From Thaumarchaeota archaeon CSP1-1 (lineage in GTDB: Archaea; Thermoproteota; Nitrososphaeria; Nitrososphaerales; Nitrosopumilaceae): a DNA stretch of 64,000 nucleotides. How positions within the stretch are numbered: the stretch's first letter is position 1; each line of letters opens with the position of its first letter. The notes under the pieces were generated by a model. It saw only the letters and a list, made by a program, of their open reading frames with translations, did not search any database and was not told where the DNA came from. The stretch lies in contig LDXL01000001.1 in the NCBI GenBank assembly GCA_001443365.1, forward strand, positions 1-64,000. The letters run 5' to 3'. The position numbers and the translations under genes were made by a program. This document shows positions 1 to 64,000 of this stretch, piece by piece.

Positions 1-2
1 TG

Positions 3-77
3 ACTGGTGGGATAACAGCACTGCCTCAAGGAAAAGGCAGACAACTTTCTGAATTGATCAGAGTAGCTACCGAATAA
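3..77 (+). CDS. C-terminal end of a gene cut by the window edge
   Basis: An open frame runs from the left edge to a TAA at 75-77 and encodes about 24 residues, with a glycine-rich start (TGGITALPQGKGRQL) and a helical end (SELIRVATE). It looks like the end of a soluble protein. There is too little to name the family. The frame choice rests only on its being open to the edge and on its plausible composition. Confidence 0.4.
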   Translation, partial: TGGITALPQGKGRQLSELIRVATE

Positions 78-309
78 TAGTACACTTTCATTTTTCTGCC
101 TCATCAGAGCGCTAATCATTTGAAGTAGTTAATTTTTCTCTATATCTTCCTCTGTAAGATTATACGAAAAAATTAACCTTAGCTAGTATAGTCTGGGAAT
201 TTAACTAATTGTTCAGTTCCCCTGAACGGATGTATTCTAATTTTATTTAAGAAATACGCCAAATTTATTCAAAAGTGTAAATCATAGAAAAGATATAGCA
301 TATGGCGTT

Positions 310-435
310 ATGGAACCAGATGATGAAAAAAATTCATTGTTTTCGACAGGCAAGCCAAAAAGTTTTCCATGGTTTTACATTCCAGTATTAGTTGGTGTTG
401 CAGTAATTGTAATACTCTACAAATTATTTAGTTAA
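310..435 (+). CDS. Small single-pass membrane protein (41 aa)
   Basis: An ATG at 310 opens a 41-residue frame ending in TAA. The first 22 residues are polar and acidic (MEPDDEKNS), followed by one hydrophobic span at about residues 22-37 (FYIPVLVGVAVIVILY) and a very short tail. This is the layout of a single-pass membrane mini-protein with its N-terminus on one side and almost nothing on the other. No family is recognised. It stands alone with no close neighbour on either side. A second in-frame ATG is not available nearby, so the start is fairly firm if the gene is real. Confidence 0.5.
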   Translation: MEPDDEKNSLFSTGKPKSFPWFYIPVLVGVAVIVILYKLFS

Positions 436-547
436 AAATATTAGAAAGAAGAAGAGTTTTGGTTATGTTGACTTGTATATTACGTTCCAATTTCGCTAAA
501 TCATAACCTACAACATAACTTAGTGTACCCTATGCGTTATTACTTAG

Positions 548-652
548 GCATCCGACAAAATCATTCTAAAAAACGGTTACAATCCATTCTCAGAACAAGA
601 ACAAGAAGAATGGTTTGAAACAAATAAAACTCTAATAATTAAAGATGCGTAG
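548..652 (+). other. Coding-like stretch without a start codon
   Basis: Between the mini membrane gene and the next CDS, one frame runs for 34 codons to a TAG at 650-652 with a protein-like composition (SDKIILKNGYNPFSEQEQEEW). It has an in-frame stop just upstream and no ATG, GTG or TTG start. It could be the remnant of a decayed gene or chance. The rest of 436-660 shows nothing else I recognise. Confidence 0.2.
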
Positions 653-660
653 AAGAACCA

Positions 661-1026
661 TTGGATTATGACAATTTTTGTTCACAAATTTTAGAAACCG
701 ACCCTAAAATCAGATTTGCTGCAGTTTATGATTCATGGGCTAAGCGCGTTGCAGGAGGTTTGCGTAAGGGTTTGCAGAACCCACTTTCAGAGCATGCAGA
801 AAATGAATTGGTAAATCTTTCCATTATTAATTGGAAAGCACGTAAAGATATGTCAAAATCGCTTGGTAAAACAATATACACCCTGGCCGAACATGATAAG
901 GTTAAACGTTTTTCATTTTATTTGGGTGAGGACAATTTGCTTCTTTTAAGCACTGAAAAAGATGCTGACACAAATGTAGTAGTAGATGAAATAATCAAAC
1001 TTTATTATAAAAATCAAAACAACTAG
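661..1026 (+). CDS. DUF6659-like thaumarchaeal protein
   Basis: This 121-residue soluble protein has the pattern DPKIRFAAVYD near its N-terminus and AEHDKVKRFSFYL...NLLLLSTEKDAD near its C-terminus. From memory this resembles the DUF6659 family, which is abundant in Nitrosopumilales and has no known function; the fold may be roadblock- or profilin-like (inference). The frame has no ATG, so a TTG at 661 is the likely start, with an in-frame stop 21 bases upstream. It has no signal peptide or membrane segment. The C-terminal tail overlaps a fragment in another frame. No operon partner is evident. Confidence 0.6.
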   Translation: MDYDNFCSQILETDPKIRFAAVYDSWAKRVAGGLRKGLQNPLSEHAENELVNLSIINWKARKDMSKSLGKTIYTLAEHDKVKRFSFYLGEDNLLLLSTEKDADTNVVVDEIIKLYYKNQNN

Positions 1027-1132
1027 TCTATTACTAGCAGGAGCTCAATCTACAACTTGGATGATTCCTGTATTAATATCTGCAGTTGGAATTGGATTGT
1101 TTGTAGTTTCTAGGAAATCTGAAAATTCTTAA
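995..1132 (+). pseudogene. Remnant C-terminal membrane anchor
   Basis: A frame open from 995 to a TAA at 1130-1132 ends in a hydrophobic segment and a basic tail (WMIPVLISAVGIGLFVVSRK followed by SENS). This is the layout of the C-terminal sorting or anchor tails of secreted thaumarchaeal proteins, but nothing upstream supplies a start codon or an ectodomain. I read it as the leftover end of a lost surface-protein gene. Its last three bases overlap the stop of the convergent aldo/keto reductase. Confidence 0.35.
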
Positions 1133-2148
1133 TTCCTGTATTCACCCCCACAGTCACCAATTAGTTCAAATAAATCATGAGATTTGCAAATTACTGCCTT
1201 GATCTTAGAATAATCATCACCATCTAATTTCATATCAAAGACACGTAAATTATCTGCAATGTGTTCTGCAATACTCAGTCGCACGCCAATAATTACACCA
1301 GCAACTTGAGGCTTGTCAAGAATATACCGCGTTGCAACATTTGCAATACTAACACTGTGTTTACGGGCAATCTCATCTAGTGTTCTTAGAAGCTCTTGAA
1401 ACAAGCTCCATCCACCCCATGCGTCTATCATGTTTTTGTATTTTTGCAGACTAGCAGTATTAAGGTGCCCTCTAAGTGGTTCTGGTTTTCCCAAGAATTT
1501 TTCAGAAAGCAATCCACCACAAAGTGTTCCATATGCAAGTAGTTTCATATCATGTTGCTTGCAAAATTTTTCCATCTTTATCTCAGGTCTCACATCAATT
1601 AAGGAATATTGTACTTGGTTTGATACAAGATTCAAACCATGATCTGCCATTACCTGCATGCGTTGTGTATCAAAATTTGTAAGACCTATGTGCTTTATCT
1701 TGCCTTCATCTCGTAGTTCTGAGAGATAATCTAGTGCATTTAGATAATTTGTATCATTGTAATCCCACCAATGAAATTGCAGTAAATCAAGTGTAGTAAG
1801 ATCCATTTTAGAAAGTGACTCATTGATGCTTTGTTCAACAACGGGGCGAGTCATGGTACCTGGGTTTGGTACAAATTTTGTCAGCGCCTGTACATTATCT
1901 AATGCTGGCTCCCCTTGTACTTGTCGTAATTTGTGCCTAAAGTCACCGACAAAGTCTTCGGCAGGTCCATAAATATCTGCCAGATCCCACGTGGTAAAAC
2001 CTGCATTGTGATAATCAATCATGCTATTAATTGCAGAAGTAGGATCAATGTACCCATGCCCTCCTGCTACCTGCCACATTCCGTTTAGTATTCGAGATAT
2101 TTGCAAATTAGGTGCAAGTTGATACCTTCGCTCGTTTTGGAAAGTCAT
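1129..2148 (-). CDS. Aldo/keto reductase
   Basis: This 339-residue protein has the aldo/keto reductase TIM-barrel pattern. It carries an N-terminal strand with NGMWQVAGG, the Asp and Tyr of the catalytic tetrad in TTWDLADIYGPAEDF, a Lys in ALTKFVPN, a His in LLQFHWWDYND, and a C-terminal nucleotide-binding region (GVIIGVR). Such enzymes reduce carbonyls with NADPH, but the substrate cannot be read from the sequence. The ATG start lies just after the RRYQLAPNLQISR-type barrel entry. The gene is unlinked and convergent with the preceding fragment. A second, only distantly similar reductase lies at 19972-20970. Confidence 0.85.
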   Translation of the reverse strand: MTFQNERRYQLAPNLQISRILNGMWQVAGGHGYIDPTSAINSMIDYHNAGFTTWDLADIYGPAEDFVGDFRHKLRQVQGEPALDNVQALTKFVPNPGTMTRPVVEQSINESLSKMDLTTLDLLQFHWWDYNDTNYLNALDYLSELRDEGKIKHIGLTNFDTQRMQVMADHGLNLVSNQVQYSLIDVRPEIKMEKFCKQHDMKLLAYGTLCGGLLSEKFLGKPEPLRGHLNTASLQKYKNMIDAWGGWSLFQELLRTLDEIARKHSVSIANVATRYILDKPQVAGVIIGVRLSIAEHIADNLRVFDMKLDGDDYSKIKAVICKSHDLFELIGDCGGEYRN

Positions 2149-2198
2149 AGTAGAGCTACAAAACTATAGGATTTACTTGTATTCTTTTATCTCATCTT

Positions 2199-2339
2199 TT
2201 GATAGAGGGTCCTAGTAAGATTCTCCAGATAGAATTTGATAAAAATGTCCTTGGTCTTGTAACAGCGTTTGAGGACAGATTAGGTATTAAGATAATTTGG
2301 AATTCTGATATATCTAGTTATGAAGCAGTTAAGCAATAG
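2199..2339 (+). CDS. Possible small protein (46 aa)
   Basis: A TTG at 2199 opens a 46-codon frame to TAG with a protein-like composition: hydrophobic and charged residues alternate (KILQIEFDKNVLGLVTAFED). No family, signal peptide or Shine-Dalgarno is seen. It may be a real small gene, or the end of a decayed larger one, since 1-2.4 kb holds several such pieces. Confidence 0.25.
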   Translation: MIEGPSKILQIEFDKNVLGLVTAFEDRLGIKIIWNSDISSYEAVKQ

Positions 2340-2428
2340 ACTTTGATTATTATCCAAAGAGTAGAACACTTTAAGAATACAGAGAGAATCCAGAATCCAC
2401 GAGGATCCTTACGAAAAAAATTTTCTTA

Positions 2429-3082
2429 TTGTTATCTGTGGTGTTATTATTTTCATTAATTCCTTCAGTTTTTTCAATACCTGAAAATGTGATTTATGGT
2501 TCTTCATTATTTGAAAAATTACCTCTCATTGAGGCTGGAAATACAACTGAATTTCGTATAAAACTGTTTTACAAGAGTGGACCATATACCATTGAGGATC
2601 TAAACCCCATTATCGAGATATATCCACTAAGTTTGGCACAGTATCTTACTATCAAAACAGAATCTACAGGCAAATATCTTCAGCCCATCACCACAGTTAT
2701 CGTCAAAGGAAACATCACAGCTAGTCCTGACATTCCTGCTGGAAAAGTTTCCTTGGTATATTATTTTTCTGCAAAAGATGTGCTCGGTAATTCATATAGA
2801 AGTTCTTGGAGTGATTCATCTCCACCAATTGATATTCAAAATGAACAGACGCTAGCAATCAAACAAAAATTGTTAGAAAAAACAAGGCAAACTATAGAGC
2901 CAGTACAAATTGTCATTAACTATGATGATCCGCCACTAAAACAATTTCGATCTGGAATTCCAAGCGAAGAAATAAAATGTAAAGAAGGATTTGATCTCGT
3001 GATAAAAGTAAGTAGTGGTTCTCCTGCATGTATAAAACCACAATCTAAACAAAAACTACTCGAGCGTGGTTGGGCAGTATAA
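2429..3082 (+). CDS. Secreted thaumarchaeal protein of unknown function
   Basis: The protein has an N-terminal secretion signal and a beta-rich body. It ends in a cysteine-containing tail (IKCKEGFDLVIK, then SPACIKP and KLLERGWAV) that I know from other secreted thaumarchaeal proteins. The first conventional start in frame is the TTG at 2429, but that removes the basic n-region of the signal peptide. Extending upstream adds T-K-K-I-F-L-L and gives a textbook signal, with ACG at 2411 where ATG would be expected. Either ACG is used, or the start codon has mutated, or TTG is used with a weak signal. No enzyme motif is visible. Confidence 0.7.
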   Translation: MLSVVLLFSLIPSVFSIPENVIYGSSLFEKLPLIEAGNTTEFRIKLFYKSGPYTIEDLNPIIEIYPLSLAQYLTIKTESTGKYLQPITTVIVKGNITASPDIPAGKVSLVYYFSAKDVLGNSYRSSWSDSSPPIDIQNEQTLAIKQKLLEKTRQTIEPVQIVINYDDPPLKQFRSGIPSEEIKCKEGFDLVIKVSSGSPACIKPQSKQKLLERGWAV

Positions 3083-3191
3083 TATCAATTAATTTCATCA
3101 CGACTTTAAATTTAGTATTATAAGCTTACTGAGAATTCATACTAACAAATTCTGCCAGATGGTTAAATGAAATAATCATTCAACCCCTATA

Positions 3192-4682
3192 ATGAAGATA
3201 ACAGCACTCTCACTTGTCCTAATTCTTCTAGCAGGAACACTTGTTGCACCTATCGGCTTCTCAGAAGCCCAATCCTCAGATTTGATAGCACCAAATCCAC
3301 CTACAAATCTTACTGCAACTCCAGTATCAAACAATCAAATCAATCTGTCATGGGCAGCGCCAGTAAACAGTACTTTAGATCAAGTTAACGGATACAAGAT
3401 TGAGATAAGTTCTCACTGCTCAGGCTCTTTTGGCGTTCTGGTTGAAAACACAACTACTACATCGACAACTTATTCCAACACAGGCTTGGTAAAAGGAATA
3501 TGTTATGCATACAAAGTATCTGCAATAAACCCAGTCTATATTGGAAATCCATCAAACACAGCCTATGCGACAACATGGACAGCTCCAAATAGCCCTACAT
3601 CACTTACAGCAAATGCAATATCGTCATCACAGATTAATCTCAGCTGGATTACACCAACCAATACAGGTGGTACTCCGGTAATAGGATATATGATTCAAAA
3701 AAGAGATTCTTGCACAGGTAGTTTCTCAACACTTGTTGCTAATACAAGCAATACAAGTACAACATACTCAAACACAGGTCTTGTTAATGGTACATGCTAC
3801 CAATACAGAGTTTTTGCTCATAATGCAGTTGGAACAAGTATGGCATCAAATAACGCCACTGGAACTACACTTCAAAATCCAACACCATCACCATCATCCA
3901 CAAGTGCTCCTGGAGGATTGAGTGTGGTTGCAAAATCAAATACCGCATTAAAACTAACTTGGAGTGCTCCATCTACTAGTGGAGTATCAATAATTGGATA
4001 CCAGATCCAACGAAACGGAACAACCATTGTAAACAATACAAGCAATACACAAACAAGTTTTACAAATTCTGGACTCTTGCCTGCACATCAACAAACGTAT
4101 CGTGTTGCAGCTTGGAATAGTGCTGGACTAGGCCCATACTCTGGCAATGCAACTGGGATGACCACAAATCTGATTGGAATAATTCCGACAGACACTAATA
4201 ATCTTGGTCAACAGGTTTCGAGTTTTGTTCAGTATTATAAAGTAATTTTCAAACAACAGCGAGAAGATACAATAAAAGCATTAAAGGCGTGCAATGAAAA
4301 AATCAGTAATGCAACACCAGAAAATCGAGCAAAAGTAAAAGCAGATTGCAAAATTGTATTAAAGACAATTAAAGAGAAGTATAAAGACATAAGAAAACAA
4401 TTCAAGGACGACTTTAAGGTTTTTAGAGATACTGCAAAGTCGCTGATAAAGGTAGCAAAGGAAGATAAAACAATAGATAAAGATGATGCAAAAGGGCTCA
4501 AAAAAGTTCTAAAGAAATTTGAAAAAGAATCAAAGAAAATAACAAAAGAGTTTAAAACAGAAATAAAGGAAATTAAAAAAGAGATAAAGCACGAGGAAAA
4601 ACAACATAAAAAAGAACTAAAGGAACTTGAGAAAGAAAAGAAAAACAAACACGATGATGATGATAATGATGACGACGATTAA
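3192..4682 (+). CDS. Secreted fibronectin type III protein with lysine-rich tail
   Basis: This is a 496-residue secreted protein. Residues 1-26 form a signal peptide ending near SEAQ. Three fibronectin type III domains follow, at about residues 34-126, 131-226 and 238-322; each opens with a P-x-x-L-x-A and I-N-L-S-W-type pattern and closes with Y-x-V-x-A-x-N. After residue 340 the protein changes to a long lysine/glutamate-rich coiled coil and ends in a run of Asp and Asn. The domains suggest a cell-surface adhesion or matrix role and the acidic end suggests cation binding (both inference). No C-terminal membrane anchor is present. Confidence 0.85.
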   Translation: MKITALSLVLILLAGTLVAPIGFSEAQSSDLIAPNPPTNLTATPVSNNQINLSWAAPVNSTLDQVNGYKIEISSHCSGSFGVLVENTTTTSTTYSNTGLVKGICYAYKVSAINPVYIGNPSNTAYATTWTAPNSPTSLTANAISSSQINLSWITPTNTGGTPVIGYMIQKRDSCTGSFSTLVANTSNTSTTYSNTGLVNGTCYQYRVFAHNAVGTSMASNNATGTTLQNPTPSPSSTSAPGGLSVVAKSNTALKLTWSAPSTSGVSIIGYQIQRNGTTIVNNTSNTQTSFTNSGLLPAHQQTYRVAAWNSAGLGPYSGNATGMTTNLIGIIPTDTNNLGQQVSSFVQYYKVIFKQQREDTIKALKACNEKISNATPENRAKVKADCKIVLKTIKEKYKDIRKQFKDDFKVFRDTAKSLIKVAKEDKTIDKDDAKGLKKVLKKFEKESKKITKEFKTEIKEIKKEIKHEEKQHKKELKELEKEKKNKHDDDDNDDDD

Positions 4683-4904
4683 TCATGTGCATAAATTCCA
4701 CTCATTTTATATCAATTCATATTTAGTTAACAGAAATTTTTGGTTAAACTGAATTTTAATCAAACAATATAAACAAACGTTGTCTAATTAGTTTGTAAAT
4801 TACATGTTAAACAATTTGAAAATTTATTTCCAAACAAAAAAGATGTTATTTAGTAAGTTTCACTATCCCAAATTAACAACTGTCACAAGCAAAAATTACG
4901 AGAC

Positions 4905-4932
4905 GGAGAAATTATTCTCCTTACTTATATAA
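4905..4932 (+). promoter_or_regulatory. Palindrome next to a TATA box
   Basis: A 16-base inverted repeat GGAGAAATTATTCTCC (6-base arms, 4-base centre) occupies 4905-4920. It is followed within 5 bases by a TATA-like element CTTATATAAT at 4924-4933. The position just upstream of TATA fits an operator touching the BRE/TATA region. The TATA spacing predicts transcription starting near 4952-4958, which would make the downstream mRNA leaderless. Confidence 0.5.
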
Positions 4933-4957
4933 TAGAATTTGAGTGATGACTGTACAA

Positions 4958-7198
4958 ATGGATAAGAAAAAAACTTACAGCATAGTTGGTGTAATAGCTG
5001 CAATCTTCATTATCGGAGCTGCTGCCATTTTTTACACACTAAACTTTGATAATCAATCTCCAACACAACCTTATTCAAGTGATGAGCGAGTATTTACTGA
5101 AACAGAAATACCTTCATCTTTTAACACTTCGGAGAATTTGATCAAGTTTTCCTCAAATGAAGAAGTAGTGCAATTTCTAAAAGACGCCACACAGTTCAAC
5201 AGTGAGTTTCCTACCCATGGCGGATTAGTCAGATTTGATAGAACTGCATCTGGTGTTTTTAATTCCCGTGAAGGACTTGTAGTGTCAGAGCCAATACCAT
5301 CACCACCTGGACAGTTTCAATCTAGAGATGAAGATTTAGCAGTTGGTTCTGAAGATCCTTATCAAGACTATTCTTCAACCAACGTTCAGGTTGAAAATGT
5401 AGATGAGGCTGATTATGTCAAAACCGATGGAAAATACATCTACATTTTATCACAAAATACACTAACAATTATTGATGCATACCCACCAGAATCTGCAAAA
5501 ATTATTTTAAAGATTGGACTAGACATTGAACAACAAGATCTTCAAAACATGTTTCTAAATGACGACAGACTAGTCATATTCTATTATGGATCAGGGCAAT
5601 CATTTGGAATTCAAGAATATGACTTTATGCCATACCCAATCTACCAATCAAAAACATTTGCTACAATCATAGATGTATCAGATAAAGAAAATCCAAAGAC
5701 TGTAACCACATACGAGATTGATGGCAACTATAATAATTCCAGAATGATAGGAGACATGGTTTACCTAATCACAAACAACTATGTAGACTATGTCCATCCA
5801 ATAATTCCAAGAATAATGGAATCATCGCGAATGATAATTCCTGATGTTTATCGTTTCCCAAACCCAGAAGAAAATTACAATTTTAACACGATAACGGCAT
5901 TTGATTTTTCTGGCACACTAAAAGAATCAGAGACTTTCTTGATGGGAAGTGCCAACACAATCTACATGTCTGAAGATAATCTATACATAACTTATCAAAA
6001 AAATGTTCCACCAAAGTATTACGATACTGTAAAAAAGGATAGATTCTTTTCTGTAATCCTACCTCTTTTACCCCAAAGCGTTCAACAAGAGATTAAAGAG
6101 ATCCTAGACAATTCAGAATTTGATTCATATTCCCAGTGGAATATGGTTGAAGAAATTCTGCAAGATGCCTTTAACAAGATGGAAAAAAATGAACGTGAAA
6201 AGTTATTTTCTGTCATTCAAAATGCCTTAGATGAATATGATTCACGAGTTCAGTCAGATACCAGACGAACCGTAGTTCATAAAATAGCATTAGATAAAGG
6301 AAGTTTCAGATATGTAGAAAATGCTGAAGTCCCAGGGTACCTTCTAAACCAGTTTTCAATGGATGAACACAAGGGTAAGTTCAGAGTTGCTACTACAACT
6401 GAATCATACACACGTGATAGAACAATTCTTTCAAATAATGTCTATGTTCTTGACGAGAATCTCAAAACTATTGGCAGTCTAGAAAAGATAGCCCCCGACG
6501 AATCCATTTACTCTGCAAGATTCATGGGAGACAAGCTCTACCTTGTAACGTTTCAAAGAATTGACCCATTTTTTGTTATTGATCTTTCTAGTAATACGCC
6601 AGTGATTCTAGGGGCGTTGAAGATACCAGGATTTTCTAACTACTTGCAGCCATATGATGAAGATCACATTATCGGCATAGGCAGAGATACAAAAGAGAAC
6701 GAATGGGGAGGGGTACAACAATTAGGAGTAAAAATTTCAATGTTTGATGTAAGTGATTTCAAAAATCCCAAAGAAACAGATACTAGAGTAATTGGCGATT
6801 CTTCAATAGATTCTGAAATTTTGTATAATCACAAGGCATTGCTCTTAGATAAAGAAAAAAACATAATGTCAATTCCAATTAAAGGTAACATCAAGGGCAT
6901 ATTTGATGAGGGCCTCATAAAAAAAGAAGACTATAGGAATTGGAATGGATTTTTTGTTTATGGGTTTGACAAAAACAGTTTTGTGGATAAGGGATTGATA
7001 GCACATTATACTGGTGATTTTGGATATAACTCAGTATACATGCAAGCTAGATCATTTTACATCGGCGATACTCTCTATACAATAATGGATGGAAGTATCA
7101 AAATGAATGAAATTGACAACATTAGTCATGAGCAAAATTCAATCTCACTTCAAAAAACAGGAAACATTCTCAAGCAGTTGCCAGTGATAGAAGATTAG
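4958..7198 (+). CDS. Membrane-anchored beta-propeller protein (PF09826-like)
   Basis: This is a long extracytoplasmic protein anchored by one N-terminal membrane segment (VGVIAAIFIIGAAAIFYTL). The signature NVQVENVDEADYVKTDGKYIY followed by strand repeats matches the archaeal and Bacillus secreted C-terminal beta-propeller family (PF09826). A charged helical insert interrupts the blades around residues 370-435. GTG at 4943 and ATG at 4946 are also in frame. I chose ATG 4958 because the TATA box at 4924-4933 is too close to the earlier codons and because it starts with a basic MDKKK n-region. The function of the family is unknown. Confidence 0.8.
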   Translation: MDKKKTYSIVGVIAAIFIIGAAAIFYTLNFDNQSPTQPYSSDERVFTETEIPSSFNTSENLIKFSSNEEVVQFLKDATQFNSEFPTHGGLVRFDRTASGVFNSREGLVVSEPIPSPPGQFQSRDEDLAVGSEDPYQDYSSTNVQVENVDEADYVKTDGKYIYILSQNTLTIIDAYPPESAKIILKIGLDIEQQDLQNMFLNDDRLVIFYYGSGQSFGIQEYDFMPYPIYQSKTFATIIDVSDKENPKTVTTYEIDGNYNNSRMIGDMVYLITNNYVDYVHPIIPRIMESSRMIIPDVYRFPNPEENYNFNTITAFDFSGTLKESETFLMGSANTIYMSEDNLYITYQKNVPPKYYDTVKKDRFFSVILPLLPQSVQQEIKEILDNSEFDSYSQWNMVEEILQDAFNKMEKNEREKLFSVIQNALDEYDSRVQSDTRRTVVHKIALDKGSFRYVENAEVPGYLLNQFSMDEHKGKFRVATTTESYTRDRTILSNNVYVLDENLKTIGSLEKIAPDESIYSARFMGDKLYLVTFQRIDPFFVIDLSSNTPVILGALKIPGFSNYLQPYDEDHIIGIGRDTKENEWGGVQQLGVKISMFDVSDFKNPKETDTRVIGDSSIDSEILYNHKALLLDKEKNIMSIPIKGNIKGIFDEGLIKKEDYRNWNGFFVYGFDKNSFVDKGLIAHYTGDFGYNSVYMQARSFYIGDTLYTIMDGSIKMNEIDNISHEQNSISLQKTGNILKQLPVIED

Positions 7199-7362
7199 AA
7201 GAACTTGAGCATATTTTGAAAACCGTTTGATATTATCATTAAATAGTAATCCGGTATAGATTATACAGAAGATTGATTCGATGCCAATTTCGCTAAATTA
7301 GTCTCAAAATCTTAGATTTTACTTTCACAAAGCTTAACAATTTGAATGAGATGCTGTTCTAG

Positions 7363-7509
7363 TTGGAATCTGGCAAATTTTGTCCAAGATGTGAAATGGA
7401 TAGAATAAAGACTGAATTGAAATGGTTGTCAAGCAAGTATTTAACTTGTGATAATTGTCAAGCATTTTTTAGATTAGTTGGGAATCAACTGTACCGTGTG
7501 GCAATATAG
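7363..7509 (+). CDS. Small zinc-ribbon protein (48 aa)
   Basis: A TTG at 7363, directly after an in-frame TAG, opens a 48-residue frame with two CxxC knuckles: CPRC at residues 7-10 and CDNC at about 29-32. The spacing of roughly 19 residues is right for a zinc ribbon. It may bind nucleic acid or protein, but no family is recognised. The remainder of the 400-base gap between the propeller gene and the next CDS shows nothing else I can name. Confidence 0.55.
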   Translation: MESGKFCPRCEMDRIKTELKWLSSKYLTCDNCQAFFRLVGNQLYRVAI

Positions 7510-7601
7510 AATAGAATAATTTTTTGACGACTTATATAATGATGTTAAAATGAAAAGGATTATTTGGAAAATCATATTGAAACCACAATGAGTCTATCGA
7601 T

Positions 7602-8006
7602 ATGGCAGTTGGAAAATTTGGAACACTAATCAATTGCATTGATGGACGTTCCTTAATTCCTATAGTTACTTGGTTAAAGGAAAAATATAACCTTGATTTC
7701 ATAGATACGGTTACAGAACCAGGTGTAGATAAAATCATAGCACAAAAAGATAGTGAAAAAACTGCACAAATAAAAACTAAAGTTTTAATTTCAATAAGAG
7801 CCCATGGTTCTTCTTTAATTGCTATTGCTGGGCATCATGACTGTGCAGGAAATCCTGTCTCAAAAAATGAACACATTGAACAAATAAAGAAATCAATTGA
7901 TACAATAAAATCCTGGAATTACCAAACTAAAATTGTGGGAATATGGGTAAATGAGCATTGGCAAGTTGAAAATGTTAATAGTTCAGAAATATCTCTTAGT
8001 GATTAG
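7602..8006 (+). CDS. Carbonic-anhydrase-like protein
   Basis: This 134-residue soluble protein has the opening GTLINCIDGRS and the later motif GHHDCAGNP. Together these recall the Cys...Asp-x-Arg and His-x-x-Cys zinc ligands of beta-class carbonic anhydrases and their short YbcF-like relatives. The protein is shorter than a classical beta enzyme, and a zinc site built from C and the HHDC motif is an inference. If active it would interconvert CO2 and bicarbonate, which would suit an autotroph. It is an isolated gene whose ATG follows a plausible AT-rich promoter region. Confidence 0.55.
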   Translation: MAVGKFGTLINCIDGRSLIPIVTWLKEKYNLDFIDTVTEPGVDKIIAQKDSEKTAQIKTKVLISIRAHGSSLIAIAGHHDCAGNPVSKNEHIEQIKKSIDTIKSWNYQTKIVGIWVNEHWQVENVNSSEISLSD

Positions 8007-8051
8007 AATTTAGTTTTTCCCAACTTCGGTTCAAGTCCTAGCGAATTCGAA

Positions 8052-9014
8052 CTAGGTAGACTTTCTTGCTTTTAGTATTGAGGCTACAAAGGTTATGGCC
8101 AAAATAGTAAAGACTACAATCAAAGAGTGTATTACTTCGATGTGTACGAATTCAGAAATTATCATTTTTACTCCAATAAAGGCAAGCAACACAGTCAAAC
8201 CATATTTGAGATAATGTAATTTTTCAATTCCAGAACCAATAAGAAAATACAAACTTCGCAGACCCAGTATTGCAAAAATATTTGATGAGATTACAATAAA
8301 AGAATCCTGAGTTATTGATAAAATTGCAGGTATAGAGTCAAGCGCAAATACTAAATCTGTTATTTCCACTGACAACAAAGCCACAAGTAATGGAGTAACA
8401 ACCATTTTTCCTCCTATGACTTTGATGAATTTATGATCATTACTAGTGGTGTCAATTGAAGTAAATTTTCTCAGTATTTTTACGACAAGACTCTTTTCAA
8501 TATCTAATTTTTTGTTTTCTTTTTTACTAATTATTCTGAAACTTGTGAAAAGTAATATTCCTCCAAGAACATAAATCATCCAGGAAAATGTTTCAAGAAG
8601 AGAAATTCCCGCTAAAATGAAAACGATTCTCATTGCTATGGCGCCAATAATCCCCCACATCAAAACTCGATGTTGGTATACGTGTGAGATTCCAAGTGAT
8701 GTAAAAATCAGTACAAATACAAGCATGTTGTCAACGCTGAGCGACTTTTCCAATGCATAGCCTGTTGCATATTCTATTGCTTTTTGAGAACCCAATGAAA
8801 AGTAGATAATTAGTGCAAAAAGACCACCTAGAGAAAGCCAGATTATTGTCCACAACACATCTGTTCCAAAAGGATATGATCTTTTTTGAGCAGATGGTTT
8901 TTTTGATTTGAAAAGTTTATGAAAGTGATCAGAAAAAAGGTCGATTGATAGCCCTACGGAGATTATAGCAAATAGTGTTAACCATAATTCTAATGGGGCA
9001 CCGCTTGCTTCCAT
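8052..9014 (-). CDS. TerC family membrane protein
   Basis: This 320-residue integral membrane protein has about eight to nine hydrophobic segments. It carries the TerC/Alx hallmarks ALEKSLSVDNMLVFVLIF in the first half and LLSVEITDLVFALDSIPAIL in the second, whose acidic residues (the D in SVDN and the E and D in EITD, with a further D in FALDS) line the proposed metal path. The family is linked to manganese or other divalent-cation export and tellurium resistance. A cytoplasmic loop rich in Lys lies near residue 165. The gene is transcribed away from a long intergenic region shared with the TFB gene. Confidence 0.85.
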   Translation of the reverse strand: MEASGAPLELWLTLFAIISVGLSIDLFSDHFHKLFKSKKPSAQKRSYPFGTDVLWTIIWLSLGGLFALIIYFSLGSQKAIEYATGYALEKSLSVDNMLVFVLIFTSLGISHVYQHRVLMWGIIGAIAMRIVFILAGISLLETFSWMIYVLGGILLFTSFRIISKKENKKLDIEKSLVVKILRKFTSIDTTSNDHKFIKVIGGKMVVTPLLVALLSVEITDLVFALDSIPAILSITQDSFIVISSNIFAILGLRSLYFLIGSGIEKLHYLKYGLTVLLAFIGVKMIISEFVHIEVIHSLIVVFTILAITFVASILKARKST

Positions 9015-9353
9015 ACAAATTTCTCACTGAATAAGTGTAATTAATGGATATTCACTTGTCTAAAATTATTATCATTAAATCAAGGTGGCATACCAACTAG
9101 AAACTTGGGGAAAGTTGGCCCTAAAATTGAACTATATTGTACCTAATCCCATCAGGTTTGAACCTTAATGGCTTTGAACGGTTCATTATGTTTCCTCTCC
9201 CTGCGCTTGGGATTTTCTAAAAGCCGTACCAAAGTTAAACTAATTTTGTAAAGCCCTTATAGAGAATTTAACGTGGAGTCAGCCTTTTTGTGCCAGGAAT
9301 AGGAAAATACACTAGTTCTTATAGGATACAAACTAAACATTATTGGATTATCT
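9015..9353. other. Long intergenic region between divergent terC and tfb
   Basis: These 339 bases hold no ORF I would call. The middle (about 9085-9290) is visibly richer in G and C than typical spacers here and contains short inverted repeats such as CCAACT...AGTTGG (about 9092-9117) and TCCC/GGGA arms around 9200-9213. A TATA-like CTTATAGG at about 9318-9325 fits a leaderless start of the tfb gene at 9354. The region may encode a small RNA or a structured leader, but no known RNA family is recognised on either strand. Confidence 0.35.
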
Positions 9354-10274
9354 ATGGTATTACAAACCTACAACTCTGGTTCCAGCTGTGCACGTTGTGG
9401 AAAAAATGAGATTTTAACAGACAATGTAACTGGGGAAAGGTTTTGTGGAAAATGTGGTTATGTTATTTCTGAGAAATTACAGGAGTCTGGACCAGAATGG
9501 AGATCATTTTCAAAAGACGGTGGTACGGATCCTACCAGAACTGGTGCTCCGACATCACTTACAATGCACGATATGGGACTAGCAACCATCATAAATCCAA
9601 TAAATAGGGATTCAACTGGAAAACCTCTTTCGGCATCAATGAAAAGTACAATTGAGCGTCTTAGAACTTGGGATAGTCGAAGTCAGGTTCACGAACCTCT
9701 TGATAGAAACTTTAGACAAGCATTTAGTGAACTCAATAGATTAAAAGACAAACTTACAATTTCTAGCGCTGTTCTTGAAAAAGCAGCTTACATTTACAGA
9801 AAAGCGTTAGATAAAGGCCTAGTACGTGGAAGATCAATTTCTGCATTAATTGCAGCTGCACTTTATGCTGCTTGTAGAGATACTGAAACACCTAGAACAT
9901 TAAAAGACGTTTCAGATGCAGGTAACATAAAACGAAAAGACATTGCTAGATGTTACAGACTATTACATAGAGAACTAGATCTAAAGATGCCAGTGGTAAA
10001 TTCAATTCAATGTGTTGCAAGAATTGCAAGCAAGATAGGAATTTCAGAAAAAACAAAACGTAGTGCATCCAAAGTACTCAAAGAGGCGCAAGAGACTCAC
10101 GAATCTGCAGGAAAGGATCCGATGGGTCTTGCAGCAGCTGCATTGTATTTGTCTTGTGTTAAAAATGGCGAACTCCTGACTCAACGTGATATTGCTGAGG
10201 CTGCAGGGGTTACAGAAGTAACTATAAGAAACAGATACAAAAGTCTAAAATCAGATAAAGGCATTTCTGCCTAA
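9354..10274 (+). CDS. tfb: Transcription initiation factor IIB (TFB)
   Basis: TFB recruits RNA polymerase to TBP-bound promoters and recognises the BRE. This 306-residue copy has the N-terminal zinc ribbon (C12, C15, C31, C34), the B-finger/linker region with PEWRSF, and two cyclin-like repeats at about residues 115-200 and 210-300. The second ends in the typical GVTEVTIRNRYK helix-turn-helix. The length is normal for archaeal TFB. A TATA-like element about 30 bases upstream suggests a leaderless mRNA. A second TFB lies 6 kb away at 16594, and the two are clearly diverged, so they may serve different promoters. Confidence 0.95.
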   Translation: MVLQTYNSGSSCARCGKNEILTDNVTGERFCGKCGYVISEKLQESGPEWRSFSKDGGTDPTRTGAPTSLTMHDMGLATIINPINRDSTGKPLSASMKSTIERLRTWDSRSQVHEPLDRNFRQAFSELNRLKDKLTISSAVLEKAAYIYRKALDKGLVRGRSISALIAAALYAACRDTETPRTLKDVSDAGNIKRKDIARCYRLLHRELDLKMPVVNSIQCVARIASKIGISEKTKRSASKVLKEAQETHESAGKDPMGLAAAALYLSCVKNGELLTQRDIAEAAGVTEVTIRNRYKSLKSDKGISA

Positions 10275-10417
10275 AACTTTATTATTAGAATTGGTACCTG
10301 AAACCAAACAACTATTGCTATAGGTAAAAACTATAATGAGTGAAATTTTTTGCATTCAAACTTTAAATCATTATCATAATCTCAATTTTTATCTCTCAAA
10401 CTTGTCAAACAGATTTG

Positions 10418-10954
10418 ATGGAAACTAGCAGAATAAAGTGGATAGACAGATTCATAATTTCAGCTATTATTCAAGGCGGAATAATTACTGTAATGTCATT
10501 TGTAATCGTTGGTTTTCAAGCAACTCATACTGAAATTAATTTAATTCAGTATCTTTCCAATACATTTGAAGGAACAGCAAAATGGTTCTTTATTGGAATA
10601 ATATTTTACTTGATAATAGTTGTAGCAATAGCTGTAACTGGGTTATTTTATAATCACCTTGAAATTAATTTAAAAAGAAAATTTTCTGGAGGTTTGAAGG
10701 CTCTTGCCTGGATTCATCTAATAGGAATGAATGTTGGAGGTGCTGGAGCAATGTTGCATATGATATTTGCAGGTTTGGCTGGAACCGGAGTGCTTTCACT
10801 ATTTACTGAGGGCAAACTAGGAAAACAAAACCTGGCAATAATGGATTCTTTCATAGAACCAATTGGTGCCTTTATTGGTCTTTTGGGAATTGGAGTAATA
10901 TGTGGTGGGATAGGTTTCGTAATTGCGTATAGACGTAAAAGTGAATCAAACTAA
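10418..10954 (+). CDS. Four-helix membrane protein of unknown function
   Basis: This 178-residue protein has four strongly hydrophobic segments at about residues 11-34, 53-75, 94-120 and 145-170, with short hydrophilic loops and a basic C-terminus (YRRKSESN). It looks like a small polytopic membrane protein with both ends probably cytoplasmic. No family motif is recognised. ATG at 10418 is preferred over the TTG three bases upstream. No co-transcribed neighbour is evident. Confidence 0.6.
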   Translation: METSRIKWIDRFIISAIIQGGIITVMSFVIVGFQATHTEINLIQYLSNTFEGTAKWFFIGIIFYLIIVVAIAVTGLFYNHLEINLKRKFSGGLKALAWIHLIGMNVGGAGAMLHMIFAGLAGTGVLSLFTEGKLGKQNLAIMDSFIEPIGAFIGLLGIGVICGGIGFVIAYRRKSESN

Positions 10955-11027
10955 TTTTTGAATAAAGATTGTAACCAAAAAACTTATCACTATATGTGAA
11001 AACCCTAAACCCGTTTGAATTTTAAAG

Positions 11028-11498
11028 ATGGCAATACTTTTCTTTTTCATGGAAAACGTAAAGATAAGATCAGCAAAGCCAAACGATATTCCAATAATTC
11101 TTGGACTTCTTTATGAACTTGGCCGACCAAAGCCAAAAAAAGATTCAGATGTGGATACATTTACAAAACTCGTAAAAAAATATCTTAAAGATTCCGATAA
11201 AGAAATTCTAATTGCAGAACATAATGATGTTGAAATTATCGGTATGGCAAGCATAGTATTTCTTTCACGATTAAATCATACAGATAATGAAATGTATATT
11301 CCTGAATTAGTTGTTTTTGAGAATTATCAAAACAAAGGAATTGGCAAGAAGTTAATTGAATCATGCATAAAACTTGCCAAAGAGAAAAAATGTCATAGGA
11401 TTAGAGTAGAATCTGGTAACGCAAGAAAGGAATCACATATTTTTTACAAAAATCTTGGATTTGTTCAAAATGCTCTTTCGTTCTCTAAAGAGATTTAG
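11028..11498 (+). CDS. GNAT family N-acetyltransferase
   Basis: This 156-residue protein has the GNAT fold pattern: an N-terminal strand VKIRSAKPNDIPIIL, a central strand MYIPELVVFENYQNKGIGKKLIESC with the acetyl-CoA pyrophosphate-binding Q-x-x-G-I-G signature, and a C-terminal FYKNLGFVQ. It presumably transfers an acetyl group from acetyl-CoA to an amine; the substrate is unknown. ATG 11049 (MENVKIR) is an equally good start that would remove an odd hydrophobic MAILFFF leader. I kept 11028 because a TATA-like element near 10988-10996 fits it better. Confidence 0.8.
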   Translation: MAILFFFMENVKIRSAKPNDIPIILGLLYELGRPKPKKDSDVDTFTKLVKKYLKDSDKEILIAEHNDVEIIGMASIVFLSRLNHTDNEMYIPELVVFENYQNKGIGKKLIESCIKLAKEKKCHRIRVESGNARKESHIFYKNLGFVQNALSFSKEI

Positions 11499-11603
11499 TT
11501 TCCCAAAAATAGTATACTGCAAAAAGGATCCGTTTCATTTTTGAAGTGAATTCCTTAGAATTCGAACGCTTTAATAACAAGTCAGTCATGGAGTCGAACT
11601 ATT

Positions 11604-12029
11604 TTGACAAAACCTTCGCGTGGGACGTACAAACAAATATTCAAAAGCATTGAAAAAATACCTAGATTCATGAGCAGTGATGCATGGTCTAACCTTGATA
11701 AGGTAGATCAAAAGATTATCGAGATTTTAAATAATAACGCCCGTACACCCTCAAAGGAAATAGCAAATGAATTAAGAAAATCTGGACATGATGTATCTGA
11801 TAGAACTATCAGAAAAAGAATAGAGCGACTTGAAAAAAGCGGCATAATAAAAGGATACAAAGCTGTACTTTCAGATGTTTCTGAAACAAATGAATATGAA
11901 GCACTTTTCATGAAGTTCAAACCTACAAAATCCTTAGAGATGGTAAAAAAATCAATTACTGAACATGTAATTGATAAACCTGATTATCTTTTTGTAGCAA
12001 ATCTTGAGGGGGAGAGTGGAATATGTTAG
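11604..12029 (+). pseudogene. AsnC/Lrp-like regulator, N-terminal part before a frameshift
   Basis: This frame encodes an Lrp/AsnC-type regulator. It has a DNA-binding winged helix (LDKVDQKIIEILNNNARTPSKEIANEL...DRTIRKRIERLEKSGIIKGY) at about residues 30-92, followed by the start of the ligand-binding domain. The frame ends early at TAG 12027-12029 after LEGESGIC. Shifting frame inside the GAGAG run at about 12012-12016 restores E-W-N-M-L-V-V-M and a normal C-terminal half ending at 12172. The simplest reading is one extra dinucleotide in this run, or an assembly error. The start is TTG at 11604, about 27 bases after a TATA-like CTTTAATAAC. Confidence 0.75.
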
Positions 12030-12172
12030 TAGTTATGAGAATTGACTCAGGAGCAAAAAGCTCAACTTCAAAAATAATTGAAAAGTTTTCAGAACAAGTA
12101 ATTGATTACAGAATAAACAAGTTTGATATTCAAAATGTTAACTTGTTGAACATGTCTTTACTATTATTATAG
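12023..12172 (+). pseudogene. AsnC/Lrp-like regulator, out-of-frame C-terminal part
   Basis: This is the continuation of the preceding regulator in another frame. It opens at or before ATG 12023 and encodes MLVVMRIDSGAKSSTSKIIE followed by KFSEQVIDYRINKFDI and a hydrophobic tail, to TAG at 12170-12172. This is the second half of an AsnC/Lrp effector-binding domain. It overlaps the end of the convergent receiver-domain gene by 6 bases. As a separate 49-residue protein it would lack DNA binding. It could be a fragment or, less likely, be reached by frameshifting. Confidence 0.65.
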
Positions 12173-12922
12173 AATTGAAGATTCTGATTCAGCAGTATTC
12201 ATTGCATCTTTCAAGTCGTTAATGGTAAATGGTTTTTGAATAAATGCAGTAACTCCTGAGCTAATTGTTTTTGTTACTCGTTTACTTGTTTTTTCATCAG
12301 CAGTAATAAGAATTATTTGTGAATCTGGTTGTACCTCAAGAATTTTTGTTGCGATAACATCTCCATCTACATCTGGCAAACCCATATCAAGTAAAAATAT
12401 TGGGTTTTTTGAAGATTTGATTAATTTTTGGGATTCTTTAATTGCTTCTGTGCCTGTTTCAAATGCTATAACATTATTGTAACCAAGCTTTTTTAAATAA
12501 TTTTGGAGTTTAATTATTACAGATTTACTATCATCAACAATCACTACAGGTCTAACAACCTCAGTTTGAGTAATCTGAAGTTTTTTTGATTTATCAAAAG
12601 CTTTTTTTGCTTCACTATAATTTCTAGCTTTAAGAAAACACTTTGCTGCACACAAATAAGCGTTTTTTATATTGTAATTGTTTTCATTTTTAGCAAAATT
12701 TAAGAATGATTTTCCTGCTTCAAGTATTTCATTAGCATTATCTTTATTCTGACGATACTTGCACTCACCTGCGAGTATGAAAAGCACAGCAGATTTTAGA
12801 GTATCAATTTTCTTTTGATTTTCAGCCAAGTTTAAAAAAAGGTTGTAGGCAGTAATGTTTTGATTATTTTGAAGATGTGTAAAGGCCAAGTCATAATCTA
12901 GTTTTTTCTTTTTATCAGCCAT
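12167..12922 (-). CDS. Helical-repeat plus response-regulator receiver protein
   Basis: This 251-residue protein joins an N-terminal helical repeat domain (about residues 8-115, TPR/SNAP-like helices such as YLCAAKCFLKARNYSEAKKAFDKSKK) to a C-terminal receiver domain (about 124-245). The receiver keeps the acidic pair D130-D131, phospho-acceptor D179, T207 and K230, so it should be phosphorylatable. There is no DNA-binding or enzymatic output domain and no histidine kinase nearby. It probably works through protein-protein contact controlled by phosphorylation (inference). The ATG start is followed by a lysine run. Confidence 0.85.
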   Translation of the reverse strand: MADKKKKLDYDLAFTHLQNNQNITAYNLFLNLAENQKKIDTLKSAVLFILAGECKYRQNKDNANEILEAGKSFLNFAKNENNYNIKNAYLCAAKCFLKARNYSEAKKAFDKSKKLQITQTEVVRPVVIVDDSKSVIIKLQNYLKKLGYNNVIAFETGTEAIKESQKLIKSSKNPIFLLDMGLPDVDGDVIATKILEVQPDSQIILITADEKTSKRVTKTISSGVTAFIQKPFTINDLKDAMNTAESESSIL

Positions 12923-13000
12923 GGATTTGCTCCCGATTTGTTTTATATTATATTATTGTAGTTCGAATTGAACATCCAAGTAATACATTAAGGAATACTT

Positions 13001-14077
13001 TTAGGGGTTGATTACTGCACGCCCAATTATTTTACGTTGTTTGAGATTTTCAAGTGCATCATTTGATTGATTAAGGGAGTATCTTTCCGATATGACTTGT
13101 TTTATTGTACCCTTCTTTGCTAATTCAATTAATTCTACAAAATCATTATAATTTCCAGTGTATGCCCCTTGGATGGTAATTGCTTTAAGAGGAATTGTTA
13201 CCAATGATAGATCTATCGAACCTCCAAAAAGTCCAACTAGAACTAGATTTCCTCTTTTGCGTAAGATTGCTATTCCAGTTTTGGCAGTTTGCGGAGCATT
13301 TACAAAGTCAATCACACTGTCAACACCTTTGTTATCACAAATAGATAGTATTTTTTGCACAGCATTTCCAGATCCAGTAGTAACAGAACCAATTACATTA
13401 GTGTTAATAACAAAGTCCGCTCCCATTTTTTTTGCAATATCTAATTTTTTATCATCCAAATCAACACAGATTACTTTAGCATTAGTAATTGCTTTTGCAA
13501 TTTGTATTCCCATTAATCCTAACCCACCAGCACCAATAATCACTAAATATTCAGGCGAATTCATGTTTGCTTTTTTTACTGCAGTGTATGCAGTAAGTCC
13601 AGAGCATGCAAGTGAAGCTGCAGGTTCTAAATCAATTCCAGAAACTTTTACCAAGTACTTAAAGTGGGGTACCAATACCTGTTCTGCGTATCCTCCATCT
13701 TGAAAAACTCCAAGAGATTTTGGAGAATCACAAAGATTTTCATTTCCTGCCTTACATGCAGGACATGTTCCTTCCCCTATCCATGGATAAACTAAAACAT
13801 CATCCCCTTCAGAAAATCCTGTTACTCCGATTCCCATTTTGGCAATAGAACCTACAATTTCGTGACCGGGGGTTACAGGATATTTCACTCCTCTATCGGT
13901 TACTTTCATGAAAGAGCCATCGCCCAGATCATAGCCACCTTCCCATAAGTGTAAATCACTGTGACATACGCCAACTGCTTTTACCTTGACTATAACTTGA
14001 TTTTCTTTTGGGTCTGGGATTTCTAATTCAAATATTTCAAGAGGTTTATTTGCTTCAACGATTCTTGCTGCTTTCAA
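13001..14077 (-). CDS. Zinc-dependent alcohol dehydrogenase (Sulfolobus ADH-like)
   Basis: This 358-residue medium-chain dehydrogenase oxidises alcohols with NAD(P). Catalytic zinc ligands are C38 and H72-E73. The structural zinc loop GEGTCPACKAGNENLCDSP has E102, C105, C108 and C116, in which a Glu replaces the fourth Cys; I recall this arrangement from the Sulfolobus solfataricus enzyme. The Rossmann motif is GAGGLGLMG, and an acidic residue after the second strand (VICVDLDD) suggests NAD preference. The C-terminal region keeps the usual GRAVINP ending. It is divergent from the scpA gene, with about 96 bases between them. Confidence 0.9.
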   Translation of the reverse strand: MKAARIVEANKPLEIFELEIPDPKENQVIVKVKAVGVCHSDLHLWEGGYDLGDGSFMKVTDRGVKYPVTPGHEIVGSIAKMGIGVTGFSEGDDVLVYPWIGEGTCPACKAGNENLCDSPKSLGVFQDGGYAEQVLVPHFKYLVKVSGIDLEPAASLACSGLTAYTAVKKANMNSPEYLVIIGAGGLGLMGIQIAKAITNAKVICVDLDDKKLDIAKKMGADFVINTNVIGSVTTGSGNAVQKILSICDNKGVDSVIDFVNAPQTAKTGIAILRKRGNLVLVGLFGGSIDLSLVTIPLKAITIQGAYTGNYNDFVELIELAKKGTIKQVISERYSLNQSNDALENLKQRKIIGRAVINP

Positions 14078-14173
14078 CGCGTCTTCTTTTTGTTAGTTAT
14101 AATATAAGAGTTGACTGAGAACAACAAAAAAATAGAGCGCCTAGATATTATTAAGTAAGCACTTTAAAAATTT

Positions 14174-14851
14174 GTGAGTGAAGACCAGTCAAAAGCAGGG
14201 ATATCTCAGGCGCCTGTTAATATTCTCTTTAATCCAGCTAATATAACAAAAAAAGATGTTTGGGAAATTAATATAATCCAGATTTTAGAATTATTAATTC
14301 AAATTCTAAATCAATCTGGAAAAAAGGACTTGAGAGTGGCAGGCATGGCAGCTCTATCATCATCGTTAATTCATAGAATGAAAGTAGAAAGTATTTTTGC
14401 ATTACAAAAAGCTGCAATGGAAAAAAAGCCGTTAACTCAGAGAGTTGACTTGGATATTGACTTGATAAATATGCCTTATCGGCATGAATCAACTTATCCA
14501 GTAACATTAGATGAGCTTTTGAATTTACTTGAAAACCTCATAGGAACTATTGCTAACCCTCGCTCTCGAAGAGGAAAGCAATTAAGTTTTGAACCTATTG
14601 AAGCACCGGATTTTAAGGATTATTTTATTTCGCTTGAGAATATCATTGGCAAGTATGAGGAACTTATTACAAACAAGATTAGTTCTGTTGGTTCTGGATT
14701 GTTAAAGGATATCATAATTGGCCTTGATACTATTGATTCAATAAGATGTTTTTTGGCCATCCTGTTTCTTGCAAGGGATCAAAAGGTTGAACTAGAACAA
14801 GTTGAAGATGACATAAAAATCACCCTTATCAAAGAGAAATTTACAACCTAA
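14174..14851 (+). CDS. scpA: Chromosome segregation kleisin ScpA
   Basis: ScpA is the kleisin that bridges the SMC ATPase heads in the chromosome-compaction complex. This 225-residue protein has an N-terminal helical part (DVWEINIIQILELLIQIL), a long central hydrophilic linker, and a C-terminal winged helix (IDSIRCFLAILFLARDQKVELEQ) typical of kleisins. A GTG start follows a TATA-like ATTATTAAGTA. It is followed after 52 bases by scpB, so both are probably co-transcribed. No smc gene is in the window. Confidence 0.8.
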   Translation: MSEDQSKAGISQAPVNILFNPANITKKDVWEINIIQILELLIQILNQSGKKDLRVAGMAALSSSLIHRMKVESIFALQKAAMEKKPLTQRVDLDIDLINMPYRHESTYPVTLDELLNLLENLIGTIANPRSRRGKQLSFEPIEAPDFKDYFISLENIIGKYEELITNKISSVGSGLLKDIIIGLDTIDSIRCFLAILFLARDQKVELEQVEDDIKITLIKEKFTT

Positions 14852-14903
14852 TCAAAGATGAAGAAAGGATTCTTTTAAGTAGATTCCAGCAGAGGTGTGA
14901 TAA

Positions 14904-15479
14904 ATGGTAAAAATCGAAAACGATGATGAGGCAACTGCCAGAATCGAGGCTGCCTTATATTCTGCAGGTAGGCCTTTGAGCATAGAGGATTTGATCAAAG
15001 CCTCAGGCACAGAATCGAGAACAAAAACCCTCAATTTGCTCAATCTTATAATGAAAAAGGCAAAGTTAGCATTCAAGGCCATAGAAGTTGTAACCTTGCC
15101 TGATGATTCTTATGTATTTCAGCTAAAACCAGAGTATAGCTCAACAATTAGAAGATATGCCTCAAAACCAATTTTACCAAATGCAACTCTGAAAACTCTT
15201 TCATACATTGCTTACATGCAACCAATCTCTTCTAAACAACTTGTTGAAACAAGAGGTTCAGGAGTTTATTTACATCTCAAGGAATTACGTCAACTAGATT
15301 ACATAGAAAATCAAAATGTCGGAAGATTGAAAATCTATTCTACAACAACAAAATTTCAAAAATATTTTGGAATTCAAGGAGATGCTGATTCACTAAAACA
15401 AAAGCTGTTCAAAAGGGTAAGAAAATCACCCCATATTGCTATTTCAAGTTCACCACAGACTGTTGCTTCTCAGGCATAG
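14904..15479 (+). CDS. scpB: Segregation and condensation protein ScpB
   Basis: ScpB dimerises through winged helices and binds the ScpA kleisin in the SMC complex. This 191-residue protein has two winged-helix domains. The first (ARIEAALYSAGRPLSIEDLIKASG) is the classic ScpB opening. The second (LKTLSYIAYMQPISSKQLVETRGSGVYLHLKELRQLDYIE) carries the S-x-x-x-x-x-R-G pattern. The ATG at 14904 follows a purine-rich GCAGAGGTG region. It sits directly downstream of scpA, which supports both calls. Confidence 0.85.
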   Translation: MVKIENDDEATARIEAALYSAGRPLSIEDLIKASGTESRTKTLNLLNLIMKKAKLAFKAIEVVTLPDDSYVFQLKPEYSSTIRRYASKPILPNATLKTLSYIAYMQPISSKQLVETRGSGVYLHLKELRQLDYIENQNVGRLKIYSTTTKFQKYFGIQGDADSLKQKLFKRVRKSPHIAISSSPQTVASQA

Positions 15480-15540
15480 TTCTTTAAAATCTAGAAAAAA
15501 TTCTTTGAGAATGTAGTTTAGATAAGATATTTTGCGTTTT

Positions 15541-15550
15541 GTATAAATTA
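15541..15550 (+). promoter_or_regulatory. TATA box for rps8e-srp19
   Basis: GTATAAATTA lies with its centre about 26 bases before the ATG of rps8e. Transcription is therefore predicted to begin at or next to the start codon, giving a leaderless mRNA carrying rps8e and the closely following srp19. Confidence 0.6.
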
Positions 15551-15570
15551 GAGTAGTTCAAACGCAATAC

Positions 15571-15951
15571 ATGAGAAAATCTTTAGAGAATTTGGCAACA
15601 AGTAAAATTACTGGAGGAAGACGACATCCATTACGTACCAGAAGAAAATATGAAATTGACAGATATCCTAATGAAGCCTTAATTGGTCCAGCAGTTACTA
15701 TTACCAGAAAAGTACGTGGAAAAAATCAAAAAACTGCATTAAAGACAATAGACTTTGTAAATTTAGCAATTCCAAATTCTAAAGTAAAGAAAACAAAAAT
15801 TGTGAAGGTTTTAGAAAATCCAACAAACAGTGATTATCAAAGACGTGGCGTAATTTGCAAAGGTGCAATTCTTGAAACTGAAGATGGAAAGTGTAGAGTT
15901 GTATCAAAACCAGGACAACACGGTGCAGTTAACGCAGTTCTCATAAAGTGA
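15571..15951 (+). CDS. rps8e: Small-subunit ribosomal protein S8e
   Basis: A 126-residue basic protein of the archaeal/eukaryotic S8e family, a component of the 30S subunit that binds 16S rRNA. The N-terminal GGRRHPLRTRRKYEIDRYPNE region and the C-terminal RRGVICKGAILETEDGKCRVVSKPGQHGAVNAVL are diagnostic. The length is normal for archaea. Its stop is 4 bases from the start of srp19, indicating co-transcription of a ribosome component with a targeting factor. The ATG fits a leaderless start from the TATA box at 15541-15550. Confidence 0.95.
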   Translation: MRKSLENLATSKITGGRRHPLRTRRKYEIDRYPNEALIGPAVTITRKVRGKNQKTALKTIDFVNLAIPNSKVKKTKIVKVLENPTNSDYQRRGVICKGAILETEDGKCRVVSKPGQHGAVNAVLIK

Positions 15952-15955
15952 TTAA

Positions 15956-16255
15956 ATGAAAGATTACGAGCATGTCGTAGTCTGGCTTGATTATTTTAAT
16001 AAGACATTACCGCGTGACAAAGGACGAAAACTTTCAAAAGAAAAATGTATTTTTGATCCATCTCTAAATGAATTAATCGAAGCTGCAAAAGCAGCTGGGT
16101 TAGAACTAACTGAATCAAATGATAAAGTTAGATTTCCAAAAAGACCTTACGTCAGATCAGGATACATCATTTTACCAAAGGACGGTCCAAAAACAAAAAT
16201 CCTAAATAAAATTTCTGAGAAATTAGTTTCTAAAAGAGCAAAGCAGTCTAAATAA
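15956..16255 (+). CDS. srp19: Signal recognition particle protein SRP19
   Basis: This 99-residue basic protein binds helices 6 and 8 of archaeal 7S RNA and promotes SRP54 assembly, so it serves membrane targeting of nascent proteins. The pattern VVWLDYFNKTLPRDKGRKLSKEKC followed by P-s-L-n-E-L and KRPYVRSGYI is typical of SRP19/SEC65. It starts 4 bases after the rps8e stop. The C-terminus is lysine-rich, as in homologues. Family length and motifs agree, so the call is firm. Confidence 0.92.
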   Translation: MKDYEHVVVWLDYFNKTLPRDKGRKLSKEKCIFDPSLNELIEAAKAAGLELTESNDKVRFPKRPYVRSGYIILPKDGPKTKILNKISEKLVSKRAKQSK

Positions 16256-16328
16256 TATTTAATCTAGCTTCAAGCTAAAGTAAAGTTGACAGAAGTCTAT
16301 GATAATGACAGAACAATTTGAGCAGTAA

Positions 16329-16607
16329 TTGCAGGAGGTAGGCGAAATAATGCATTTGGCCAATAGTGGCAGAGTTATCATACGTCTTTCAAAAACTTTG
16401 GAAGAAGGTCAGATAATTTGTGACGAAAAAAGTAGTAAGATAGCAAAAGTTACGGAGATGATAGGTCCAATTGGAAAACCATATGCATCTGCCATTCCGT
16501 TGACAAACAACGTAAAAAAATACGTTGGTAAGAAAGTTTTTGCACTCGCGTCTTCTCCTGTAAAAAAATATAAAAAATTAAGGAGAAAAAGAAATGAACG
16601 CAATTGA
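16329..16607 (+). CDS. gar1: H/ACA ribonucleoprotein Gar1-like protein
   Basis: Gar1 is part of the box H/ACA pseudouridylation complex with Cbf5, Nop10 and L7Ae. This 92-residue protein has the small beta-barrel pattern MQEVGEIMHLANSGRVIIRL, then VTEMIGPIGKPYASAIP and YVGKKVFAL, with a basic tail. I chose the TTG at 16329 over the ATG at 16350. Archaeal Gar1 begins with a M-x-x-[VL]-G-x-[VI]-x-H strand, and this is reproduced only from TTG. The AGGAGGT at 16333-16339 that looks like a Shine-Dalgarno is then coding sequence. The last 14 bases overlap the next TFB gene. Confidence 0.88.
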   Translation: MQEVGEIMHLANSGRVIIRLSKTLEEGQIICDEKSSKIAKVTEMIGPIGKPYASAIPLTNNVKKYVGKKVFALASSPVKKYKKLRRKRNERN

Positions 16608-17553
16608 AATAGAAAAATGCTGTCCTGAATGTGAATCATCACTAATTGATGACGTTCAGAATGGTGAAAGGATTTGTTCGGGCTGCGGCGTAGTCGTTGC
16701 AGAACAAATGGCAGATTATGGTCCAGAAGCAAGGAGCAGTAGTTTAGAAGAAAAAATGAAACTAGCAAGAGCAACAGGCCAAACGACATATTCTCAACAT
16801 GACTTGGGAATTACAACAGAGATTTCTATCAGCACCAAAGATTTCAGCGGAAAATCGATCAGTTCTGATGTAGCAAACCAAATGAATAATCTAAGAAAAT
16901 GGCAACAAAGAGTAAGAGTCTCATCTCCAAGAGAAAGAAGACTGTCAAGTGTACTAGGAAAAATTGGAGAAACTTGTAAGGTTCTTACCCTACCAAAAAA
17001 TGTACTTGAGACTGCATCGATGATTTATAGAAGTCTAGATGGCAAAGTTGACGTCAAAGGCAAATCAGTCGCAAGCATTTCAGCAGCTACCATTTTCATG
17101 GCTTGCAAACAATGTGACGTTATCAGATCCCTCGATGAAATATGTGCAGGAATTAGTACAGTAAAAGATCTCAAATCCAAAACCAAACTAGCCGCAAGAT
17201 ACTATAGAACTATGGTAATGGAACTAGGAGCATCTTCAACACCTGTTATAACAATGGACAAGTACATCTCTAAAATTGCAAATCTAACAAAAACAGATGT
17301 ACGAGTTGAACGACTTGCATTAGAAATTTCAGAAAAAACTAAAAACCGCAACCTTGCTGATGGAAAGGCTCCTAATGGTATCGCAGCAGCATATCTTTAT
17401 GTTGCATCGATATTGCTTGGTCAAAACGTCCTCCAACGGGATGTTTCAAGCGTTGCAGGAGTGACTGAAGTTACAATTCGTAACAGATGTAAAGAAATTC
17501 TAACTAGTTACAGATTATGCGTAACTCTTCGACCATCACTAGCCAAAATCTAA
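16594..17553 (+). CDS. tfb: Second transcription initiation factor IIB (TFB)
   Basis: This is a 319-residue TFB paralogue. The zinc ribbon has C10, C13, C28 and C31; DYGPEARSS corresponds to the B-reader region; two cyclin repeats follow, ending in GVTEVTIRNRCKE. It differs widely from the TFB at 9354, for example in the linker and the C-terminal extension SYRLCVTLRPSLAKI. It overlaps gar1 by 14 bases, so it is read from the same transcript. That couples a basal transcription factor to an RNA-modification gene. A T-rich tract after the stop may end the transcript. Confidence 0.93.
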   Translation: MNAIEIEKCCPECESSLIDDVQNGERICSGCGVVVAEQMADYGPEARSSSLEEKMKLARATGQTTYSQHDLGITTEISISTKDFSGKSISSDVANQMNNLRKWQQRVRVSSPRERRLSSVLGKIGETCKVLTLPKNVLETASMIYRSLDGKVDVKGKSVASISAATIFMACKQCDVIRSLDEICAGISTVKDLKSKTKLAARYYRTMVMELGASSTPVITMDKYISKIANLTKTDVRVERLALEISEKTKNRNLADGKAPNGIAAAYLYVASILLGQNVLQRDVSSVAGVTEVTIRNRCKEILTSYRLCVTLRPSLAKI

Positions 17554-17562
17554 ATCCACACC

Positions 17563-17583
17563 CCTTTTATTTTATTTTAAATC
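17563..17583 (+). terminator. Possible T-rich terminator after tfb
   Basis: A pyrimidine-rich CCCCTTTTATTTTATTTT tract begins about 10 bases after the second TFB stop. Archaeal RNA polymerase terminates on such oligo-T runs without needing a hairpin. The assignment rests on position and composition alone. Confidence 0.3.
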
Positions 17584-17672
17584 AATTAGTGGTAATTCTA
17601 TAAATTTAGAATAGCGCATTAGGAGAAGCTAAAATTCGTCTCTGTTATATAGTGAAAAAGAGAATTAGGTCC

Positions 17673-18449
17673 ATGGCAGTTCTGGAAATAAAAGACCTTC
17701 ATGTAAAAATAGGAGGAAAAGAAATACTCAAAGGAGTTAATCTAAAAACTGGTCCAGGCGAGGTTCATGCAATCATGGGGCCTAATGGTTCTGGTAAAAG
17801 TACACTAGCTTACACACTTCTTGCACATCCCAAGTATGAAGTAACACAGGGGGACATCTTACTTGACGGAGAAAGTATTTTGGATCTAAAAGCTGATGAG
17901 CGAGCTAAAAAAGGCCTCTTTCTAGGATTTCAGTATCCAACTGAAGTCTCTGGTGTTGGTTTTTCACATTTTCTTAGAACGGCTTACAATGCACTAAGTA
18001 AAGCCCTGCAAGGCGATGATCGTGAAGTCTTCATTACAGTGAGAGAATTTCAAAATTATTTGAAAAAAAACATCAATGCTGTTGGATTAAAAGACGACTT
18101 TTTAGCAAGATATCTCAATGAGGGATTTTCTGGCGGTGAAAAGAAAAGATCTGAAGTATTGCAGATGGCTGTACTAAAACCAAAAATTTCAATTTTAGAT
18201 GAACCTGATTCTGGATTGGACATTGATGCAGTACAAGCTGTTGCAAAATCAATCAGTCAAGTTTCTGGAAAAGATTCTACTACAATTATTATTACTCACT
18301 ATGCTAGGATCCTAAACTTCCTTGACAAATTAGATTTTGTTCATGTCTTTTCTAATGGAAAGATAATAAAAAGTGGAGATGCGACTTTGGCTGCAGAGTT
18401 AGAGAAAAAGGGATACGAGTGGATCTTAGAAAATCAACCTGCATCATAA
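17673..18449 (+). CDS. sufC: Fe-S assembly ATPase SufC
   Basis: SufC is the ABC-type ATPase that drives the SufBD scaffold during iron-sulfur cluster assembly. The protein has the Walker A GPNGSGKSTLAY, the SufC-specific FLGFQYPTEVSGV, the signature FSGGEKKRSEVLQMA, the Walker B ISILDEPDSGLDIDA, and a switch His in IIITHYARIL. I chose ATG 17673 (258 residues), because it suits the family length and lies about 25 bases after GTTATATAGT. A GTG at 17652 is also in frame. SufB and SufD are encoded 15 kb away on the other strand, an unusual split. Confidence 0.95.
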   Translation: MAVLEIKDLHVKIGGKEILKGVNLKTGPGEVHAIMGPNGSGKSTLAYTLLAHPKYEVTQGDILLDGESILDLKADERAKKGLFLGFQYPTEVSGVGFSHFLRTAYNALSKALQGDDREVFITVREFQNYLKKNINAVGLKDDFLARYLNEGFSGGEKKRSEVLQMAVLKPKISILDEPDSGLDIDAVQAVAKSISQVSGKDSTTIIITHYARILNFLDKLDFVHVFSNGKIIKSGDATLAAELEKKGYEWILENQPAS

Positions 18450-18486
18450 AAATTTCTAAAAATAAGTAGTATGATTTTCAATTAAG

Positions 18487-18702
18487 ATGGCTTTGTACGA
18501 GGTATTTGTAGAGTTTCAGAAAGATTTTGTTAAAGTTAAGGGAAATCAAGTTACCATAGGTGTGAAATCAAAACCAATCAAAGGGGAGGCAAATAAAGAG
18601 ATAATTAAAAAATTAGCCAAACATTTTGGGGTTTCTTCCTCGTCTGTGACTATAAGATCAGGTCAAAAAACGAAAAAAAAGATAGTTGAAATATTGGGCT
18701 GA
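18487..18702 (+). CDS. DUF167 (YggU-like) family protein
   Basis: This 71-residue protein has the DUF167 pattern: a basic beta strand with VTIGVKSKPIKGEANKEIIKKLAKHFGV followed by SVTIRSGQKTKKKIVEI. The family is small, conserved and of unknown function. The ATG lies 37 bases after sufC on the same strand, so co-transcription is possible, though it may only be adjacency. Confidence 0.85.
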   Translation: MALYEVFVEFQKDFVKVKGNQVTIGVKSKPIKGEANKEIIKKLAKHFGVSSSSVTIRSGQKTKKKIVEILG

Positions 18703-18746
18703 AAACTAGGAGTACTTTTTTATTCACATAAGTTAGAGAGGTATCC

Positions 18747-19430
18747 ATGGAATCAAGTACAGAAGCAGAAAGAAAGTTCTATTTTAATTTCTCATTTTTC
18801 AAAGTTGATCCGAAATGGAGATGGATGGCAGATCTAGCCAAGGAAGAGTCTGCAAAAGAGGTTGAAAATGTTATTGGAAATTCAGGTATACGATTTAGAT
18901 CATATTCAACGCTAGGATTGCGAGATGATGCAGATTTTATGTTCTGGTTTGCAGCAGAATCAGTAGAAGAGATACAAACTGCAATTTCAAAACTCTACCT
19001 AACTGTTTTTGGAAAATATATCACACCATCTCATGTTTACCTTTCAGCTACAAGGCCTTCGATTTATGCAAAAACAGGAAAGGTTCCTTCTTTTGTTGCA
19101 GGAGAAGAAGCCAGACAATATGTTATAGTGTATCCATTTATCAAAACAAGGGATTGGTATCTCTTGCCGGTTCAACAAAGACAAAAATTGATGGAAGAAC
19201 ATATCGAAGTAGGTAAAAGCTATCCACAAGTAGTTCTTAACACAACTTACTCTTTTGGAATTCATGATGAAGATTTCATGTTGGCATTTGAAACAGATGA
19301 TCTTCATTCATTTCAAAATCTCATAATGGATTTGAGAGGAACCCAAGTTTCCAAATATGTTGCAGTAGACACACCAATGATTGTTTGTGTTAAAAAGGAT
19401 ATTATTCCTTTAATATCCAGTCTTGGATAA
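18747..19430 (+). CDS. Chlorite-dismutase-family heme protein, HemQ/ChdC-like
   Basis: This 227-residue protein belongs to the chlorite dismutase superfamily. The segment VYPFIKTRDWYLLPVQQRQK is followed by LMEEH. By eye it aligns with coproheme decarboxylases, placing a Tyr at Y129, a Lys at K133 and the proximal heme His at H152. The distal position that is Arg in true chlorite dismutases appears to be Leu here, arguing against chlorite dismutation. ChdC enzymes turn coproheme into heme b. Fused ahbAB and other tetrapyrrole genes nearby support a heme role. The stop overlaps the next start by one base. Confidence 0.8.
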   Translation: MESSTEAERKFYFNFSFFKVDPKWRWMADLAKEESAKEVENVIGNSGIRFRSYSTLGLRDDADFMFWFAAESVEEIQTAISKLYLTVFGKYITPSHVYLSATRPSIYAKTGKVPSFVAGEEARQYVIVYPFIKTRDWYLLPVQQRQKLMEEHIEVGKSYPQVVLNTTYSFGIHDEDFMLAFETDDLHSFQNLIMDLRGTQVSKYVAVDTPMIVCVKKDIIPLISSLG

Positions 19431-19975
19431 TGGATGCACTAAAAGAATGGGCAACTGTGGTACATGCACTTGAAAACGGAGAACAAACAGTTATTTTACG
19501 AAAAGGTGGGATTCTTGAAACTGTTTCTGGATTTAAAATTGAAGCAAAAAAATTTCTTTTATTTCCAACATTTGAACACCAAGAGATAAAAAATCTAAAA
19601 CCACAATTTCATAGTTACTTGGATATTGTAAAACAAAATCTCTCGCATAATGAATATAACAAAATTACATCCTATGCTGAAGTAGTAGATGAAGTAGATA
19701 TAGAATCACAAGAAAAAATCAATGCATTATCACAGTTTCATATTTGGAGTGAATCTTACATTAAAGAGAGAATGAATTGGATGCCTGAAAAGCCAATTAA
19801 AGCGGTTTTTCTCAAAGTGTACAAAGTACCAGAGATTAAAATTCCTATAAGACCTGAATATCATGGGTGCAAATCTTGGATAAACATAAATGAAGATATT
19901 CAGGGAGGAAAACCTGTTTTGAGCGATACAGAACTTAACTCGAGATTTCAAAAATTTAAGGAGATTGTGAATTGA
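19430..19975 (+). CDS. DUF1802 family protein
   Basis: This 181-residue soluble protein opens with LKEWATVVHALENGEQTVILRKGGI, the hallmark of DUF1802, and later has FLLFPTFEHQ and a C-terminal YHGCKSWI segment. The family function is unknown. Its ATG overlaps the stop of the HemQ-like gene (TAATG) and its end overlaps the next reductase, so the three form an operon. This hints at a link with tetrapyrrole or redox metabolism. Confidence 0.8.
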   Translation: MDALKEWATVVHALENGEQTVILRKGGILETVSGFKIEAKKFLLFPTFEHQEIKNLKPQFHSYLDIVKQNLSHNEYNKITSYAEVVDEVDIESQEKINALSQFHIWSESYIKERMNWMPEKPIKAVFLKVYKVPEIKIPIRPEYHGCKSWININEDIQGGKPVLSDTELNSRFQKFKEIVN

Positions 19976-20970
19976 AATACAAGTCATTAGGAAAAAGTGG
20001 GATCAAAGTTTCTGAGATTGGATTTGGTGCATGGACAATTGCACTAAATTGGTGGGGTAAAGAAATTGATGAAGATGAAGCCAAACGTATGTTAAAAAAA
20101 GCATATGATGTGGGAATTAATTTCTTTGAAACCAGTGACATGTATGGAAAAGGAAAAAGCGAGAGACTGATTGGTGAGGTCTTCAAAGGAATGCGAAGTG
20201 AAATCGTCATTTCAACAAAATATGGGTATGATTTTGAAAAAGTAGATCAGATTGGACATAAAGAACTGCCACAACGATTTGATCCTGAATTTACAGATCA
20301 TGCTTTGAATAATAGTTTAGAGCGTCTTCAGACTGATTACATAGATGTTTATGGGTTACATAATCCTAAATTAAAACACATTCACAATGACACAATTTTC
20401 CAAACTTTTGATAAAAAAATACGAGAAGGAAAAATTAAAACCTGTCAAGTTGCATTAGGTCCTGCAATTGGTTGGACTCAAGAAGGTCTAGATGCGATGG
20501 AGAGAGAAAACATTTCTGCCATACAGACAGTTTACAATATTTTGGAGCAAACGCCTGGAAACGAGTTGATGAAAAAGGCAGTCAGAAAAGATGTAGGAAT
20601 TCTAGTACGAGTTCCTGATGCATCAGGAATCCTTACAGAAAAAGTCGACGCAAATACGAAAATTGATGAAAAGGATCATCGCTCAGTTCGAAAGGGTGAA
20701 TGGGTTAGAGCCTCGCTAGAAAAGGTAGAACAACTAAGGCCAATTGCTAAGCGGAATGGTCTGAACATTACAGAACTTGCAATAAAATTCATTTTATCAA
20801 AGAAGGGAGTTTCTTCTGCATTACCCACTATGATTAGTACTGATGAAATTGAGATGTTTGCTGAAATGTCAGATGGCAATTACATTCCGGAATCTGATAT
20901 GAGGGAAATTGATGCTTTATACAATACTTGGCCTTCTTACGAATTAAAAGCCACACCTCAAACAGTCTGA
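19972..20970 (+). CDS. Aldo/keto reductase
   Basis: This 332-residue aldo/keto reductase begins MKYKSLGKSGIKVSEIGFGAW, the typical barrel opening. It keeps the Asp and Tyr of the catalytic tetrad in NFFETSDMYGKGKSE, a Lys in VISTKYGYDF and a His in VYGLHNP. The cofactor is expected to be NADPH; the substrate is unknown. The TTG start at 19972 overlaps the DUF1802 stop by 4 bases. It ends 17 bases from the convergent ahbAB stop. Confidence 0.88.
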   Translation: MKYKSLGKSGIKVSEIGFGAWTIALNWWGKEIDEDEAKRMLKKAYDVGINFFETSDMYGKGKSERLIGEVFKGMRSEIVISTKYGYDFEKVDQIGHKELPQRFDPEFTDHALNNSLERLQTDYIDVYGLHNPKLKHIHNDTIFQTFDKKIREGKIKTCQVALGPAIGWTQEGLDAMERENISAIQTVYNILEQTPGNELMKKAVRKDVGILVRVPDASGILTEKVDANTKIDEKDHRSVRKGEWVRASLEKVEQLRPIAKRNGLNITELAIKFILSKKGVSSALPTMISTDEIEMFAEMSDGNYIPESDMREIDALYNTWPSYELKATPQTV

Positions 20971-20987
20971 TCAGTTTAAAAATAATT

Positions 20988-22037
20988 TTACGCTGGAATT
21001 GTTTCCTCTAAGGAAAAATTCTGTTCAACAAAATATTCTACACGAGTCTTTTTGAATTCTCGTGCGCTAAATAAAATCTTGTAATCATCTACGTTGATCT
21101 GCTTTTGAATAGTTTTTGCCATCTCTTGTGCTTCATCTTCTGATTTACAGTGAATCATTGAAAATACATTGTAAGGCCAATCTGGATATACAGGTCGCTG
21201 ATAACAGTGACTAACTTGTGGAAATGCGCCAAGTTTTCCACCTACATCAGTGATACGTTCTTCAGGTACTTTCCATACGATCATTCCATTTGCAACAAAA
21301 CCTACATCTCTGTGACGAAGAATAGCTGCAAATCTTCTCATGACACCAATTTCTTCATAATTTCTTAGCTTATCAAAGATCTGTTCTTCAGTCATTCCAA
21401 GATTTTGTGCAACCTTTGAAAATGGTTTATCTACAATTTCTAGATCTTTTTGAAGTTCTCTAATGAACTCCTTGTCTTCTTCAGTAGGATTAAATTTTAC
21501 ATCACGAATTTTTTTCTTTTCTTCTGATGGTTTAATTTCATGCTTTTTTTCATCAACCATATCAAGCTTGACACCAATTTTGAATAGTTGTATTGTTGGA
21601 AGCAATCTAACCTTCTTAATTCCTTTGAGTTTTGAAAATTTATCAACTTCATTTTTTAGATCAGAGCCAGGGGGAACTGCCAAAGTAAACCACAAGTTAA
21701 ACTGGTGGTTTCTTTCATAGTTGTGACTTACACCAGGATGACGGTTAATTTGTTGAGCAACATAATCTAGCTTATCTGGCTCAATTTCCATTGCCACAAG
21801 TGAGCTTTTGTATCCAAGTTTTCGTGTATCAAAAATTGCACTGAGTTGTCGTAGAACTCCTATTTTTTTAAGATTGTTTAATCGTTCTTTTACAATCTCA
21901 GGAGTTATTTTAAATTTTTTTGCAATATCATGATATGGCTGTGAGGTAAGTGGAAAAGTCCATTGAATCTCATTTAGGATTTCCTTGTCTAGATTATCCA
22001 TGGTTGCAGTCAACATCACATGAAATTTCTCTTTCAA
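20988..22037 (-). CDS. ahbAB: Fused siroheme decarboxylase AhbA-AhbB
   Basis: AhbA and AhbB together decarboxylate siroheme to 12,18-didecarboxysiroheme in the alternative heme pathway. Here one 349-residue protein carries both Lrp-like halves, each with a winged helix and an effector/catalytic domain. The first half has HPGVSHNYERNHQFNLWFTL and the second has FPQVSHCYQRPVYPDWPYNV with FSMIH, the family signatures. A charged linker (residues about 170-185) joins them. The start is TTG at 22037 if leaderless, or ATG at 22016. It is divergent from the precorrin-2 dehydrogenase gene. The family also contains NirDLGH proteins of heme d1 synthesis. Confidence 0.88.
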   Translation of the reverse strand: MKEKFHVMLTATMDNLDKEILNEIQWTFPLTSQPYHDIAKKFKITPEIVKERLNNLKKIGVLRQLSAIFDTRKLGYKSSLVAMEIEPDKLDYVAQQINRHPGVSHNYERNHQFNLWFTLAVPPGSDLKNEVDKFSKLKGIKKVRLLPTIQLFKIGVKLDMVDEKKHEIKPSEEKKKIRDVKFNPTEEDKEFIRELQKDLEIVDKPFSKVAQNLGMTEEQIFDKLRNYEEIGVMRRFAAILRHRDVGFVANGMIVWKVPEERITDVGGKLGAFPQVSHCYQRPVYPDWPYNVFSMIHCKSEDEAQEMAKTIQKQINVDDYKILFSAREFKKTRVEYFVEQNFSLEETIPA

Positions 22038-22063
22038 TTAAAAATGTAGTGGATTCTTTGAAT

Positions 22064-22073
22064 CTATAAATAG
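22064..22073. promoter_or_regulatory. Shared divergent TATA element
   Basis: CTATAAATAG reads as a TATA box on both strands (CTATTTATAG on the other). It lies about 27 bases before the TTG at 22095 on the plus strand and about 31 bases before the TTG at 22037 on the minus strand. The whole divergent spacer is only 57 bases, so the two heme transcripts probably share one element. Confidence 0.55.
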
Positions 22074-22094
22074 AATTTCAATGGTGCCAGATCG

Positions 22095-22748
22095 TTGATA
22101 GTAGATTTTAATCTGAAAGGGAATTTAGTAATAGTAGTAGGGGGAGGAGCTGAAGGAATGAAAAAAGTAAATTCACTTCTAACTCAAGATTGCAAGATTT
22201 TAGTAATTAGTGACAAAGTCAATACACAGTTAGCAAATTATATCAAGCAAAAAAAAATTGATTTTAAAAAAACTAAATTAAAAGATGGAGATTTTCTTTC
22301 AAAATACAAACCATTTCTAGTAATGGCAGCAACAGATGATAGAGAGCTTAACAGGAAAATTATTCAAAAAGCAAAAAAAATGAAATGTTTTGTTTATGCT
22401 TCTGATGACCCTGAGGTAAGCGACTTTGCACACCCTTCTGTAATTAACATAGAAGATACTGTTCAGATTGCTATCTCAACAGGCGGTAGAAGTCCAGCTA
22501 TGGCAAGAAAACTAAAGTTACAAGCAGAAAAGATATTTAAAAAAATTATAAAAAAAGAAGACATTTACCAAATCAAATTACAGCAGATCGCTAGAGATGC
22601 AGCAAAAAAGATAATTCCTACCCAGTTAGAGCGAAAAAAATTCCTATATTCAGTATTAAACGATAAAGCGATTAAACAGTTAATAAAAGACAATAAACTA
22701 AAAAAAGCGCAACAGAGGGCTATGTTGATGTTAAGGAAGTGGAAATGA
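22095..22748 (+). CDS. Precorrin-2 dehydrogenase / sirohydrochlorin ferrochelatase
   Basis: This 217-residue protein resembles Met8 and the N-terminal part of CysG. It oxidises precorrin-2 to sirohydrochlorin with NAD and may insert iron to make siroheme. It has an N-terminal Rossmann motif VIVVGGGAEGMKKV and then the conserved AATDDRELNRKI and ASDDPEVSDFAHPSVI, which includes the catalytic Asp region. IAISTGGRSPAMARKL is diagnostic of the family. The start is TTG, about 27 bases from the shared TATA, so it is probably leaderless. Its stop overlaps hemA by ATGA. Confidence 0.9.
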   Translation: MIVDFNLKGNLVIVVGGGAEGMKKVNSLLTQDCKILVISDKVNTQLANYIKQKKIDFKKTKLKDGDFLSKYKPFLVMAATDDRELNRKIIQKAKKMKCFVYASDDPEVSDFAHPSVINIEDTVQIAISTGGRSPAMARKLKLQAEKIFKKIIKKEDIYQIKLQQIARDAAKKIIPTQLERKKFLYSVLNDKAIKQLIKDNKLKKAQQRAMLMLRKWK

Positions 22749-24001
22749 ATCAAGATATTATTAATGCTAGAGTTACATTTCGTAATTCACCCATTCATGT
22801 TTTAGAGAAGTTTACATTCAAGGATCTTGATGATGCTTATTCTCATTTTAAAAAACATTCGGGATTATCAGAATGTGTAATATTACAAACTTGTAACAGA
22901 GTAGAGTTATTTGGTACAGCAAAAGATTACGACCTTGAAAAAATAAAAAAGACATGGGCATCTCTTGCAGGTCTAGAAGAGGCTGCATTCAAGGAAAATC
23001 TAGAGCTAAGTGAAAATGAAGAAGTTTATCATCATTTGCTAAAATTAACTTCAGGTCTGGATTCAATGGTTTTAGGAGAAGAGCAAATACTAGGACAAAT
23101 CAAAAATTCAATTACAGCTGCAAGACAAGCCAAGTTTTCAGGAGAGCGTCTTAATACACTATTTGATAAAGCAATTCAAATTGGAACCAGAGTAAGAAAC
23201 TCAACTGGAATTAGTAGAGGTGGGATATCAGTTGGTTCAATGGCTGTCAAACTTGCAGAAGAGAATGTTGATGATCTAAAAACAAAACGTATTCTGTTAA
23301 TTGGAACAGGAGAATCTGCTACACTAGTTGCAAAATCTCTCAAAAAAAGGGCTTATGAATTTTTTATTTCTAGTAGAACACTTGAGAGATCAAAGGCATT
23401 TGCTGAAACACTTGGTGGTAAACCAATTAGGTTTGAAGAGGTGTTATCAGGTTTTGATAAATACGATGTGTTATTTGTTGCAACTTCGGCTCCATATTTT
23501 CTTGTTACATATGACCGGATTAAACAAGCAATGGATACAAAACAAAACGGCATTATGATTTTAGATTTATCAAATCCAAGAACAGTGGATGAAAAAGTAG
23601 CAACTCTTCCAGGAATTAAACTTATGAATCTTGATCAAATAGCAGAACTGGTAGATAAAAACATGAGGAGCAGAATAGGTAAGGTTTCAGCCGTTGAAAA
23701 TATAATTAGTGAAGAATTACTAGTAGTTGAGGCATCAATGAAACGACTAGACGCAGAACCAATTGTTAAGGATGTATTCAAAAATATAGATTTACTCAGA
23801 ATAAAAGAATTACAAAAGGCTCTTCAAATGCTAGGTGAGACTGACGAAAAACGTGTCAAAATTATTGAAGAGCTTACAAAAGCTGTTGTAGAAAGTATTG
23901 TGTCCGCACCAATGAATAATCTTAGAAAAGCTTCGGAGCAAGGAAATCCAGAGTTACTTGATGCTGCAAGTAAACTTTTTGATTATAATAAAAAAGATTA
24001 G
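22745..24001 (+). CDS. hemA: Glutamyl-tRNA reductase HemA
   Basis: HemA reduces glutamyl-tRNA-Glu to glutamate-1-semialdehyde, the first committed step to tetrapyrroles. The nucleophilic Cys lies in LQTCNRVELFG. The family motif LKLTSGLDSMVLGEEQILGQ and the NADPH-binding IGTGESATLVAKSL are present, followed by the C-terminal dimerisation helices. I chose ATG 22745 (418 residues), which forms an ATGA overlap with the preceding stop; a GTG six bases earlier is also in frame. hemB follows after about 47 bases, while hemL is 15 kb away with hemC, cobA and hemD. Confidence 0.95.
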   Translation: MNQDIINARVTFRNSPIHVLEKFTFKDLDDAYSHFKKHSGLSECVILQTCNRVELFGTAKDYDLEKIKKTWASLAGLEEAAFKENLELSENEEVYHHLLKLTSGLDSMVLGEEQILGQIKNSITAARQAKFSGERLNTLFDKAIQIGTRVRNSTGISRGGISVGSMAVKLAEENVDDLKTKRILLIGTGESATLVAKSLKKRAYEFFISSRTLERSKAFAETLGGKPIRFEEVLSGFDKYDVLFVATSAPYFLVTYDRIKQAMDTKQNGIMILDLSNPRTVDEKVATLPGIKLMNLDQIAELVDKNMRSRIGKVSAVENIISEELLVVEASMKRLDAEPIVKDVFKNIDLLRIKELQKALQMLGETDEKRVKIIEELTKAVVESIVSAPMNNLRKASEQGNPELLDAASKLFDYNKKD

Positions 24002-24048
24002 TGATTTTAGCAGACTAGAATTATATAACTAACAAATGGATTTTTGAC

Positions 24049-25029
24049 ATGTCAACTTTTCCTAATCGACGTCTTAGAAGATTACGAAAAAGTGAAAAGA
24101 TTCGTGAATTAGTTCAAGAAACACGGCTCTCGACAAAAGATTTCATTTGTCCTGTCTTCGTCCAAGAAGATTTGAAAAAGTCTGTCAAAATTGATTCAAT
24201 GCCTGATATTGAGAGATTTCCTCTAGATGGCATAAATGATGAAGTAGACAGGATTATTGATTTAGGAATTCCAGCAATAATGCTATTTGGTCTCCCGTCA
24301 TCAAAGGACGATGTAGGTAGCGCTGCATTTGATGAAAATGGAATAGTTCAAAAGGCAATAACTCAAATTCGAAAGAATTTTGGTGACAAAATTGCGATCA
24401 TGGCAGATGTATGTCTTTGCCAGTATACCAAATCAGGACATTGCGGAATAATTAAAGACAATAAAATTGATAATGATTCTAGTATTGAAACTTTAGCAAA
24501 AATTGCAGTTAGCCAAGCTAAGGCAGGTGTTGATGTAGTATCACCATCTGCCATGATGGATGGTCAGGTTATTACAATACGTCGTGGATTAGATGACGCA
24601 GGGTTCTCTGATGTTGCAATAATGTCCCATTCTGCAAAACATCGTTCATCATTTTATTCTCCTTTCCGTGATGCTGCGGAATGTGCGCCACAGTTTGGAG
24701 ACAGGAAAACTTACCAGATTCCATTTAGTAATGCACGTGAAGCAATGAGAGAAGTGGAGATGGATGTTAATGAAGGAGTTGACATTGTTATGATTAAACC
24801 AGCTTTGGCATATCTTGATATAATTGCGGAAACAAAAAAACGATTTAATGTTCCAATTTCTGCGTATAGCGTATCTGGAGAATATGCACTTGTAAAAGGT
24901 GCAGCAAAACAAGGATGGATTCAAGAAAACGATGTAATCACAGAGATTCTGTATTCAATTAAACGAGCAGGTGCAGATATGATAGTTACATATTTTGCAA
25001 AATCTGGTGCAAAGATCCTCAACGAATAA
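24049..25029 (+). CDS. hemB: Porphobilinogen synthase HemB
   Basis: HemB condenses two 5-aminolevulinates to porphobilinogen. The 326-residue TIM barrel has the zinc-type cysteine motif DVCLCQYTKSGHCG, and the active-site lysines lie in the SHSAKHRSSFYSPFRDAAE and MIKPALAYLD regions. The length and motifs are standard. The ATG follows a short AT-rich spacer after hemA on the same strand. A 103-residue hypothetical gene starts 3 bases after its stop. Confidence 0.96.
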   Translation: MSTFPNRRLRRLRKSEKIRELVQETRLSTKDFICPVFVQEDLKKSVKIDSMPDIERFPLDGINDEVDRIIDLGIPAIMLFGLPSSKDDVGSAAFDENGIVQKAITQIRKNFGDKIAIMADVCLCQYTKSGHCGIIKDNKIDNDSSIETLAKIAVSQAKAGVDVVSPSAMMDGQVITIRRGLDDAGFSDVAIMSHSAKHRSSFYSPFRDAAECAPQFGDRKTYQIPFSNAREAMREVEMDVNEGVDIVMIKPALAYLDIIAETKKRFNVPISAYSVSGEYALVKGAAKQGWIQENDVITEILYSIKRAGADMIVTYFAKSGAKILNE

Positions 25030-25032
25030 CCC

Positions 25033-25344
25033 ATGAGAGATGACCAGAGATTCGAAATAGAACGCGCCTTTGATCTATTACCTCATGTTGTAGGTGCAAG
25101 CTGGGCAGTTACTTGGTATAGGCTAAATGAAATAAAAAAGCCCTCTAGAGAAGAGTTTCGTAACAAAGTTATAGAATACTTTGATTTGCTAAATCCACTT
25201 TTTGACTCATTTTCAGACTCGAGTGGATTTAAGGAGATTATCGGTTATATCAATCAACGAAGAAATGAGGAGATTGAAAAGATAAAGAATGGACATAGTA
25301 TGGAGATAGAAAAAAGATATGATAGGTATATCGATTATGGTTAG
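25033..25344 (+). CDS. Hypothetical protein downstream of hemB
   Basis: This 103-residue, probably all-helical soluble protein begins MRDDQRFEIERAFDLLPHVVGASW and ends in a charged RRNEEIEKIKNGHSMEIEKRYDRY. No family is recognised. It starts 3 bases after hemB and is almost certainly in the same transcript. It may be an accessory to tetrapyrrole metabolism or simply follow it. It meets the HD-domain gene end to end with a 4-base overlap. Confidence 0.65.
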   Translation: MRDDQRFEIERAFDLLPHVVGASWAVTWYRLNEIKKPSREEFRNKVIEYFDLLNPLFDSFSDSSGFKEIIGYINQRRNEEIEKIKNGHSMEIEKRYDRYIDYG

Positions 25345-25964
25345 ATTTCCTTTTTCAAATCACTGAGGAATTTTTTAATAATCTTTGTTCTACGTTTAGC
25401 CTCGATTTTTGCAGATTTTGTGTTCATCTTAGACTCTAGAAGAAGAAGTTTTTTGTAAAAATGGTCTACGGTCCATTTTTGGTCATTTGGTTTTCTTGCT
25501 AAACAAAATGGATCACTTTTATTGTAAAATGACCTATTTTCTGCACCACCTACTGCAAAAGTTCTCGCGATTCCTATTGCGCCTATCGCATCAAGTCTAT
25601 CTGCATCTTGGACTATTTTTCCTTCTAAAGTTTTTGGTATTTTATTTTTTGAAAAACTGTGACATTCTATTGCATCTGAAATTATTTTTATTTCACTATT
25701 TGTGTAATGATATTTTTGAAGAATTTTTGTTGCTTCGATAGCACTTTTGGTTGAGGCAGTTTTTGATCTTTTATCAGATTTTGGAAAAGAAATTATATCA
25801 TGTAATAAAGATGCTGTGAGTACAAGTTTTTTATCTACTTTTTCTGTCTTGCAGATATGCTCGGCATTACTATACACTCTTTTTACATGTTCAAAATCAT
25901 GTGCAGGGTCATTTTTTGCCATCATTTTTTCTACTTCATTGCGCAGTCTTCTTAGGGTTTTCAA
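25341..25964 (-). CDS. HD-domain phosphohydrolase
   Basis: This 207-residue protein has the HD metal-dependent phosphohydrolase pattern: H in DPAHDFEHVKRVY, the HD pair in ASLLHDIISFPKSD, H in IECHSF and D in IVQDADRLDAIGAIGIAR. This arrangement is close to the YedJ/YpgQ-type small hydrolases. It probably cleaves a phosphate ester or nucleotide; the substrate cannot be read. It begins directly after the stop of the membrane-protein gene, so the two are co-transcribed on the minus strand. Confidence 0.88.
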   Translation of the reverse strand: MKTLRRLRNEVEKMMAKNDPAHDFEHVKRVYSNAEHICKTEKVDKKLVLTASLLHDIISFPKSDKRSKTASTKSAIEATKILQKYHYTNSEIKIISDAIECHSFSKNKIPKTLEGKIVQDADRLDAIGAIGIARTFAVGGAENRSFYNKSDPFCLARKPNDQKWTVDHFYKKLLLLESKMNTKSAKIEAKRRTKIIKKFLSDLKKEI

Positions 25965-26585
25965 TTAAAATCTCCAAATTTTAGGCTTGACAAACTTGAA
26001 TTTTTTTTGTGTAATCAACATACCCCAGTCTATACTTGCAAATAATACTAAACTTCCAATACCAATACCATCTGCAATTATTATTCCAGTATAACGATCC
26101 TCAAAGAGTTGTAGGAATGGAACTAATACAACATCACTAATTGATAACATGATATAATAGGATAAAACACGACCAAACCAAAAACCAATGTATATACCAA
26201 TACTCTTTATACGCATTAAACCATAAGCTACAAAAAGCATATTATCTGGAAGGGGAGTCGCTGCAAATAGGAATGATGTTAGAACATATCCGAATTTTCT
26301 ACGATTAAGAAAATTTCCAATTATATCAAGATTTGATTTTTGTTCTTTTCCCACAAAACTTCTAAAAAGATGACTAATTCGTTTTAGGAAAAATCTGCCA
26401 ATTGTTGCTCCAGTTGCTCCAACAAGAGCCAATACAATTAGATCAAGAGATGGATCTAATGCAAGAAATGATGCAAGCACCATCCATGATGGAGGCATTA
26501 AAAGGGGAGCAGTGCCAATTCCCAATAGTAGAAAAAATATTCCAAAATAGGAATAATCAGATATAGTTTCTAAAATATCGGTCAT
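25965..26585 (-). CDS. DedA/VTT-like membrane protein
   Basis: This 206-residue polytopic protein has five to six hydrophobic segments. The pattern VGATGATIGRFFLKRISH followed by LTSFLFAATPLPDNMLFVAYGLMRI resembles the DedA/VTT (SNARE-associated) membrane family, in which similar G-x-x-x-G-R and P-x-P-D elements occur. Such proteins are linked to lipid scrambling or membrane homeostasis. The family call is by pattern only. The upstream leader holds a 20-base tandem repeat forming two tiny ORFs. Confidence 0.65.
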   Translation of the reverse strand: MTDILETISDYSYFGIFFLLLGIGTAPLLMPPSWMVLASFLALDPSLDLIVLALVGATGATIGRFFLKRISHLFRSFVGKEQKSNLDIIGNFLNRRKFGYVLTSFLFAATPLPDNMLFVAYGLMRIKSIGIYIGFWFGRVLSYYIMLSISDVVLVPFLQLFEDRYTGIIIADGIGIGSLVLFASIDWGMLITQKKFKFVKPKIWRF

Positions 26586-26642
26586 TTTTCACCATCAGAA
26601 TTCATTTTTCATCATCAGAGTTCATATTTCTTCATCTAAATC
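26582..26642 (-). promoter_or_regulatory. Tandem-repeat leader with two chained seven-codon ORFs
   Basis: A 20-base unit is repeated twice, with a third degenerate copy, ahead of the membrane-protein start. On the minus strand it encodes MNSDDEK (26625 to 26602) and MNSDGEK (26605 to 26582). Each ends in a TGA overlapping the next ATG as ATGA, and the second runs into the gene's own ATG at 26585. This could couple translation of the leader to the gene, or simply reflect a duplication of the initiation region. Confidence 0.4.
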
Positions 26643-26789
26643 CTTGGAAGGCGTTTTACTTATGAAAAAATTGAAAAAAGCATCAAGAAAATAAAGAAAA
26701 AACATTTTTTAGAATAAAAAGATCATGTTGTGCAAAAAAAAGAACAGTTTATTCAATATCTTTATATCCAATTTTGCTGTTATTATTTT

Positions 26790-26912
26790 ATGTCTTCCAC
26801 AGCTTGGAAATGTTTTAGATGTGACCTTACATTTAAAGAGGAAAATCATGCAAAACTACATGAAGAAATTTCTAAGCATTCTGTAAGATCTGTTAAAATT
26901 ATTACAGCATAA
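26790..26912 (+). CDS. C2H2-type zinc-finger mini-protein (40 aa)
   Basis: ATG 26790 gives a 40-residue protein with CFRCDLTFKEENHAKLHEEISKH, a C-x2-C...H-x-x-x-x-x-x-H single zinc finger. I chose this start over an upstream TTG-type extension. CTTTATATCC at about 26759-26768 places the transcription start next to the ATG, and the extra upstream residues are compositionally odd. Such single-finger proteins are common in this lineage and could bind DNA or RNA; the role is unknown. Confidence 0.75.
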   Translation: MSSTAWKCFRCDLTFKEENHAKLHEEISKHSVRSVKIITA

Positions 26913-26977
26913 CAAGTCTCAATTTCTTAATTTGATTTGAAATCTTGATTTAATTTTTTATTTATTGTGAAATATAG

Positions 26978-27078
26978 TGCAGGAGGTGGGATTTGAACCC
27001 ACGAACCCCTAAAGGAAAGGATTTCCTATTGTCATAATCTTGAGTCCTTCTCGGTTGACCGGGCTTCGATACCCCTGC
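26978..27078 (-). tRNA. tRNA-Leu(CAA) with an intron
   Basis: The minus strand folds as a type II tRNA: acceptor GCAGGGG with CTCCTGC, a long variable arm and T arm GTGGG-TTCAAAT-CCCAC. The anticodon stem AAGGA pairs with TCCTT only if about 16 bases (27023-27038) between positions 37 and 38 are removed. That is the canonical archaeal intron site. The loop then reads CTCAAGA with anticodon CAA. The mature length is about 85. The 3' CCA is not encoded. A strict bulge-helix-bulge is not obvious, so a relaxed form is likely. Confidence 0.85.
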
Positions 27079-27140
27079 AACTTCTGCGGAACATTCGTGT
27101 TAAAAAAAGCTTTATAATTAGCTCGTCAAAAATGAAAATT

Positions 27141-27434
27141 ATGACTACTACTGAAGAAGCTAAGAATATGCGAAATGGGATCAATATAGAAGGAACTGTA
27201 GAAAGAAAAGGAGAAACAAGAACTGTAAACAAGAAAGCAGGTGGTACCATTGATGTTTGCGATGCCTATCTAGTTGACGATGTTGGTGAAATTAAACTAA
27301 CTCTCTGGGGAGATGACATTCCAAAAATAAGTGATGGTTCTAAAGTCAAGATAACTAATGGTTATACCAACACCTTCAAAGGAGAAGTTTCTTTGACGAA
27401 GGGAAAATATGGTCAACTAGAAGTGCTATCTTAA
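27141..27434 (+). CDS. Single OB-fold nucleic-acid-binding protein
   Basis: This protein of about 97 residues has an RPA-like OB fold: INIEGTVERKGETRTV, then GTIDVCDAYLVDDVGEIKLTLWGDDIPKISDGSKVKITNGYT. This is the pattern of thaumarchaeal single-domain SSB-like proteins. It should bind single-stranded DNA or RNA. ATG 27141 is preferred over 27132 because GCTTTATAATT at about 27108-27118 fits a leaderless start there. The gene diverges from tRNA-Leu with a short spacer. Confidence 0.82.
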   Translation: MTTTEEAKNMRNGINIEGTVERKGETRTVNKKAGGTIDVCDAYLVDDVGEIKLTLWGDDIPKISDGSKVKITNGYTNTFKGEVSLTKGKYGQLEVLS

Positions 27435-27466
27435 ATTTTCTTATAATACCTGAGTTAATCTAGATT

Positions 27467-28213
27467 TTATTTTCTTTTTCTTAATTTTGATTTTCTTTTA
27501 ATCTTAGCTTTGCTTTTTGCCTTTGTTGTTTTAGATTTTCTTTTGGATTTTTTCTTTTGTGCTGTTATCTTTCGTCTTTTAGCAGCAAGTTCGGATAGTT
27601 TTTTACTAATTTTTGAGAGATTTTGTTTAGCTGATTCCTCTTGTTTTGTTTGACGGGATACCTGTTTTGCTATGCGAACTGTTGCTTTTTTACTAGTTTT
27701 GATAAGGTTTTGCAGAGTAGGTTTTGAGTGGGTTTGTTTTTGAATTTTGCCAGATAGTTTTGAACTAGATTTTTTATAATCTTCAATACTTTGTGAAATT
27801 TTTTTAAAAGTCTTGTTCCTTTGATTAATTTCTTCTATGAATTCGTTAATTCTATCAGAAATTATTTGAAGTCTTGCTTTTGCTTGGGATTTTTCCTCTT
27901 CAGATTCAGCAAATTCTAACTCTTGCTCAGTTTGAACTTTAGCCTCTTTTTCACGTCTAAGGTGTTCTTCTGCAGCTGCGACCAATCTTTGAATACTTTC
28001 TTGTTGTGCTAAACGCTGGGTCAAAACCCCAGAGACATCCTCTAATTCTTCTTTAGAGAATTCAATTTTTCTTTGAAGGGAGACTAGCCCAGAAATAGAT
28101 CTATTAGTAAGAGATTTAGCTTTTTTGAACTCGAGTTCACCTTTTCTTCGGAGTTTTGCTGCTTCCCGTTTTTTTTCTTGTAATTGGGTAGCTTTTCGTA
28201 TTAATGATGCCAA
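27467..28213 (-). CDS. Coiled-coil protein with a basic tail
   Basis: This 248-residue protein is almost entirely helical, with long heptad-like stretches (EELEDVSGVLTQRLAQQESI and HLRREKEAKVQTEQELEFAE) from about residue 10 to 165. It ends in a strongly basic Lys/Arg/Ser tail over the last 60 residues. The tail suggests nucleic-acid binding or nucleoid association (inference). It has no membrane segment or enzyme motif. It ends 33 bases from the convergent OB-fold gene. Confidence 0.7.
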   Translation of the reverse strand: MASLIRKATQLQEKKREAAKLRRKGELEFKKAKSLTNRSISGLVSLQRKIEFSKEELEDVSGVLTQRLAQQESIQRLVAAAEEHLRREKEAKVQTEQELEFAESEEEKSQAKARLQIISDRINEFIEEINQRNKTFKKISQSIEDYKKSSSKLSGKIQKQTHSKPTLQNLIKTSKKATVRIAKQVSRQTKQEESAKQNLSKISKKLSELAAKRRKITAQKKKSKRKSKTTKAKSKAKIKRKSKLRKRK

Positions 28214-28369
28214 CTGTACTTTTCATGAGTTCAACTAGAATAAGTTATTCGTATAACCATGATTTGACTTTCCAGTTAAGATTTTTAACATATAATTTTG
28301 TTTGAAAAATTTATTCAGTAATTAAGGTTTAAGAAATATTAGTTTAATCCCCAAATCATAATTAGTAAT

Positions 28370-28681
28370 ATGGAATTTCACCCCTCTAAAGTACCAACCA
28401 TCAAAACCTTTGATGTAAAAGATGAAAAAGATGCTGGAACGGCTGCCGAAGAGATGGTGAAATTAGGGTTTTCCAACCACAAAATGGGTTATAAAGTTCT
28501 GATGCCTAAGGAAGATAAAATTGCAAAAAGAATAGGGTATATTATTACAACTAGCATCAATTACGGTCTGAAGCAAACCAATCAAGAACGAGATTTACGA
28601 TATTGGACATATCATCATGATAGAGATCATTTTGCCATAGTTTTGATAAGTTCAAAAGTTTTTGATGAGTTAGATTTTTGA
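28370..28681 (+). CDS. Hypothetical protein
   Basis: This 103-residue soluble protein starts MEFHPSKVPTIKTFDVKDEKDAG, with a central KMGYKVLMPKEDKIAKRIGYIITTS and a histidine-rich WTYHHDRDHFAIVLISSKVF. No family is recognised. A conserved-looking His/Asp cluster could bind metal, but there is no comparison to test this. It overlaps the convergent PAP2 gene by 12 bases. The ATG is well placed after an AT-rich spacer. Confidence 0.65.
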   Translation: MEFHPSKVPTIKTFDVKDEKDAGTAAEEMVKLGFSNHKMGYKVLMPKEDKIAKRIGYIITTSINYGLKQTNQERDLRYWTYHHDRDHFAIVLISSKVFDELDF

Positions 28682-29338
28682 TGATTCAAACTTTTTCAAA
28701 AGTTTGGTTTTCTTTGCTACTACGCCAGCTAACATAATTCCTAAAATTGTTCCACCTATTACATCCATAGGATAATGTTGTATCACATACATTCTACTAA
28801 TCGACATCATTAGCGGGTATAACAATAATAGATAGCAACCTCGTGGGAACCTCTGAGAAAGTGCATACCCAAGTATTATACCAAATATGGCAGCCCTAGC
28901 AGCATGTCCTGAAGGATAAGATGCGTTAAAGCTACCCTCACAGAATAAGGCAAAAGTATCCTCACTAATTTTCATAGGAAATGGTGTTCCTTCAAAATCG
29001 AAATTTGGTCTGTCCCTATCAACGCCACATTTGATATATCCTGTAAGCAGGGTTGCCAACACTATTAAAATCATTAGAGAAAGTCCAATTCTTCTGGTTT
29101 TTTTTATAATTAAAAGAGCAACTGCAAACAGAAGCATGGGGATAATACTCCCTGCCTCTGTAAGTGACCACATGGCAAGGTCTAATACGGCATTACCTGA
29201 AATTGACTGAAAGTAGACAATTACGGATTCATCAAATTGTTTAGTGACTTCAAAATAAACTAAGAATGTAACTAAAAGAAATGCTAACACTGTTAGAACA
29301 AAAGGCCTAGAACGAATATCGAATATCCATTTCTGCAA
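28670..29338 (-). CDS. PAP2 family phosphatase
   Basis: This 222-residue membrane protein with five to six hydrophobic segments has the three acid-phosphatase motifs in order: KCGVDRDRPNFDF (K-x6-R-P), YPSGHAARA (P-S-G-H) and SRMYVIQHYPMDVIGG (S-R-x5-H-x3-D). PAP2 enzymes remove phosphate from lipid phosphates such as prenyl or phosphatidic acid phosphates on the outer face of the membrane. The substrate here is unknown. All catalytic residues are present, so it should be active. Confidence 0.92.
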   Translation of the reverse strand: MQKWIFDIRSRPFVLTVLAFLLVTFLVYFEVTKQFDESVIVYFQSISGNAVLDLAMWSLTEAGSIIPMLLFAVALLIIKKTRRIGLSLMILIVLATLLTGYIKCGVDRDRPNFDFEGTPFPMKISEDTFALFCEGSFNASYPSGHAARAAIFGIILGYALSQRFPRGCYLLLLYPLMMSISRMYVIQHYPMDVIGGTILGIMLAGVVAKKTKLLKKFESSKI

Positions 29339-29520
29339 TTATGTAACCCTCATCAATGTCATTTTTAATTTTTCTCAATATTGTTTAGTTAATTATGTGA
29401 AATACCCAATTACTCTAACATTATTCATTACTGAATCTAAAAGGACAGTCTGGGGAATGAAAACTAAATCATATTTCTGATCGGCTCAAAGATTTTAACC
29501 TGGTAAAAAAAAGGAAGAGC

Positions 29521-30729
29521 GTGAAGTTATTAACTCTAGATGATTTTGACCTAAAGGGTAAAACTATCTTCTTGAGAGTTGACATGAATTGTCCAATTGA
29601 TCCTAATACTATGGAAATTTCAGGAACAAGAAGGATTGAAGAGGCAACTGAGACAATTAATGCCATAAAAAATTCCAAATTAGTAGTTGCATCACACCAA
29701 GGAAGAGTTGGAAATAAAGACTATACAGGAATGGAAAAACATGCAGAAGTATTAGAGAAATTATTGAATCGAAAAATAAAATACATTGAAGACGTAATTG
29801 GTACCACTGCTCAAAATGAGATAAAAAATTTGAAAGAGGGAGATATTTTATTACTTGACAATCTAAGACTTTGTGCTGAAGAAAATTATGAGTTTTCTTC
29901 AGCAGATGCGGCTAAAACTATAATGGTTCAAAGACTGCAAAAACTTTTTGATCTATGTGTACTGGATTCATTTCCAAGTGCTCATAGATCACACCCCTCA
30001 ATTGTTGGTTTTGCACATGTTTTACCTGCATGTGCAGGGAAAATTGTTGAAAGAGAAGTTCGAAAATTAGATGAAATCATGATGGTTGCTAAAGCTCCTC
30101 ACGTAATTGTTCTAGGGGGTTCAAAGGTAGGAGATAGACTAGAAGCAGTAAAGATGCTAATTAAAAAGGGTAGGGCAGATCATGTCCTTTTGACAGGCTT
30201 GATAGGTAATGTGTTTATGAGAGCACAGGCTCGCATAAAAGCCCCACTAGGAATTGAAAGAGAAGAGGAAGTGGTGGCAAAGGCTCATGCTTTGATAGGC
30301 GAATATCCTGATGTTTTTTCCACACCAGTTGATGTTGCAATAGACAAGGATGGTTCTAGGGTGGAAGTAGATGTAAGAGATCTAAACAAAGAAGATATCA
30401 TATATGATATTGGACATAAGACTGTAGAACATTATAACAAGATGATATCTGGTGCGGGAACAGTTTTCATTAGTGGGCCACCAGGATATTTTGAAAAAGA
30501 ACAATTTAGTTTAGGTACCAAAGGAATTCTTGAAGGGGTTGCTAACTCCATGGCCACAACTATCGTAAGTGGAGGGCACTTAACCGCAGCACTAAAACGG
30601 TATGGATTAGTAGAGAAAATTGATCATATTAGTACAGCAGGTGGTGCTCTTGTGTTATATTTGACTGGTGAAACATTACCAATGATTCAGGTTTTAGAAG
30701 AGGCTGCTAAACGATACAGATCTAAATAG
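29521..30729 (+). CDS. pgk: Phosphoglycerate kinase
   Basis: Phosphoglycerate kinase interconverts 1,3-bisphosphoglycerate with ADP and 3-phosphoglycerate with ATP, in gluconeogenesis and glycolysis. This 402-residue copy has the N-terminal substrate site LRVDMNCPID, VASHQGRVG, HRSHPSIVGF, the VLGGSKVGDRLEAV hinge, and the nucleotide site GPPGYFEKEQF with STAGGALVLYLTG. The length and features are archaeal. It has a GTG start. It is a monocistronic-looking gene whose end overlaps the next convergent gene by 8 bases. Confidence 0.96.
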   Translation: MKLLTLDDFDLKGKTIFLRVDMNCPIDPNTMEISGTRRIEEATETINAIKNSKLVVASHQGRVGNKDYTGMEKHAEVLEKLLNRKIKYIEDVIGTTAQNEIKNLKEGDILLLDNLRLCAEENYEFSSADAAKTIMVQRLQKLFDLCVLDSFPSAHRSHPSIVGFAHVLPACAGKIVEREVRKLDEIMMVAKAPHVIVLGGSKVGDRLEAVKMLIKKGRADHVLLTGLIGNVFMRAQARIKAPLGIEREEEVVAKAHALIGEYPDVFSTPVDVAIDKDGSRVEVDVRDLNKEDIIYDIGHKTVEHYNKMISGAGTVFISGPPGYFEKEQFSLGTKGILEGVANSMATTIVSGGHLTAALKRYGLVEKIDHISTAGGALVLYLTGETLPMIQVLEEAAKRYRSK

Positions 30730-31069
30730 GTGCTTTACATTCTGAATTTAGACAGATTCGAGCTTCGGATTTACCTAAATAGGTTTCTTGATTGCAAGAG
30801 TTGCATTGAATTTTTTCTATAGAATTGAATAGTTTGAACCAAACCGTAGTAAAATTTTGCGCAATATTTCTGACAAGTCCAGAGTCGCAGATATCTTGAA
30901 AATATTTTTCCATATCATCAATTGTCCAAGATTTATCCACATCGCCATTATTTTTTATAATTTCAAAAATTTCATCATTAGTAAATCGTAGTTCTGGATC
31001 ATTATACTTGTCAAAAATTACTTTTCTTATCTGAATAGAAATTGGAACAGAAGGTTTGAAAACACTCAT
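30722..31069 (-). CDS. Winged-helix and zinc-ribbon protein next to the suf operon
   Basis: This 115-residue protein has a helical, winged-helix-like first part (RFTNDEIFEIIKNNGDVDKSWTIDD...YFQDICDSGLVRNI) and a C-terminal ribbon with CNSCNQETYLGKSEARICLNSEC, four cysteines able to hold zinc or a cluster. It may regulate transcription (inference). It begins 2 bases after the sufU-like stop on the same strand, so it is at the end of the suf operon. No named family is recognised. Confidence 0.65.
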   Translation of the reverse strand: MSVFKPSVPISIQIRKVIFDKYNDPELRFTNDEIFEIIKNNGDVDKSWTIDDMEKYFQDICDSGLVRNIAQNFTTVWFKLFNSIEKIQCNSCNQETYLGKSEARICLNSECKAPI

Positions 31070-31070
31070 G

Positions 31071-31517
31071 TTAATAGAGTTTTGATGCTTCTTCTTTTAA
31101 ATTATCAAATGAAGTTGAATTTTCAATTTTCTTGGCTAAATAGGTATAAAGACCAAGCTTTAAGGTTTTCAAAGATAATAAAGCACATTTAATTCGGACT
31201 GGACTCTGTCTTATCAAATGCTCTAATCCTAATTCGGATAAAATTTCTTCTTTCTTTAGATTTTTTGCATAAGTTAGATCTTTTCCTTTAATCAATTGTG
31301 TTAAGACCGATGTGCAGGCTTTACAAATAGTACAGCCATTACCATGCCATTTAATATCTGAAATAGTATCATCATTTACCTTCATTTGTAGAGTAATACT
31401 ATCTCCACACATGGGGTTTGCGTCATGTTGAGAAATATCTGGGTTTTCTAAAATACCTTCATTCTGTGCGTTTCTAGCTTCATCAATTATTATTTCAGTA
31501 TAAATTGGGTCACTCAT
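31071..31517 (-). CDS. sufU: SufU/NifU-like iron-sulfur scaffold protein
   Basis: This 148-residue protein resembles SufU/IscU, which receive sulfur from the desulfurase for cluster assembly. The three conserved cysteines are in NPMCGD, GCTICKACTSVL and RIKCALLSL, and the Asp of CGD is retained. It lies directly after the sufS gene with a 4-base overlap, which supports its role as sulfur acceptor. A short C-terminal extension follows the last cysteine helix. The SufU form tends to transfer sulfur rather than hold a cluster. Confidence 0.9.
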   Translation of the reverse strand: MSDPIYTEIIIDEARNAQNEGILENPDISQHDANPMCGDSITLQMKVNDDTISDIKWHGNGCTICKACTSVLTQLIKGKDLTYAKNLKKEEILSELGLEHLIRQSPVRIKCALLSLKTLKLGLYTYLAKKIENSTSFDNLKEEASKLY

Positions 31518-32758
31518 AATTTGAACAACTCAGCTACCTTTTCTAATGATTTAATGAGTTTGTCAACATCTGCTGTAGTGTTGTAGATGTAAAAACTTGC
31601 ACGATTAGTAGCTGCAACTTCTAATCTTTCCATCAATACTTGTGCACAGTGATGGCCAGAGCGAATTGCTATTCCATCTCTATCAACAATAGTAGCAACA
31701 TCGTGAGGATGTACATCATGGAAATTAAATGAGATTACTCCTCCTCTTTTTAAAAGATCTTTAGTTCCATAAAGGGTGATTCCTTTAATTTGGGACATTT
31801 TTTCAAGGGCATATTTTGTTAAATCAATTTCATGTTTTCGAATTGTATCCATTCCAATTTTGGTCAGATAATCTATTGCTGCTGAAAAACCAATGACATC
31901 AGCTATGTTTGGTGTTCCAGCTTCAAACTTGTAGGGCAAATCATTCCATGTTGTTTCATATTTATGGACTTCACGAATCATGTCTCCTCCACCATGAAAT
32001 GGTTCCATGGTTTCAAGTACAGATTTTCTTACCCACAAAATTCCAACTCCAGTTGGTCCCAACATTTTGTGAGCTGAAAAAGCAAAAAAATCGCATCCTA
32101 GTTTTTCAATATCAACTTTCATGTGAGGTACTGATTGTGCGCCATCTATCAGAGTCTTTACTCCTGCTTGTTTGCATTTGTTAATAATTTCTTCAGTGTT
32201 AGATATTGTTCCAAGAACATTAGACATTTGGCTAAACGTAACCAATTTTACTTTACCAGTTTTAAGATAGGAATCTAGCTGATCTAGTAGTAACTCTCCA
32301 TTATCATCAACACCAATGTATTCTAATTTGGCGCCTTTTTCCTTCGTTAAAAGTTGCCAGGGCACAATATTGCTGTGATGTTCATATTCAGTAGTTACTA
32401 TAATATCTCCTTCTTTGATATGCTGTCTTCCCCAGGCATATGCCACAAGATTAATGCCCTCAGTAGTACCACGAACAAAAATTACCTCTTCGCGATTTTT
32501 TATGTTTAGAAACTTTGCTATCTTGTCCCTTGTAGCTTCATAAGCTTCAGTTGCTTCTTCGGCAAGGGCATACACTGCTCGGTGAATGTTAGCATTATGA
32601 TTTGTGTAATAATCACTAATTGCATTAATAACTTGAATTGGTTTTTGAGTTGTGGATGCATTATCCAAATACACCAATGGCTTTCCATCACGAACAGTTC
32701 TTTGTAATATAGGAAAGTCTTTTTGAATATTTTCTAGAGACACACTACTAGACTGCAT
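31514..32758 (-). CDS. sufS: Cysteine desulfurase SufS
   Basis: SufS removes sulfur from cysteine with pyridoxal phosphate. This 414-residue class V aminotransferase-fold enzyme has YLDNASTTQKP, the PLP-holding FFAFSAHKMLGPTGVGILW with the Schiff-base Lys, and the active-site Cys in IRSGHHCAQVL. It sits between the Rieske-type gene and the sufU-like gene, with a 1-base gap and a 4-base overlap. The start is ATG, and the length is normal for SufS. Confidence 0.94.
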   Translation of the reverse strand: MQSSSVSLENIQKDFPILQRTVRDGKPLVYLDNASTTQKPIQVINAISDYYTNHNANIHRAVYALAEEATEAYEATRDKIAKFLNIKNREEVIFVRGTTEGINLVAYAWGRQHIKEGDIIVTTEYEHHSNIVPWQLLTKEKGAKLEYIGVDDNGELLLDQLDSYLKTGKVKLVTFSQMSNVLGTISNTEEIINKCKQAGVKTLIDGAQSVPHMKVDIEKLGCDFFAFSAHKMLGPTGVGILWVRKSVLETMEPFHGGGDMIREVHKYETTWNDLPYKFEAGTPNIADVIGFSAAIDYLTKIGMDTIRKHEIDLTKYALEKMSQIKGITLYGTKDLLKRGGVISFNFHDVHPHDVATIVDRDGIAIRSGHHCAQVLMERLEVAATNRASFYIYNTTADVDKLIKSLEKVAELFKL

Positions 32759-32759
32759 G

Positions 32760-33068
32760 CTATATCTCCACGTAAACCACGTTCTTATCTATTTTAACAT
32801 TGTATGTCTTCAATGATTCTTCTGCGGGAGGATTCTGGGGTTTTCCATTTTCTAAATTAAATACTGATAGATGGAGTGGACACCTAACCCCCTCTTCACT
32901 AAGTATACCTGTTGAAAGATCTGCTTGTGCATGAGTACAAATTCTATCAGTAGCGTAAATCTTTCCGTCTAGATTAGCTAAAAGAATTTTTTTGTCATCA
33001 TAATCAAAACCATATAGTTCCCCACTTCCAACATTGTTAGCATCACATGCCTTTACCCAATTTCCCAA
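32760..33068 (-). CDS. Rieske-type [2Fe-2S] ferredoxin in the suf operon
   Basis: This 102-residue soluble Rieske protein has cluster ligands CTHAQADL (C-x-H) and CPLHLSVF (C-x2-H) and the usual beta-barrel strands. It resembles the small soluble Rieske ferredoxins that donate electrons to oxygenases or reductases. Its place between sufD and sufS, with gaps of 6 and 1 bases, suggests it supplies electrons to cluster assembly (inference). No oxygenase partner is nearby. Confidence 0.9.
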   Translation of the reverse strand: MGNWVKACDANNVGSGELYGFDYDDKKILLANLDGKIYATDRICTHAQADLSTGILSEEGVRCPLHLSVFNLENGKPQNPPAEESLKTYNVKIDKNVVYVEI

Positions 33069-33074
33069 TCAATT

Positions 33075-34475
33075 TCACCTATACTTGTAATGCTGTTCAA
33101 TTTCTGCATTCTCATTATACCTCGTTTCTTCAACCTCAACTAATGCTTTGAGTTGCTCATCGTTTTTGATACTCATATCACGTCCCTCCCATTTTGATTC
33201 TATGAGATAAGATATCCATGCGCGGACTTGATATGACATTGTTCTAGAAAGAGGTTCCAAAAATCCTTCTACAATAATTCTTTCAGCTTCCTCTCTAGTT
33301 AAACACCGAGTTTGGAGATAAAATATCTGCTCTTCATCAATTTGAGCGATAGATGCTGAATGGGTTGCTTTTACATCATTAGTAAATATCTCAAGACCTG
33401 GAATAGAGTCAGATTTTGCTCCCTTGTCCAATAAAATAGAGCGCCCAGATAGAAATGAAGTTGATTTACTTGCATGTTCTTTGATTCGTATCATTCCTTT
33501 GAAAAGTGATTTTGATTTGTCTTTAAGGATAGATTTTTCGATTACCTTGGCTTCAGTAGAAGGCTTTTCATGATTAACATTAGAACTAAGATCAAATGAT
33601 TGATTATCATTTCCAAAGACTACTTCTGAATCGTTAGCACTTGCACCTGAACCATTAAGATAGTAATCAATTCTGTAACGAGATAACATTGCACCAAACA
33701 AACCCAAATACCAATTTATTTTACCGTCTTGAGCAATATTGGATTTTCTAGTAGAGAAATTAACAGCACTATTATCCATTATCTGTAAAGTTGTTCCATC
33801 TAATTGGCTATTTTGACCTACGCTGACATTTAGCAATTCAAGATATGCTTGCTGGTGAGAAGTTTTTGGCGCATACAATTCTTGTACGATACTTGCTTTG
33901 CTATTATCTTCTGTAACAATTACATTACGAGATATAGTAGAGACCCCATCTACTGAAAGTGAAGAAACTATATGAATTGGTTTTTCTAAGATTAAATTTC
34001 GTGGTACGTAAATAAATATTCCAGAATTAAATGCTGCATTATTTAACGCAGTGTATTTATCTTCTTTAGAGTTTGTTGATTCTAATGTTTTTTGAATTAT
34101 ATCAGTATAATTTTTTAGTGCGTCATCAATTGAAGAAATTACTAATCCTTTTTTTTGTAATTCATCAGGTAAGTTTATCTTGTGAATGTTTGATCCAATC
34201 TGAACAATACATGTTTCGTTTGCAAGTTCGTTTAATCTATTTGTAAGAAATTCTGGAACAGATTTATCAGAGTTAATTGTTAGAGAAACCTGTTCTGGAT
34301 CCATTTTATTGGCATCAGTATATTTGTTATAAAGTGGAGATGTTTCTAGTGGAAGTTTCTGATATACGCTAAGAGAATTTTTTCTATACTCCTTGAGCCA
34401 ATCTGGTTCGTTTTTTGATGATGATATCTCATCTATATGTCGAAAACCAATTGTAGATAAAGCAAGGTTTTGCAT
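33075..34475 (-). CDS. sufD: SufD Fe-S assembly scaffold protein
   Basis: SufD pairs with SufB in the SufBC2D scaffold. This 466-residue protein shows the right-handed parallel beta-helix core and the family C-terminal region KATHSASIAQIDEEQIFYLQTRCLTREEAERIIVEGFLEP. It is upstream of the Rieske gene and 27 bases after sufB. It shares the SufB fold but lacks the features that distinguish SufB, so I call it SufD. sufC is encoded separately at 17673. Confidence 0.92.
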   Translation of the reverse strand: MQNLALSTIGFRHIDEISSSKNEPDWLKEYRKNSLSVYQKLPLETSPLYNKYTDANKMDPEQVSLTINSDKSVPEFLTNRLNELANETCIVQIGSNIHKINLPDELQKKGLVISSIDDALKNYTDIIQKTLESTNSKEDKYTALNNAAFNSGIFIYVPRNLILEKPIHIVSSLSVDGVSTISRNVIVTEDNSKASIVQELYAPKTSHQQAYLELLNVSVGQNSQLDGTTLQIMDNSAVNFSTRKSNIAQDGKINWYLGLFGAMLSRYRIDYYLNGSGASANDSEVVFGNDNQSFDLSSNVNHEKPSTEAKVIEKSILKDKSKSLFKGMIRIKEHASKSTSFLSGRSILLDKGAKSDSIPGLEIFTNDVKATHSASIAQIDEEQIFYLQTRCLTREEAERIIVEGFLEPLSRTMSYQVRAWISYLIESKWEGRDMSIKNDEQLKALVEVEETRYNENAEIEQHYKYR

Positions 34476-34502
34476 GGTTAATCATAAAGAATACCGAAGT
34501 GT

Positions 34503-35903
34503 TTAACCTACTGAACCGTCCATCTCTAGTTTGATTAATCGGTTCAGTTCTACGGCATATTCCATTGGAAGTTCCTTTGTGAAAGGTTCCATGAATCCAT
34601 TTACAATTAAGGTTAATGCCTCTTCTTCAGAGAAGCCTCGAGTCATGAGGTAGAAAATTTGCTCATCGCCTATTTTACCAACTGTGGCTTCATGTGTAAT
34701 GGTGGCATCTTCTTGATTGATCTCCATGTATGGATAAGTGTCTGTTTTTGAGGTGTCATCTAATAGTAAGGCATCACATCTAACAGTTGCTTTTACATTT
34801 GTTGCACCCTTTGCAACGTGTAGTAATCCTCTGTAAGTAGAACGACCATTCAAACGGCTAACTGATTTTGATGTAATTTTTGATGTTGTATTTGGAGCTA
34901 GATGTACCATCTTTGCACCAGTATCTTGATGTTGATTCTTTCCTGCAAACGCAATTGATAGCGTTTCACCGTAAGCTCTTTCACCCATGAGATAAATTCC
35001 TGGATATTTCATTGTAAGTTTGCTTCCAATGTTTCCATCAATCCATTCAACTTTTGCACCTTCGTATGCATAAGCACGTTTTGTAACTAGATTGTATACA
35101 TCACTACTCCAGTTTTGGATTGTGGTGTATCTCAGTTTTGCATCCTTGTGTGCTACTAGTTCAACAACTGCAGAGTGAAGTGATTCAGATGAGTAGACAG
35201 GAGCAGTACAACCTTCAATGTAATGAATTTCTGAACCTTCATCTGCAATGATTAGTGTTCTTTCAAATTGTCCAATATTTTCAGCATTAATTCTAAAGTA
35301 TGCTTGTAATGGCATGTCAACTTTAACTCCTGGTGGAATGTAGATAAATGAACCACCACTCCAAACTGCGCTATTTAGTGCTGCAAATTTATTATCTTCT
35401 GGAGGAATTATTTTACCAAAATATTTTTTAAAAATTTCGGGTTGCTCTTTTAGTGCAGAATCAGTGTCTAAGAATAAAACACCTTGTTTTGCAAGATCTT
35501 CTCTTAAATTATGATATACGACTTCGGATTCGTATTGTGCACCAACACCTGCCAAGAATTTCTTTTCAGCCTCTGGAATACCAAGTTTATCAAAGGTAGC
35601 TTTGATATCTGCAGGTACATCATCCCAATTTTTTTCAGTTTTTTCAGTTGCCTTTGCATAATAGTAGATATTTTGGAAATCAATTACACTTAGGTCACCA
35701 CCCCATGTTGGCATTGGTTTTTTCATAAAAATTTCATAAGAACGTAATCTAAAATCAAGCATCCATTGAGGTTCATCTTTCATTTTGCTAATAGCAATGA
35801 CAGTATCTTTTGAAAGACCTTTTTTGCTGAGATGCACATACAAATCAGTTGAATCTTTGAAATCATATTTTGAATAATCCATGTTAAGATTTTCAGTAGC
35901 CAT
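34503..35903 (-). CDS. sufB: SufB Fe-S assembly scaffold protein
   Basis: SufB is the scaffold on which the Fe-S cluster is built. This 466-residue protein has the SufB opening [20 protein letters not shown], the beta-helix core with [12 protein letters not shown] and the C-terminal [38 protein letters not shown]. It is the first gene of the minus-strand suf operon. An AT-rich TATTAATAATATAAC before the ATG may be its promoter. Confidence 0.95.
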
Positions 35904-35998
35904 GCAGACAATAACACCGTTATATTATTAATAGATTCCACAACCATTACTACTTGTAGATCGGAGTAGGCAGAGCTAAATCAAGTATAATTGATAGG

Positions 35999-36811
35999 CT
36001 AAGCTAATGAAAAAATATTTTTTATTGTTTCAAAAGCTCCTGGCACTGTGTGAACATCTGCAACAGTGTTTTGTAAATCAAGTTTGTTAAGCTCTTCAGA
36101 TGTGAATGGACCGATTGAAACAATTTTAGTTTTCTGCAAATTATTCAATAATGTTTTTTCATCGTAATCTTTTTTCATAATTTCAAAAAATGCTCTAACT
36201 GATGAAGCACTTGTAAAAATAATTCCATCAATTTTATTTTGTGAAAATAGTTGACGAAAATTATTCCATTGGGATGTATCACGAAAGGCACAAATATCGT
36301 AGAGATAGATCTCTTTTACATTAAGACCGATCTTTTCTAAAAGAGTTTTAAGAAAAGGGGTTGATGCTCCACTTCTTGGCACTATGACTTTTTTACCAAC
36401 AGCATTTAGTCTAGTAAAGACTTCGCCAACACCAACTGATGAAAATCGTTTTGGCATATGAGAAACTTTGATTCCTTCTGCTTCAAGGGCAGATTTGGTC
36501 TTTGGACCTACTGCGATCACTATAGTATTTGCTACAGCAAGTTGAAGTTTTTCATACATTGAGATTTTTTTTGAAGAATCAAAAAGAAGCTTAACTGCTT
36601 TTGAGCTCATAAAAACAGAATAATCAGGATCATATTGTTTTGTTGATTCAAGAAACTCATCCACAATTTTTTCTCCCTTTGTTACCAACTCTATTGTAGG
36701 CAAGGGAATTGGTTTTGCGTTTTCTTTTGAAACTAGTTCAACAAATTCTTCAGAGTCTTCCTCAGAGCGTGTAATTGCGATCGTTTTTCCTTGCAGCATT
36801 GTTACTTCCAA
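35999..36811 (-). CDS. hemD: Uroporphyrinogen-III synthase HemD
   Basis: HemD closes hydroxymethylbilane to uroporphyrinogen III. This 270-residue protein has the two alternating alpha/beta domains of the family, beginning GKTIAITRSEEDSEEFVEL, with IIFTSASSVRAFFEIM and VSIGPFTSEELNKL in the second domain. The family is weakly conserved, but the operon order hemL-hemC-cobA-hemD confirms it. ATG 36811 overlaps cobA by 10 bases; a later ATG (MLQGKTIAITR) is an alternative that removes four residues. Confidence 0.9.
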   Translation of the reverse strand: MEVTMLQGKTIAITRSEEDSEEFVELVSKENAKPIPLPTIELVTKGEKIVDEFLESTKQYDPDYSVFMSSKAVKLLFDSSKKISMYEKLQLAVANTIVIAVGPKTKSALEAEGIKVSHMPKRFSSVGVGEVFTRLNAVGKKVIVPRSGASTPFLKTLLEKIGLNVKEIYLYDICAFRDTSQWNNFRQLFSQNKIDGIIFTSASSVRAFFEIMKKDYDEKTLLNNLQKTKIVSIGPFTSEELNKLDLQNTVADVHTVPGAFETIKNIFSLA

Positions 36812-37542
36812 CCTATTGTTTTTGAGAGATTAACTACCTTGCCTATTATAATTATAGAGGGGGGTCTGATTTTCTTTTGAGTCACAAGTTTTGAAATATT
36901 TGAGACATTACCAGTAATCATTTTTTGTTGTGGTGTAGTGCCTTCCTGAATCACAGCAACAGGAGTTTTTTTGTTCATTCCTCCTTCAATTAGCTGTTTG
37001 CAGATGATACCTATTCGTGAAAGACCCATCATGATTACTATAGTATCAACCGACTGAGCAAGTTTTTTCCATCTGACCTTCTCTTTTGACTTTTGTAGAT
37101 CTTCATGACCTGTTACAAAAACGACCGACGAGGCAAATTTTCTATGTGTTAGTGGAATACCAGCATATGTAGCCGATCCAATTCCAGAAGTTATTCCAGG
37201 AATGATTTCAAACTTAATTTTTCGTTTTTTTAGATATTCTGCTTCTTCTCCACCTCTACCAAAAATTATGGGATCTCCTCCTTTCAGTCTTACAATATTT
37301 TTTTTAGTTTTAGCATACTTTACCATTAAATCGTTTGTACTTTCTTGATGAAGATAATCATCACCAACATCTCTACCAACGTAAACTTTTTTGGCTTTCT
37401 TTGGAACCATTGCAAGAATTTTTTTGCTAACCAATCGATCATAAAGAACTACGTCTGCTTTTTTTAGAAGCTCAACTGCTCTAAGTGTAATTAATTTAGA
37501 GTCTCCTGGACCTGCACCTACTAAATACACCTTGCCTGTCAT
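36802..37542 (-). CDS. cobA: Uroporphyrinogen-III C-methyltransferase
   Basis: This SUMT methylates uroporphyrinogen III at C2 and C7 with SAM to give precorrin-2, the entry to siroheme and cobalamin. The 246-residue protein has VYLVGAGPGDSKLITLRAVELL, LKGGDPIIFGRGGEEA, IPGITSGIGSATYAGIPLTHR and a C-terminal IQEGTTPQQ with a final SIIIIGKVV, all typical. It lies between hemC and hemD with overlapping ends. It feeds the precorrin-2 dehydrogenase encoded at 22095. Confidence 0.94.
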   Translation of the reverse strand: MTGKVYLVGAGPGDSKLITLRAVELLKKADVVLYDRLVSKKILAMVPKKAKKVYVGRDVGDDYLHQESTNDLMVKYAKTKKNIVRLKGGDPIIFGRGGEEAEYLKKRKIKFEIIPGITSGIGSATYAGIPLTHRKFASSVVFVTGHEDLQKSKEKVRWKKLAQSVDTIVIMMGLSRIGIICKQLIEGGMNKKTPVAVIQEGTTPQQKMITGNVSNISKLVTQKKIRPPSIIIIGKVVNLSKTIGWK

Positions 37543-38474
37543 TTTTTATTCCATTCCTCAACCTTTTCTCTCCAATTTATTGCAAGTTCTTTAACACCTT
37601 GATTGTTTAGCTCCTCTCCTGCCATCTTTCCTAAAGCAACTGGATCATTTTTGTTTCCATTTTTTTCAATAATTATTGATTTTTTTCCGTCTATAGAGTA
37701 TACAGCAACTGTAAGTTTCAAATCATTTCCATTTAATTTAGCAAATGCACCAACGGGAAACCTACATCCTGATTCAACAAACTTTGAAAATGCTCTTTCG
37801 GCTTCTATTTCTATTCTAGAATCATTATCTTCAATTTTCTTTAACATGGAATTTGTTTTAGTATCATCACTTCGACTTACAATTCCCAAGGCTCCCTGTC
37901 CAGGGGATGGTGGAAAATCAATTGTTGAGAGTTTTGAGACTTTAACATCAAGACCAAGTCTGTTAATTCCAGCTTGTGCAAGAACAACTCCGTCGTATTC
38001 TTCTCCGTTTATTTTTCTGACTCTAGACTCTACATTTCCTCTGATAGGTTTCACAGTAACATCGGAACGTAATCTTGATACTTGAACAGCACGTCTTAGA
38101 CTACTTGTACCGATTACTGCACCTGACTTTATTGTTTCTAGTGTAGAGCCATTAGTAGAAATGAACACGTCATTAATTGCCTCACGTATAGGAATACAAC
38201 TCAGACTTAGATTGGGTGCCAGTTCTGATGGCACATCTTTGAGACTATGAACTGCAAAATCCACTTGTTTTTCTGCCACTGCCCTATCAATTTCTTTTTC
38301 AAAAATGCCCTTTTGATCTAAAGTGAATAGTGGGCGTGCATCAGTATCTCCTTTTGTTGTAATTGTTTTAATTTCATAATCTGAATCTGGATTTACTTTT
38401 TTTAATTCAGAAATAACCCAATTTGTTTGAGCGAGGGAGAGTTTACTTCCTCTAGTTCCAATTATGTATTTCAA
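37539..38474 (-). CDS. hemC: Hydroxymethylbilane synthase HemC
   Basis: HemC polymerises four porphobilinogens. This 311-residue protein has IIGTRGSKLSLAQTNWV at the start, the substrate-binding IGTSSLRR and SPGQGALGI regions, and the cofactor-attaching Cys in KFVESGCRFPVGAFAKLNG. Both its start and its stop overlap the neighbouring genes by 4 bases, marking a translationally coupled operon with hemL and cobA. Confidence 0.96.
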   Translation of the reverse strand: MKYIIGTRGSKLSLAQTNWVISELKKVNPDSDYEIKTITTKGDTDARPLFTLDQKGIFEKEIDRAVAEKQVDFAVHSLKDVPSELAPNLSLSCIPIREAINDVFISTNGSTLETIKSGAVIGTSSLRRAVQVSRLRSDVTVKPIRGNVESRVRKINGEEYDGVVLAQAGINRLGLDVKVSKLSTIDFPPSPGQGALGIVSRSDDTKTNSMLKKIEDNDSRIEIEAERAFSKFVESGCRFPVGAFAKLNGNDLKLTVAVYSIDGKKSIIIEKNGNKNDPVALGKMAGEELNNQGVKELAINWREKVEEWNKK

Positions 38475-39745
38475 TTCTTCACCGACTTGAGAGCAGTATG
38501 ATATGCGTTTAGAGTCTTGTTTAAATCGGCTTTTGTGTGTGCATCTGATAAGAAAACCGTTTCAAATTGAGAAGGTGCAATAAATATTCCACTTTTTAAT
38601 AATGAACGAAACATTTTTTGGAATTTTTTAGCATCTGCCTTTTTTGATGTTCTATAGTCTGTAACGGGTTTATTAGTAAAGAAAATTTGAAACATTGAAC
38701 TGGTGAAATTAATTTGGTGTGGAATTTTCAAATCACTAGCTATATCGTCAATTGCTCTAGAAAGAAGTGCACAATACTGTGCTAGTTTTGGATAAATTTT
38801 GTTTTTTAGTTTGTTCATAGTTGTAATTGAAGCAATTGAAGCACTTACGGATATTGGATTTCCTGCAAATGTACTTGCCTGGTAAACTTTCCCACCTGGA
38901 GTCAGTTGGTTCATGATTTCTTTTCTTCCTCCTACTGCAGCTATTACAAATCCATTTCCAAGTGCTTTTCCTAAAGTTGTAATATCTGGTTTTATTCCAA
39001 AGTGTTGTTGTGCGCCTCCTGGAGAAACACGAAATCCAGTAACAACCTCATCAAAAATTAATGGAACATTGTGGTTTTTTGTGATTTTTCTAATATCTGA
39101 AAGGAAATCTTTTTCAGGCAAGATCAAACCCATGTTTGCAAGTATTGGTTCAACTATAACTCCTGCAACATCTTTGTTTTTCTTTAGAACTCGTTCTAGT
39201 TCTTGGGAATTGTTATATTGTACTACAAGAGTATTTTTTGAAACCTCCGGTAACCCTCCCTCAGAAACTGAGATCCCATGATGTGCAGAGCCTGATCCTG
39301 CTTTTACCAATACTGAATCGTGAGCTCCGTGATAACATCCCTCAAATTTAATAATTTTTTTCTTCTTGGTATATCCTCTTGCAAGTCTAATTGCAGTCAT
39401 TGTAGCTTCTGAACCAGTATTTACTAACCTGACTTTTTCAATTGATGGAAAATTTCCAATGATTAGTTTAGATAATTTTATTTCAAGTTCTGTAGGTGTA
39501 CAAAAAAGAGTTCCTCTTTTTAGCTGGTTTGATACTGCAGAAATTATTTCCTTTCTTCGATGTCCTAGTAATAGTGCACCATAACCATTGCAAAAATCAA
39601 TGTATTGATTTCCATCTTCATCCCAAATTGATGACCCTTGTGATTTTTTTACGAAGAAGGGATATGGTTCAAAATATCGTACTGGGCTGTTTACTCCAGC
39701 AGGAATAACTTTTTTTGCTTCTGTGAATAATTTCTTTGAATTCAA
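38471..39745 (-). CDS. hemL: Glutamate-1-semialdehyde 2,1-aminomutase HemL
   Basis: HemL converts glutamate-1-semialdehyde to 5-aminolevulinate with pyridoxal phosphate. This 424-residue enzyme has VNTGSEATMTAIRLARGYT, the FEGCYHGAHDS site, IFDEVVTGFRVSPGGAQQ, and the PLP Lys in TTLGKALGNGF. It leads the minus-strand operon and its substrate is made by HemA, encoded 15 kb away. The ATG start and length are normal. Confidence 0.96.
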   Translation of the reverse strand: MNSKKLFTEAKKVIPAGVNSPVRYFEPYPFFVKKSQGSSIWDEDGNQYIDFCNGYGALLLGHRRKEIISAVSNQLKRGTLFCTPTELEIKLSKLIIGNFPSIEKVRLVNTGSEATMTAIRLARGYTKKKKIIKFEGCYHGAHDSVLVKAGSGSAHHGISVSEGGLPEVSKNTLVVQYNNSQELERVLKKNKDVAGVIVEPILANMGLILPEKDFLSDIRKITKNHNVPLIFDEVVTGFRVSPGGAQQHFGIKPDITTLGKALGNGFVIAAVGGRKEIMNQLTPGGKVYQASTFAGNPISVSASIASITTMNKLKNKIYPKLAQYCALLSRAIDDIASDLKIPHQINFTSSMFQIFFTNKPVTDYRTSKKADAKKFQKMFRSLLKSGIFIAPSQFETVFLSDAHTKADLNKTLNAYHTALKSVKN

Positions 39746-39801
39746 TAATTAGCCGTATTTTTTGTCATTATTATTCGTAATATTTTCAAAATGAGTTCAA
39801 A

Positions 39802-40476
39802 CTACTCTTGATTTTTGAAGTGAGAAAATTTCTTGTGATAAATTAATCCTGCTATTGCAGATCCAATGAATGGGGCTGACCAATACAACCACAAATCCTC
39901 TGGAATTCCGGTAACTATAGCTGGAGATAGAGAACGAATTGGATTCATAGAAGCTCCTGAGATCGGTCCAAGAAAGTATACATCTAATGCTATTATTGCA
40001 CCTATTGCCAAGCCAGCAAATTTGTTTAAGCCTTTGATATGAACAACTGTAAGAATTACACCCATTAGCATTATTGTGGCGATGATTTCAACTCCATAGA
40101 ATAAAGAAACTGGATATGAATAGTTTGGAAAATTCAAACCAAGATTTGCAAAATCTCCAATAACAAATTTAACAAAAAATGTTCCTAAGAATGCCCCAAT
40201 TGCTTGTGCTACAAAGTATACTGGTAATGTTTTTGCTTGGGTATGCCCTGAAATGAAAAATCCAATTGTTACAGCTGGATTGAAGTGAGCCATTGAATAT
40301 TTCCCAAATGCATAGACTACAATTGTCAAACCCACAAAATGTATTGCAGCAACAAAAATTGGGCCTAAAGTCATCCCAAGGCTTGCATCATAAACAATTG
40401 AACCTGTTGCGGCTACTAATAATCCAAAAGTTCCTACTAGTTCTGCAAAAAATATTATTAAGTTTGAATTGTGCAT
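39802..40476 (-). CDS. MIP family aquaporin or glycerol channel
   Basis: This 224-residue, six-helix membrane channel has the two half-helix NPA motifs: HFNPAVTIGFFISG in the first half and GASMNPIRSLSPAIV in the second, where the usual NPA is NPI. It should pass water or small neutral solutes. The Arg after the second motif, part of the selectivity filter, is present. An Ile in place of Ala in the second motif occurs in some divergent members. It is a single gene following the hem operon. Confidence 0.9.
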   Translation of the reverse strand: MHNSNLIIFFAELVGTFGLLVAATGSIVYDASLGMTLGPIFVAAIHFVGLTIVVYAFGKYSMAHFNPAVTIGFFISGHTQAKTLPVYFVAQAIGAFLGTFFVKFVIGDFANLGLNFPNYSYPVSLFYGVEIIATIMLMGVILTVVHIKGLNKFAGLAIGAIIALDVYFLGPISGASMNPIRSLSPAIVTGIPEDLWLYWSAPFIGSAIAGLIYHKKFSHFKNQE

Positions 40477-40648
40477 TAGGGTTCTGCCGTTAAGCTTGAA
40501 ACAAGTTCTTCTACTTTAGAATCTACCTGATCATGAATTTTACAAATTTGTCAGAGAGGTTGGTCGTTTGGAACAGGATGAGTTTGAACAGATAGTCTTA
40601 GAACATGAATGACATATTTTTGGGGTGAATGTAATTTTCATTAGTTCT

Positions 40649-41635
40649 TTAAGATATTAGTTTAATCAAAATAGTAATGGCATAACCAACAGCCGCACTT
40701 GCAGGAATTGTAATAATCCAAGCCCAAACTATTCTCTTGCCAATACCCCAACGAACTGCTGACATTCTTCTGACTGAACCAGCTCCCATTATTGCTCCTG
40801 ATATTGCATGTGTGGTACTAGCTGGGATTCCTGCCCACGCAAGTACTGCTAAGACAGTGGCACCACCTGTCTCTGCTGCAAATCCTTGATATGGTTTAAG
40901 TTGAGTGATTTTAACTGCCATTGTTTTGACAATTCTCCATCCACCAAAAAATGTTCCAAGACTAATGGCAAGAGCAGATATTAAAATAACATAAAATGGA
41001 ATTTCAAATTGTCTGGTAGCTCCTTCAATTAACAGGATAAGTGCTATAATTCCCATAGTTTTCTGGCCGTCATTTGCGCCATGAGTTAATGAAAAGTACG
41101 TTGCTGACACTAGTTGCAGCTTGCCAAAAATTGAATTGACTTGAATTGGTTTTCTTTTTGCAAAGATTGTAAGTAATAAGATTCCAAGAAGAAATGCACC
41201 TATCATACCCACTACTGGTGATATGATAATTCCCATTCCCACTTTGGTTAAACCATCAAATAGAATTGCATGAGTGCCAACACCTGCAATACCTGCTCCA
41301 ATTATCCCACCAATCAATGCATGGCTACTTGATGAGGGTAATCCCCAAAACCATGTAATAAGATCCCAGACAATTGCCCCAACAAGTGCACCTAAAATGA
41401 TTTCCATAGTAACAAAATCTGGATTGATAATACCTTTTCCAATGGTAGTTGCAACAGCTACCCCAAAAATAAATGGGCCCAAAAAATTTGCAGCTGCTGC
41501 AAGGCTTACTGCGTGAAGAGGTTTTAAGACCCTAGTTCCAATTACTGTGGCAATAGAATTTGCAGCATCGTGAAACCCATTGATAAAATCAAAAAACAAG
41601 GCTAGCAGAATGGCAAAAATAGCTAGCTCAAACAT
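40649..41635 (-). CDS. pit: PiT family inorganic phosphate transporter
   Basis: This 328-residue membrane protein with about nine hydrophobic segments carries the PiT signatures FINGFHDAANSIATVIGTR near its N-terminus and SLTHGANDGQKTMGIIALI in the second half. It imports phosphate using an ion gradient. It lies 7 bases after a DUF47 gene, the typical PiT-accessory pairing. The family also carries other anions, but the DUF47 partner favours phosphate. Confidence 0.92.
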   Translation of the reverse strand: MFELAIFAILLALFFDFINGFHDAANSIATVIGTRVLKPLHAVSLAAAANFLGPFIFGVAVATTIGKGIINPDFVTMEIILGALVGAIVWDLITWFWGLPSSSSHALIGGIIGAGIAGVGTHAILFDGLTKVGMGIIISPVVGMIGAFLLGILLLTIFAKRKPIQVNSIFGKLQLVSATYFSLTHGANDGQKTMGIIALILLIEGATRQFEIPFYVILISALAISLGTFFGGWRIVKTMAVKITQLKPYQGFAAETGGATVLAVLAWAGIPASTTHAISGAIMGAGSVRRMSAVRWGIGKRIVWAWIITIPASAAVGYAITILIKLIS

Positions 41636-41642
41636 TTTTCAT

Positions 41643-42275
41643 CTAAGCGTATTTTAAAACAATATCTTCTATCACATCAGCTACATCTACAGTTCTGTCA
41701 GATGCAGTTTCAATAGATTCATAGATGTCTTTTAGTTTTATTATTGTAATCGGGTCATTACTTTCAAAAAGTTTTCCAACTGCGGTTCTATACAAATCAT
41801 CAATATTATGTTCAATATCGCTTGTATTTCTGCAGTGATTGATTAAATCCTTTTGTCCTTTTATATTGCCTAATTTAGAAATCATGAATTCAACTTCTTT
41901 TGTGGCCTTTGTGAGTTCTTTGGCAATCTCAAGCATATACGGAGGGGTTGATAAGATGTTATAACTGATAATTCTTCCTGAAATACCTTCAATAAAGTCA
42001 ATTACATCATCAGTCTTTGAAGCTATTCTTTGAAGGTCCTCTCGGTCAAGTGGAGTGATGAATGTTTTGTTTAATTCCGCAAAAACAGATCGAGTTAACT
42101 CATCTGCCTCTCGTTCAAATTTTTTAATTTTGGTTTGGTGTTCTTTTGCATTATTAATATCTTCAAATAAACGTACTAACTCTTCAGATACATCAACTGC
42201 TTTTTTTGAAAGATCATCAAGAATGGTAAGAATTTCTTTTTCGTTTGATTTTAACCACGAAAGCCATTGTCCCAT
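41643..42275 (-). CDS. DUF47 / PhoU-like phosphate transport accessory protein
   Basis: This 210-residue all-helical protein resembles the DUF47 (PhoU-like, PiT accessory) family. Its core REDLQRIASKTDDVIDFIEGISGRI and C-terminal DIEHNIDDLYRTAVGKLFE with TASDRTVDVADVIEDIV carry the conserved Asp/Glu metal clusters. It is thought to modulate PiT activity. It is first in the minus-strand pair with pit. A repeated upstream element lies at 42324-42361. Confidence 0.9.
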   Translation of the reverse strand: MGQWLSWLKSNEKEILTILDDLSKKAVDVSEELVRLFEDINNAKEHQTKIKKFEREADELTRSVFAELNKTFITPLDREDLQRIASKTDDVIDFIEGISGRIISYNILSTPPYMLEIAKELTKATKEVEFMISKLGNIKGQKDLINHCRNTSDIEHNIDDLYRTAVGKLFESNDPITIIKLKDIYESIETASDRTVDVADVIEDIVLKYA

Positions 42276-42323
42276 AACTTTGCATAATGCTTGAATGTTA
42301 AATCTCTGTTCTCCATATACTAT

Positions 42324-42361
42324 ATTGTAACTATATAGCGATCAAAATTGATGCGATCAAA
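42324..42361 (-). promoter_or_regulatory. Candidate operator before DUF47-pit
   Basis: The plus strand reads attgtaactatatagcgatc at 42324-42343. A close copy lies at 43082-43101, before the neighbouring secreted-protein gene. Two direct copies of gcgatcaaa follow at 42338-42346 and 42353-42361, 15 bases apart. A TATA-like element on the minus strand overlaps 42313-42327. The arrangement suggests a shared regulator of these two transcription units. Confidence 0.5.
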
Positions 42362-42389
42362 TAAAAAATTTAGAAATTATTGGAATTTG

Positions 42390-43013
42390 TTATCGTTCCA
42401 TCTTTTTTTGTTCTGATTGATAATCTATACTACTTTTTGCATCGGCTATTTCTTTGACTGCAGTCATTTCTTCATAAACTGGGTTATTAGGCTGATAACT
42501 ACCACATTGTATCTCAAAATGGTCTACCACAGCAAAACCTTTGTCAAACCAGCCTTCTTCATTGTCAGTTTTTGATACCACAAAATAATCTTTGATGAAA
42601 CAACTGGAGTATGAAAAGCTACGTTTCTGGTCTTTTCCTTGTGAAATGATGATTTTTACATCGAATGTATTATCATCTTTTTTTTCAGCTGCAGAGTTTC
42701 TGTACAAAAAGTCGTGATCAGCAACTTCGTGTAATAAAGGCGTTTCACCTACTATTTTTTCCAATGTGAAAGCGAATTTTTCCCTAGCCTTAAAACCGGT
42801 GTTTTGAGTAAAAATCTCGAATCGACTTATTTCTGTTCCTTTACTGAAATCAAACATGCCAGTAATCACTGCGTCTTCGGCAAATAGGTAGCCTTTGTCT
42901 TCACTTAATTCCTCAGCTATAATCTCGTTTAGTGAATATCCCTCGAAGGAAAGAATAGCAAAACTCACTGTTACAATAATTGCAGCAATTACGACTGTTT
43001 TTAGATTTGTCAT
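42390..43013 (-). CDS. Secreted protein of unknown function beside phosphate genes
   Basis: This 207-residue protein starts with a hydrophobic N-terminal segment (residues about 5-25, VVIAAIIVTVSFAILSF) that is either a signal peptide or an anchor. A beta-rich body follows with one or two cysteines (YSSCFIKDYF and FEIQCGSYQPN). No family is recognised. It is transcribed toward DUF47-pit. It shares their upstream element, so a phosphate-linked role is possible (inference). A TATA-like TTTATATC about 25 bases before the ATG suggests a leaderless mRNA. Confidence 0.65.
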   Translation of the reverse strand: MTNLKTVVIAAIIVTVSFAILSFEGYSLNEIIAEELSEDKGYLFAEDAVITGMFDFSKGTEISRFEIFTQNTGFKAREKFAFTLEKIVGETPLLHEVADHDFLYRNSAAEKKDDNTFDVKIIISQGKDQKRSFSYSSCFIKDYFVVSKTDNEEGWFDKGFAVVDHFEIQCGSYQPNNPVYEEMTAVKEIADAKSSIDYQSEQKKMER

Positions 43014-43047
43014 TAATTTTATTAAAAGAATAATGTGATATAAACTA

Positions 43048-43101
43048 GATCGCTATTTTTTATAGTTGTAACATAGAGGGTATTGTCACTATATAGCAAT
43101 G
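43048..43101 (-). promoter_or_regulatory. Candidate operator before the secreted protein gene
   Basis: The plus strand carries attgtcactatatagcaatg at 43082-43101, 17 of 20 bases identical to the element before the DUF47 gene. A gatcgc box lies at 43048-43053, the reverse complement of the gcgatc boxes there. It lies about 45 bases upstream of the predicted TATA at about 43035-43043. Confidence 0.5.
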
Positions 43102-43195
43102 TAAAAAAATATTTGATACATATTTTACAAAATTACTTTACAATATGAAACTAGTAGTCTAGACTAGATAGTACATAATTGGAATTAAAATTGAA

Positions 43196-44203
43196 TTATA
43201 TTTCACATTTCATTTCAATGTCGCCATCAGGATCTTGACCAATGTTGCACGAGTCGTTATCGTCACCACCATCAATTATATCGACACCAAAGTTTCCTGT
43301 CATAGTGTCATCACCTGATTGCCCTTTGATGACATCGTTTCCATCTCCACCTGATAGGTTGTCAGCACCTTCGTTTCCAAAGATGATGTCATCACCATCT
43401 CCTCCAAAGATACAATCATTTCCTTTTGCTCCCATTACTATATCATCTCCTTCTTCAGCAAATATTAGATCTGCGACGTTAGTTCCAGACAAGATATCAT
43501 CCTCAGGACTTCCCATGATCATATTATAGTAAGAATATGGTTTACCACAAGCTTGGACATTGATTGTCTGTGTGGCGCGAATTGAGTTTCCAAATGAATC
43601 AACGGCAGTCCAAGTAACTACAGTTTTTCCTAGAGAAAATGAAAATGGTGCGTCGTTTGTTATACTAATTGTAGAATCAGCAAGATCAGATGCTGATGCA
43701 TCACCTACATTCACAGGGGTTTCAAGTGCCACAGCATCAATGATGATATCGTCTGGAAGTAATAATTCTGGAGGAGTTGTATCAATTACAGTTATTTTCT
43801 GAGTTGAGCTTGCATAGTTTCCTTGCTCATCAACGGCTGTCCAAGTTACTGTTGTTTCTCCCATTGAGAAGAATCTTGGAGCATCATTTGTTACAGTTAC
43901 AACCCCTACTGAATCAGATGCCAATGGGGGAACAAGTGAAATGATGTTTTCATCAGAAGATGTAGCCTCAATCTCAATATTTTTTAGGGTTTCAAGTGAA
44001 GGTGGAGTTGTATCAATTATTGTAATAGTTTGAGTGGTAGTGGCTGAATTTTCTGAAGAATCTATAGCAGTCCAGGTTACGATTGTCTCTCCTAGTGAAA
44101 ATGCATCAGGGGCATCATTAGTAATTGATGAAATCGATACCAAGTCTGAGGCTTGTGCTTGACCTAAATTGACGATATTATTTTGAGCACTAGAGGCCTC
44201 CAA
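43196..44203 (-). pseudogene. HYR/RTX C-terminal part of a frameshifted surface protein
   Basis: These 335 residues continue the large protein upstream. They hold the rest of one HYR repeat, two more (opening DTTPPSLETLKN and DTTPPELLLPDD), and an RTX-type calcium-binding region with G-G-x-G-x-D nonapeptides (GGDGDDIIFG, GGDGNDVIKG). The frame is open back to about 44260, where it meets the other frame. The apparent TTG start lies inside a HYR repeat and is not a natural start. Alone it has no signal peptide. Confidence 0.75.
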
Positions 44204-44244
44204 AATAATATCTTCGGGAGCTATGATGGATGGAGCAGTGGTGT

Positions 44245-47200
44245 CTACAACAGCAATTTGTTGTGCACCGGTGCAGTATTTCCAGATTCATCTGTTACAA
44301 CCCATGTTATTGTTGTTAAACCAAACGGAAATACCTTTGGTGCGTCATTTTCAACTGAAGATACACCGACAAGATCATCTGCATAAATTCCTCCAAAGTC
44401 AACAACATTTTGAGTTTCACTTGTTGCTTCAACTGTAATTATTTTAGGTACACTAACGGTAGGCGGAGTGGTATCTACTACATTTACTAATTGAATATCA
44501 GTTGATGAAAGTCCACCTAAATCAGTTGCAGTCCACGTTACAGTTGTTTTTCCAACAGGAAAAACCTCAGGGGCATCATTAGTAATTGAGCCTATTCCAA
44601 TATAGTCAGATGCAGTTACCTCTCCAAGTTCCACAATATTTTCTAATGAAGATGTTGCTTCAATCTGTACTGCTTCAGGTGCAGTAATTGATGGAGGAGT
44701 TGTATCAATAATTGATACTTTTTGGGTTGCAGTTGCAGAGTTTCCAGCAGTATCAATAGCAGTCCAAGTTACTAAATTATCACCAAGTGGAAATACATCA
44801 GGGGCATCATTAGTAATTGATATGACACCCACAATATCATTAGCGTTAGCAACTCCTATTGCAACAACATTAGAGGTTGGGTCTTGTCCTTCAAGTATTA
44901 CATCAGATGGCGGTTCAATCAAAGGAGCAGTAGTATCAATAATCGAAATTATTTGTTCAGCAGATGCAGTATTTCCATGCATATCTGTTGCAGTCCAGGT
45001 AATTATGGTGTCTCCAAGATAGAAAAGACTTGGTGCGTTATTGGTTAGCGAGTCTATTCCTATTACATCAGATACAGTGGCCTCGCCTATTACGATAGGC
45101 ATTCCTGAGGAAGTAGTGGCTTCAATAATTAGGTCTGAAGGAGGAGTAAGAGTTGGAGAAGTGGTATCGCTAATAGTTACAACCTGAGTATCTGTTGCAA
45201 TATTTCCAGATGTATCAACTCCAGTCCAAGTAACTGTGGTCATTCCTATTGGAAAAGAATCAGGAGCATCGTTTGCATAAGACTCTACACCAATAATATC
45301 ATAAACCCAAGGCAAATCTAAATCTACAATATTTGCGTCAGGATCAGTTGCTTCAAGTAAGATATCATTGGGCGCTCTAATTTGTGGAGAAGTTGTATCA
45401 ACTACTGTGACTGTTTGTTCTGCAGATACAGAATTACCAATTTTATCTGTTGCAGTCCATGTTACAACTGTTGTTCCAAATGGAAATGCGCTAGGGGAAT
45501 TATTTGTAATTGTAGAGATTCCCGTTACATCTTCAGCTGTTGCATTACCTAAGGCAACAATGTTGTTATCAACACTAGTAGCTTCAATTGTAATATCTTC
45601 TGGAATAATCAAAGTTGGAGAAGTTGTATCAATTACAGTTACTGATTGAGTTACAGTAGCAGAGTTACCAGCTGGATCTTGAACAAACCAAGTAACTATA
45701 GTTTCACCAAATGGGAAAACTTGTGGTGCATTATTTGAAATTATTACATTTTGTACATCTGTGACAAGTGGTGCTACAAGATCAATAACATTTTCATTTA
45801 ATGATGTAGCCTCAAAGATGATATCTGAAGGTGAAGAAAGCATCGGTACCGTTTTATCAACAACACTTACTAATTGTTGTCCACTTGCAACGTTTCCAGA
45901 TGAATCAGCTGCAGTCCAAGTGACAGTTGTATTTCCAATGCTAAAGAATTGGGGAGCATCATTTGTAATTGATATTATTTTTCCATTATCAATTACTGCT
46001 GCCTCTCCAAGATAGATATCATTTTTATCAAAACTTGTCGCCTCAACAATAATATCTTCTGGCACTAATATGGTAGGGGGTTTTGTGTCAACTACAATTA
46101 TTTTTTGTATTACACTAACAGAATTTGTTGCAACATCAGTTGCAGTCCAAGTAACTAAAGTTTCTCCTAGTGGAAAAACCTCAGGTGCATCATTTGTAAT
46201 TGATATGACACCAACAGCATCTGTAGCAATAGGAGATTCCAATTCGATTAGATTTGCTTCAGTGGTTTCTGCTTGAATAGTGATTTCTGGTAAAGCCGTG
46301 ATAGTTGGAGGTATAGTATCTACAACCCTAATTTCCTGTGTGGCTATACCCATATTTCCTGCACCATCAATTGCAGTCCAGATAATAGTAGTAGTTCCTA
46401 ATGGAAATTGTGCAGGCGCATTACTAGATAGTGATTTAATTCCACTTGCGTCTGTGGCCATTGCTTGTCCAACAGAAACAGGTGTAAGACCACCTGTGGC
46501 CTCAATAAACAAACCATTTGGTGGAGTAATGACTGGTTTTGTCAGATCTCCTGGGACTGGATTAACTGGGTTCAGTGTTTGGGTTTGTACTTCTGAGGTA
46601 GTTTTTTCTGTTGAGGAATATGTTTGAACAATACTAGATACTATTGGAGAGCCAAACTTTTGGATTCTGTGACCGTTTGAATCAACTACAAACAAGTAAC
46701 CATTTTTATCTAATGCAATATCTTTTGGCGTTTTAAATTGACCATTTGCAATTCCCATGCTTCCCCAACTAGTCAACGTTGTTCCTTCTTGTGATAATAG
46801 TAATATTCTGTTGTTGCCTGTGTCTACTGCGTAAAGATTACCAGAAGGATCAGTTACCATCCCTTGTGGCATAATTGAAAAACCTGCAAAGTTTGGTCCA
46901 AAGCTTTGGGAATAAACTCCCTTTGAATCAAATTTGAAAATTTTATTTTTTCCTGGATCAGAAATGAAAATATTTTCTTTATTGTCAATTGTAATACCTA
47001 TAGGGGAAACAAACTTGCCATCTCCAGTTCCACTTTCTCCAAATTCGGAAATAAATTCACCATTAGGGGTGAATTTTTGAATTCGTTGATTTCCTGTATC
47101 AACTACATAAATTTCTCCATCAGGACTAACTGCAATTCCGTTAGGAAGTAAAAATTGGCCTTGTTCTTTTCCTTCAGCACCCCACTTTGAAAGAAATTTT

Positions 47201-47577
47201 CCATTTAGATCAAATTTCTGAACATTATGTAATTGAGTGTCTACAACAAATACAGTTCCATTAAATACTGCAATTCCTGCTGGAGAGTGAAATTGTCCTG
47301 AGCCTGTGCCACTACTGCCCCAAGCTTTCAAGAATTCCCCATCATTGTTAAATTTTTGAACTCTCATATTCCCAAGATCAGTCACATACACATTTCCTAA
47401 ATCATCAATGGCTATATTTTGCGGAAATGAAAAAAATCCAGATTTACCAATTCCTGATTCTCCCCATGCTAAGATAAAGGGGTGGCTAGAACTAGTATTT
47501 GCCATGGCAAATGGCATAGGGATAGCTGTGCCAATAATCATAAAAATTACCACTAGTGATATTACTGCTCTCAACAA
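44245..47577 (-). CDS. Secreted NHL- and HYR-repeat protein, N-terminal part before a frameshift
   Basis: This 1110-residue reading frame has a signal peptide (residues 1-26), about six NHL-type propeller blades (residues about 30-320, repeated FSFPQNIAIDDLGNVYVTDLGN-type units), then ten complete HYR repeats of about 82 residues, each with DTTxP at the start and a W-T-A-x-D-x-x-G-N motif at the end. The eleventh repeat breaks after GNTAPV, with an out-of-frame HNKLLL ending. Joining to the 43196-44203 frame with one base restored gives 1460 codons plus stop. This suggests a giant Ca-dependent adhesin split by one indel. Confidence 0.85.
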   Translation of the reverse strand: MLRAVISLVVIFMIIGTAIPMPFAMANTSSSHPFILAWGESGIGKSGFFSFPQNIAIDDLGNVYVTDLGNMRVQKFNNDGEFLKAWGSSGTGSGQFHSPAGIAVFNGTVFVVDTQLHNVQKFDLNGKFLSKWGAEGKEQGQFLLPNGIAVSPDGEIYVVDTGNQRIQKFTPNGEFISEFGESGTGDGKFVSPIGITIDNKENIFISDPGKNKIFKFDSKGVYSQSFGPNFAGFSIMPQGMVTDPSGNLYAVDTGNNRILLLSQEGTTLTSWGSMGIANGQFKTPKDIALDKNGYLFVVDSNGHRIQKFGSPIVSSIVQTYSSTEKTTSEVQTQTLNPVNPVPGDLTKPVITPPNGLFIEATGGLTPVSVGQAMATDASGIKSLSSNAPAQFPLGTTTIIWTAIDGAGNMGIATQEIRVVDTIPPTITALPEITIQAETTEANLIELESPIATDAVGVISITNDAPEVFPLGETLVTWTATDVATNSVSVIQKIIVVDTKPPTILVPEDIIVEATSFDKNDIYLGEAAVIDNGKIISITNDAPQFFSIGNTTVTWTAADSSGNVASGQQLVSVVDKTVPMLSSPSDIIFEATSLNENVIDLVAPLVTDVQNVIISNNAPQVFPFGETIVTWFVQDPAGNSATVTQSVTVIDTTSPTLIIPEDITIEATSVDNNIVALGNATAEDVTGISTITNNSPSAFPFGTTVVTWTATDKIGNSVSAEQTVTVVDTTSPQIRAPNDILLEATDPDANIVDLDLPWVYDIIGVESYANDAPDSFPIGMTTVTWTGVDTSGNIATDTQVVTISDTTSPTLTPPSDLIIEATTSSGMPIVIGEATVSDVIGIDSLTNNAPSLFYLGDTIITWTATDMHGNTASAEQIISIIDTTAPLIEPPSDVILEGQDPTSNVVAIGVANANDIVGVISITNDAPDVFPLGDNLVTWTAIDTAGNSATATQKVSIIDTTPPSITAPEAVQIEATSSLENIVELGEVTASDYIGIGSITNDAPEVFPVGKTTVTWTATDLGGLSSTDIQLVNVVDTTPPTVSVPKIITVEATSETQNVVDFGGIYADDLVGVSSVENDAPKVFPFGLTTITWVVTDESGNTAPVHNKLLL

Positions 47578-47649
47578 TGAGGGAATTCCGATATCTGAAA
47601 AAGATCTCAGGAGTTAGGATTTGTTGTAGTTTTAGTCAATTTGGGTAAA

Positions 47650-48426
47650 TTAGAATGGCTTGTTTACCTCACGTGTAAAAACATAGCTAGCCAGGCCAAT
47701 CATAGCCACAACAAAGGCGGCAATAATTCCAATGCTTAGGAAGCTGTTTACTCCTTCATTTACCCCAGTCATCATACCTCGAACTAAAAGGACTGTATAG
47801 GTTACTGGATTGAGTCTAGCAGCTACTCCCAGCCATTCTGGTAATAGTTCCAATGGGAATAAAGCAGGACTGAGCATAAAGAGAGGCATACCAAGAAAAT
47901 TGATTATCCCCCAAAAGGTTTCTTGCGATTTTGCAGTAGCAGCTACCATTACTGAAATTCCAGAAAAACCCAACGAAAATAATATTACAATTGCCATGAT
48001 TGGTGCAATCAAGAGAGGATTAGGAAAGCTTACGCCAATTGCAAGTGCAATTCCTAGGATAAGTGTTGCTTGAAGTGCGGCAATTAATGATATTGCAAGC
48101 ATTTTTCCTAGTGCTATAGAAGACCTTGAAATTGGGGAGGTCAAAGCTTTATTCATAAATCCATACCGTCTATCCCACAATGTGTTAACACCACCGAAAA
48201 TACTTGTGAAAATTGCAGTTAGTATTATAACACCAGGTGTCATAAATTCAATATACTCTCCTTCAAATCCAACTGATTGAATTAACGGTTGTGTACCTGC
48301 AAAGGTGTTACCAATTACTATAATCCATACAGCAGGTTGAATTAATCTAATTAATACACCACTTCTTGATTTGCGATATCTTTTCATTTCTCGCCAAAAG
48401 ATTGTGTAAGTATCAGATGCAATCAT
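47650..48426 (-). CDS. ABC-2 type exporter permease
   Basis: This 258-residue membrane protein has six hydrophobic segments in the ABC-2 permease arrangement (IYTIFWREMKRYRKSRSGVLIRLIQP at the start and a final VVAMIGLASYVFTREVNKPF). The segment RYGFMNKALTSPISRSSIALGKMLA is characteristic of the drug/polysaccharide exporter permeases. It follows the ATPase with a 4-base overlap and forms one transporter with it. The cargo is unknown. Confidence 0.9.
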   Translation of the reverse strand: MIASDTYTIFWREMKRYRKSRSGVLIRLIQPAVWIIVIGNTFAGTQPLIQSVGFEGEYIEFMTPGVIILTAIFTSIFGGVNTLWDRRYGFMNKALTSPISRSSIALGKMLAISLIAALQATLILGIALAIGVSFPNPLLIAPIMAIVILFSLGFSGISVMVAATAKSQETFWGIINFLGMPLFMLSPALFPLELLPEWLGVAARLNPVTYTVLLVRGMMTGVNEGVNSFLSIGIIAAFVVAMIGLASYVFTREVNKPF

Positions 48427-49445
48427 GCTCTTAACCTCTTCATTTTTGCATGTTCTATTCTTTTGTTGAAATTTTCTGTCTCATCTCTAAGTTCGCGTCC
48501 AGTGTAGGAGATAAAAACATCATCAAGAGTTGGTTGAGTAAGTGAGATAGAATTTATTTTTATTCCAAAACTTGATGATAGTTGAAAAATTATAGGAATT
48601 ACTTCTGTTCCTTTTGATGAAAATACAGTAATTCCTTCTCCATTAGTTGTAATGTCCTTAACGTATTCAATTTCCTTAATTTTTGAAATTAGATTAGATT
48701 TTTTTTCCCCATTGTTACTGATTGTAAATGTAATAACTTCGTTGCCCAATGCATTTTTCATAGTTTGAGGGGAATCAATTGCTTGAATTTGTCCATAATC
48801 TATTATCCCAATTCTGTCACATAGATTATCTGCTTCTTCCATGTAGTGAGTACTCAAAAAAATCGACATTCCAAATTTTTCATGGATCTTTTTAAGATAC
48901 TCCCAAATTTTCCGTCTAGTTTGAATATCTAGTCCAACAGTTGGCTCATCTAGAAACAAGACTTTGGGTTGATGTAATAGGCCTCCAGCAAGATCAAGTC
49001 TTTTTCGCATTCCACCAGAATAAGTAATTACAGGCTCGTTTTGCTTATCAGTAAGTTCAATTAATTCTAAGATTTCATCGATTCTCTTTTTGACAAGATT
49101 TTTTGGTATATGGTTTAACCTTGCTTGTAAGATTAGATTTTCTCTACCAGTAAGATACTCGTCAACAGAGATTTCCTGTTGAACATATCCAATGTTTTGT
49201 CGTACTTGTTTGGCTTGAGATACTACGTCATAACCTGCAACCAATGCTTTTCCCGAAGTAGGTTTTAGGAGTGTAGTAAGAATCATCATAGTAGTGCTTT
49301 TGCCTGCACCATTTGGTCCCAAAAATCCGAATATCTCTCCCTCTTTAACTTCAAGTGAAATGTTTTCTACAGCCTTTATTTTCCCAAATTCCTTTGAGAG
49401 TGAGTTTATCTCAATTGCATTCAATAATTGAAATCCTATATGCAA
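48423..49445 (-). CDS. ABC transporter ATP-binding protein (drug-export type)
   Basis: This 340-residue ATPase has Walker A GPNGAGKSTTM, signature SGGMRKRLDLAGGL, Walker B VLFLDEPTVGLD and switch His in FLSTHYMEEAD. The C-terminal extension of about 90 residues (DDVFISYTGRELRDETENF at its end) is typical of DrrA-type exporters. It partners with the following ABC-2 permease. The start is uncertain: ATG 49445 gives an unusual MHIGFQL leader, and a TTG nine residues later (LNAIEINSLSKEFG) may be used. Confidence 0.9.
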   Translation of the reverse strand: MHIGFQLLNAIEINSLSKEFGKIKAVENISLEVKEGEIFGFLGPNGAGKSTTMMILTTLLKPTSGKALVAGYDVVSQAKQVRQNIGYVQQEISVDEYLTGRENLILQARLNHIPKNLVKKRIDEILELIELTDKQNEPVITYSGGMRKRLDLAGGLLHQPKVLFLDEPTVGLDIQTRRKIWEYLKKIHEKFGMSIFLSTHYMEEADNLCDRIGIIDYGQIQAIDSPQTMKNALGNEVITFTISNNGEKKSNLISKIKEIEYVKDITTNGEGITVFSSKGTEVIPIIFQLSSSFGIKINSISLTQPTLDDVFISYTGRELRDETENFNKRIEHAKMKRLRA

Positions 49446-49543
49446 TTATAAATTGCTAACACCCACAAACTCAAATTTTTAGGCGATTTTGAATAGTTGG
49501 ATTGTGATCTCCAAAAAATATTTTACTAAATTATTTTTTTTCT

Positions 49544-49648
49544 ATGAAGGGTCTTTGTCAGGATTGTTATTCTGTAAGTGTTGAAATCCTTCTAAATGAT
49601 GAAAAATCTATCTGTCAAATTAATGAAATAAAAAAAAATCAAAATTAA
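49544..49648 (+). CDS. Small CxxC protein (34 aa)
   Basis: ATG 49544 opens a 34-codon frame encoding MKGLCQDCYSVSVEILLNDE and a further cysteine (SICQIN) before a lysine-rich end. The CxxC pair and third Cys suggest a small metal-binding protein. It lies in the otherwise empty 210-base gap between the ABC ATPase and the PRC-barrel gene. The evidence is its open frame and composition only. Confidence 0.4.
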   Translation: MKGLCQDCYSVSVEILLNDEKSICQINEIKKNQN

Positions 49649-49656
49649 TCGGGTTT

Positions 49657-50109
49657 TTAATCTAATTTTTTGTATTGATCTTTTGTCATTTTTAGGATGA
49701 CCTTTTCCCCTATTCCCCAAATTTCAGATTTGGATAGAATCTTTGAATGCATCAGTCCATCAGTAATCTCAATTGATTCTAATTCTTTTGTGTCTGGATT
49801 TCTATGTAGTCTTTTAACTTTACCAATTTTATGGCCATCAATATCGACAACTTGAGAATCTGCTCTTACTGGTGGGATATTTAGTAATAGTGATTCTTTT
49901 GTGAATTTGTCAATGTAATCATTTGTCAAATAGTAGTTTTTACGAAAACCTTCATGGATAGTTACTCCAGATACTGTAAGAGTTTCTGAATTGATGTGAA
50001 TGTGTTTAACCTTTCCATATTGGATACCTTCTCTATCTACTACCTTTTTTCCTGTAAATTTATCAGCTGTAGTTAGATTTTGCGGTATTTCTTCGAGTTT
50101 GGTTGACAT
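49657..50109 (-). CDS. Double PRC-barrel domain protein
   Basis: This 150-residue protein has two PRC-barrel-like halves: TGKKVVDREGIQYGKVKHIHI and then DSQVVDIDGHKIGKVKRLHR, each starting with an exposed strand and a G-x-V turn. PRC barrels serve as small adaptor or RNA/protein-binding modules in many archaeal proteins. It is divergent from the 50197 gene, about 90 bases away. The specific role is unknown. Confidence 0.78.
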   Translation of the reverse strand: MSTKLEEIPQNLTTADKFTGKKVVDREGIQYGKVKHIHINSETLTVSGVTIHEGFRKNYYLTNDYIDKFTKESLLLNIPPVRADSQVVDIDGHKIGKVKRLHRNPDTKELESIEITDGLMHSKILSKSEIWGIGEKVILKMTKDQYKKLD

Positions 50110-50196
50110 GCGGGTAAATGATGAGGTTTCCTTATGGCATCAGATATCAGAATTTCCTATCAAATAGGTTAAATTCCTTGACTATAGAATTTACTC

Positions 50197-50517
50197 GTGA
50201 AATACAAGAATAATCAAGTCTTCAAAGCCATACTTACTACCAAAGGACGAAAAACTGGCAGAGAACATTCTGTGTGGCTTCGTGCCGTATTATATGAGGA
50301 TAAGATTTACTTTTCTCGTCACAAGCTCGATGGTGACTGGCTAAAAAATGCCGTTTCTAATCCAGACGTTAAAGTAGGGTTTGATGATTCGAGTTTTTCA
50401 GGTAGGGCAACTTTAGTATCCGATAAGCACCTAGCAGAAAAAATTTCTGAACTAAAATATCCAGGAGAAGAACGTGCAAAGGAAAATAGAATTGTTCTTG
50501 AAGTAATGTTAAACTAG
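50197..50517 (+). CDS. Deazaflavin-dependent nitroreductase-family (DUF385-like) protein
   Basis: This 106-residue protein has the split-barrel pattern FKAILTTKGRKTGREHSVWLRAVLYEDKIYF, including the T-x-x-G-R-K-T-G-x-x-[HR] phosphate-binding loop of F420-dependent Ddn-like reductases. A WLKNAVSNPDVKV follows as in the family. Ammonia-oxidising archaea are known to make F420, so that cofactor is plausible (inference). It is smaller than the mycobacterial members. It has a GTG start. It ends 1 base from a convergent surface-protein gene. Confidence 0.8.
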   Translation: MKYKNNQVFKAILTTKGRKTGREHSVWLRAVLYEDKIYFSRHKLDGDWLKNAVSNPDVKVGFDDSSFSGRATLVSDKHLAEKISELKYPGEERAKENRIVLEVMLN

Positions 50518-50518
50518 A

Positions 50519-52255
50519 TTATTCCGGACAACCGTCTTCATCGTTGACGCCATCAAAGTCTTCTTGTTCTGATGGACATGAATCAAAGTCATTTGCAATA
50601 CCATCTAGGTCATCATCATGTTTGTATCTTGATTGTTCAGGGTTATTATCTGGACAGCCATCTGTATCATTATACTTGTTCCATGTTTCAGGCTCCAGTG
50701 GACATGAATCAACATTGTTTGGAATTCCATCCCCATCAGAATCAGATGCTCTTCCTTCAAAGCTAGATGCAGAATCTGGGCAGCCGTCCCAATCATAAAA
50801 CCTGTTAAATGTTTCAGGAGAGTCTGGGCAAACATCGCTTACATCTGGAATTCCATCACCATCTGCATCTGGTAATTTTACTGTAGAATCAGGGCAACCG
50901 TCATCATCAAGAAAACCATTGAAAATTTCTGGCTCCAACGGACAAGCATCGATTGGATCTGCAAGACCATCGTTATCAGAATCTATCACTACAGCGGATT
51001 CAGATATAGAATCAGGACAACCATCTTCATCTAAGTATCTATTGTAAGTTTCAGATTGCAATGGACAAGCATCTATTGCATCAGGTAAACCATCACGATC
51101 AGTGTCTCTTAATGGAATGTAATCATCAGGACATCCATCAGTATCTAAAATTCCATTAAATGTTTCAGGGATTGTGGGACAATTATCTTTTGTATCTGGT
51201 AATCCATCACCGTCAGAATCAAATGTTGGCCTGTCAGTAGTTATTCCGTCAGGACAGCCATCTGTATCATCAATCATATTGTAAGTTTCAGGGTCTAAAG
51301 GACATGCATCAAGTGTATCAAAAATCCCATCTAAATCGGCATCAATTGCGTGCGTATAAGGAGCGATATCAGGACATCCGTCGGTGTCTTCAAATTTATT
51401 CCAAGTTTCTGGTTCATTTGGACAAGAGTCTTCACTGTTTAGAATTCCATCTTTATCAGAGTCTTGCAAGTTAGGAAAACTAGGAATTGCATCTGGACAG
51501 CCATCAATATCATAATAGTTGTTATGTGTTTCTTTAAGGGTTGGACAATAATCCAAGTCATCTGGTACACCATCACCGTCTGCATCTGGGAATTTTGCTA
51601 AAGAGTCAGGACAACCATCGTCATCTTGAAATCCATTAAACGTTTCTGCTTCCAATGGACAAGCATCGATTGTATCTGCAAGACCATCGTTATCAGAATC
51701 TATCACTACAGCGGATTCAGATATAGAATCAGGACAACCATCTTCATCTAAGTATCTATTGTAAGTTTCAGATTGCAATGGACAAGCATCTATTGCATCA
51801 GGTAAACCATCACGATCAGTGTCTCTTAATGGAATGTAATCATCAGGACATCCATCAGTATCTAAAATTCCATTAAATGTTTCAGGGATTGTGGGACAAT
51901 TATCAGCATTATCTGTAAAGCCATCACCGTCACTATCAGGGGTTCCTCTTTCTGCCTCGTCAGGGGAAATATCAGGACAACCATCATCGTCTTGATATTT
52001 GTTATAATTTTCACGAAGGTCTGGGCATTTGTCAATATGATCCTCTATACCATCAAAGTCTTCATCATACCACGGGACAAAATTCGATGGACATCCATCA
52101 ATTGTTCCTTGATAATCTTCCTGAAGTTTTGGACAAGAGTCTTCGTCATCAGGAACTCCATCTCTATCAAAGTCTGTAGCTGAAAAACTAGCAATAGGGG
52201 AAGACACGAATAGTATCAAAAATAGCAAAGATATTGTAAATATTCCTCGATACAA
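50519..52255 (-). CDS. Thrombospondin type 3 repeat surface protein
   Basis: This 578-residue secreted protein (signal peptide at residues 1-26, GIFTISLLFLILFVSSPIAS) consists almost entirely of about fourteen thrombospondin type 3-like calcium repeats. Each has a D-x-D-x-D-G core and a conserved E-T-x-N...D-x-D-G-C-P-D unit of roughly 40 residues. The repeats should bind many Ca ions and the cysteines probably form intra-repeat disulphides. Two blocks of 247 bases inside the gene are almost identical, signs of recent duplication or conversion. A paralogue lies directly upstream at 52401. Confidence 0.9.
   Translation of the reverse strand: MYRGIFTISLLFLILFVSSPIASFSATDFDRDGVPDDEDSCPKLQEDYQGTIDGCPSNFVPWYDEDFDGIEDHIDKCPDLRENYNKYQDDDGCPDISPDEAERGTPDSDGDGFTDNADNCPTIPETFNGILDTDGCPDDYIPLRDTDRDGLPDAIDACPLQSETYNRYLDEDGCPDSISESAVVIDSDNDGLADTIDACPLEAETFNGFQDDDGCPDSLAKFPDADGDGVPDDLDYCPTLKETHNNYYDIDGCPDAIPSFPNLQDSDKDGILNSEDSCPNEPETWNKFEDTDGCPDIAPYTHAIDADLDGIFDTLDACPLDPETYNMIDDTDGCPDGITTDRPTFDSDGDGLPDTKDNCPTIPETFNGILDTDGCPDDYIPLRDTDRDGLPDAIDACPLQSETYNRYLDEDGCPDSISESAVVIDSDNDGLADPIDACPLEPEIFNGFLDDDGCPDSTVKLPDADGDGIPDVSDVCPDSPETFNRFYDWDGCPDSASSFEGRASDSDGDGIPNNVDSCPLEPETWNKYNDTDGCPDNNPEQSRYKHDDDLDGIANDFDSCPSEQEDFDGVNDEDGCPE
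50941..51904 (-). repeat. Two near-identical 247-base blocks within the TSP3 gene
   Basis: The block at 50941-51187 recurs at 51658-51904, exactly 717 bases away, with one visible mismatch near its start. The flanks diverge at once. The phase is in frame (717 = 3 x 239), so the reading frame is kept. It covers the units that read DSDNDGLADxIDACPLE and DGCPDSISES. Confidence 0.8.
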
Positions 52256-52400
52256 CTTATAGTATGGCAGATTTTTTTGGTTTTTAACCGTTACTCTTCT
52301 TGCCTTTTGAGGTAACTAGCAAATCTAGACGACATATTCTAGGTTTGAATACTATAGTAAAGTGGGAAAAACAGAGAAAATTATATCAAGGTTTGGAGCG

Positions 52401-54572
52401 CTAATTATCTGGGCAACCGTCCTGATCTCTATCCCCATCATAGTCTTCTGGAGATAAGATACAGGAATCCTCATCATCGATTATTCCATCTTGATCCTGA
52501 TCGTGGATTTGGCGTGCTTGATCTGGAATTTGATCAGGGCATCCATCTAGATCTTTATACTTATTCCAGGTTTCAGGTTCTGCTACACATTGGTCTTTTG
52601 AATCAGGGTATCCATCTTTATCTACATCTGATGTTGCTGGGCCAGAACTTGGTGGAGGAATAATATCAGGACATCCATCGTGGTCTAGATAACCATTTCT
52701 GGTTTCAGGAATTGATGGACATTGATCTTTAGTATCAAAGATTCCATCACCGTCAAGGTCATTGGTTGTAAATTCTACACCTTTTCCACCTGGTGGTGAA
52801 TCAGAACAACCGTCATCGTCTTGATACTTGTTATAATTTTCACGTACATCTGGACATGCATCTATTGCATCAGGTAAACCATCACGATCAGTGTCTCTTA
52901 ATGGAATGTAATCATCAGGACATCCATCTAGGTCTAAAACTCCATTAAATGTTTCAGGTTGACTTGGACATGAATCTATTCTGTCAGGAATTCCATCTCC
53001 GTCTCTATCTGGAGCGCCTTGAGATATGCCACCTGCAGAATCAGGACAGCCATCATCGTCTTGGAATTTGTTATAGGTTTCGGCGATATATGGACAAACA
53101 TCAATTAGGTCAGGAATTCCATCATAGTCTCTATCTCCACTGGATTCTAATTCAGCAAAGTCTGGACATCCATCGTCATCTTCAAATTTGTTATATCTTT
53201 CACGTTCGGTCGGACATTGATCTTCAGTATCATAAATTCCATCAAAGTGAGAAACTACACGAGCCCCAGTACTTTCTGCACCTGTTACATCAGGACATCC
53301 ATCCCAATCTAAATAATTGTTAAATGTTTCACGCTCGCTTATGCATTGATCCCATCTGTCTTCAATTCCATCACCGTCAGAATCAGGAAATGAAAAAAGT
53401 GATGAAGTGCTAGTAACTAAATCAGGACAACCATCTGTGTCTTGATATTGATTGTAAGTTTCACGTACATCTGGACACTCATCATTTGAATCTGGAATTC
53501 CATCTCTGTCAGTGTCAATTAGATTTGTAAATTTATCAGGACAGCCATCATTATCATAATAATTATTGAGGGTTTCAGGTTGACTTGGACATGAATCAAT
53601 TCCATCTGGGATTCCATCACCGTCAGAGTCTGGAGTGCCTTTAGCTGCGCCACCTGCAGAATCAGGACAGCCATCATCGTCTTGGAATTTGTTATAGTTT
53701 TCTGGAACTATTGGGCAGTTATCATTGGAATCAATTATTCCATCATAATCAGAATCTGCAATAGAACCACCAGGAGCTACATCTGGACAACCATCTGCAT
53801 CATTGTACTTGTTCCTAGTTTCGCGGTCAGTTGGACACAAGTCTTCTCCATCATAAATTCCATCAAAGTCAGAATCTACAGGAGACCCAGTACTTTCTGC
53901 ACCTGGTACATCAGGACATCCATCCCAATCTAAATAATTGTTAAATGTTTCACGCTCGCTTATGCATTGATCCCATCTGTCTTCAATTCCATCACCGTCA
54001 GAATCAGGAAATGAAAAAAGTGATGAAGTGCTAGTAACTAAATCAGGACAACCATCTGTGTCTTGATATTGATTGTAAGTTTCACGTACATCTGGACACT
54101 CATCATTTGAATCTGGAATTCCATCTCTGTCAGTGTCAATTAGATTTGTAAATTTATCAGGACAGCCATCTAGGTCTAAAATTCCATTAAATGTTTCAGG
54201 TTGACTTGGACATGAATCTATTCTGTCAGGAATTCCATCTCCGTCTCTATCTGGAGCGCCTTGAGATACACCGCCTGCAGAATCAGGACAGCCATCATCG
54301 TCTCGATATTGATTGTAGATTTCAGGAACATTAGGACAAAAATCGTCATGATCTTGTATACCGTCCTGATCCTGATCATGATAAATCTCATGCTCAGAGG
54401 GACATCCATCGACTTCATCCTCAAAGTCCTCAGGTAAATTTGGGCAGTAATCTACATTATCAGGTATACTGTCATTATCCTTATCCGTAACACCGTTGTC
54501 AGAGTAGGCTGGAATACTACCAATGGTTGTAGTTAAGAGCAGTAAAAACCCTAACAGAATTTTTTTCCTCAT
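52401..54572 (-). CDS. Thrombospondin type 3 repeat surface protein, longer paralogue
   Basis: This 723-residue secreted protein has a signal peptide (residues 1-24) and about seventeen type 3 calcium repeats of the same kind as the next gene downstream. One unit reads DGCSDS rather than DGCPDS, a small lapse of the consensus. It contains two copies of a 265-base block in a 621-base tandem unit. The two genes are separated by 145 bases and share some identical nucleotide stretches, so recombination between them is likely. A cell-surface role is inferred. Confidence 0.9.
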   Translation of the reverse strand: MRKKILLGFLLLLTTTIGSIPAYSDNGVTDKDNDSIPDNVDYCPNLPEDFEDEVDGCPSEHEIYHDQDQDGIQDHDDFCPNVPEIYNQYRDDDGCPDSAGGVSQGAPDRDGDGIPDRIDSCPSQPETFNGILDLDGCPDKFTNLIDTDRDGIPDSNDECPDVRETYNQYQDTDGCPDLVTSTSSLFSFPDSDGDGIEDRWDQCISERETFNNYLDWDGCPDVPGAESTGSPVDSDFDGIYDGEDLCPTDRETRNKYNDADGCPDVAPGGSIADSDYDGIIDSNDNCPIVPENYNKFQDDDGCPDSAGGAAKGTPDSDGDGIPDGIDSCPSQPETLNNYYDNDGCPDKFTNLIDTDRDGIPDSNDECPDVRETYNQYQDTDGCPDLVTSTSSLFSFPDSDGDGIEDRWDQCISERETFNNYLDWDGCPDVTGAESTGARVVSHFDGIYDTEDQCPTERERYNKFEDDDGCPDFAELESSGDRDYDGIPDLIDVCPYIAETYNKFQDDDGCPDSAGGISQGAPDRDGDGIPDRIDSCPSQPETFNGVLDLDGCPDDYIPLRDTDRDGLPDAIDACPDVRENYNKYQDDDGCSDSPPGGKGVEFTTNDLDGDGIFDTKDQCPSIPETRNGYLDHDGCPDIIPPPSSGPATSDVDKDGYPDSKDQCVAEPETWNKYKDLDGCPDQIPDQARQIHDQDQDGIIDDEDSCILSPEDYDGDRDQDGCPDN
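53230..54170 (-). repeat. 621-base tandem duplication inside the longer TSP3 gene
   Basis: The segment 53286-53549 matches 53907-54170 with no mismatch I can see. The similarity continues upstream to about 53230/53851 with several differences. The spacing of 621 bases is a multiple of three, so the duplication keeps frame. Confidence 0.8.
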
Positions 54573-54718
54573 TTTTCCCTTAAATTACCCAATTCTCAGG
54601 CGGTTAATAAGGCATACGGATATTGTCTAATTGATAACTTGGAAAATTTTTGTTAAAATATCCTTAAAGATCAAATTCGTTCCAGTCATTTCCTCTTTAC
54701 GATCATTCTCAATTAAAG

Positions 54719-55396
54719 TCAAATAATATGGATTATAGTACTTGAACCTCTCCTATCCATTTCTTGACCGTTTTCCATTTCAGAAACAATTACAGTAAAC
54801 GAAATAACATCTCGTTGTTTGCAATCTTCTGCGTTTAGCTTCAAATGAATATCCATTAAATCAAACTCATCGTTGGGCAGATTAGATTCATCAAAAAAAG
54901 CCTTGCCTGTTGATTCAATTCTAAATCGTTGCTCTTTGTGATGAAATCCTAGCTTTGTTTTCCTACTATTACGTCCAGATGCTTTTACATTAACGTCTAT
55001 TATGCTAGGTTTTGCCACAGTATACTCGGATTTTGAATTAACAAACACACCAATTTGAAATGGTTTTCCTGCAGTTGCCTCTGCCATTTTTTGTACACCA
55101 TCATTCATTACTACATCTACACCTTTGATTGATTGAGATATTTTAGCAATCCAATCATTGGTTCGCTCTACTATGGCAGCAATTTCTGCCCTTCTTTTTT
55201 TGTCTTCATCTGGTGGAAGTTTATAGTAATCAACCCATTCAAGATAATCCCCAGAAATGTCTTTGATAAACGCCATGCAGGTTACTTTGTAATCCTCAAC
55301 ACTGCTTGCCCGTTCTGAGCTTTCATCAGAACGTAAGTTATCAAAATCCATTGGCAATGCCATACTTCTCAAAGATAACACATGTACAAAAATCAA
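54719..55396 (-). CDS. Hypothetical protein
   Basis: This 225-residue soluble protein has an N-terminal helical part (MDFDNLRSDESSERASSVEDYKVT...IAAIVERTNDWIAKISQSIKGVD) and a C-terminal beta-rich half, with FTVIVSEMENGQEMDRRGSSTIIHII at the end. No family is recognised. The N-terminus is uncertain, and an ATG at MALPMDFDNL about 33 bases in may be the true start. It faces the next gene divergently across 32 bases. Confidence 0.55.
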   Translation of the reverse strand: MIFVHVLSLRSMALPMDFDNLRSDESSERASSVEDYKVTCMAFIKDISGDYLEWVDYYKLPPDEDKKRRAEIAAIVERTNDWIAKISQSIKGVDVVMNDGVQKMAEATAGKPFQIGVFVNSKSEYTVAKPSIIDVNVKASGRNSRKTKLGFHHKEQRFRIESTGKAFFDESNLPNDEFDLMDIHLKLNAEDCKQRDVISFTVIVSEMENGQEMDRRGSSTIIHII

Positions 55397-55428
55397 TCTA
55401 GATTTTCATTGCAAACAGACAGGTATCA

Positions 55429-55962
55429 ATGAATATATCTGAGATTTTACATTTTTTTGATATGAGCTTTGCGGTAATTACGAAGGATCTTCAAAAAGAA
55501 TTAAAATCAAATCTTCCACAATTTCGATTTCTTTTAAAAAAAAGTGAGGCAACAGCTTACTCAAAAATTACAGAAGTAGGTTTTGAAGTAGGTAGAAAAT
55601 ACAATATTAAACTGATAGTAAATTTTCCTCATCGTGGAAAAATCAATGATTTTGATTCGTATGGAACTCAAGACCTTAGCATAATTGTTGATCAGACAAA
55701 AACAAACTTTCCAATTCAACGAAGTATAATTAAAGCAAAGGCAAAAGAAATGTTTGGTGATGTCAAAGCTGAGGATGCATATATGTATGAAGGAAAAGAA
55801 GGAGTTAAGATCTTTTTTGAAAAAGGCAGAATCGATATTCTTCCTCATTCTCTACATATATGGTGTAAATTTTCTGAAAAAGTAACAGAATATTGTAATT
55901 GGTTATTAGAAAACGTATATCAATTAAAAAAAGATGTTTCATCTGTACCAAATAGCAAATAA
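55429..55962 (+). CDS. Hypothetical protein
   Basis: This 177-residue soluble alpha/beta protein contains LIVNFPHRGKINDFDSYGTQDL and RGKINDFDS, then KIFFEKGRIDILPHSLHIWCKFSEKVTEYCNWLLENVYQ. No family is recognised. ATG 55462 (MSFAVITKDLQ) is an equally good start. A metal or nucleotide site cannot be read. It ends 8 bases from the convergent TPR gene. Confidence 0.55.
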   Translation: MNISEILHFFDMSFAVITKDLQKELKSNLPQFRFLLKKSEATAYSKITEVGFEVGRKYNIKLIVNFPHRGKINDFDSYGTQDLSIIVDQTKTNFPIQRSIIKAKAKEMFGDVKAEDAYMYEGKEGVKIFFEKGRIDILPHSLHIWCKFSEKVTEYCNWLLENVYQLKKDVSSVPNSK

Positions 55963-55970
55963 ATTATTAA

Positions 55971-56330
55971 TTAAATATTTTTTAATTGTTCTAATATTTG
56001 ATAAGCTTCCATATTTTCAGGTTCAATGTCAAGGATTTTCTTGCAACAATTAATTGCAGTTTCGTATTCTTTTAAAAAAACATGAACGTTGGCCTTTAAA
56101 AGAAGTGTTTCTGAATCGAATTTGTAAATTTCTAAAACCCTATCAAAATAATTTAGTGCAGATTTTGCATCTTTTAAAATATAGAAAATACTTCCCATTA
56201 TGAAAAGAAGATCTGCATCATTAGGATTTTTATTTTCTAAATTTTTTCCAAATTCTACTGCTTCTTTGTATTCACCTTCTTTTACAAGTTTTCGGAGTTT
56301 ACGTTTGGGATAATTAAATAACCTAACCAA
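55971..56330 (-). CDS. TPR-repeat protein
   Basis: This 119-residue protein is built from about three tetratricopeptide repeats (EYKEAVEFGKNLENKNPNDADLLFIMGSIFYILKDAKSALNYFDRVLEIY, then YETAINCCKKILDIEPENMEAYQILEQL), with the A8, G/A and P32 positions typical of TPRs. It should be a protein-binding scaffold. Its partner is unknown. The N-terminal basic FNYPKRKLRKLVK may contact the membrane or nucleic acid. Confidence 0.8.
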   Translation of the reverse strand: MVRLFNYPKRKLRKLVKEGEYKEAVEFGKNLENKNPNDADLLFIMGSIFYILKDAKSALNYFDRVLEIYKFDSETLLLKANVHVFLKEYETAINCCKKILDIEPENMEAYQILEQLKNI

Positions 56331-56370
56331 TTTTTACCACTGTATTTTTTCGGATTCTAGTTTGAAGATT

Positions 56371-57828
56371 TTATCCAATCTTCATTATTCCGTTTTTAAT
56401 TAAATATTGAATTCCCTGAACAAAGTCATTATCAGAGATTTGACCACTAGCCCACCAACCAGCATTATTTTTTATCCATGATGGTATTTCATCTGAGCCA
56501 GTACCTGAACCAGGTGTAGTAGCTGGAATTTTCATTATTCCTTGATTAATTAGGTATTGTATTCCCAAGACAAAGTCAGAGTCTTCAATCTGATCATTTG
56601 CCCACCAACCAGCACTATTTTTTATCCAATTTGGAATATTGAGACTGGGTCCAGGTGGTAGAGTTATCTTTCCCCCAATTGGAATATCAATTTGAAGAAA
56701 ATCTGGATTATCTGGAATAACATTTTGAGGGGCCAAACCATGAATCCAAATAACATAATGGGCGGTTCCAGGATTCTCTTTGACAATGGTTGATTTTAGT
56801 ACCTGACCAGATTCTGAGAATAAGAAATTGCGCCCTTCTTCCTTAGCTAATGATCTTAAAGGAGGGAAAGTCAGTTTTTCATCAACTACAAATATGTCAT
56901 ATTGGACTTGGTTAAGAAATTCAGTTTCATGAAATTTATTCTTAAACTCTATGAACCATTCTATTTCACAGCCAGTTGCAGGGTCTGGGGGACCATATCT
57001 GAGGTCAATTAGATATTTGCCATCTTTTGTACTGCGTTTAATGTCTACTAAATCATAATGTTGGGGACATCCAGCCACAACTTGCTCTTGGGTAGTAGCA
57101 ACTACACTAGTAAATGGGTTGGAATTGACATTTTCTTTATAATCTAATAGCTCAAAGCGATATTCTTGTGGAGCTTTTCCTGTAGAAACCTGAGTCCATG
57201 TATTAGCTTTTACAGGAAATGGAAAATCATCCACAACCCAAACTTTACTTACTAAACCACCAGTTTTCCATTGAATACGTACTGTGTCATAGGTACCAGC
57301 TGGAACTGAGACGGTCTCCAATGCTGTAGGGATTATTTGTTCGCCCCCAATGTTTGCAATTTTTCCCCAAGACGGTGCAGAAAAAGATTTCTCACCTGAA
57401 GTATCTGACCCAGTATTTTTAGTCGCATACGCAGATAACCAAACTACAGAGGATTTGAAGGCACCCCTATAGACACTTAATTCGCTACTACCACCACTTG
57501 GTTCAGGAGCAATTTTTCCAAGCTCTATGTTACCTTTCACAATTTTGTTTCCATCATAAACCACGGCCTGAGCAAGCCACTTGTCTTCAGTACCTACTTT
57601 GATTGTTCCTTCAATCCATAATTGCATTTCAAATTCACTACATTCTTTGTAATCAACATGACAAATTTCATATTCAAAATAATCTCCTGGTTTTAATCCC
57701 TCACCAACATACCAAGTTCCTGGATGATTCACTCCTCCACCTTGATATTGTGCTAACGCTAAAGGCATGGAAACCGAGCCAGAAAATAATACAACTATCA
57801 GTGAAAGAGTTAGTAGTAATGCCTTCAA
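56371..57828 (-). CDS. Secreted protein with two C-terminal WIKNxAGWW repeats
   Basis: This 485-residue secreted protein has a signal peptide (ALLLTLSLIVVLFSGSVSM at residues 3-21) and a large beta-rich ectodomain. It ends in two roughly 37-residue repeats that read WIKNSAGWWANDQIEDSDFV and WIKNNAGWWASGQISDNDFV, each followed by GIQYLI. I know these repeats from many secreted thaumarchaeal proteins; they may be a wall- or ligand-binding module (inference). No enzyme motif is visible. The start follows an AT-rich leader. Confidence 0.82.
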   Translation of the reverse strand: MKALLLTLSLIVVLFSGSVSMPLALAQYQGGGVNHPGTWYVGEGLKPGDYFEYEICHVDYKECSEFEMQLWIEGTIKVGTEDKWLAQAVVYDGNKIVKGNIELGKIAPEPSGGSSELSVYRGAFKSSVVWLSAYATKNTGSDTSGEKSFSAPSWGKIANIGGEQIIPTALETVSVPAGTYDTVRIQWKTGGLVSKVWVVDDFPFPVKANTWTQVSTGKAPQEYRFELLDYKENVNSNPFTSVVATTQEQVVAGCPQHYDLVDIKRSTKDGKYLIDLRYGPPDPATGCEIEWFIEFKNKFHETEFLNQVQYDIFVVDEKLTFPPLRSLAKEEGRNFLFSESGQVLKSTIVKENPGTAHYVIWIHGLAPQNVIPDNPDFLQIDIPIGGKITLPPGPSLNIPNWIKNSAGWWANDQIEDSDFVLGIQYLINQGIMKIPATTPGSGTGSDEIPSWIKNNAGWWASGQISDNDFVQGIQYLIKNGIMKIG

Positions 57829-57907
57829 GTATTATTGTTTAGGTTGTTCCTCGTTTAAAAGTTGTTCAAATAAGCAAATATACAGGCATGGTTTTTGATT
57901 TATAGAA

Positions 57908-58072
57908 ATGTGCGAATGTGGAAAAATTCATCTTTTTGAGGTGGAGTTTAAGCTAGCAGGGATGACTGTAGTTCCAACTCACAAAAATTGTGGTGACCCA
58001 TTGAATGAAAAACAGGCAGACAATTTTCAAAAAGACCTAGTCAAATCCTGGGGATTTGACGAAGAAGAATAG
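57908..58072 (+). CDS. Small metal-binding-like protein (54 aa)
   Basis: ATG 57908 opens a 54-residue frame, MCECGKIHLFEVEFKLAGMT then VVPTHKNCGDPLNEKQADNF and DLVKSWGFDEEE. The CxCG start, the His and the NCG could form a zinc or other metal site. It lies in the 480-base gap upstream of a Cys-rich gene on the other strand, with the two ends meeting convergently 41 bases apart. Confidence 0.5.
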   Translation: MCECGKIHLFEVEFKLAGMTVVPTHKNCGDPLNEKQADNFQKDLVKSWGFDEEE

Positions 58073-58112
58073 TATTAGGAATTTTAAAAAATAAAAGAAA
58101 AGATTGTTTTTT

Positions 58113-58256
58113 TTATAATTGTGATACAGCCTCTTTACAGACGTCTGTTTTACATCTGCAATCTTGGCTACAAATACAATGACCCTGCATTGCACAATCA
58201 CATTGGAAATCAGGATCGCCGGATTCAGCTTCGCATCCACATGCTTGATCTACCAT
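58113..58256 (-). CDS. Cysteine-rich, metallothionein-like mini-protein (47 aa)
   Basis: ATG at 58256 gives a 47-residue protein containing nine cysteines, eight of them in four C-x-C pairs: CGC, CDC, CIC and CRC, then a single C in VCKE. This CxC pattern is the hallmark of metallothioneins and related metal-binding peptides. It has no membrane segment or signal peptide and is likely cytoplasmic. The copper-related genes begin 1.2 kb downstream, so a metal-buffering role is attractive but is inference. It could instead hold a zinc or Fe-S cluster. Confidence 0.6.
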   Translation of the reverse strand: MVDQACGCEAESGDPDFQCDCAMQGHCICSQDCRCKTDVCKEAVSQL

Positions 58257-58313
58257 ATACTTGATAGCATATTCCCAGTTTTAAAAGTTTATCAAAAAAT
58301 ACGAACGGAAGAA

Positions 58314-59195
58314 TCAACCATTTAGGATTGAAAGTAAATCATTTGTAGTTTTATGAAGAAGGCTTGATTGTAGTTCAAGTTTAGTCATATCATTTTCCAC
58401 ATCAAATGCTACCTTCAATACATGAATTAATTCTGGTTTTCTGTGAAGAGTGTCTTTTATTTTGATAAAGTTGTTTCTGTTAATATAACCCAAATAAAAG
58501 TAGCAATCAGAGATTAGAGAGTTTTTCACAAAATAATCATGTTTTTTTTGAATTATTTTTGAATGTCCATTATCTTCAACCATATCTGAAAAGCCCATTG
58601 TTGATTTGCACATTCGTAGAAGTTGAGAAGGCGTGGCACGTTCAATACCTATAGACTCGTTAACTTGAGAAAATTTTTCGTTAATTTTGTTTTTTTCAAA
58701 TGATCTAATCTGTTCTAACATGTGTGAAGGACTAGGTCGTTTATGATTTGCCAACACTATTGCATCTGCAATATAGTATGCAGCACATTTTAACCACGAG
58801 GAAGCAAATGGATCAGAGTTTTTGATGCAATCTTTAGTTTTTGTTACGCAAACTGCTGCATCAACTAGGCAACTTTTTGAATACGCATTGAAAAATTTTT
58901 CTCTCTTGGCTGAAATTTGAGAAAGAAAAATTCTGAGTTCCCATTTTTCATCCCAGATTATTTGCATATTGCTATACTGTATTAGAACATCTGGATTGGT
59001 TTCTTTTAAGGAACCATGATGTATTCTTACTGTTTCATTATCAAAATCAATTATAGAGTCATTTTCATTTTTATCATCGAAAACTGTTATGTCATATTCA
59101 CAACAATCAAAACTTTTTTCGTTATTTCTACATCCACCCAATGCTACTGGAAAATCAGTTAGAGAAAGTTTTTCTAATAATTTTTTTATGTTCAT
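58314..59195 (-). CDS. Hypothetical protein, possibly nucleotidyltransferase-like
   Basis: This 293-residue soluble protein begins with LSLTDFPVALGGCRNNEKSFDCCEYDITVFDD. The G-G-x-R and Y-D-I-T-V-F-D spacing faintly recalls the G-S and D-x-D motif of nucleotidyltransferases, followed by a largely helical rest. The motif is imperfect, so I do not assign activity. No known family is recognised. It diverges from the tRNA-Glu gene. Confidence 0.5.
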   Translation of the reverse strand: MNIKKLLEKLSLTDFPVALGGCRNNEKSFDCCEYDITVFDDKNENDSIIDFDNETVRIHHGSLKETNPDVLIQYSNMQIIWDEKWELRIFLSQISAKREKFFNAYSKSCLVDAAVCVTKTKDCIKNSDPFASSWLKCAAYYIADAIVLANHKRPSPSHMLEQIRSFEKNKINEKFSQVNESIGIERATPSQLLRMCKSTMGFSDMVEDNGHSKIIQKKHDYFVKNSLISDCYFYLGYINRNNFIKIKDTLHRKPELIHVLKVAFDVENDMTKLELQSSLLHKTTNDLLSILNG

Positions 59196-59305
59196 AATGA
59201 AACTAGTGGTTAAATTTTCTATAAAGTATCCAACTGAGATAGTTTTACCAAAGTATGTAATTCAAAACATTCCTTTAAATTGCGATTTGTTTTGGTTTTT
59301 ACCGA

Positions 59306-59381
59306 GCTCCTGTGGTGTAGTCCGGCTAAGCATACTGCCCTCTCAAGGCAGTGATCTCGGGTTCAAATCCCGACGGGAGCA
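59306..59381 (+). tRNA. tRNA-Glu(CTC)
   Basis: A standard cloverleaf: acceptor GCTCCTG pairs with CGGGAGC. The anticodon stem CTGCC/GGCAG encloses the loop CTCTCAA with anticodon CTC, which reads GAG. The T arm TCGGG-TTCAAAT-CCCGA is complete, and the discriminator is A at 59381. No intron. The CCA end is not encoded. HemA at 22745 uses glutamyl-tRNA, but the link is only functional. Confidence 0.95.
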
Positions 59382-59391
59382 TTTTATTTTT
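59382..59391 (+). terminator. T-rich terminator after tRNA-Glu
   Basis: TTTTATTTTT starts immediately after the tRNA 3' end, the usual oligo-T termination signal of archaeal RNA polymerase for a short transcript. Confidence 0.5.
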
Positions 59392-59470
59392 GGGGTAGAG
59401 ACAAGACTTTGTGATTTGATTATAAACGAAAATTATAATGAAAGACAAAACGAAATTGGTTCTGAGTATT

Positions 59471-60388
59471 CTATAGCCCTTTATTGGTTCCTATTATGTC
59501 CCAACTCTTGGTATCGTCTTTGCTTCTGTAGATTTCTTGATAACCATCCGGAGAATAGCCTGCCACATAGATTATTTTGTTTTGTGTGTCTACTGCGATA
59601 CTGGTTATGGTTAGGTCTGGATCACTTAGGTTTTCCCAACTCTTTCCAAAATCTGAAGATCTTGAAAGACCAAACTGATTTGATGCATACAGAGTTTGGT
59701 TTTCATCAAATGTTAGCGTAAGTATGGTAATTCCTTTGTATTCATCAAGCAGAGTCCAGCTTTTAGCACCATCACTTGACTGAAATATTCCCTTTCCAGT
59801 ACCAGCAAACACTAGCTGAGAATCAATTGGAGATATTGCAAGAGCTGAAATATAGTCTGGGTATTGTAATGTTTCCCATATCTTGCCAGCATCCACAGTC
59901 TTGAACAAGCCACGACCAGCACTATCAAATCCTATGATTGTGTTAGGATCGCTTTTGCTTACTGACATTGCATGAAAATCCACTGGAGGTTCTAAAACTT
60001 TGGAAACACTTTCCCAGCTTTGTCCACCATCAATACTTTTTATCAAACCAGTATTTCCACCTGATGAGGGATGACCACTTGCATAAAGTGGAATGCCTAC
60101 AGTTGTGGGTGCATTAAATGCCATATAGTCAGCTCGCACAATATCTACTTTGAATGGGGGATTGCCGTCATGGCTGTGATAAAAATCACCATGTGTTGCG
60201 ATATACAAAATGGTACGGTCAACAGGATCAATTCCCAATCCATGTATGTGTCTCCAGTCAGCTGTTCTAGAAAAAGTGTGAGGAGATAAGGATTGGAGCT
60301 CAATACCATATTGTACACTAATTACAGCAATAATTGCAGATATCCCCACTGCCATTGAAATGAGTTTTTTATCACTTGGTAATTTCAT
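59471..60388 (-). CDS. BNR/sialidase-like beta-propeller (F510_1955-like)
   Basis: This protein of about 305 residues has an N-terminal membrane anchor or signal (LISMAVGISAIIAVISVQYG) and a seven-blade-type propeller made of BNR/Asp-box repeats (SxDxGxxW, for example SIDGGQSWES and SSDGAKSWTL). The start RHIHGLGIDPVDRTILYIATHGDFYHS recalls the F510_1955 glycosylhydrolase-like family often found near copper and mercury genes. The ATG at 60388 is preferred over one seven residues earlier because of a TATA near 60425-60436 and a short leader. A catalytic function is not evident. Confidence 0.75.
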   Translation of the reverse strand: MKLPSDKKLISMAVGISAIIAVISVQYGIELQSLSPHTFSRTADWRHIHGLGIDPVDRTILYIATHGDFYHSHDGNPPFKVDIVRADYMAFNAPTTVGIPLYASGHPSSGGNTGLIKSIDGGQSWESVSKVLEPPVDFHAMSVSKSDPNTIIGFDSAGRGLFKTVDAGKIWETLQYPDYISALAISPIDSQLVFAGTGKGIFQSSDGAKSWTLLDEYKGITILTLTFDENQTLYASNQFGLSRSSDFGKSWENLSDPDLTITSIAVDTQNKIIYVAGYSPDGYQEIYRSKDDTKSWDIIGTNKGL

Positions 60389-60462
60389 TTTCCAACACCT
60401 ATTAATCACGTTGCAATCTTACGCTAATAGTATATGCTCCTTTTTCCAAATTTGTTCCAAAA

Positions 60463-60538
60463 TTGTAAAATATCATATCCGATTTTTAATTTACAAAATT
60501 CCTTTTGGTATTAAAGGCTAGTACTTTACAATTGTAAA
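60463..60538. promoter_or_regulatory. TACANNTGTA palindrome and half-sites between divergent metal genes
   Basis: The perfect 14-base palindrome TTTACAATTGTAAA occupies 60525-60538, just upstream of the TATA-like GATATATCT of the plus-strand gene. It contains TACAATTGTA, identical to the TACANNTGTA consensus of bacterial CopY/BlaI-type repressor boxes. Extra half-sites TTGTAAA (60463-60469) and TTTACAA (60490-60496) lie upstream toward the other gene. Confidence 0.55.
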
Positions 60539-60575
60539 ATACTGGATTGATATATCTAAGAATCAAAACAATAAT

Positions 60576-61079
60576 GTGAATACAATTGCTTTAGTTGCGT
60601 TAGTGATACTACCATTTTTTTCATTAGGTCAAGTATTTGGCAACACTCCTTTTTTGGCAGAACCAGTATCTTTGAATGTTATTCAATATCAAATGATGGG
60701 TAGTAGGATGCAAAGTAATATGATGTGTTCTATGATGAGCCAGATTCCCGAGGATGTGATGATAAAAGTTACATCCCCACAAGTTATAGGAATCGATAAA
60801 AATGCTCATATCACCATAATAGTTCTCGATAAAACAACAGCAGAACCTCTTGTAAATTCTAGAATCATAGTTGGTATTGAAAGAGGTGCTCCAATGACCA
60901 CCATGGATATGATTGGACCAATGTTTTTAGCTGAGGAGCAAGGTGATGGCAAGTATAAGATTAATTTTATACTAGATGAGAAAGGATACTACACTCTACA
61001 TACTCATGTCATCCCAGAAGGTAAATCAATGCACTCTATGATGGAAAATCATTTAGATATTGGACTTATAGCAAAGTGA
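60576..61079 (+). CDS. Secreted methionine-rich protein
   Basis: This 167-residue secreted protein has a signal peptide (NTIALVALVILPFFSLGQVFG) and a Met-rich region YQMMGSRMQSNMMCSMMSQI, then an immunoglobulin-like beta domain that carries further Met and His near the end (HTHVIPEGKSMHSMMENHLDI). Clustered Met and His suggest copper binding outside the membrane. GTG at 60576 is the start, with a TATA-like GATATATCT about 24 bases upstream. It is co-transcribed with the DsbA-like gene 16 bases downstream. Confidence 0.72.
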   Translation: MNTIALVALVILPFFSLGQVFGNTPFLAEPVSLNVIQYQMMGSRMQSNMMCSMMSQIPEDVMIKVTSPQVIGIDKNAHITIIVLDKTTAEPLVNSRIIVGIERGAPMTTMDMIGPMFLAEEQGDGKYKINFILDEKGYYTLHTHVIPEGKSMHSMMENHLDIGLIAK

Positions 61080-61095
61080 AAATAGGTGTATTAGA

Positions 61096-61875
61096 ATGGA
61101 TGACAAAGAACCAGAATTAATTTCAATTAAAAAATCATCTTACAATAAACTAATTGTTGGGGTAATAGTGGGAGCTGTGTTATCTGCATTTTTTGGTGGA
61201 TATGTTTTAGGAACCGAAACTGCCCAATCTTCTGAGACAGTTATTAAGAATGCCAAAGATGTGACAGACCAAACAGTGGCAAAACAACCTCAATCGAACC
61301 CCTCATCTGGAATTATTTCCGTGTCTTTAGATGATGACCCAGTAAAAGGAGATCCTAATGCTCCAATCACAATGATTGAGTTTTCTGATTTTCAATGCCC
61401 ATTTTGTGCAAGATTTTTTACCGAAACCTTACCTTTGATTCAAAAAAATTACATTGATACTGGAAAAGTAAAATTTGTTTATCGAGATTTCCCACTACCA
61501 GATATTCACCAAAATGCTATTCCAGCTGCAATAGCAGCTGAATGTGCTGATGAACAAGGAATGTTTTGGGAGTATCACAATAAAATATTTGAAAACCAAC
61601 TTCTATGGCAAGATCTTGATAACCAAAACGTAGTGCGTACATTTGAACAATTTGCAGAAGAATTGGGTTTAGATACTAACACATTCAACACTTGCCTTGA
61701 ATCTGCAAAGTATTTGGAGGAGGTACAAAATGACTTGAATGACGGTGTATCTTATGGTGTAACCGGTACACCTGGATTTTTTATAGGAAATGAAAAAATT
61801 GGTTATGGTATGGTTTCAGGGGCACAACCTTATGCTGCATTTCAGCAAGTATTTGATCAACTACTGGTAAGCTAA
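61096..61875 (+). CDS. Membrane-anchored DsbA-family thiol oxidoreductase
   Basis: This 259-residue protein has an N-terminal membrane anchor (LIVGVIVGAVLSAFFGGYVLG at about residues 19-39) and a DsbA-like thioredoxin fold with EFSDFQCPFCARFF, in which C101 and C104 form the redox pair. The cis-Pro loop reads VTGTPGFF. It probably forms or reduces disulphides in secreted proteins. It follows the Met-rich gene in the same operon, and the cysteine-containing surface proteins in this window are plausible clients (inference). Confidence 0.9.
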   Translation: MDDKEPELISIKKSSYNKLIVGVIVGAVLSAFFGGYVLGTETAQSSETVIKNAKDVTDQTVAKQPQSNPSSGIISVSLDDDPVKGDPNAPITMIEFSDFQCPFCARFFTETLPLIQKNYIDTGKVKFVYRDFPLPDIHQNAIPAAIAAECADEQGMFWEYHNKIFENQLLWQDLDNQNVVRTFEQFAEELGLDTNTFNTCLESAKYLEEVQNDLNDGVSYGVTGTPGFFIGNEKIGYGMVSGAQPYAAFQQVFDQLLVS

Positions 61876-61957
61876 ATCTCTTTAGACAATTATAATTTAG
61901 AATCCATCTAAACTCACAGCATAAATTCCTTTTTCAGAATTCTATCTAAGACTAAAC

Positions 61958-62074
61958 TCATATCTTTTCTCCAAATAGTTCCTGACATTTAGGGCAATAA
62001 TCTTCACTTTTTCCATTAGGTAATTTTGTACTTATTAGCTCAACATCTTTGTGAAGCGGACAAGTTTTTTTCAT
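61958..62074 (-). CDS. Small zinc-finger protein (38 aa)
   Basis: ATG at 62074 gives a 38-residue protein with CPLH at the start and CPKC later (MKKTCPLHKDVELIST and SEDYCPKCQELFGEKI). The C-x2-H and C-x2-C knuckles could form a zinc site. It is transcribed opposite to the DsbA-like gene and lies in its short downstream gap, before the membrane-protein gene. No family is recognised. Confidence 0.5.
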   Translation of the reverse strand: MKKTCPLHKDVELISTKLPNGKSEDYCPKCQELFGEKI

Positions 62075-62123
62075 TCCAATTAAATCAAATGTAAAAATTT
62101 TTCTTTAAATAAATAACAAATTA

Positions 62124-62564
62124 TTATACAAGCTTTGACTTTTCTCGATCAAAATAAGAAACAACACTAGGTTTCCACATGTAAAAGAAAACTATGACAT
62201 CCAAAACGATATGCGGTATTGCAAACAGATTGCCTATTACAAGAGTCGCACAATGAATAAGAAAATCCACTATCGATAGTACTATTACGGTTATTCTACC
62301 CCAACTCTTTCCACTAAACAAGGCGTATGCTATAGTAAACTCTATTCCTGCAAGGATTCCAATAAAAACTACAAAACTTCCTCCCATAGCTGAAATCATG
62401 TTATTCATCATGGAAGAATAGCTTCCTAACATTGCCATGAACGTTCCAATCATTGCAGCTGCTATTGACATGAGAATTGCAACAACAATAAAGGAAATAC
62501 CAAGGATTGTAATGCCTATTGGTCTTTCTGATTGTGTGGCTGTACTTTTAGTAGTATCCGTCAA
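62124..62564 (-). CDS. Four-helix membrane protein of unknown function
   Basis: This 146-residue protein has four hydrophobic segments (residues about 17-42, 52-74, 78-100 and 105-132) with short loops, and starts with a Thr/Ser-rich cytoplasmic tail. The third and fourth helices are separated by KSWGRITVIVLS. The pattern resembles small DUF-type four-helix membrane proteins, but no family is recognised. It sits between the small zinc protein and a Met-rich gene on the same strand, in the metal-related island. Confidence 0.6.
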   Translation of the reverse strand: MTDTTKSTATQSERPIGITILGISFIVVAILMSIAAAMIGTFMAMLGSYSSMMNNMISAMGGSFVVFIGILAGIEFTIAYALFSGKSWGRITVIVLSIVDFLIHCATLVIGNLFAIPHIVLDVIVFFYMWKPSVVSYFDREKSKLV

Positions 62565-62598
62565 AACAATGATACCTCAATTTTTTCTCCTGAAGCAT

Positions 62599-63150
62599 CT
62601 ATGGGTTCATCATCCCTGGACTCATCATGCCAGTCATGTTTCCTTGCATCATTTGCCTCATTTCTTGCATGGTCTCCTGATTTTCTGACATGTGACCTAA
62701 CATTTGCATTCTAAGAGTTGGATCGTTAATAATCACCTTCATCATTTCCTGCATGAACTCATGATTTTCTTTCATAGCTTGACTCATCAACTCTATGTGT
62801 TGTGGGTCTTGAATCATCCACTGACGCATTTGCTCTGGATTTTGCGCCATGTATCCAAACATTTGTTGGCGCATCTGTGGGTCGCTCATCATATTATTCA
62901 TCCAACTGTTCATGGACTGCGGATTTTGCATCATTGTGTTCATCCAACTATTCATTGCTTGAGGATTGTCCATCATGGTTTGATGCCACTGTGTCATCAT
63001 CTGTGGATTGTTCATCATTTGCTGCATCTGTTGTGGCATCATCATTGTAAAATTAGGTTGATTGTAAGATTGGAATGCTGCATATCCAATTCCAAGGCCT
63101 GCAAAAAACACTCCGACTGCTATGCCTATCCAGACCGATTGTGATGTCAA
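62599..63150 (-). CDS. Membrane-anchored methionine/glutamine-rich protein
   Basis: This 183-residue protein has an N-terminal membrane segment (IGIAVGVFFAGLGIGYAAF, residues 8-26) and then a Met/Gln/Asn-rich repeat zone. Units such as NPQSMNSWMN and NPQAMNSWMN recur about every 15 residues, and one short section carries a His (QDPQHIELM). Methionine clusters bind Cu(I), so a periplasm-facing copper sponge or chaperone is likely (inference). It lies 3 bases from the TRASH-domain gene and next to a P1B-ATPase. Confidence 0.72.
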   Translation of the reverse strand: MTSQSVWIGIAVGVFFAGLGIGYAAFQSYNQPNFTMMMPQQMQQMMNNPQMMTQWHQTMMDNPQAMNSWMNTMMQNPQSMNSWMNNMMSDPQMRQQMFGYMAQNPEQMRQWMIQDPQHIELMSQAMKENHEFMQEMMKVIINDPTLRMQMLGHMSENQETMQEMRQMMQGNMTGMMSPGMMNP

Positions 63151-63153
63151 ATT

Positions 63154-63339
63154 CTAACAACATCCTCCACGTCTACGCGGATGTTTTCTTTCTTCCTCTT
63201 CCATTCTTTTTTCGTATTCTTCCTTTTTCTTTAGATATTGTTGAGAATGATCTTCAGAACAGAAATATCTTCCAAATCTTTTAGGCGCAGTTTTCTTATC
63301 GACCTCGATGCCACAGGTCTGACAGTGTTTTTCAAACAT
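63154..63339 (-). CDS. TRASH-like metal-binding protein (61 aa)
   Basis: This 61-residue protein has CQTCG at residues 6-10 and CSEDH at 27-31 (FEKHCQTCGIEVDKKTAPKR and FGRYFCSEDHSQQYLKKKEE). This is the C-x2-C...C-x3-H pattern of TRASH metal-sensing domains. It ends in RRRGGCC, a further cysteine pair. ATG 63339 is chosen over an upstream extension because TTGTATAAATTG fits a leaderless start. It probably senses or carries copper and is divergent from the ATPase gene. Confidence 0.72.
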   Translation of the reverse strand: MFEKHCQTCGIEVDKKTAPKRFGRYFCSEDHSQQYLKKKEEYEKRMEEEERKHPRRRGGCC

Positions 63340-63463
63340 GTTATCTATCAAACAATTTATACAATTTAACACCTTGTGGTCGTTTTTAATGGTGAGAATC
63401 ATAAATGATAATGGTATTGTTCAACTAAAAGAAGAGATTCAATATTTAAAAAGTGACTGAAAA

Positions 63464-64000
63464 ATGGCAAAAGATCCAGTTTGTGGCATGATAGTAGATG
63501 AAAAAAGGGCACTAAATTCTGATATCGGAGGTAGAACTTTCTATTTTTGCAGCCCAGTCTGTCAAAAGACATTCCTTGAACCGGAAAAAGAACTGGCTAA
63601 AATGAAAAAAAGAATGTATGTGGCAGCTTCCGGTGCTCTGGCACTTGCAATCATAAGAGCCGGAGCTTATATCGCGCTTGCCGCAGGAGCTATTGCATTT
63701 ACGTGGGTTCCGTTTCCGGAAATTCCATTTCTATCTTATGGCTTACTTCTTTTCTTTATTGTAACACCAGTCCAATTCATTGGTGGATGGTCATTTTATG
63801 TTGGGGCATTTCATGCAATCAAAAGACGTACTGCCAACATGGATTTACTTATTTCAATTGGAACTCTTACAGCTTATATTTACAGTACAATCGTATTGTT
63901 CTTTCCTGATGTAATACCAACAGAAGAAAAGTACGTCTATTTTGAAGTTTCAGCTGTAATCATAGCCTTTGTACTTTTTGGCAAGTACATGGAAGAGGCA
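63464..64000 (+). CDS. copA: P1B-type copper-translocating ATPase with YHS domain (3' cut)
   Basis: This P1B-type ATPase runs off the right edge after 179 residues. It starts with a YHS-type metal domain (MAKDPVCGMIVDEKRAL and YFCSPVCQKTF) instead of an HMA domain. Three to four membrane segments follow, with KRRTANMDLLISIGTLTAYIYS and the typical FEVSAVIIAFVLFGKYMEE of the heavy-metal ATPase core. The CPC motif would lie beyond the edge. The likely role is copper export or loading, judged by family and by the Met-rich and TRASH neighbours. An ATATTTAAAA box is upstream. Confidence 0.9.
   Translation, partial: MAKDPVCGMIVDEKRALNSDIGGRTFYFCSPVCQKTFLEPEKELAKMKKRMYVAASGALALAIIRAGAYIALAAGAIAFTWVPFPEIPFLSYGLLLFFIVTPVQFIGGWSFYVGAFHAIKRRTANMDLLISIGTLTAYIYSTIVLFFPDVIPTEEKYVYFEVSAVIIAFVLFGKYMEEA

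Follow-up and report, generated by a model that had tools for sequence, protein, structure and literature searches.

The element that occurs twice in the window (the whole stretch of 64,000 nucleotides that was analysed) is probably the operator of a small phosphate regulon in the Nitrosopumilales, and its most likely regulator is a protein that joins an AbrB-type domain to PhoU (AbrB-PhoU). The element itself, its conservation, its targets, its helical phasing and its absence in operon context are demonstrated here; the regulator, the direction of control, the phosphate signal, the leaderless transcripts and the function of the secreted protein among the targets are inferred, and neither expression nor binding data stand behind them. 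The minus-strand genes that the two copies precede are the DUF47-pit pair and the gene for the secreted protein:

40649..41635, minus strand: Pit-type phosphate transporter, 328 aa (PF01384, E 3.8e-90)
41643..42275, minus strand: DUF47 (PhoU_div) protein, 210 aa (PF01865, E 1e-26)
42298..42302, minus strand: TATA-like TTTAA, 27-23 nt before the DUF47 start codon (read from the sequence; role inferred)
42320..42338, minus strand: putative operator before DUF47-pit, CTATATAGTTACAATATAG, a near-perfect 19-bp inverted repeat; octamer CTATATAG at 42331-42338
42338..42358, no strand: two GCGATC boxes upstream of the DUF47 operator (GATC at 42340-42343 and 42355-42358)
42390..43013, minus strand: secreted or membrane-anchored protein, 207 aa (hydrophobic N-terminus by inspection; predicted Hcp/tail-tube fold, residues ~42-180)
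43038..43044, minus strand: TATA-like TTTATAT, 31-25 nt before the secreted-gene start codon (read from the sequence; role inferred)
43048..43053, minus strand: GCGATC between the secreted-gene operator and the start codon, not conserved in that promoter class
43081..43096, minus strand: putative operator before the secreted gene, CTATATAGTGACAATA; octamer CTATATAG at 43089-43096

Positions 43196-47577 (minus strand) encode a large surface protein rich in repeats, those at the C-terminus being acidic and glycine-rich. It is present as two ORFs (44245-47577 and 43196-44203) in different frames, the repeats continuing across the break. From sequence alone, this may be a single gene split by a frameshift.

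The first-pass annotation had reported two copies of a 20-base element, identical at 17 of 20 bases, upstream of both genes. This was confirmed for positions 42324-42343 and 43082-43101, and shifting the pair by one base raises the identity to 18/20 (TATTGTAACTATATAGCGAT / TATTGTCACTATATAGCAAT). The copies are 758 bp apart, and their similarity runs on over 34 nt at 76%. Read on the gene strand, the shared element is the octamer CTATATAG plus a right arm, and the distance from the start of the octamer to the start codon is 63 nt for DUF47 and 83 nt for the secreted gene. The pattern taken from the pair, with up to three mismatches, matches twice in the window (shuffles mean 0.09, with 0/100 reaching two). 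The whole-genome search that the annotation had suggested located the full motif at the same two places only, and at no third, in the 1,358,434 bases (1.36 Mb) of the genome. The search pattern is derived from the pair itself, and other genomes are a stronger test. The looser pattern CTATATAGNNNCAATA (two mismatches) matched the window's own genome 14 times forward and 23 times in reverse, where the reversed control scored 23 and 20, and no further sites can be claimed.

The comparison with relatives includes a protein search with DUF47, from which the best 80 of 244 loci were taken (titles mostly Nitrosopumilus, Nitrosopumilales or Thaumarchaeota). The octamer CTATATAG lies within 90 nt of the DUF47 start codon in 74 of these loci, and at exactly 62 nt in 57. 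There are 23 other octamers in the 80 loci, 17 of which lie 1.8-2.0 kb or 0.7-1.0 kb upstream of DUF47; since this is where the homologs of the secreted gene begin, the element before that gene is conserved too. Three more of the 23 are at -3.57 kb, before pstC. Counted over annotated loci as distinct 110-nt upstream regions, the octamer is found before DUF47 in 82/91, before the secreted gene in 32/46, before pstS in 12/13 (the single miss being a spurious match to a C-terminal stretch), before pstC in 11/15 and before the AbrB-PhoU gene of the pst cluster in 10/18, while the core AbrB-PhoU gene has it in 24/24 (the 24 best-matching genomes, all of one family). No octamer was found in the 110-nt regions before pit (0/86), pstA (0/15), phoU (0/15) or pstB (0/43, these matches including other ABC ATPases). 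The reversed octamer is absent from every promoter class, though about threefold commoner genome-wide (151 against 47 in five genomes). All these counts come from related genomes and are hence not independent. The pstC gene and the divergent AbrB-PhoU gene have one physical site in common, the octamer being shared wherever both have one; one genus-level group instead has a perfect palindrome, CTATATTGATCAATATAG, in this intergenic region (L202, L265 and L275, with a variant in L264). The arms outside the octamer vary among the promoter classes, and no single full-length operator can be defined. The cis-element test of a phosphate regulon, in the general sense, is met: the promoters of DUF47-pit, pstS and pstC carry the octamer and the operon-internal genes examined do not.

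For the genome-wide view we have compared five genomes, that of the window and four from other genera of the same family. They contain 8, 13, 6, 10 and 10 octamers, against 26, 33, 21, 33 and 38 for the reversed control. The surroundings of all 47 octamers were read: 21 are in phosphate promoters (DUF47-pit in four genomes, the secreted gene in five, pstS in four, the divergent pstC/AbrB-PhoU region in three and core AbrB-PhoU in five), five are at one other conserved place and the remaining 21 fall in coding sequence or at unassigned places, which puts 26/47 away from phosphate promoters. The three phosphate sites of the window's genome are those of DUF47-pit, the secreted gene and core AbrB-PhoU (contig C3, octamer 41889-41896, gene from 41919). 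From the two copies the first-pass annotation had proposed that one regulator controls DUF47-pit and the secreted gene and that the secreted protein belongs to phosphate uptake, and it had suggested a comparison of orthologous promoters. The octamer does recur before both genes in relatives, and comparative genomics supports both proposals, without expression data behind either. The occurrence of the motif at random places, which was to count against the idea, is partly met by the 21/47 octamers elsewhere.

The other conserved place, outside the phosphate promoters, holds one octamer per genome (G000:C4:188722, i.e. L206:1523; L202:10487; L214:1390; L260:1458; L191:1501), beside what we take to be a branched-chain aminotransferase-like gene, judged by reading the start of the protein without a search. 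This octamer is intergenic and its flanks are partly conserved, for example CTATATAGATCAGCTCTA on one strand (L206, L214, L260). Rfam at the gathering threshold gave no family for the three loci scanned, among them the aminotransferase-side sites of L206 and L214; the site could be an undescribed RNA or another target.

A PstS query gave 27 matches in the window's genome (98% complete). Because all of them involve only the C-terminal end, mostly about residues 372-416 (one from 359, one from 291), we take the species to lack PstS. The same PstS end (~372-416) matches 56377-56499 and 56527-56649 (minus strand) in the window and 25 other places in this genome, some in tandem, and is a module common to many proteins, perhaps for surface sorting.

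Searches with longer forms of the motif depended on the sample. The form CTATATAGN{2,4}AATA matched in 9/21 genomes (20 relatives and the window's own), with DUF47 in just 1/12 loci fetched from other genomes; the 20 relatives spanned many other families, and this sample was replaced by the genomes of 24 of the 80 DUF47 loci. There CTATATAGN{2,4}MATA matched in 22/24 genomes (36 sites), and the 30 loci fetched included DUF47 in 16 and AbrB-PhoU in two. Four IMG/VR contigs match an 18-base form of the motif and none encodes any reference protein, and these viral copies were dismissed as chance.

The arrangement of the genes provides a natural control. Seven loci have DUF47-pit as the last genes of the pst operon, 99-131 nt past phoU (L048, L056, L062 and L077, titled Nitrosarchaeum, together with L200, L263 and L266), and the octamer is present before DUF47 in none of them (0/7). 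Where DUF47 is not directly behind phoU, it is present in 82/84, and in the two exceptions (L005 and L007) the same place has a form with one or with two mismatches. The element is thus a feature of the promoter, and it is missing where DUF47-pit can ride on an octamer-bearing promoter upstream.

The distance from octamer to start codon is regular. It is 62-63 nt for DUF47 (with single cases of 52, 64, 65, 66 and 71), 71-72 and 81 nt for pstC, 71-72 and 81-82 nt for pstS, and 71-73, 81-82 and 91-92 nt for the secreted gene; the clusters overall, at 62, 71-72, 81-82 and 91-92, are steps of one helical turn. Rayleigh statistics for 108 dereplicated sites of DUF47, the secreted gene, pstS and pstC give R 0.93 with a best period of 9.75, and for the 10 class-distance clusters R is 0.975, a value matched by 0/20,000 random sets drawn uniformly over 50-95. 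Left out of this analysis were core AbrB-PhoU (19-30 nt, with two extra copies at 51), the pst-cluster AbrB-PhoU, whose octamer at 53-55 nt does not fit the phase seen elsewhere (nearest 52), and, in L202, the farther of two octamers common to pstS and the secreted gene (144-145 nt). As the spacing shifts only by whole turns, we infer a bound protein that touches the transcription machinery. Most DUF47, secreted-gene and pstS promoters also have a TATA-like box ~31-25 nt before the start codon, with the octamer 30-60 nt further upstream; none of three TATA-like patterns was found at -40 to -20 in seven dereplicated pstC promoters. With the box so close to the start codon, the transcripts are probably leaderless, an inference from sequence alone.

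At the core AbrB-PhoU gene the arrangement is of another kind: the octamer is at -28 to -30 in 28/29 loci (five of them duplicates) and at 19 in L243, that is, at the position of the TATA box itself. The octamer is self-complementary and TATA-like, and its conservation at this gene could in part be that of a TATA box. The core octamer also lies 62-74 nt upstream of a divergent neighbour in five genomes (69-71 in three), and this neighbour might be an additional target, or the target instead.

The core AbrB-PhoU protein of the window's species (L205:1520-2569) has PF04014 at residues 11-56 followed by PF01895, and the pst-cluster paralog (L203:8175-9212) has both domains as well. These proteins therefore have the AbrB/MazE-PhoU fusion architecture of archaea, an N-terminal SpoVT/AbrB-type domain and PhoU in one chain; the PhoU portion has sequence matches among PhoU proteins of known structure (1t72, E 3.7e-8). 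Matches to the core protein occur in 114/121 genomes of the order. We propose AbrB-PhoU as the regulator because its own gene carries the element in all of the genomes examined for it. It is the best candidate, inferred from genomic association only. Six loci from other families (L245-L250) were also considered, and the upstream region was obtained for four, with distances counted by hand. The octamer is ~31 nt before the likely start in L247, and ~51 nt before an in-frame upstream ATG in L248 and L249, with ATATATAG at ~31; it is absent from the upstream region of L246. Given its presence in three loci of other families, the link between octamer and AbrB-PhoU may predate the family. AbrB-PhoU is also found just behind DUF47-pit in six Nitrosopelagicus-type loci (L069, L072, L074, L079, L080 and L082), where its promoter stretch is GAACTATGTT, without the octamer.

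The first-pass annotation had also pointed to GCGATC boxes near both copies. The hexamers are indeed there (42338, 42353 and 43048), and the remark is right for DUF47-pit promoters and weak for those of the secreted gene. In the window as a whole GCGATC is not enriched (9 found, 7.7 expected). Within the 70 nt upstream of the octamer, 62 dereplicated DUF47 promoters have 96 GATC against 9.5 in shuffles, with at least one in 59/62; the peaks are at -33, -22 and -12 to -9 from the octamer, and the commonest spacing between neighbours is 11. GATC is likewise enriched in the pstC/AbrB-PhoU intergenic region (9 against 1.0 and 10 against 1.4). The excess is weak in secreted-gene promoters (9 against 3.6 expected upstream of the octamer, 8 against 5.4 downstream), in pstS promoters (5 against 2.2) and in core AbrB-PhoU promoters (9 against 3.2). 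Such boxes probably point to a second DNA-binding factor at DUF47-pit, an inference from sequence alone.

No Pfam or NCBIfam family matches the secreted protein at E 0.1; it has no counterpart among PDB sequences or phage records, and only two PHROGs of unknown function come up, at E 0.04-0.08; no relatives were found in viral contigs or phage records. Homologs occur in 19/121 genomes of the order, all of one family. A phosphate gene is no more than 3 kb away from 40/46 homologs examined, and the exact octamer is present at 31 of these 40, as against 1/6 of those without a phosphate gene within that distance. The figure of 40 is biased, as many of these loci were fetched for holding DUF47; those of the pst cluster came from the search with the secreted protein. 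The exact octamer is missing from the region taken for 14/46 homologs, four of which have a one-mismatch form at a phased place, and some of the 46 start codons are placed too far downstream, so that the octamer of L041 was missed in the class count. Four homologs away from phosphate genes (L267, L272, L277 and L279) form a three-domain paralog group; all lack the octamer and have a different promoter stretch that looks similar among the four. What we take to be a DNA topoisomerase IB-like gene adjoins three of them. Conceivably another regulator uses the same kind of protein for another purpose in this group. The octamer is also absent from L271, a fifth homolog away from phosphate genes.

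The AlphaFold2 model of the 207 aa protein has a mean pLDDT of 76.6, with 88/207 residues at or above 90 and residues 1-42 unreliable. For this single-domain model the 50 best PDB rows from Foldseek consist solely of Hcp proteins and components of phage tails or contractile injection systems (best E 2e-5, prob 1.0). VIA-align gave 50 rows with Z from 12.7 to 9.5, the best being 9qgl_5A (Z 12.7, rmsd 4.2, 125 aligned) and 8z7k_A (Z 12.3, rmsd 2.6, 112 aligned), and all are Hcp or tail parts except one row described as GspE ATPase. Among predicted viral structures, the best matches include phage tail-tube proteins. In many Nitrosopumilus the protein has three repeats or domains in one chain; the model of such a protein (mean pLDDT 78.5, pTM 0.77) matches Hcp and tail proteins by single domains, and its first two domains align jointly to the two-domain phage baseplate proteins 9b45_d and 8eon_E (188 and 192 residues, Z 9.9, rmsd 3.7 and 4.1). 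Its Foldseek list also has unrelated beta-rich proteins at low probability. The protein is thus predicted to have the Hcp/phage-tail-tube beta-barrel fold, the structural criterion for which is met; assembly into a ring or tube, and any function, are inferred at most, and a fold in common with Hcp and tail tubes establishes no function. A hydrophobic N-terminal segment resembles a signal peptide, and two cysteines are invariant in 34 aligned domains, perhaps as a disulfide outside the cell. No injection-system genes were noticed in the neighbourhoods read, this being incidental reading without a dedicated search.

These observations suggest the following scheme. A dimeric or larger regulator would bind CTATATAG and its weaker arms. 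For the structural genes (DUF47-pit, pstS, pstCAB-phoU and the secreted gene) the operator would lie ~62, 72, 81 or 92 nt upstream, on one face of the helix, a placement that would fit a stereospecific contact with the transcription machinery, activation being the simplest form. For core AbrB-PhoU, an octamer at the TATA position would fit autorepression, as the bound regulator would block TBP. If AbrB-PhoU is the regulator, its PhoU part would read the state of phosphate or of the transporter and so determine DNA binding, with no two-component system involved; the regulon of the window's species would comprise DUF47-pit, the secreted protein and AbrB-PhoU. It is possible, with much less confidence, to go further and imagine a one-component AbrB-PhoU switch that activates pit, pst and the secreted gene and represses itself, with the secreted product a domesticated tail-tube-fold protein forming six-domain rings or tubes in the envelope under phosphate scarcity; the ring would then consist of six single-domain or two three-domain chains and might, for example, guide or concentrate phosphate for the transporter.

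The rival that deserves most attention is that the operator and regulon are real, while another DNA-binding protein is the regulator and the AbrB-PhoU genes are mere members. An octamer before AbrB-PhoU is equally expected of a target, and binding data are lacking. AbrB-type proteins are often weak in sequence preference, and this octamer, by contrast, is sharp. Against this, the octamer stands before core AbrB-PhoU in 24/24 genomes examined, including the window's species, in which no PstS was found, and AbrB-PhoU is the sole DNA-binding protein with an octamer before its gene among the surroundings read, a search that was not exhaustive. On balance we lean, if only slightly, away from this rival.

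The other two explanations have much less in their favor. One could suppose that CTATATAG is a plain TATA box, or some basal-promoter part of highly expressed genes: it is TATA-like, it occupies the TATA position of core AbrB-PhoU, and the seven pstC promoters lack any of the three TATA-like patterns at -40 to -20. Yet most DUF47, secreted-gene and pstS promoters have a separate TATA-like box at ~-30, the reversed form outnumbers the octamer (151 against 47), and the octamer turns up repeatedly at phosphate promoters and at a single further conserved place, with 21 scattered sites left over. The plain TATA box is rejected on the strength of the separate box in those three classes (none was found for pstC, and the pst-cluster AbrB-PhoU class was outside this test), and this rival seems to us very improbable. 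Just as implausible is the idea that the secreted gene is a mere neighbour whose element is left over from a local duplication of promoter DNA. The proximity of the window's copies, 758 bp apart and similar over 34 nt, speaks for it; however, the secreted-gene octamer of other genera is mostly at 81 or 91-92 nt with different flanks, the gene that bears it stands either before DUF47-pit or between pstS and AbrB-PhoU, and the octamer is absent in 5/6 homologs without a phosphate gene within 3 kb. As the element recurs in other settings, local duplication is rejected.

Ammonia-oxidizing archaea rank with the most abundant cells of the ocean, and the persistence of their transporter genes is shaped by phosphate (PMC7490402, PMC9239043). 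The element supplies a concrete list of targets, a candidate regulator and spacing predictions that are open to in vitro work, and it offers a way into what a secreted family, predicted to fold like a phage tail tube, might do. It is undescribed in the titles and abstract starts of the open-access literature searched, subscription journals being scarcely covered; as far as such searches reach, the operator, its phasing, the target set and the fold of the secreted protein are new, with no experiment behind them.

Several known systems invite comparison. The secreted protein has the same predicted fold as Hcp, which forms the T6SS tube, and the phage tail-tube proteins, from whose families it is set apart by the lack of a sequence match, its N-terminal segment and its two cysteines. 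In ammonia-oxidizing archaea, Pst is said to be under phoU and Pit under accessory proteins (PMC7490402, PMC9239043), and in Ca. Nitrosopelagicus brevis a single location next to phoU is occupied by either Pst or Pit, and no gene is more differentiated between two ocean basins than this phoU (PMC9239043). We infer that it may correspond to the AbrB-PhoU gene adjoining DUF47-pit in Nitrosopelagicus-type loci; the sections of these papers that bear on the matter mention no DNA element, AbrB domain or secreted protein. A census of Pyrococcus furiosus counts PhoU-like proteins as transcription factors, a large archaeal family (PMC6316755); it is a domain count, with no operator, targets or test in the sections bearing on it. 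Haloarchaea have phosphate control of their own, including the P-box of Halobacterium. The Haloferax sRNA132 system (PMC6560208) resembles the proposed regulon in the phosphate-dependent control of an archaeal pst operon, but belongs to another lineage and has no link to this octamer or to AbrB-PhoU in the material that bears on it. In the bacterial Pho regulon one cis element stands before pst-type and other phosphate genes and the regulator genes are inside the regulon. The PhoR-PhoB system with its Pho box (PMC4415409) shares with ours the single cis element and the inclusion of regulator genes. The Pho box consists of direct repeats about 11 bp apart, and this PhoB-type criterion is not met by the archaeal element, which by inspection is a palindromic octamer with arms of the inverted type. 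Where the bacterial system has PhoR-PhoB, the archaeal one has the self-complementary CTATATAG with its arms and a one-component candidate, AbrB-PhoU, operates at archaeal TATA-type promoters and includes Pit.
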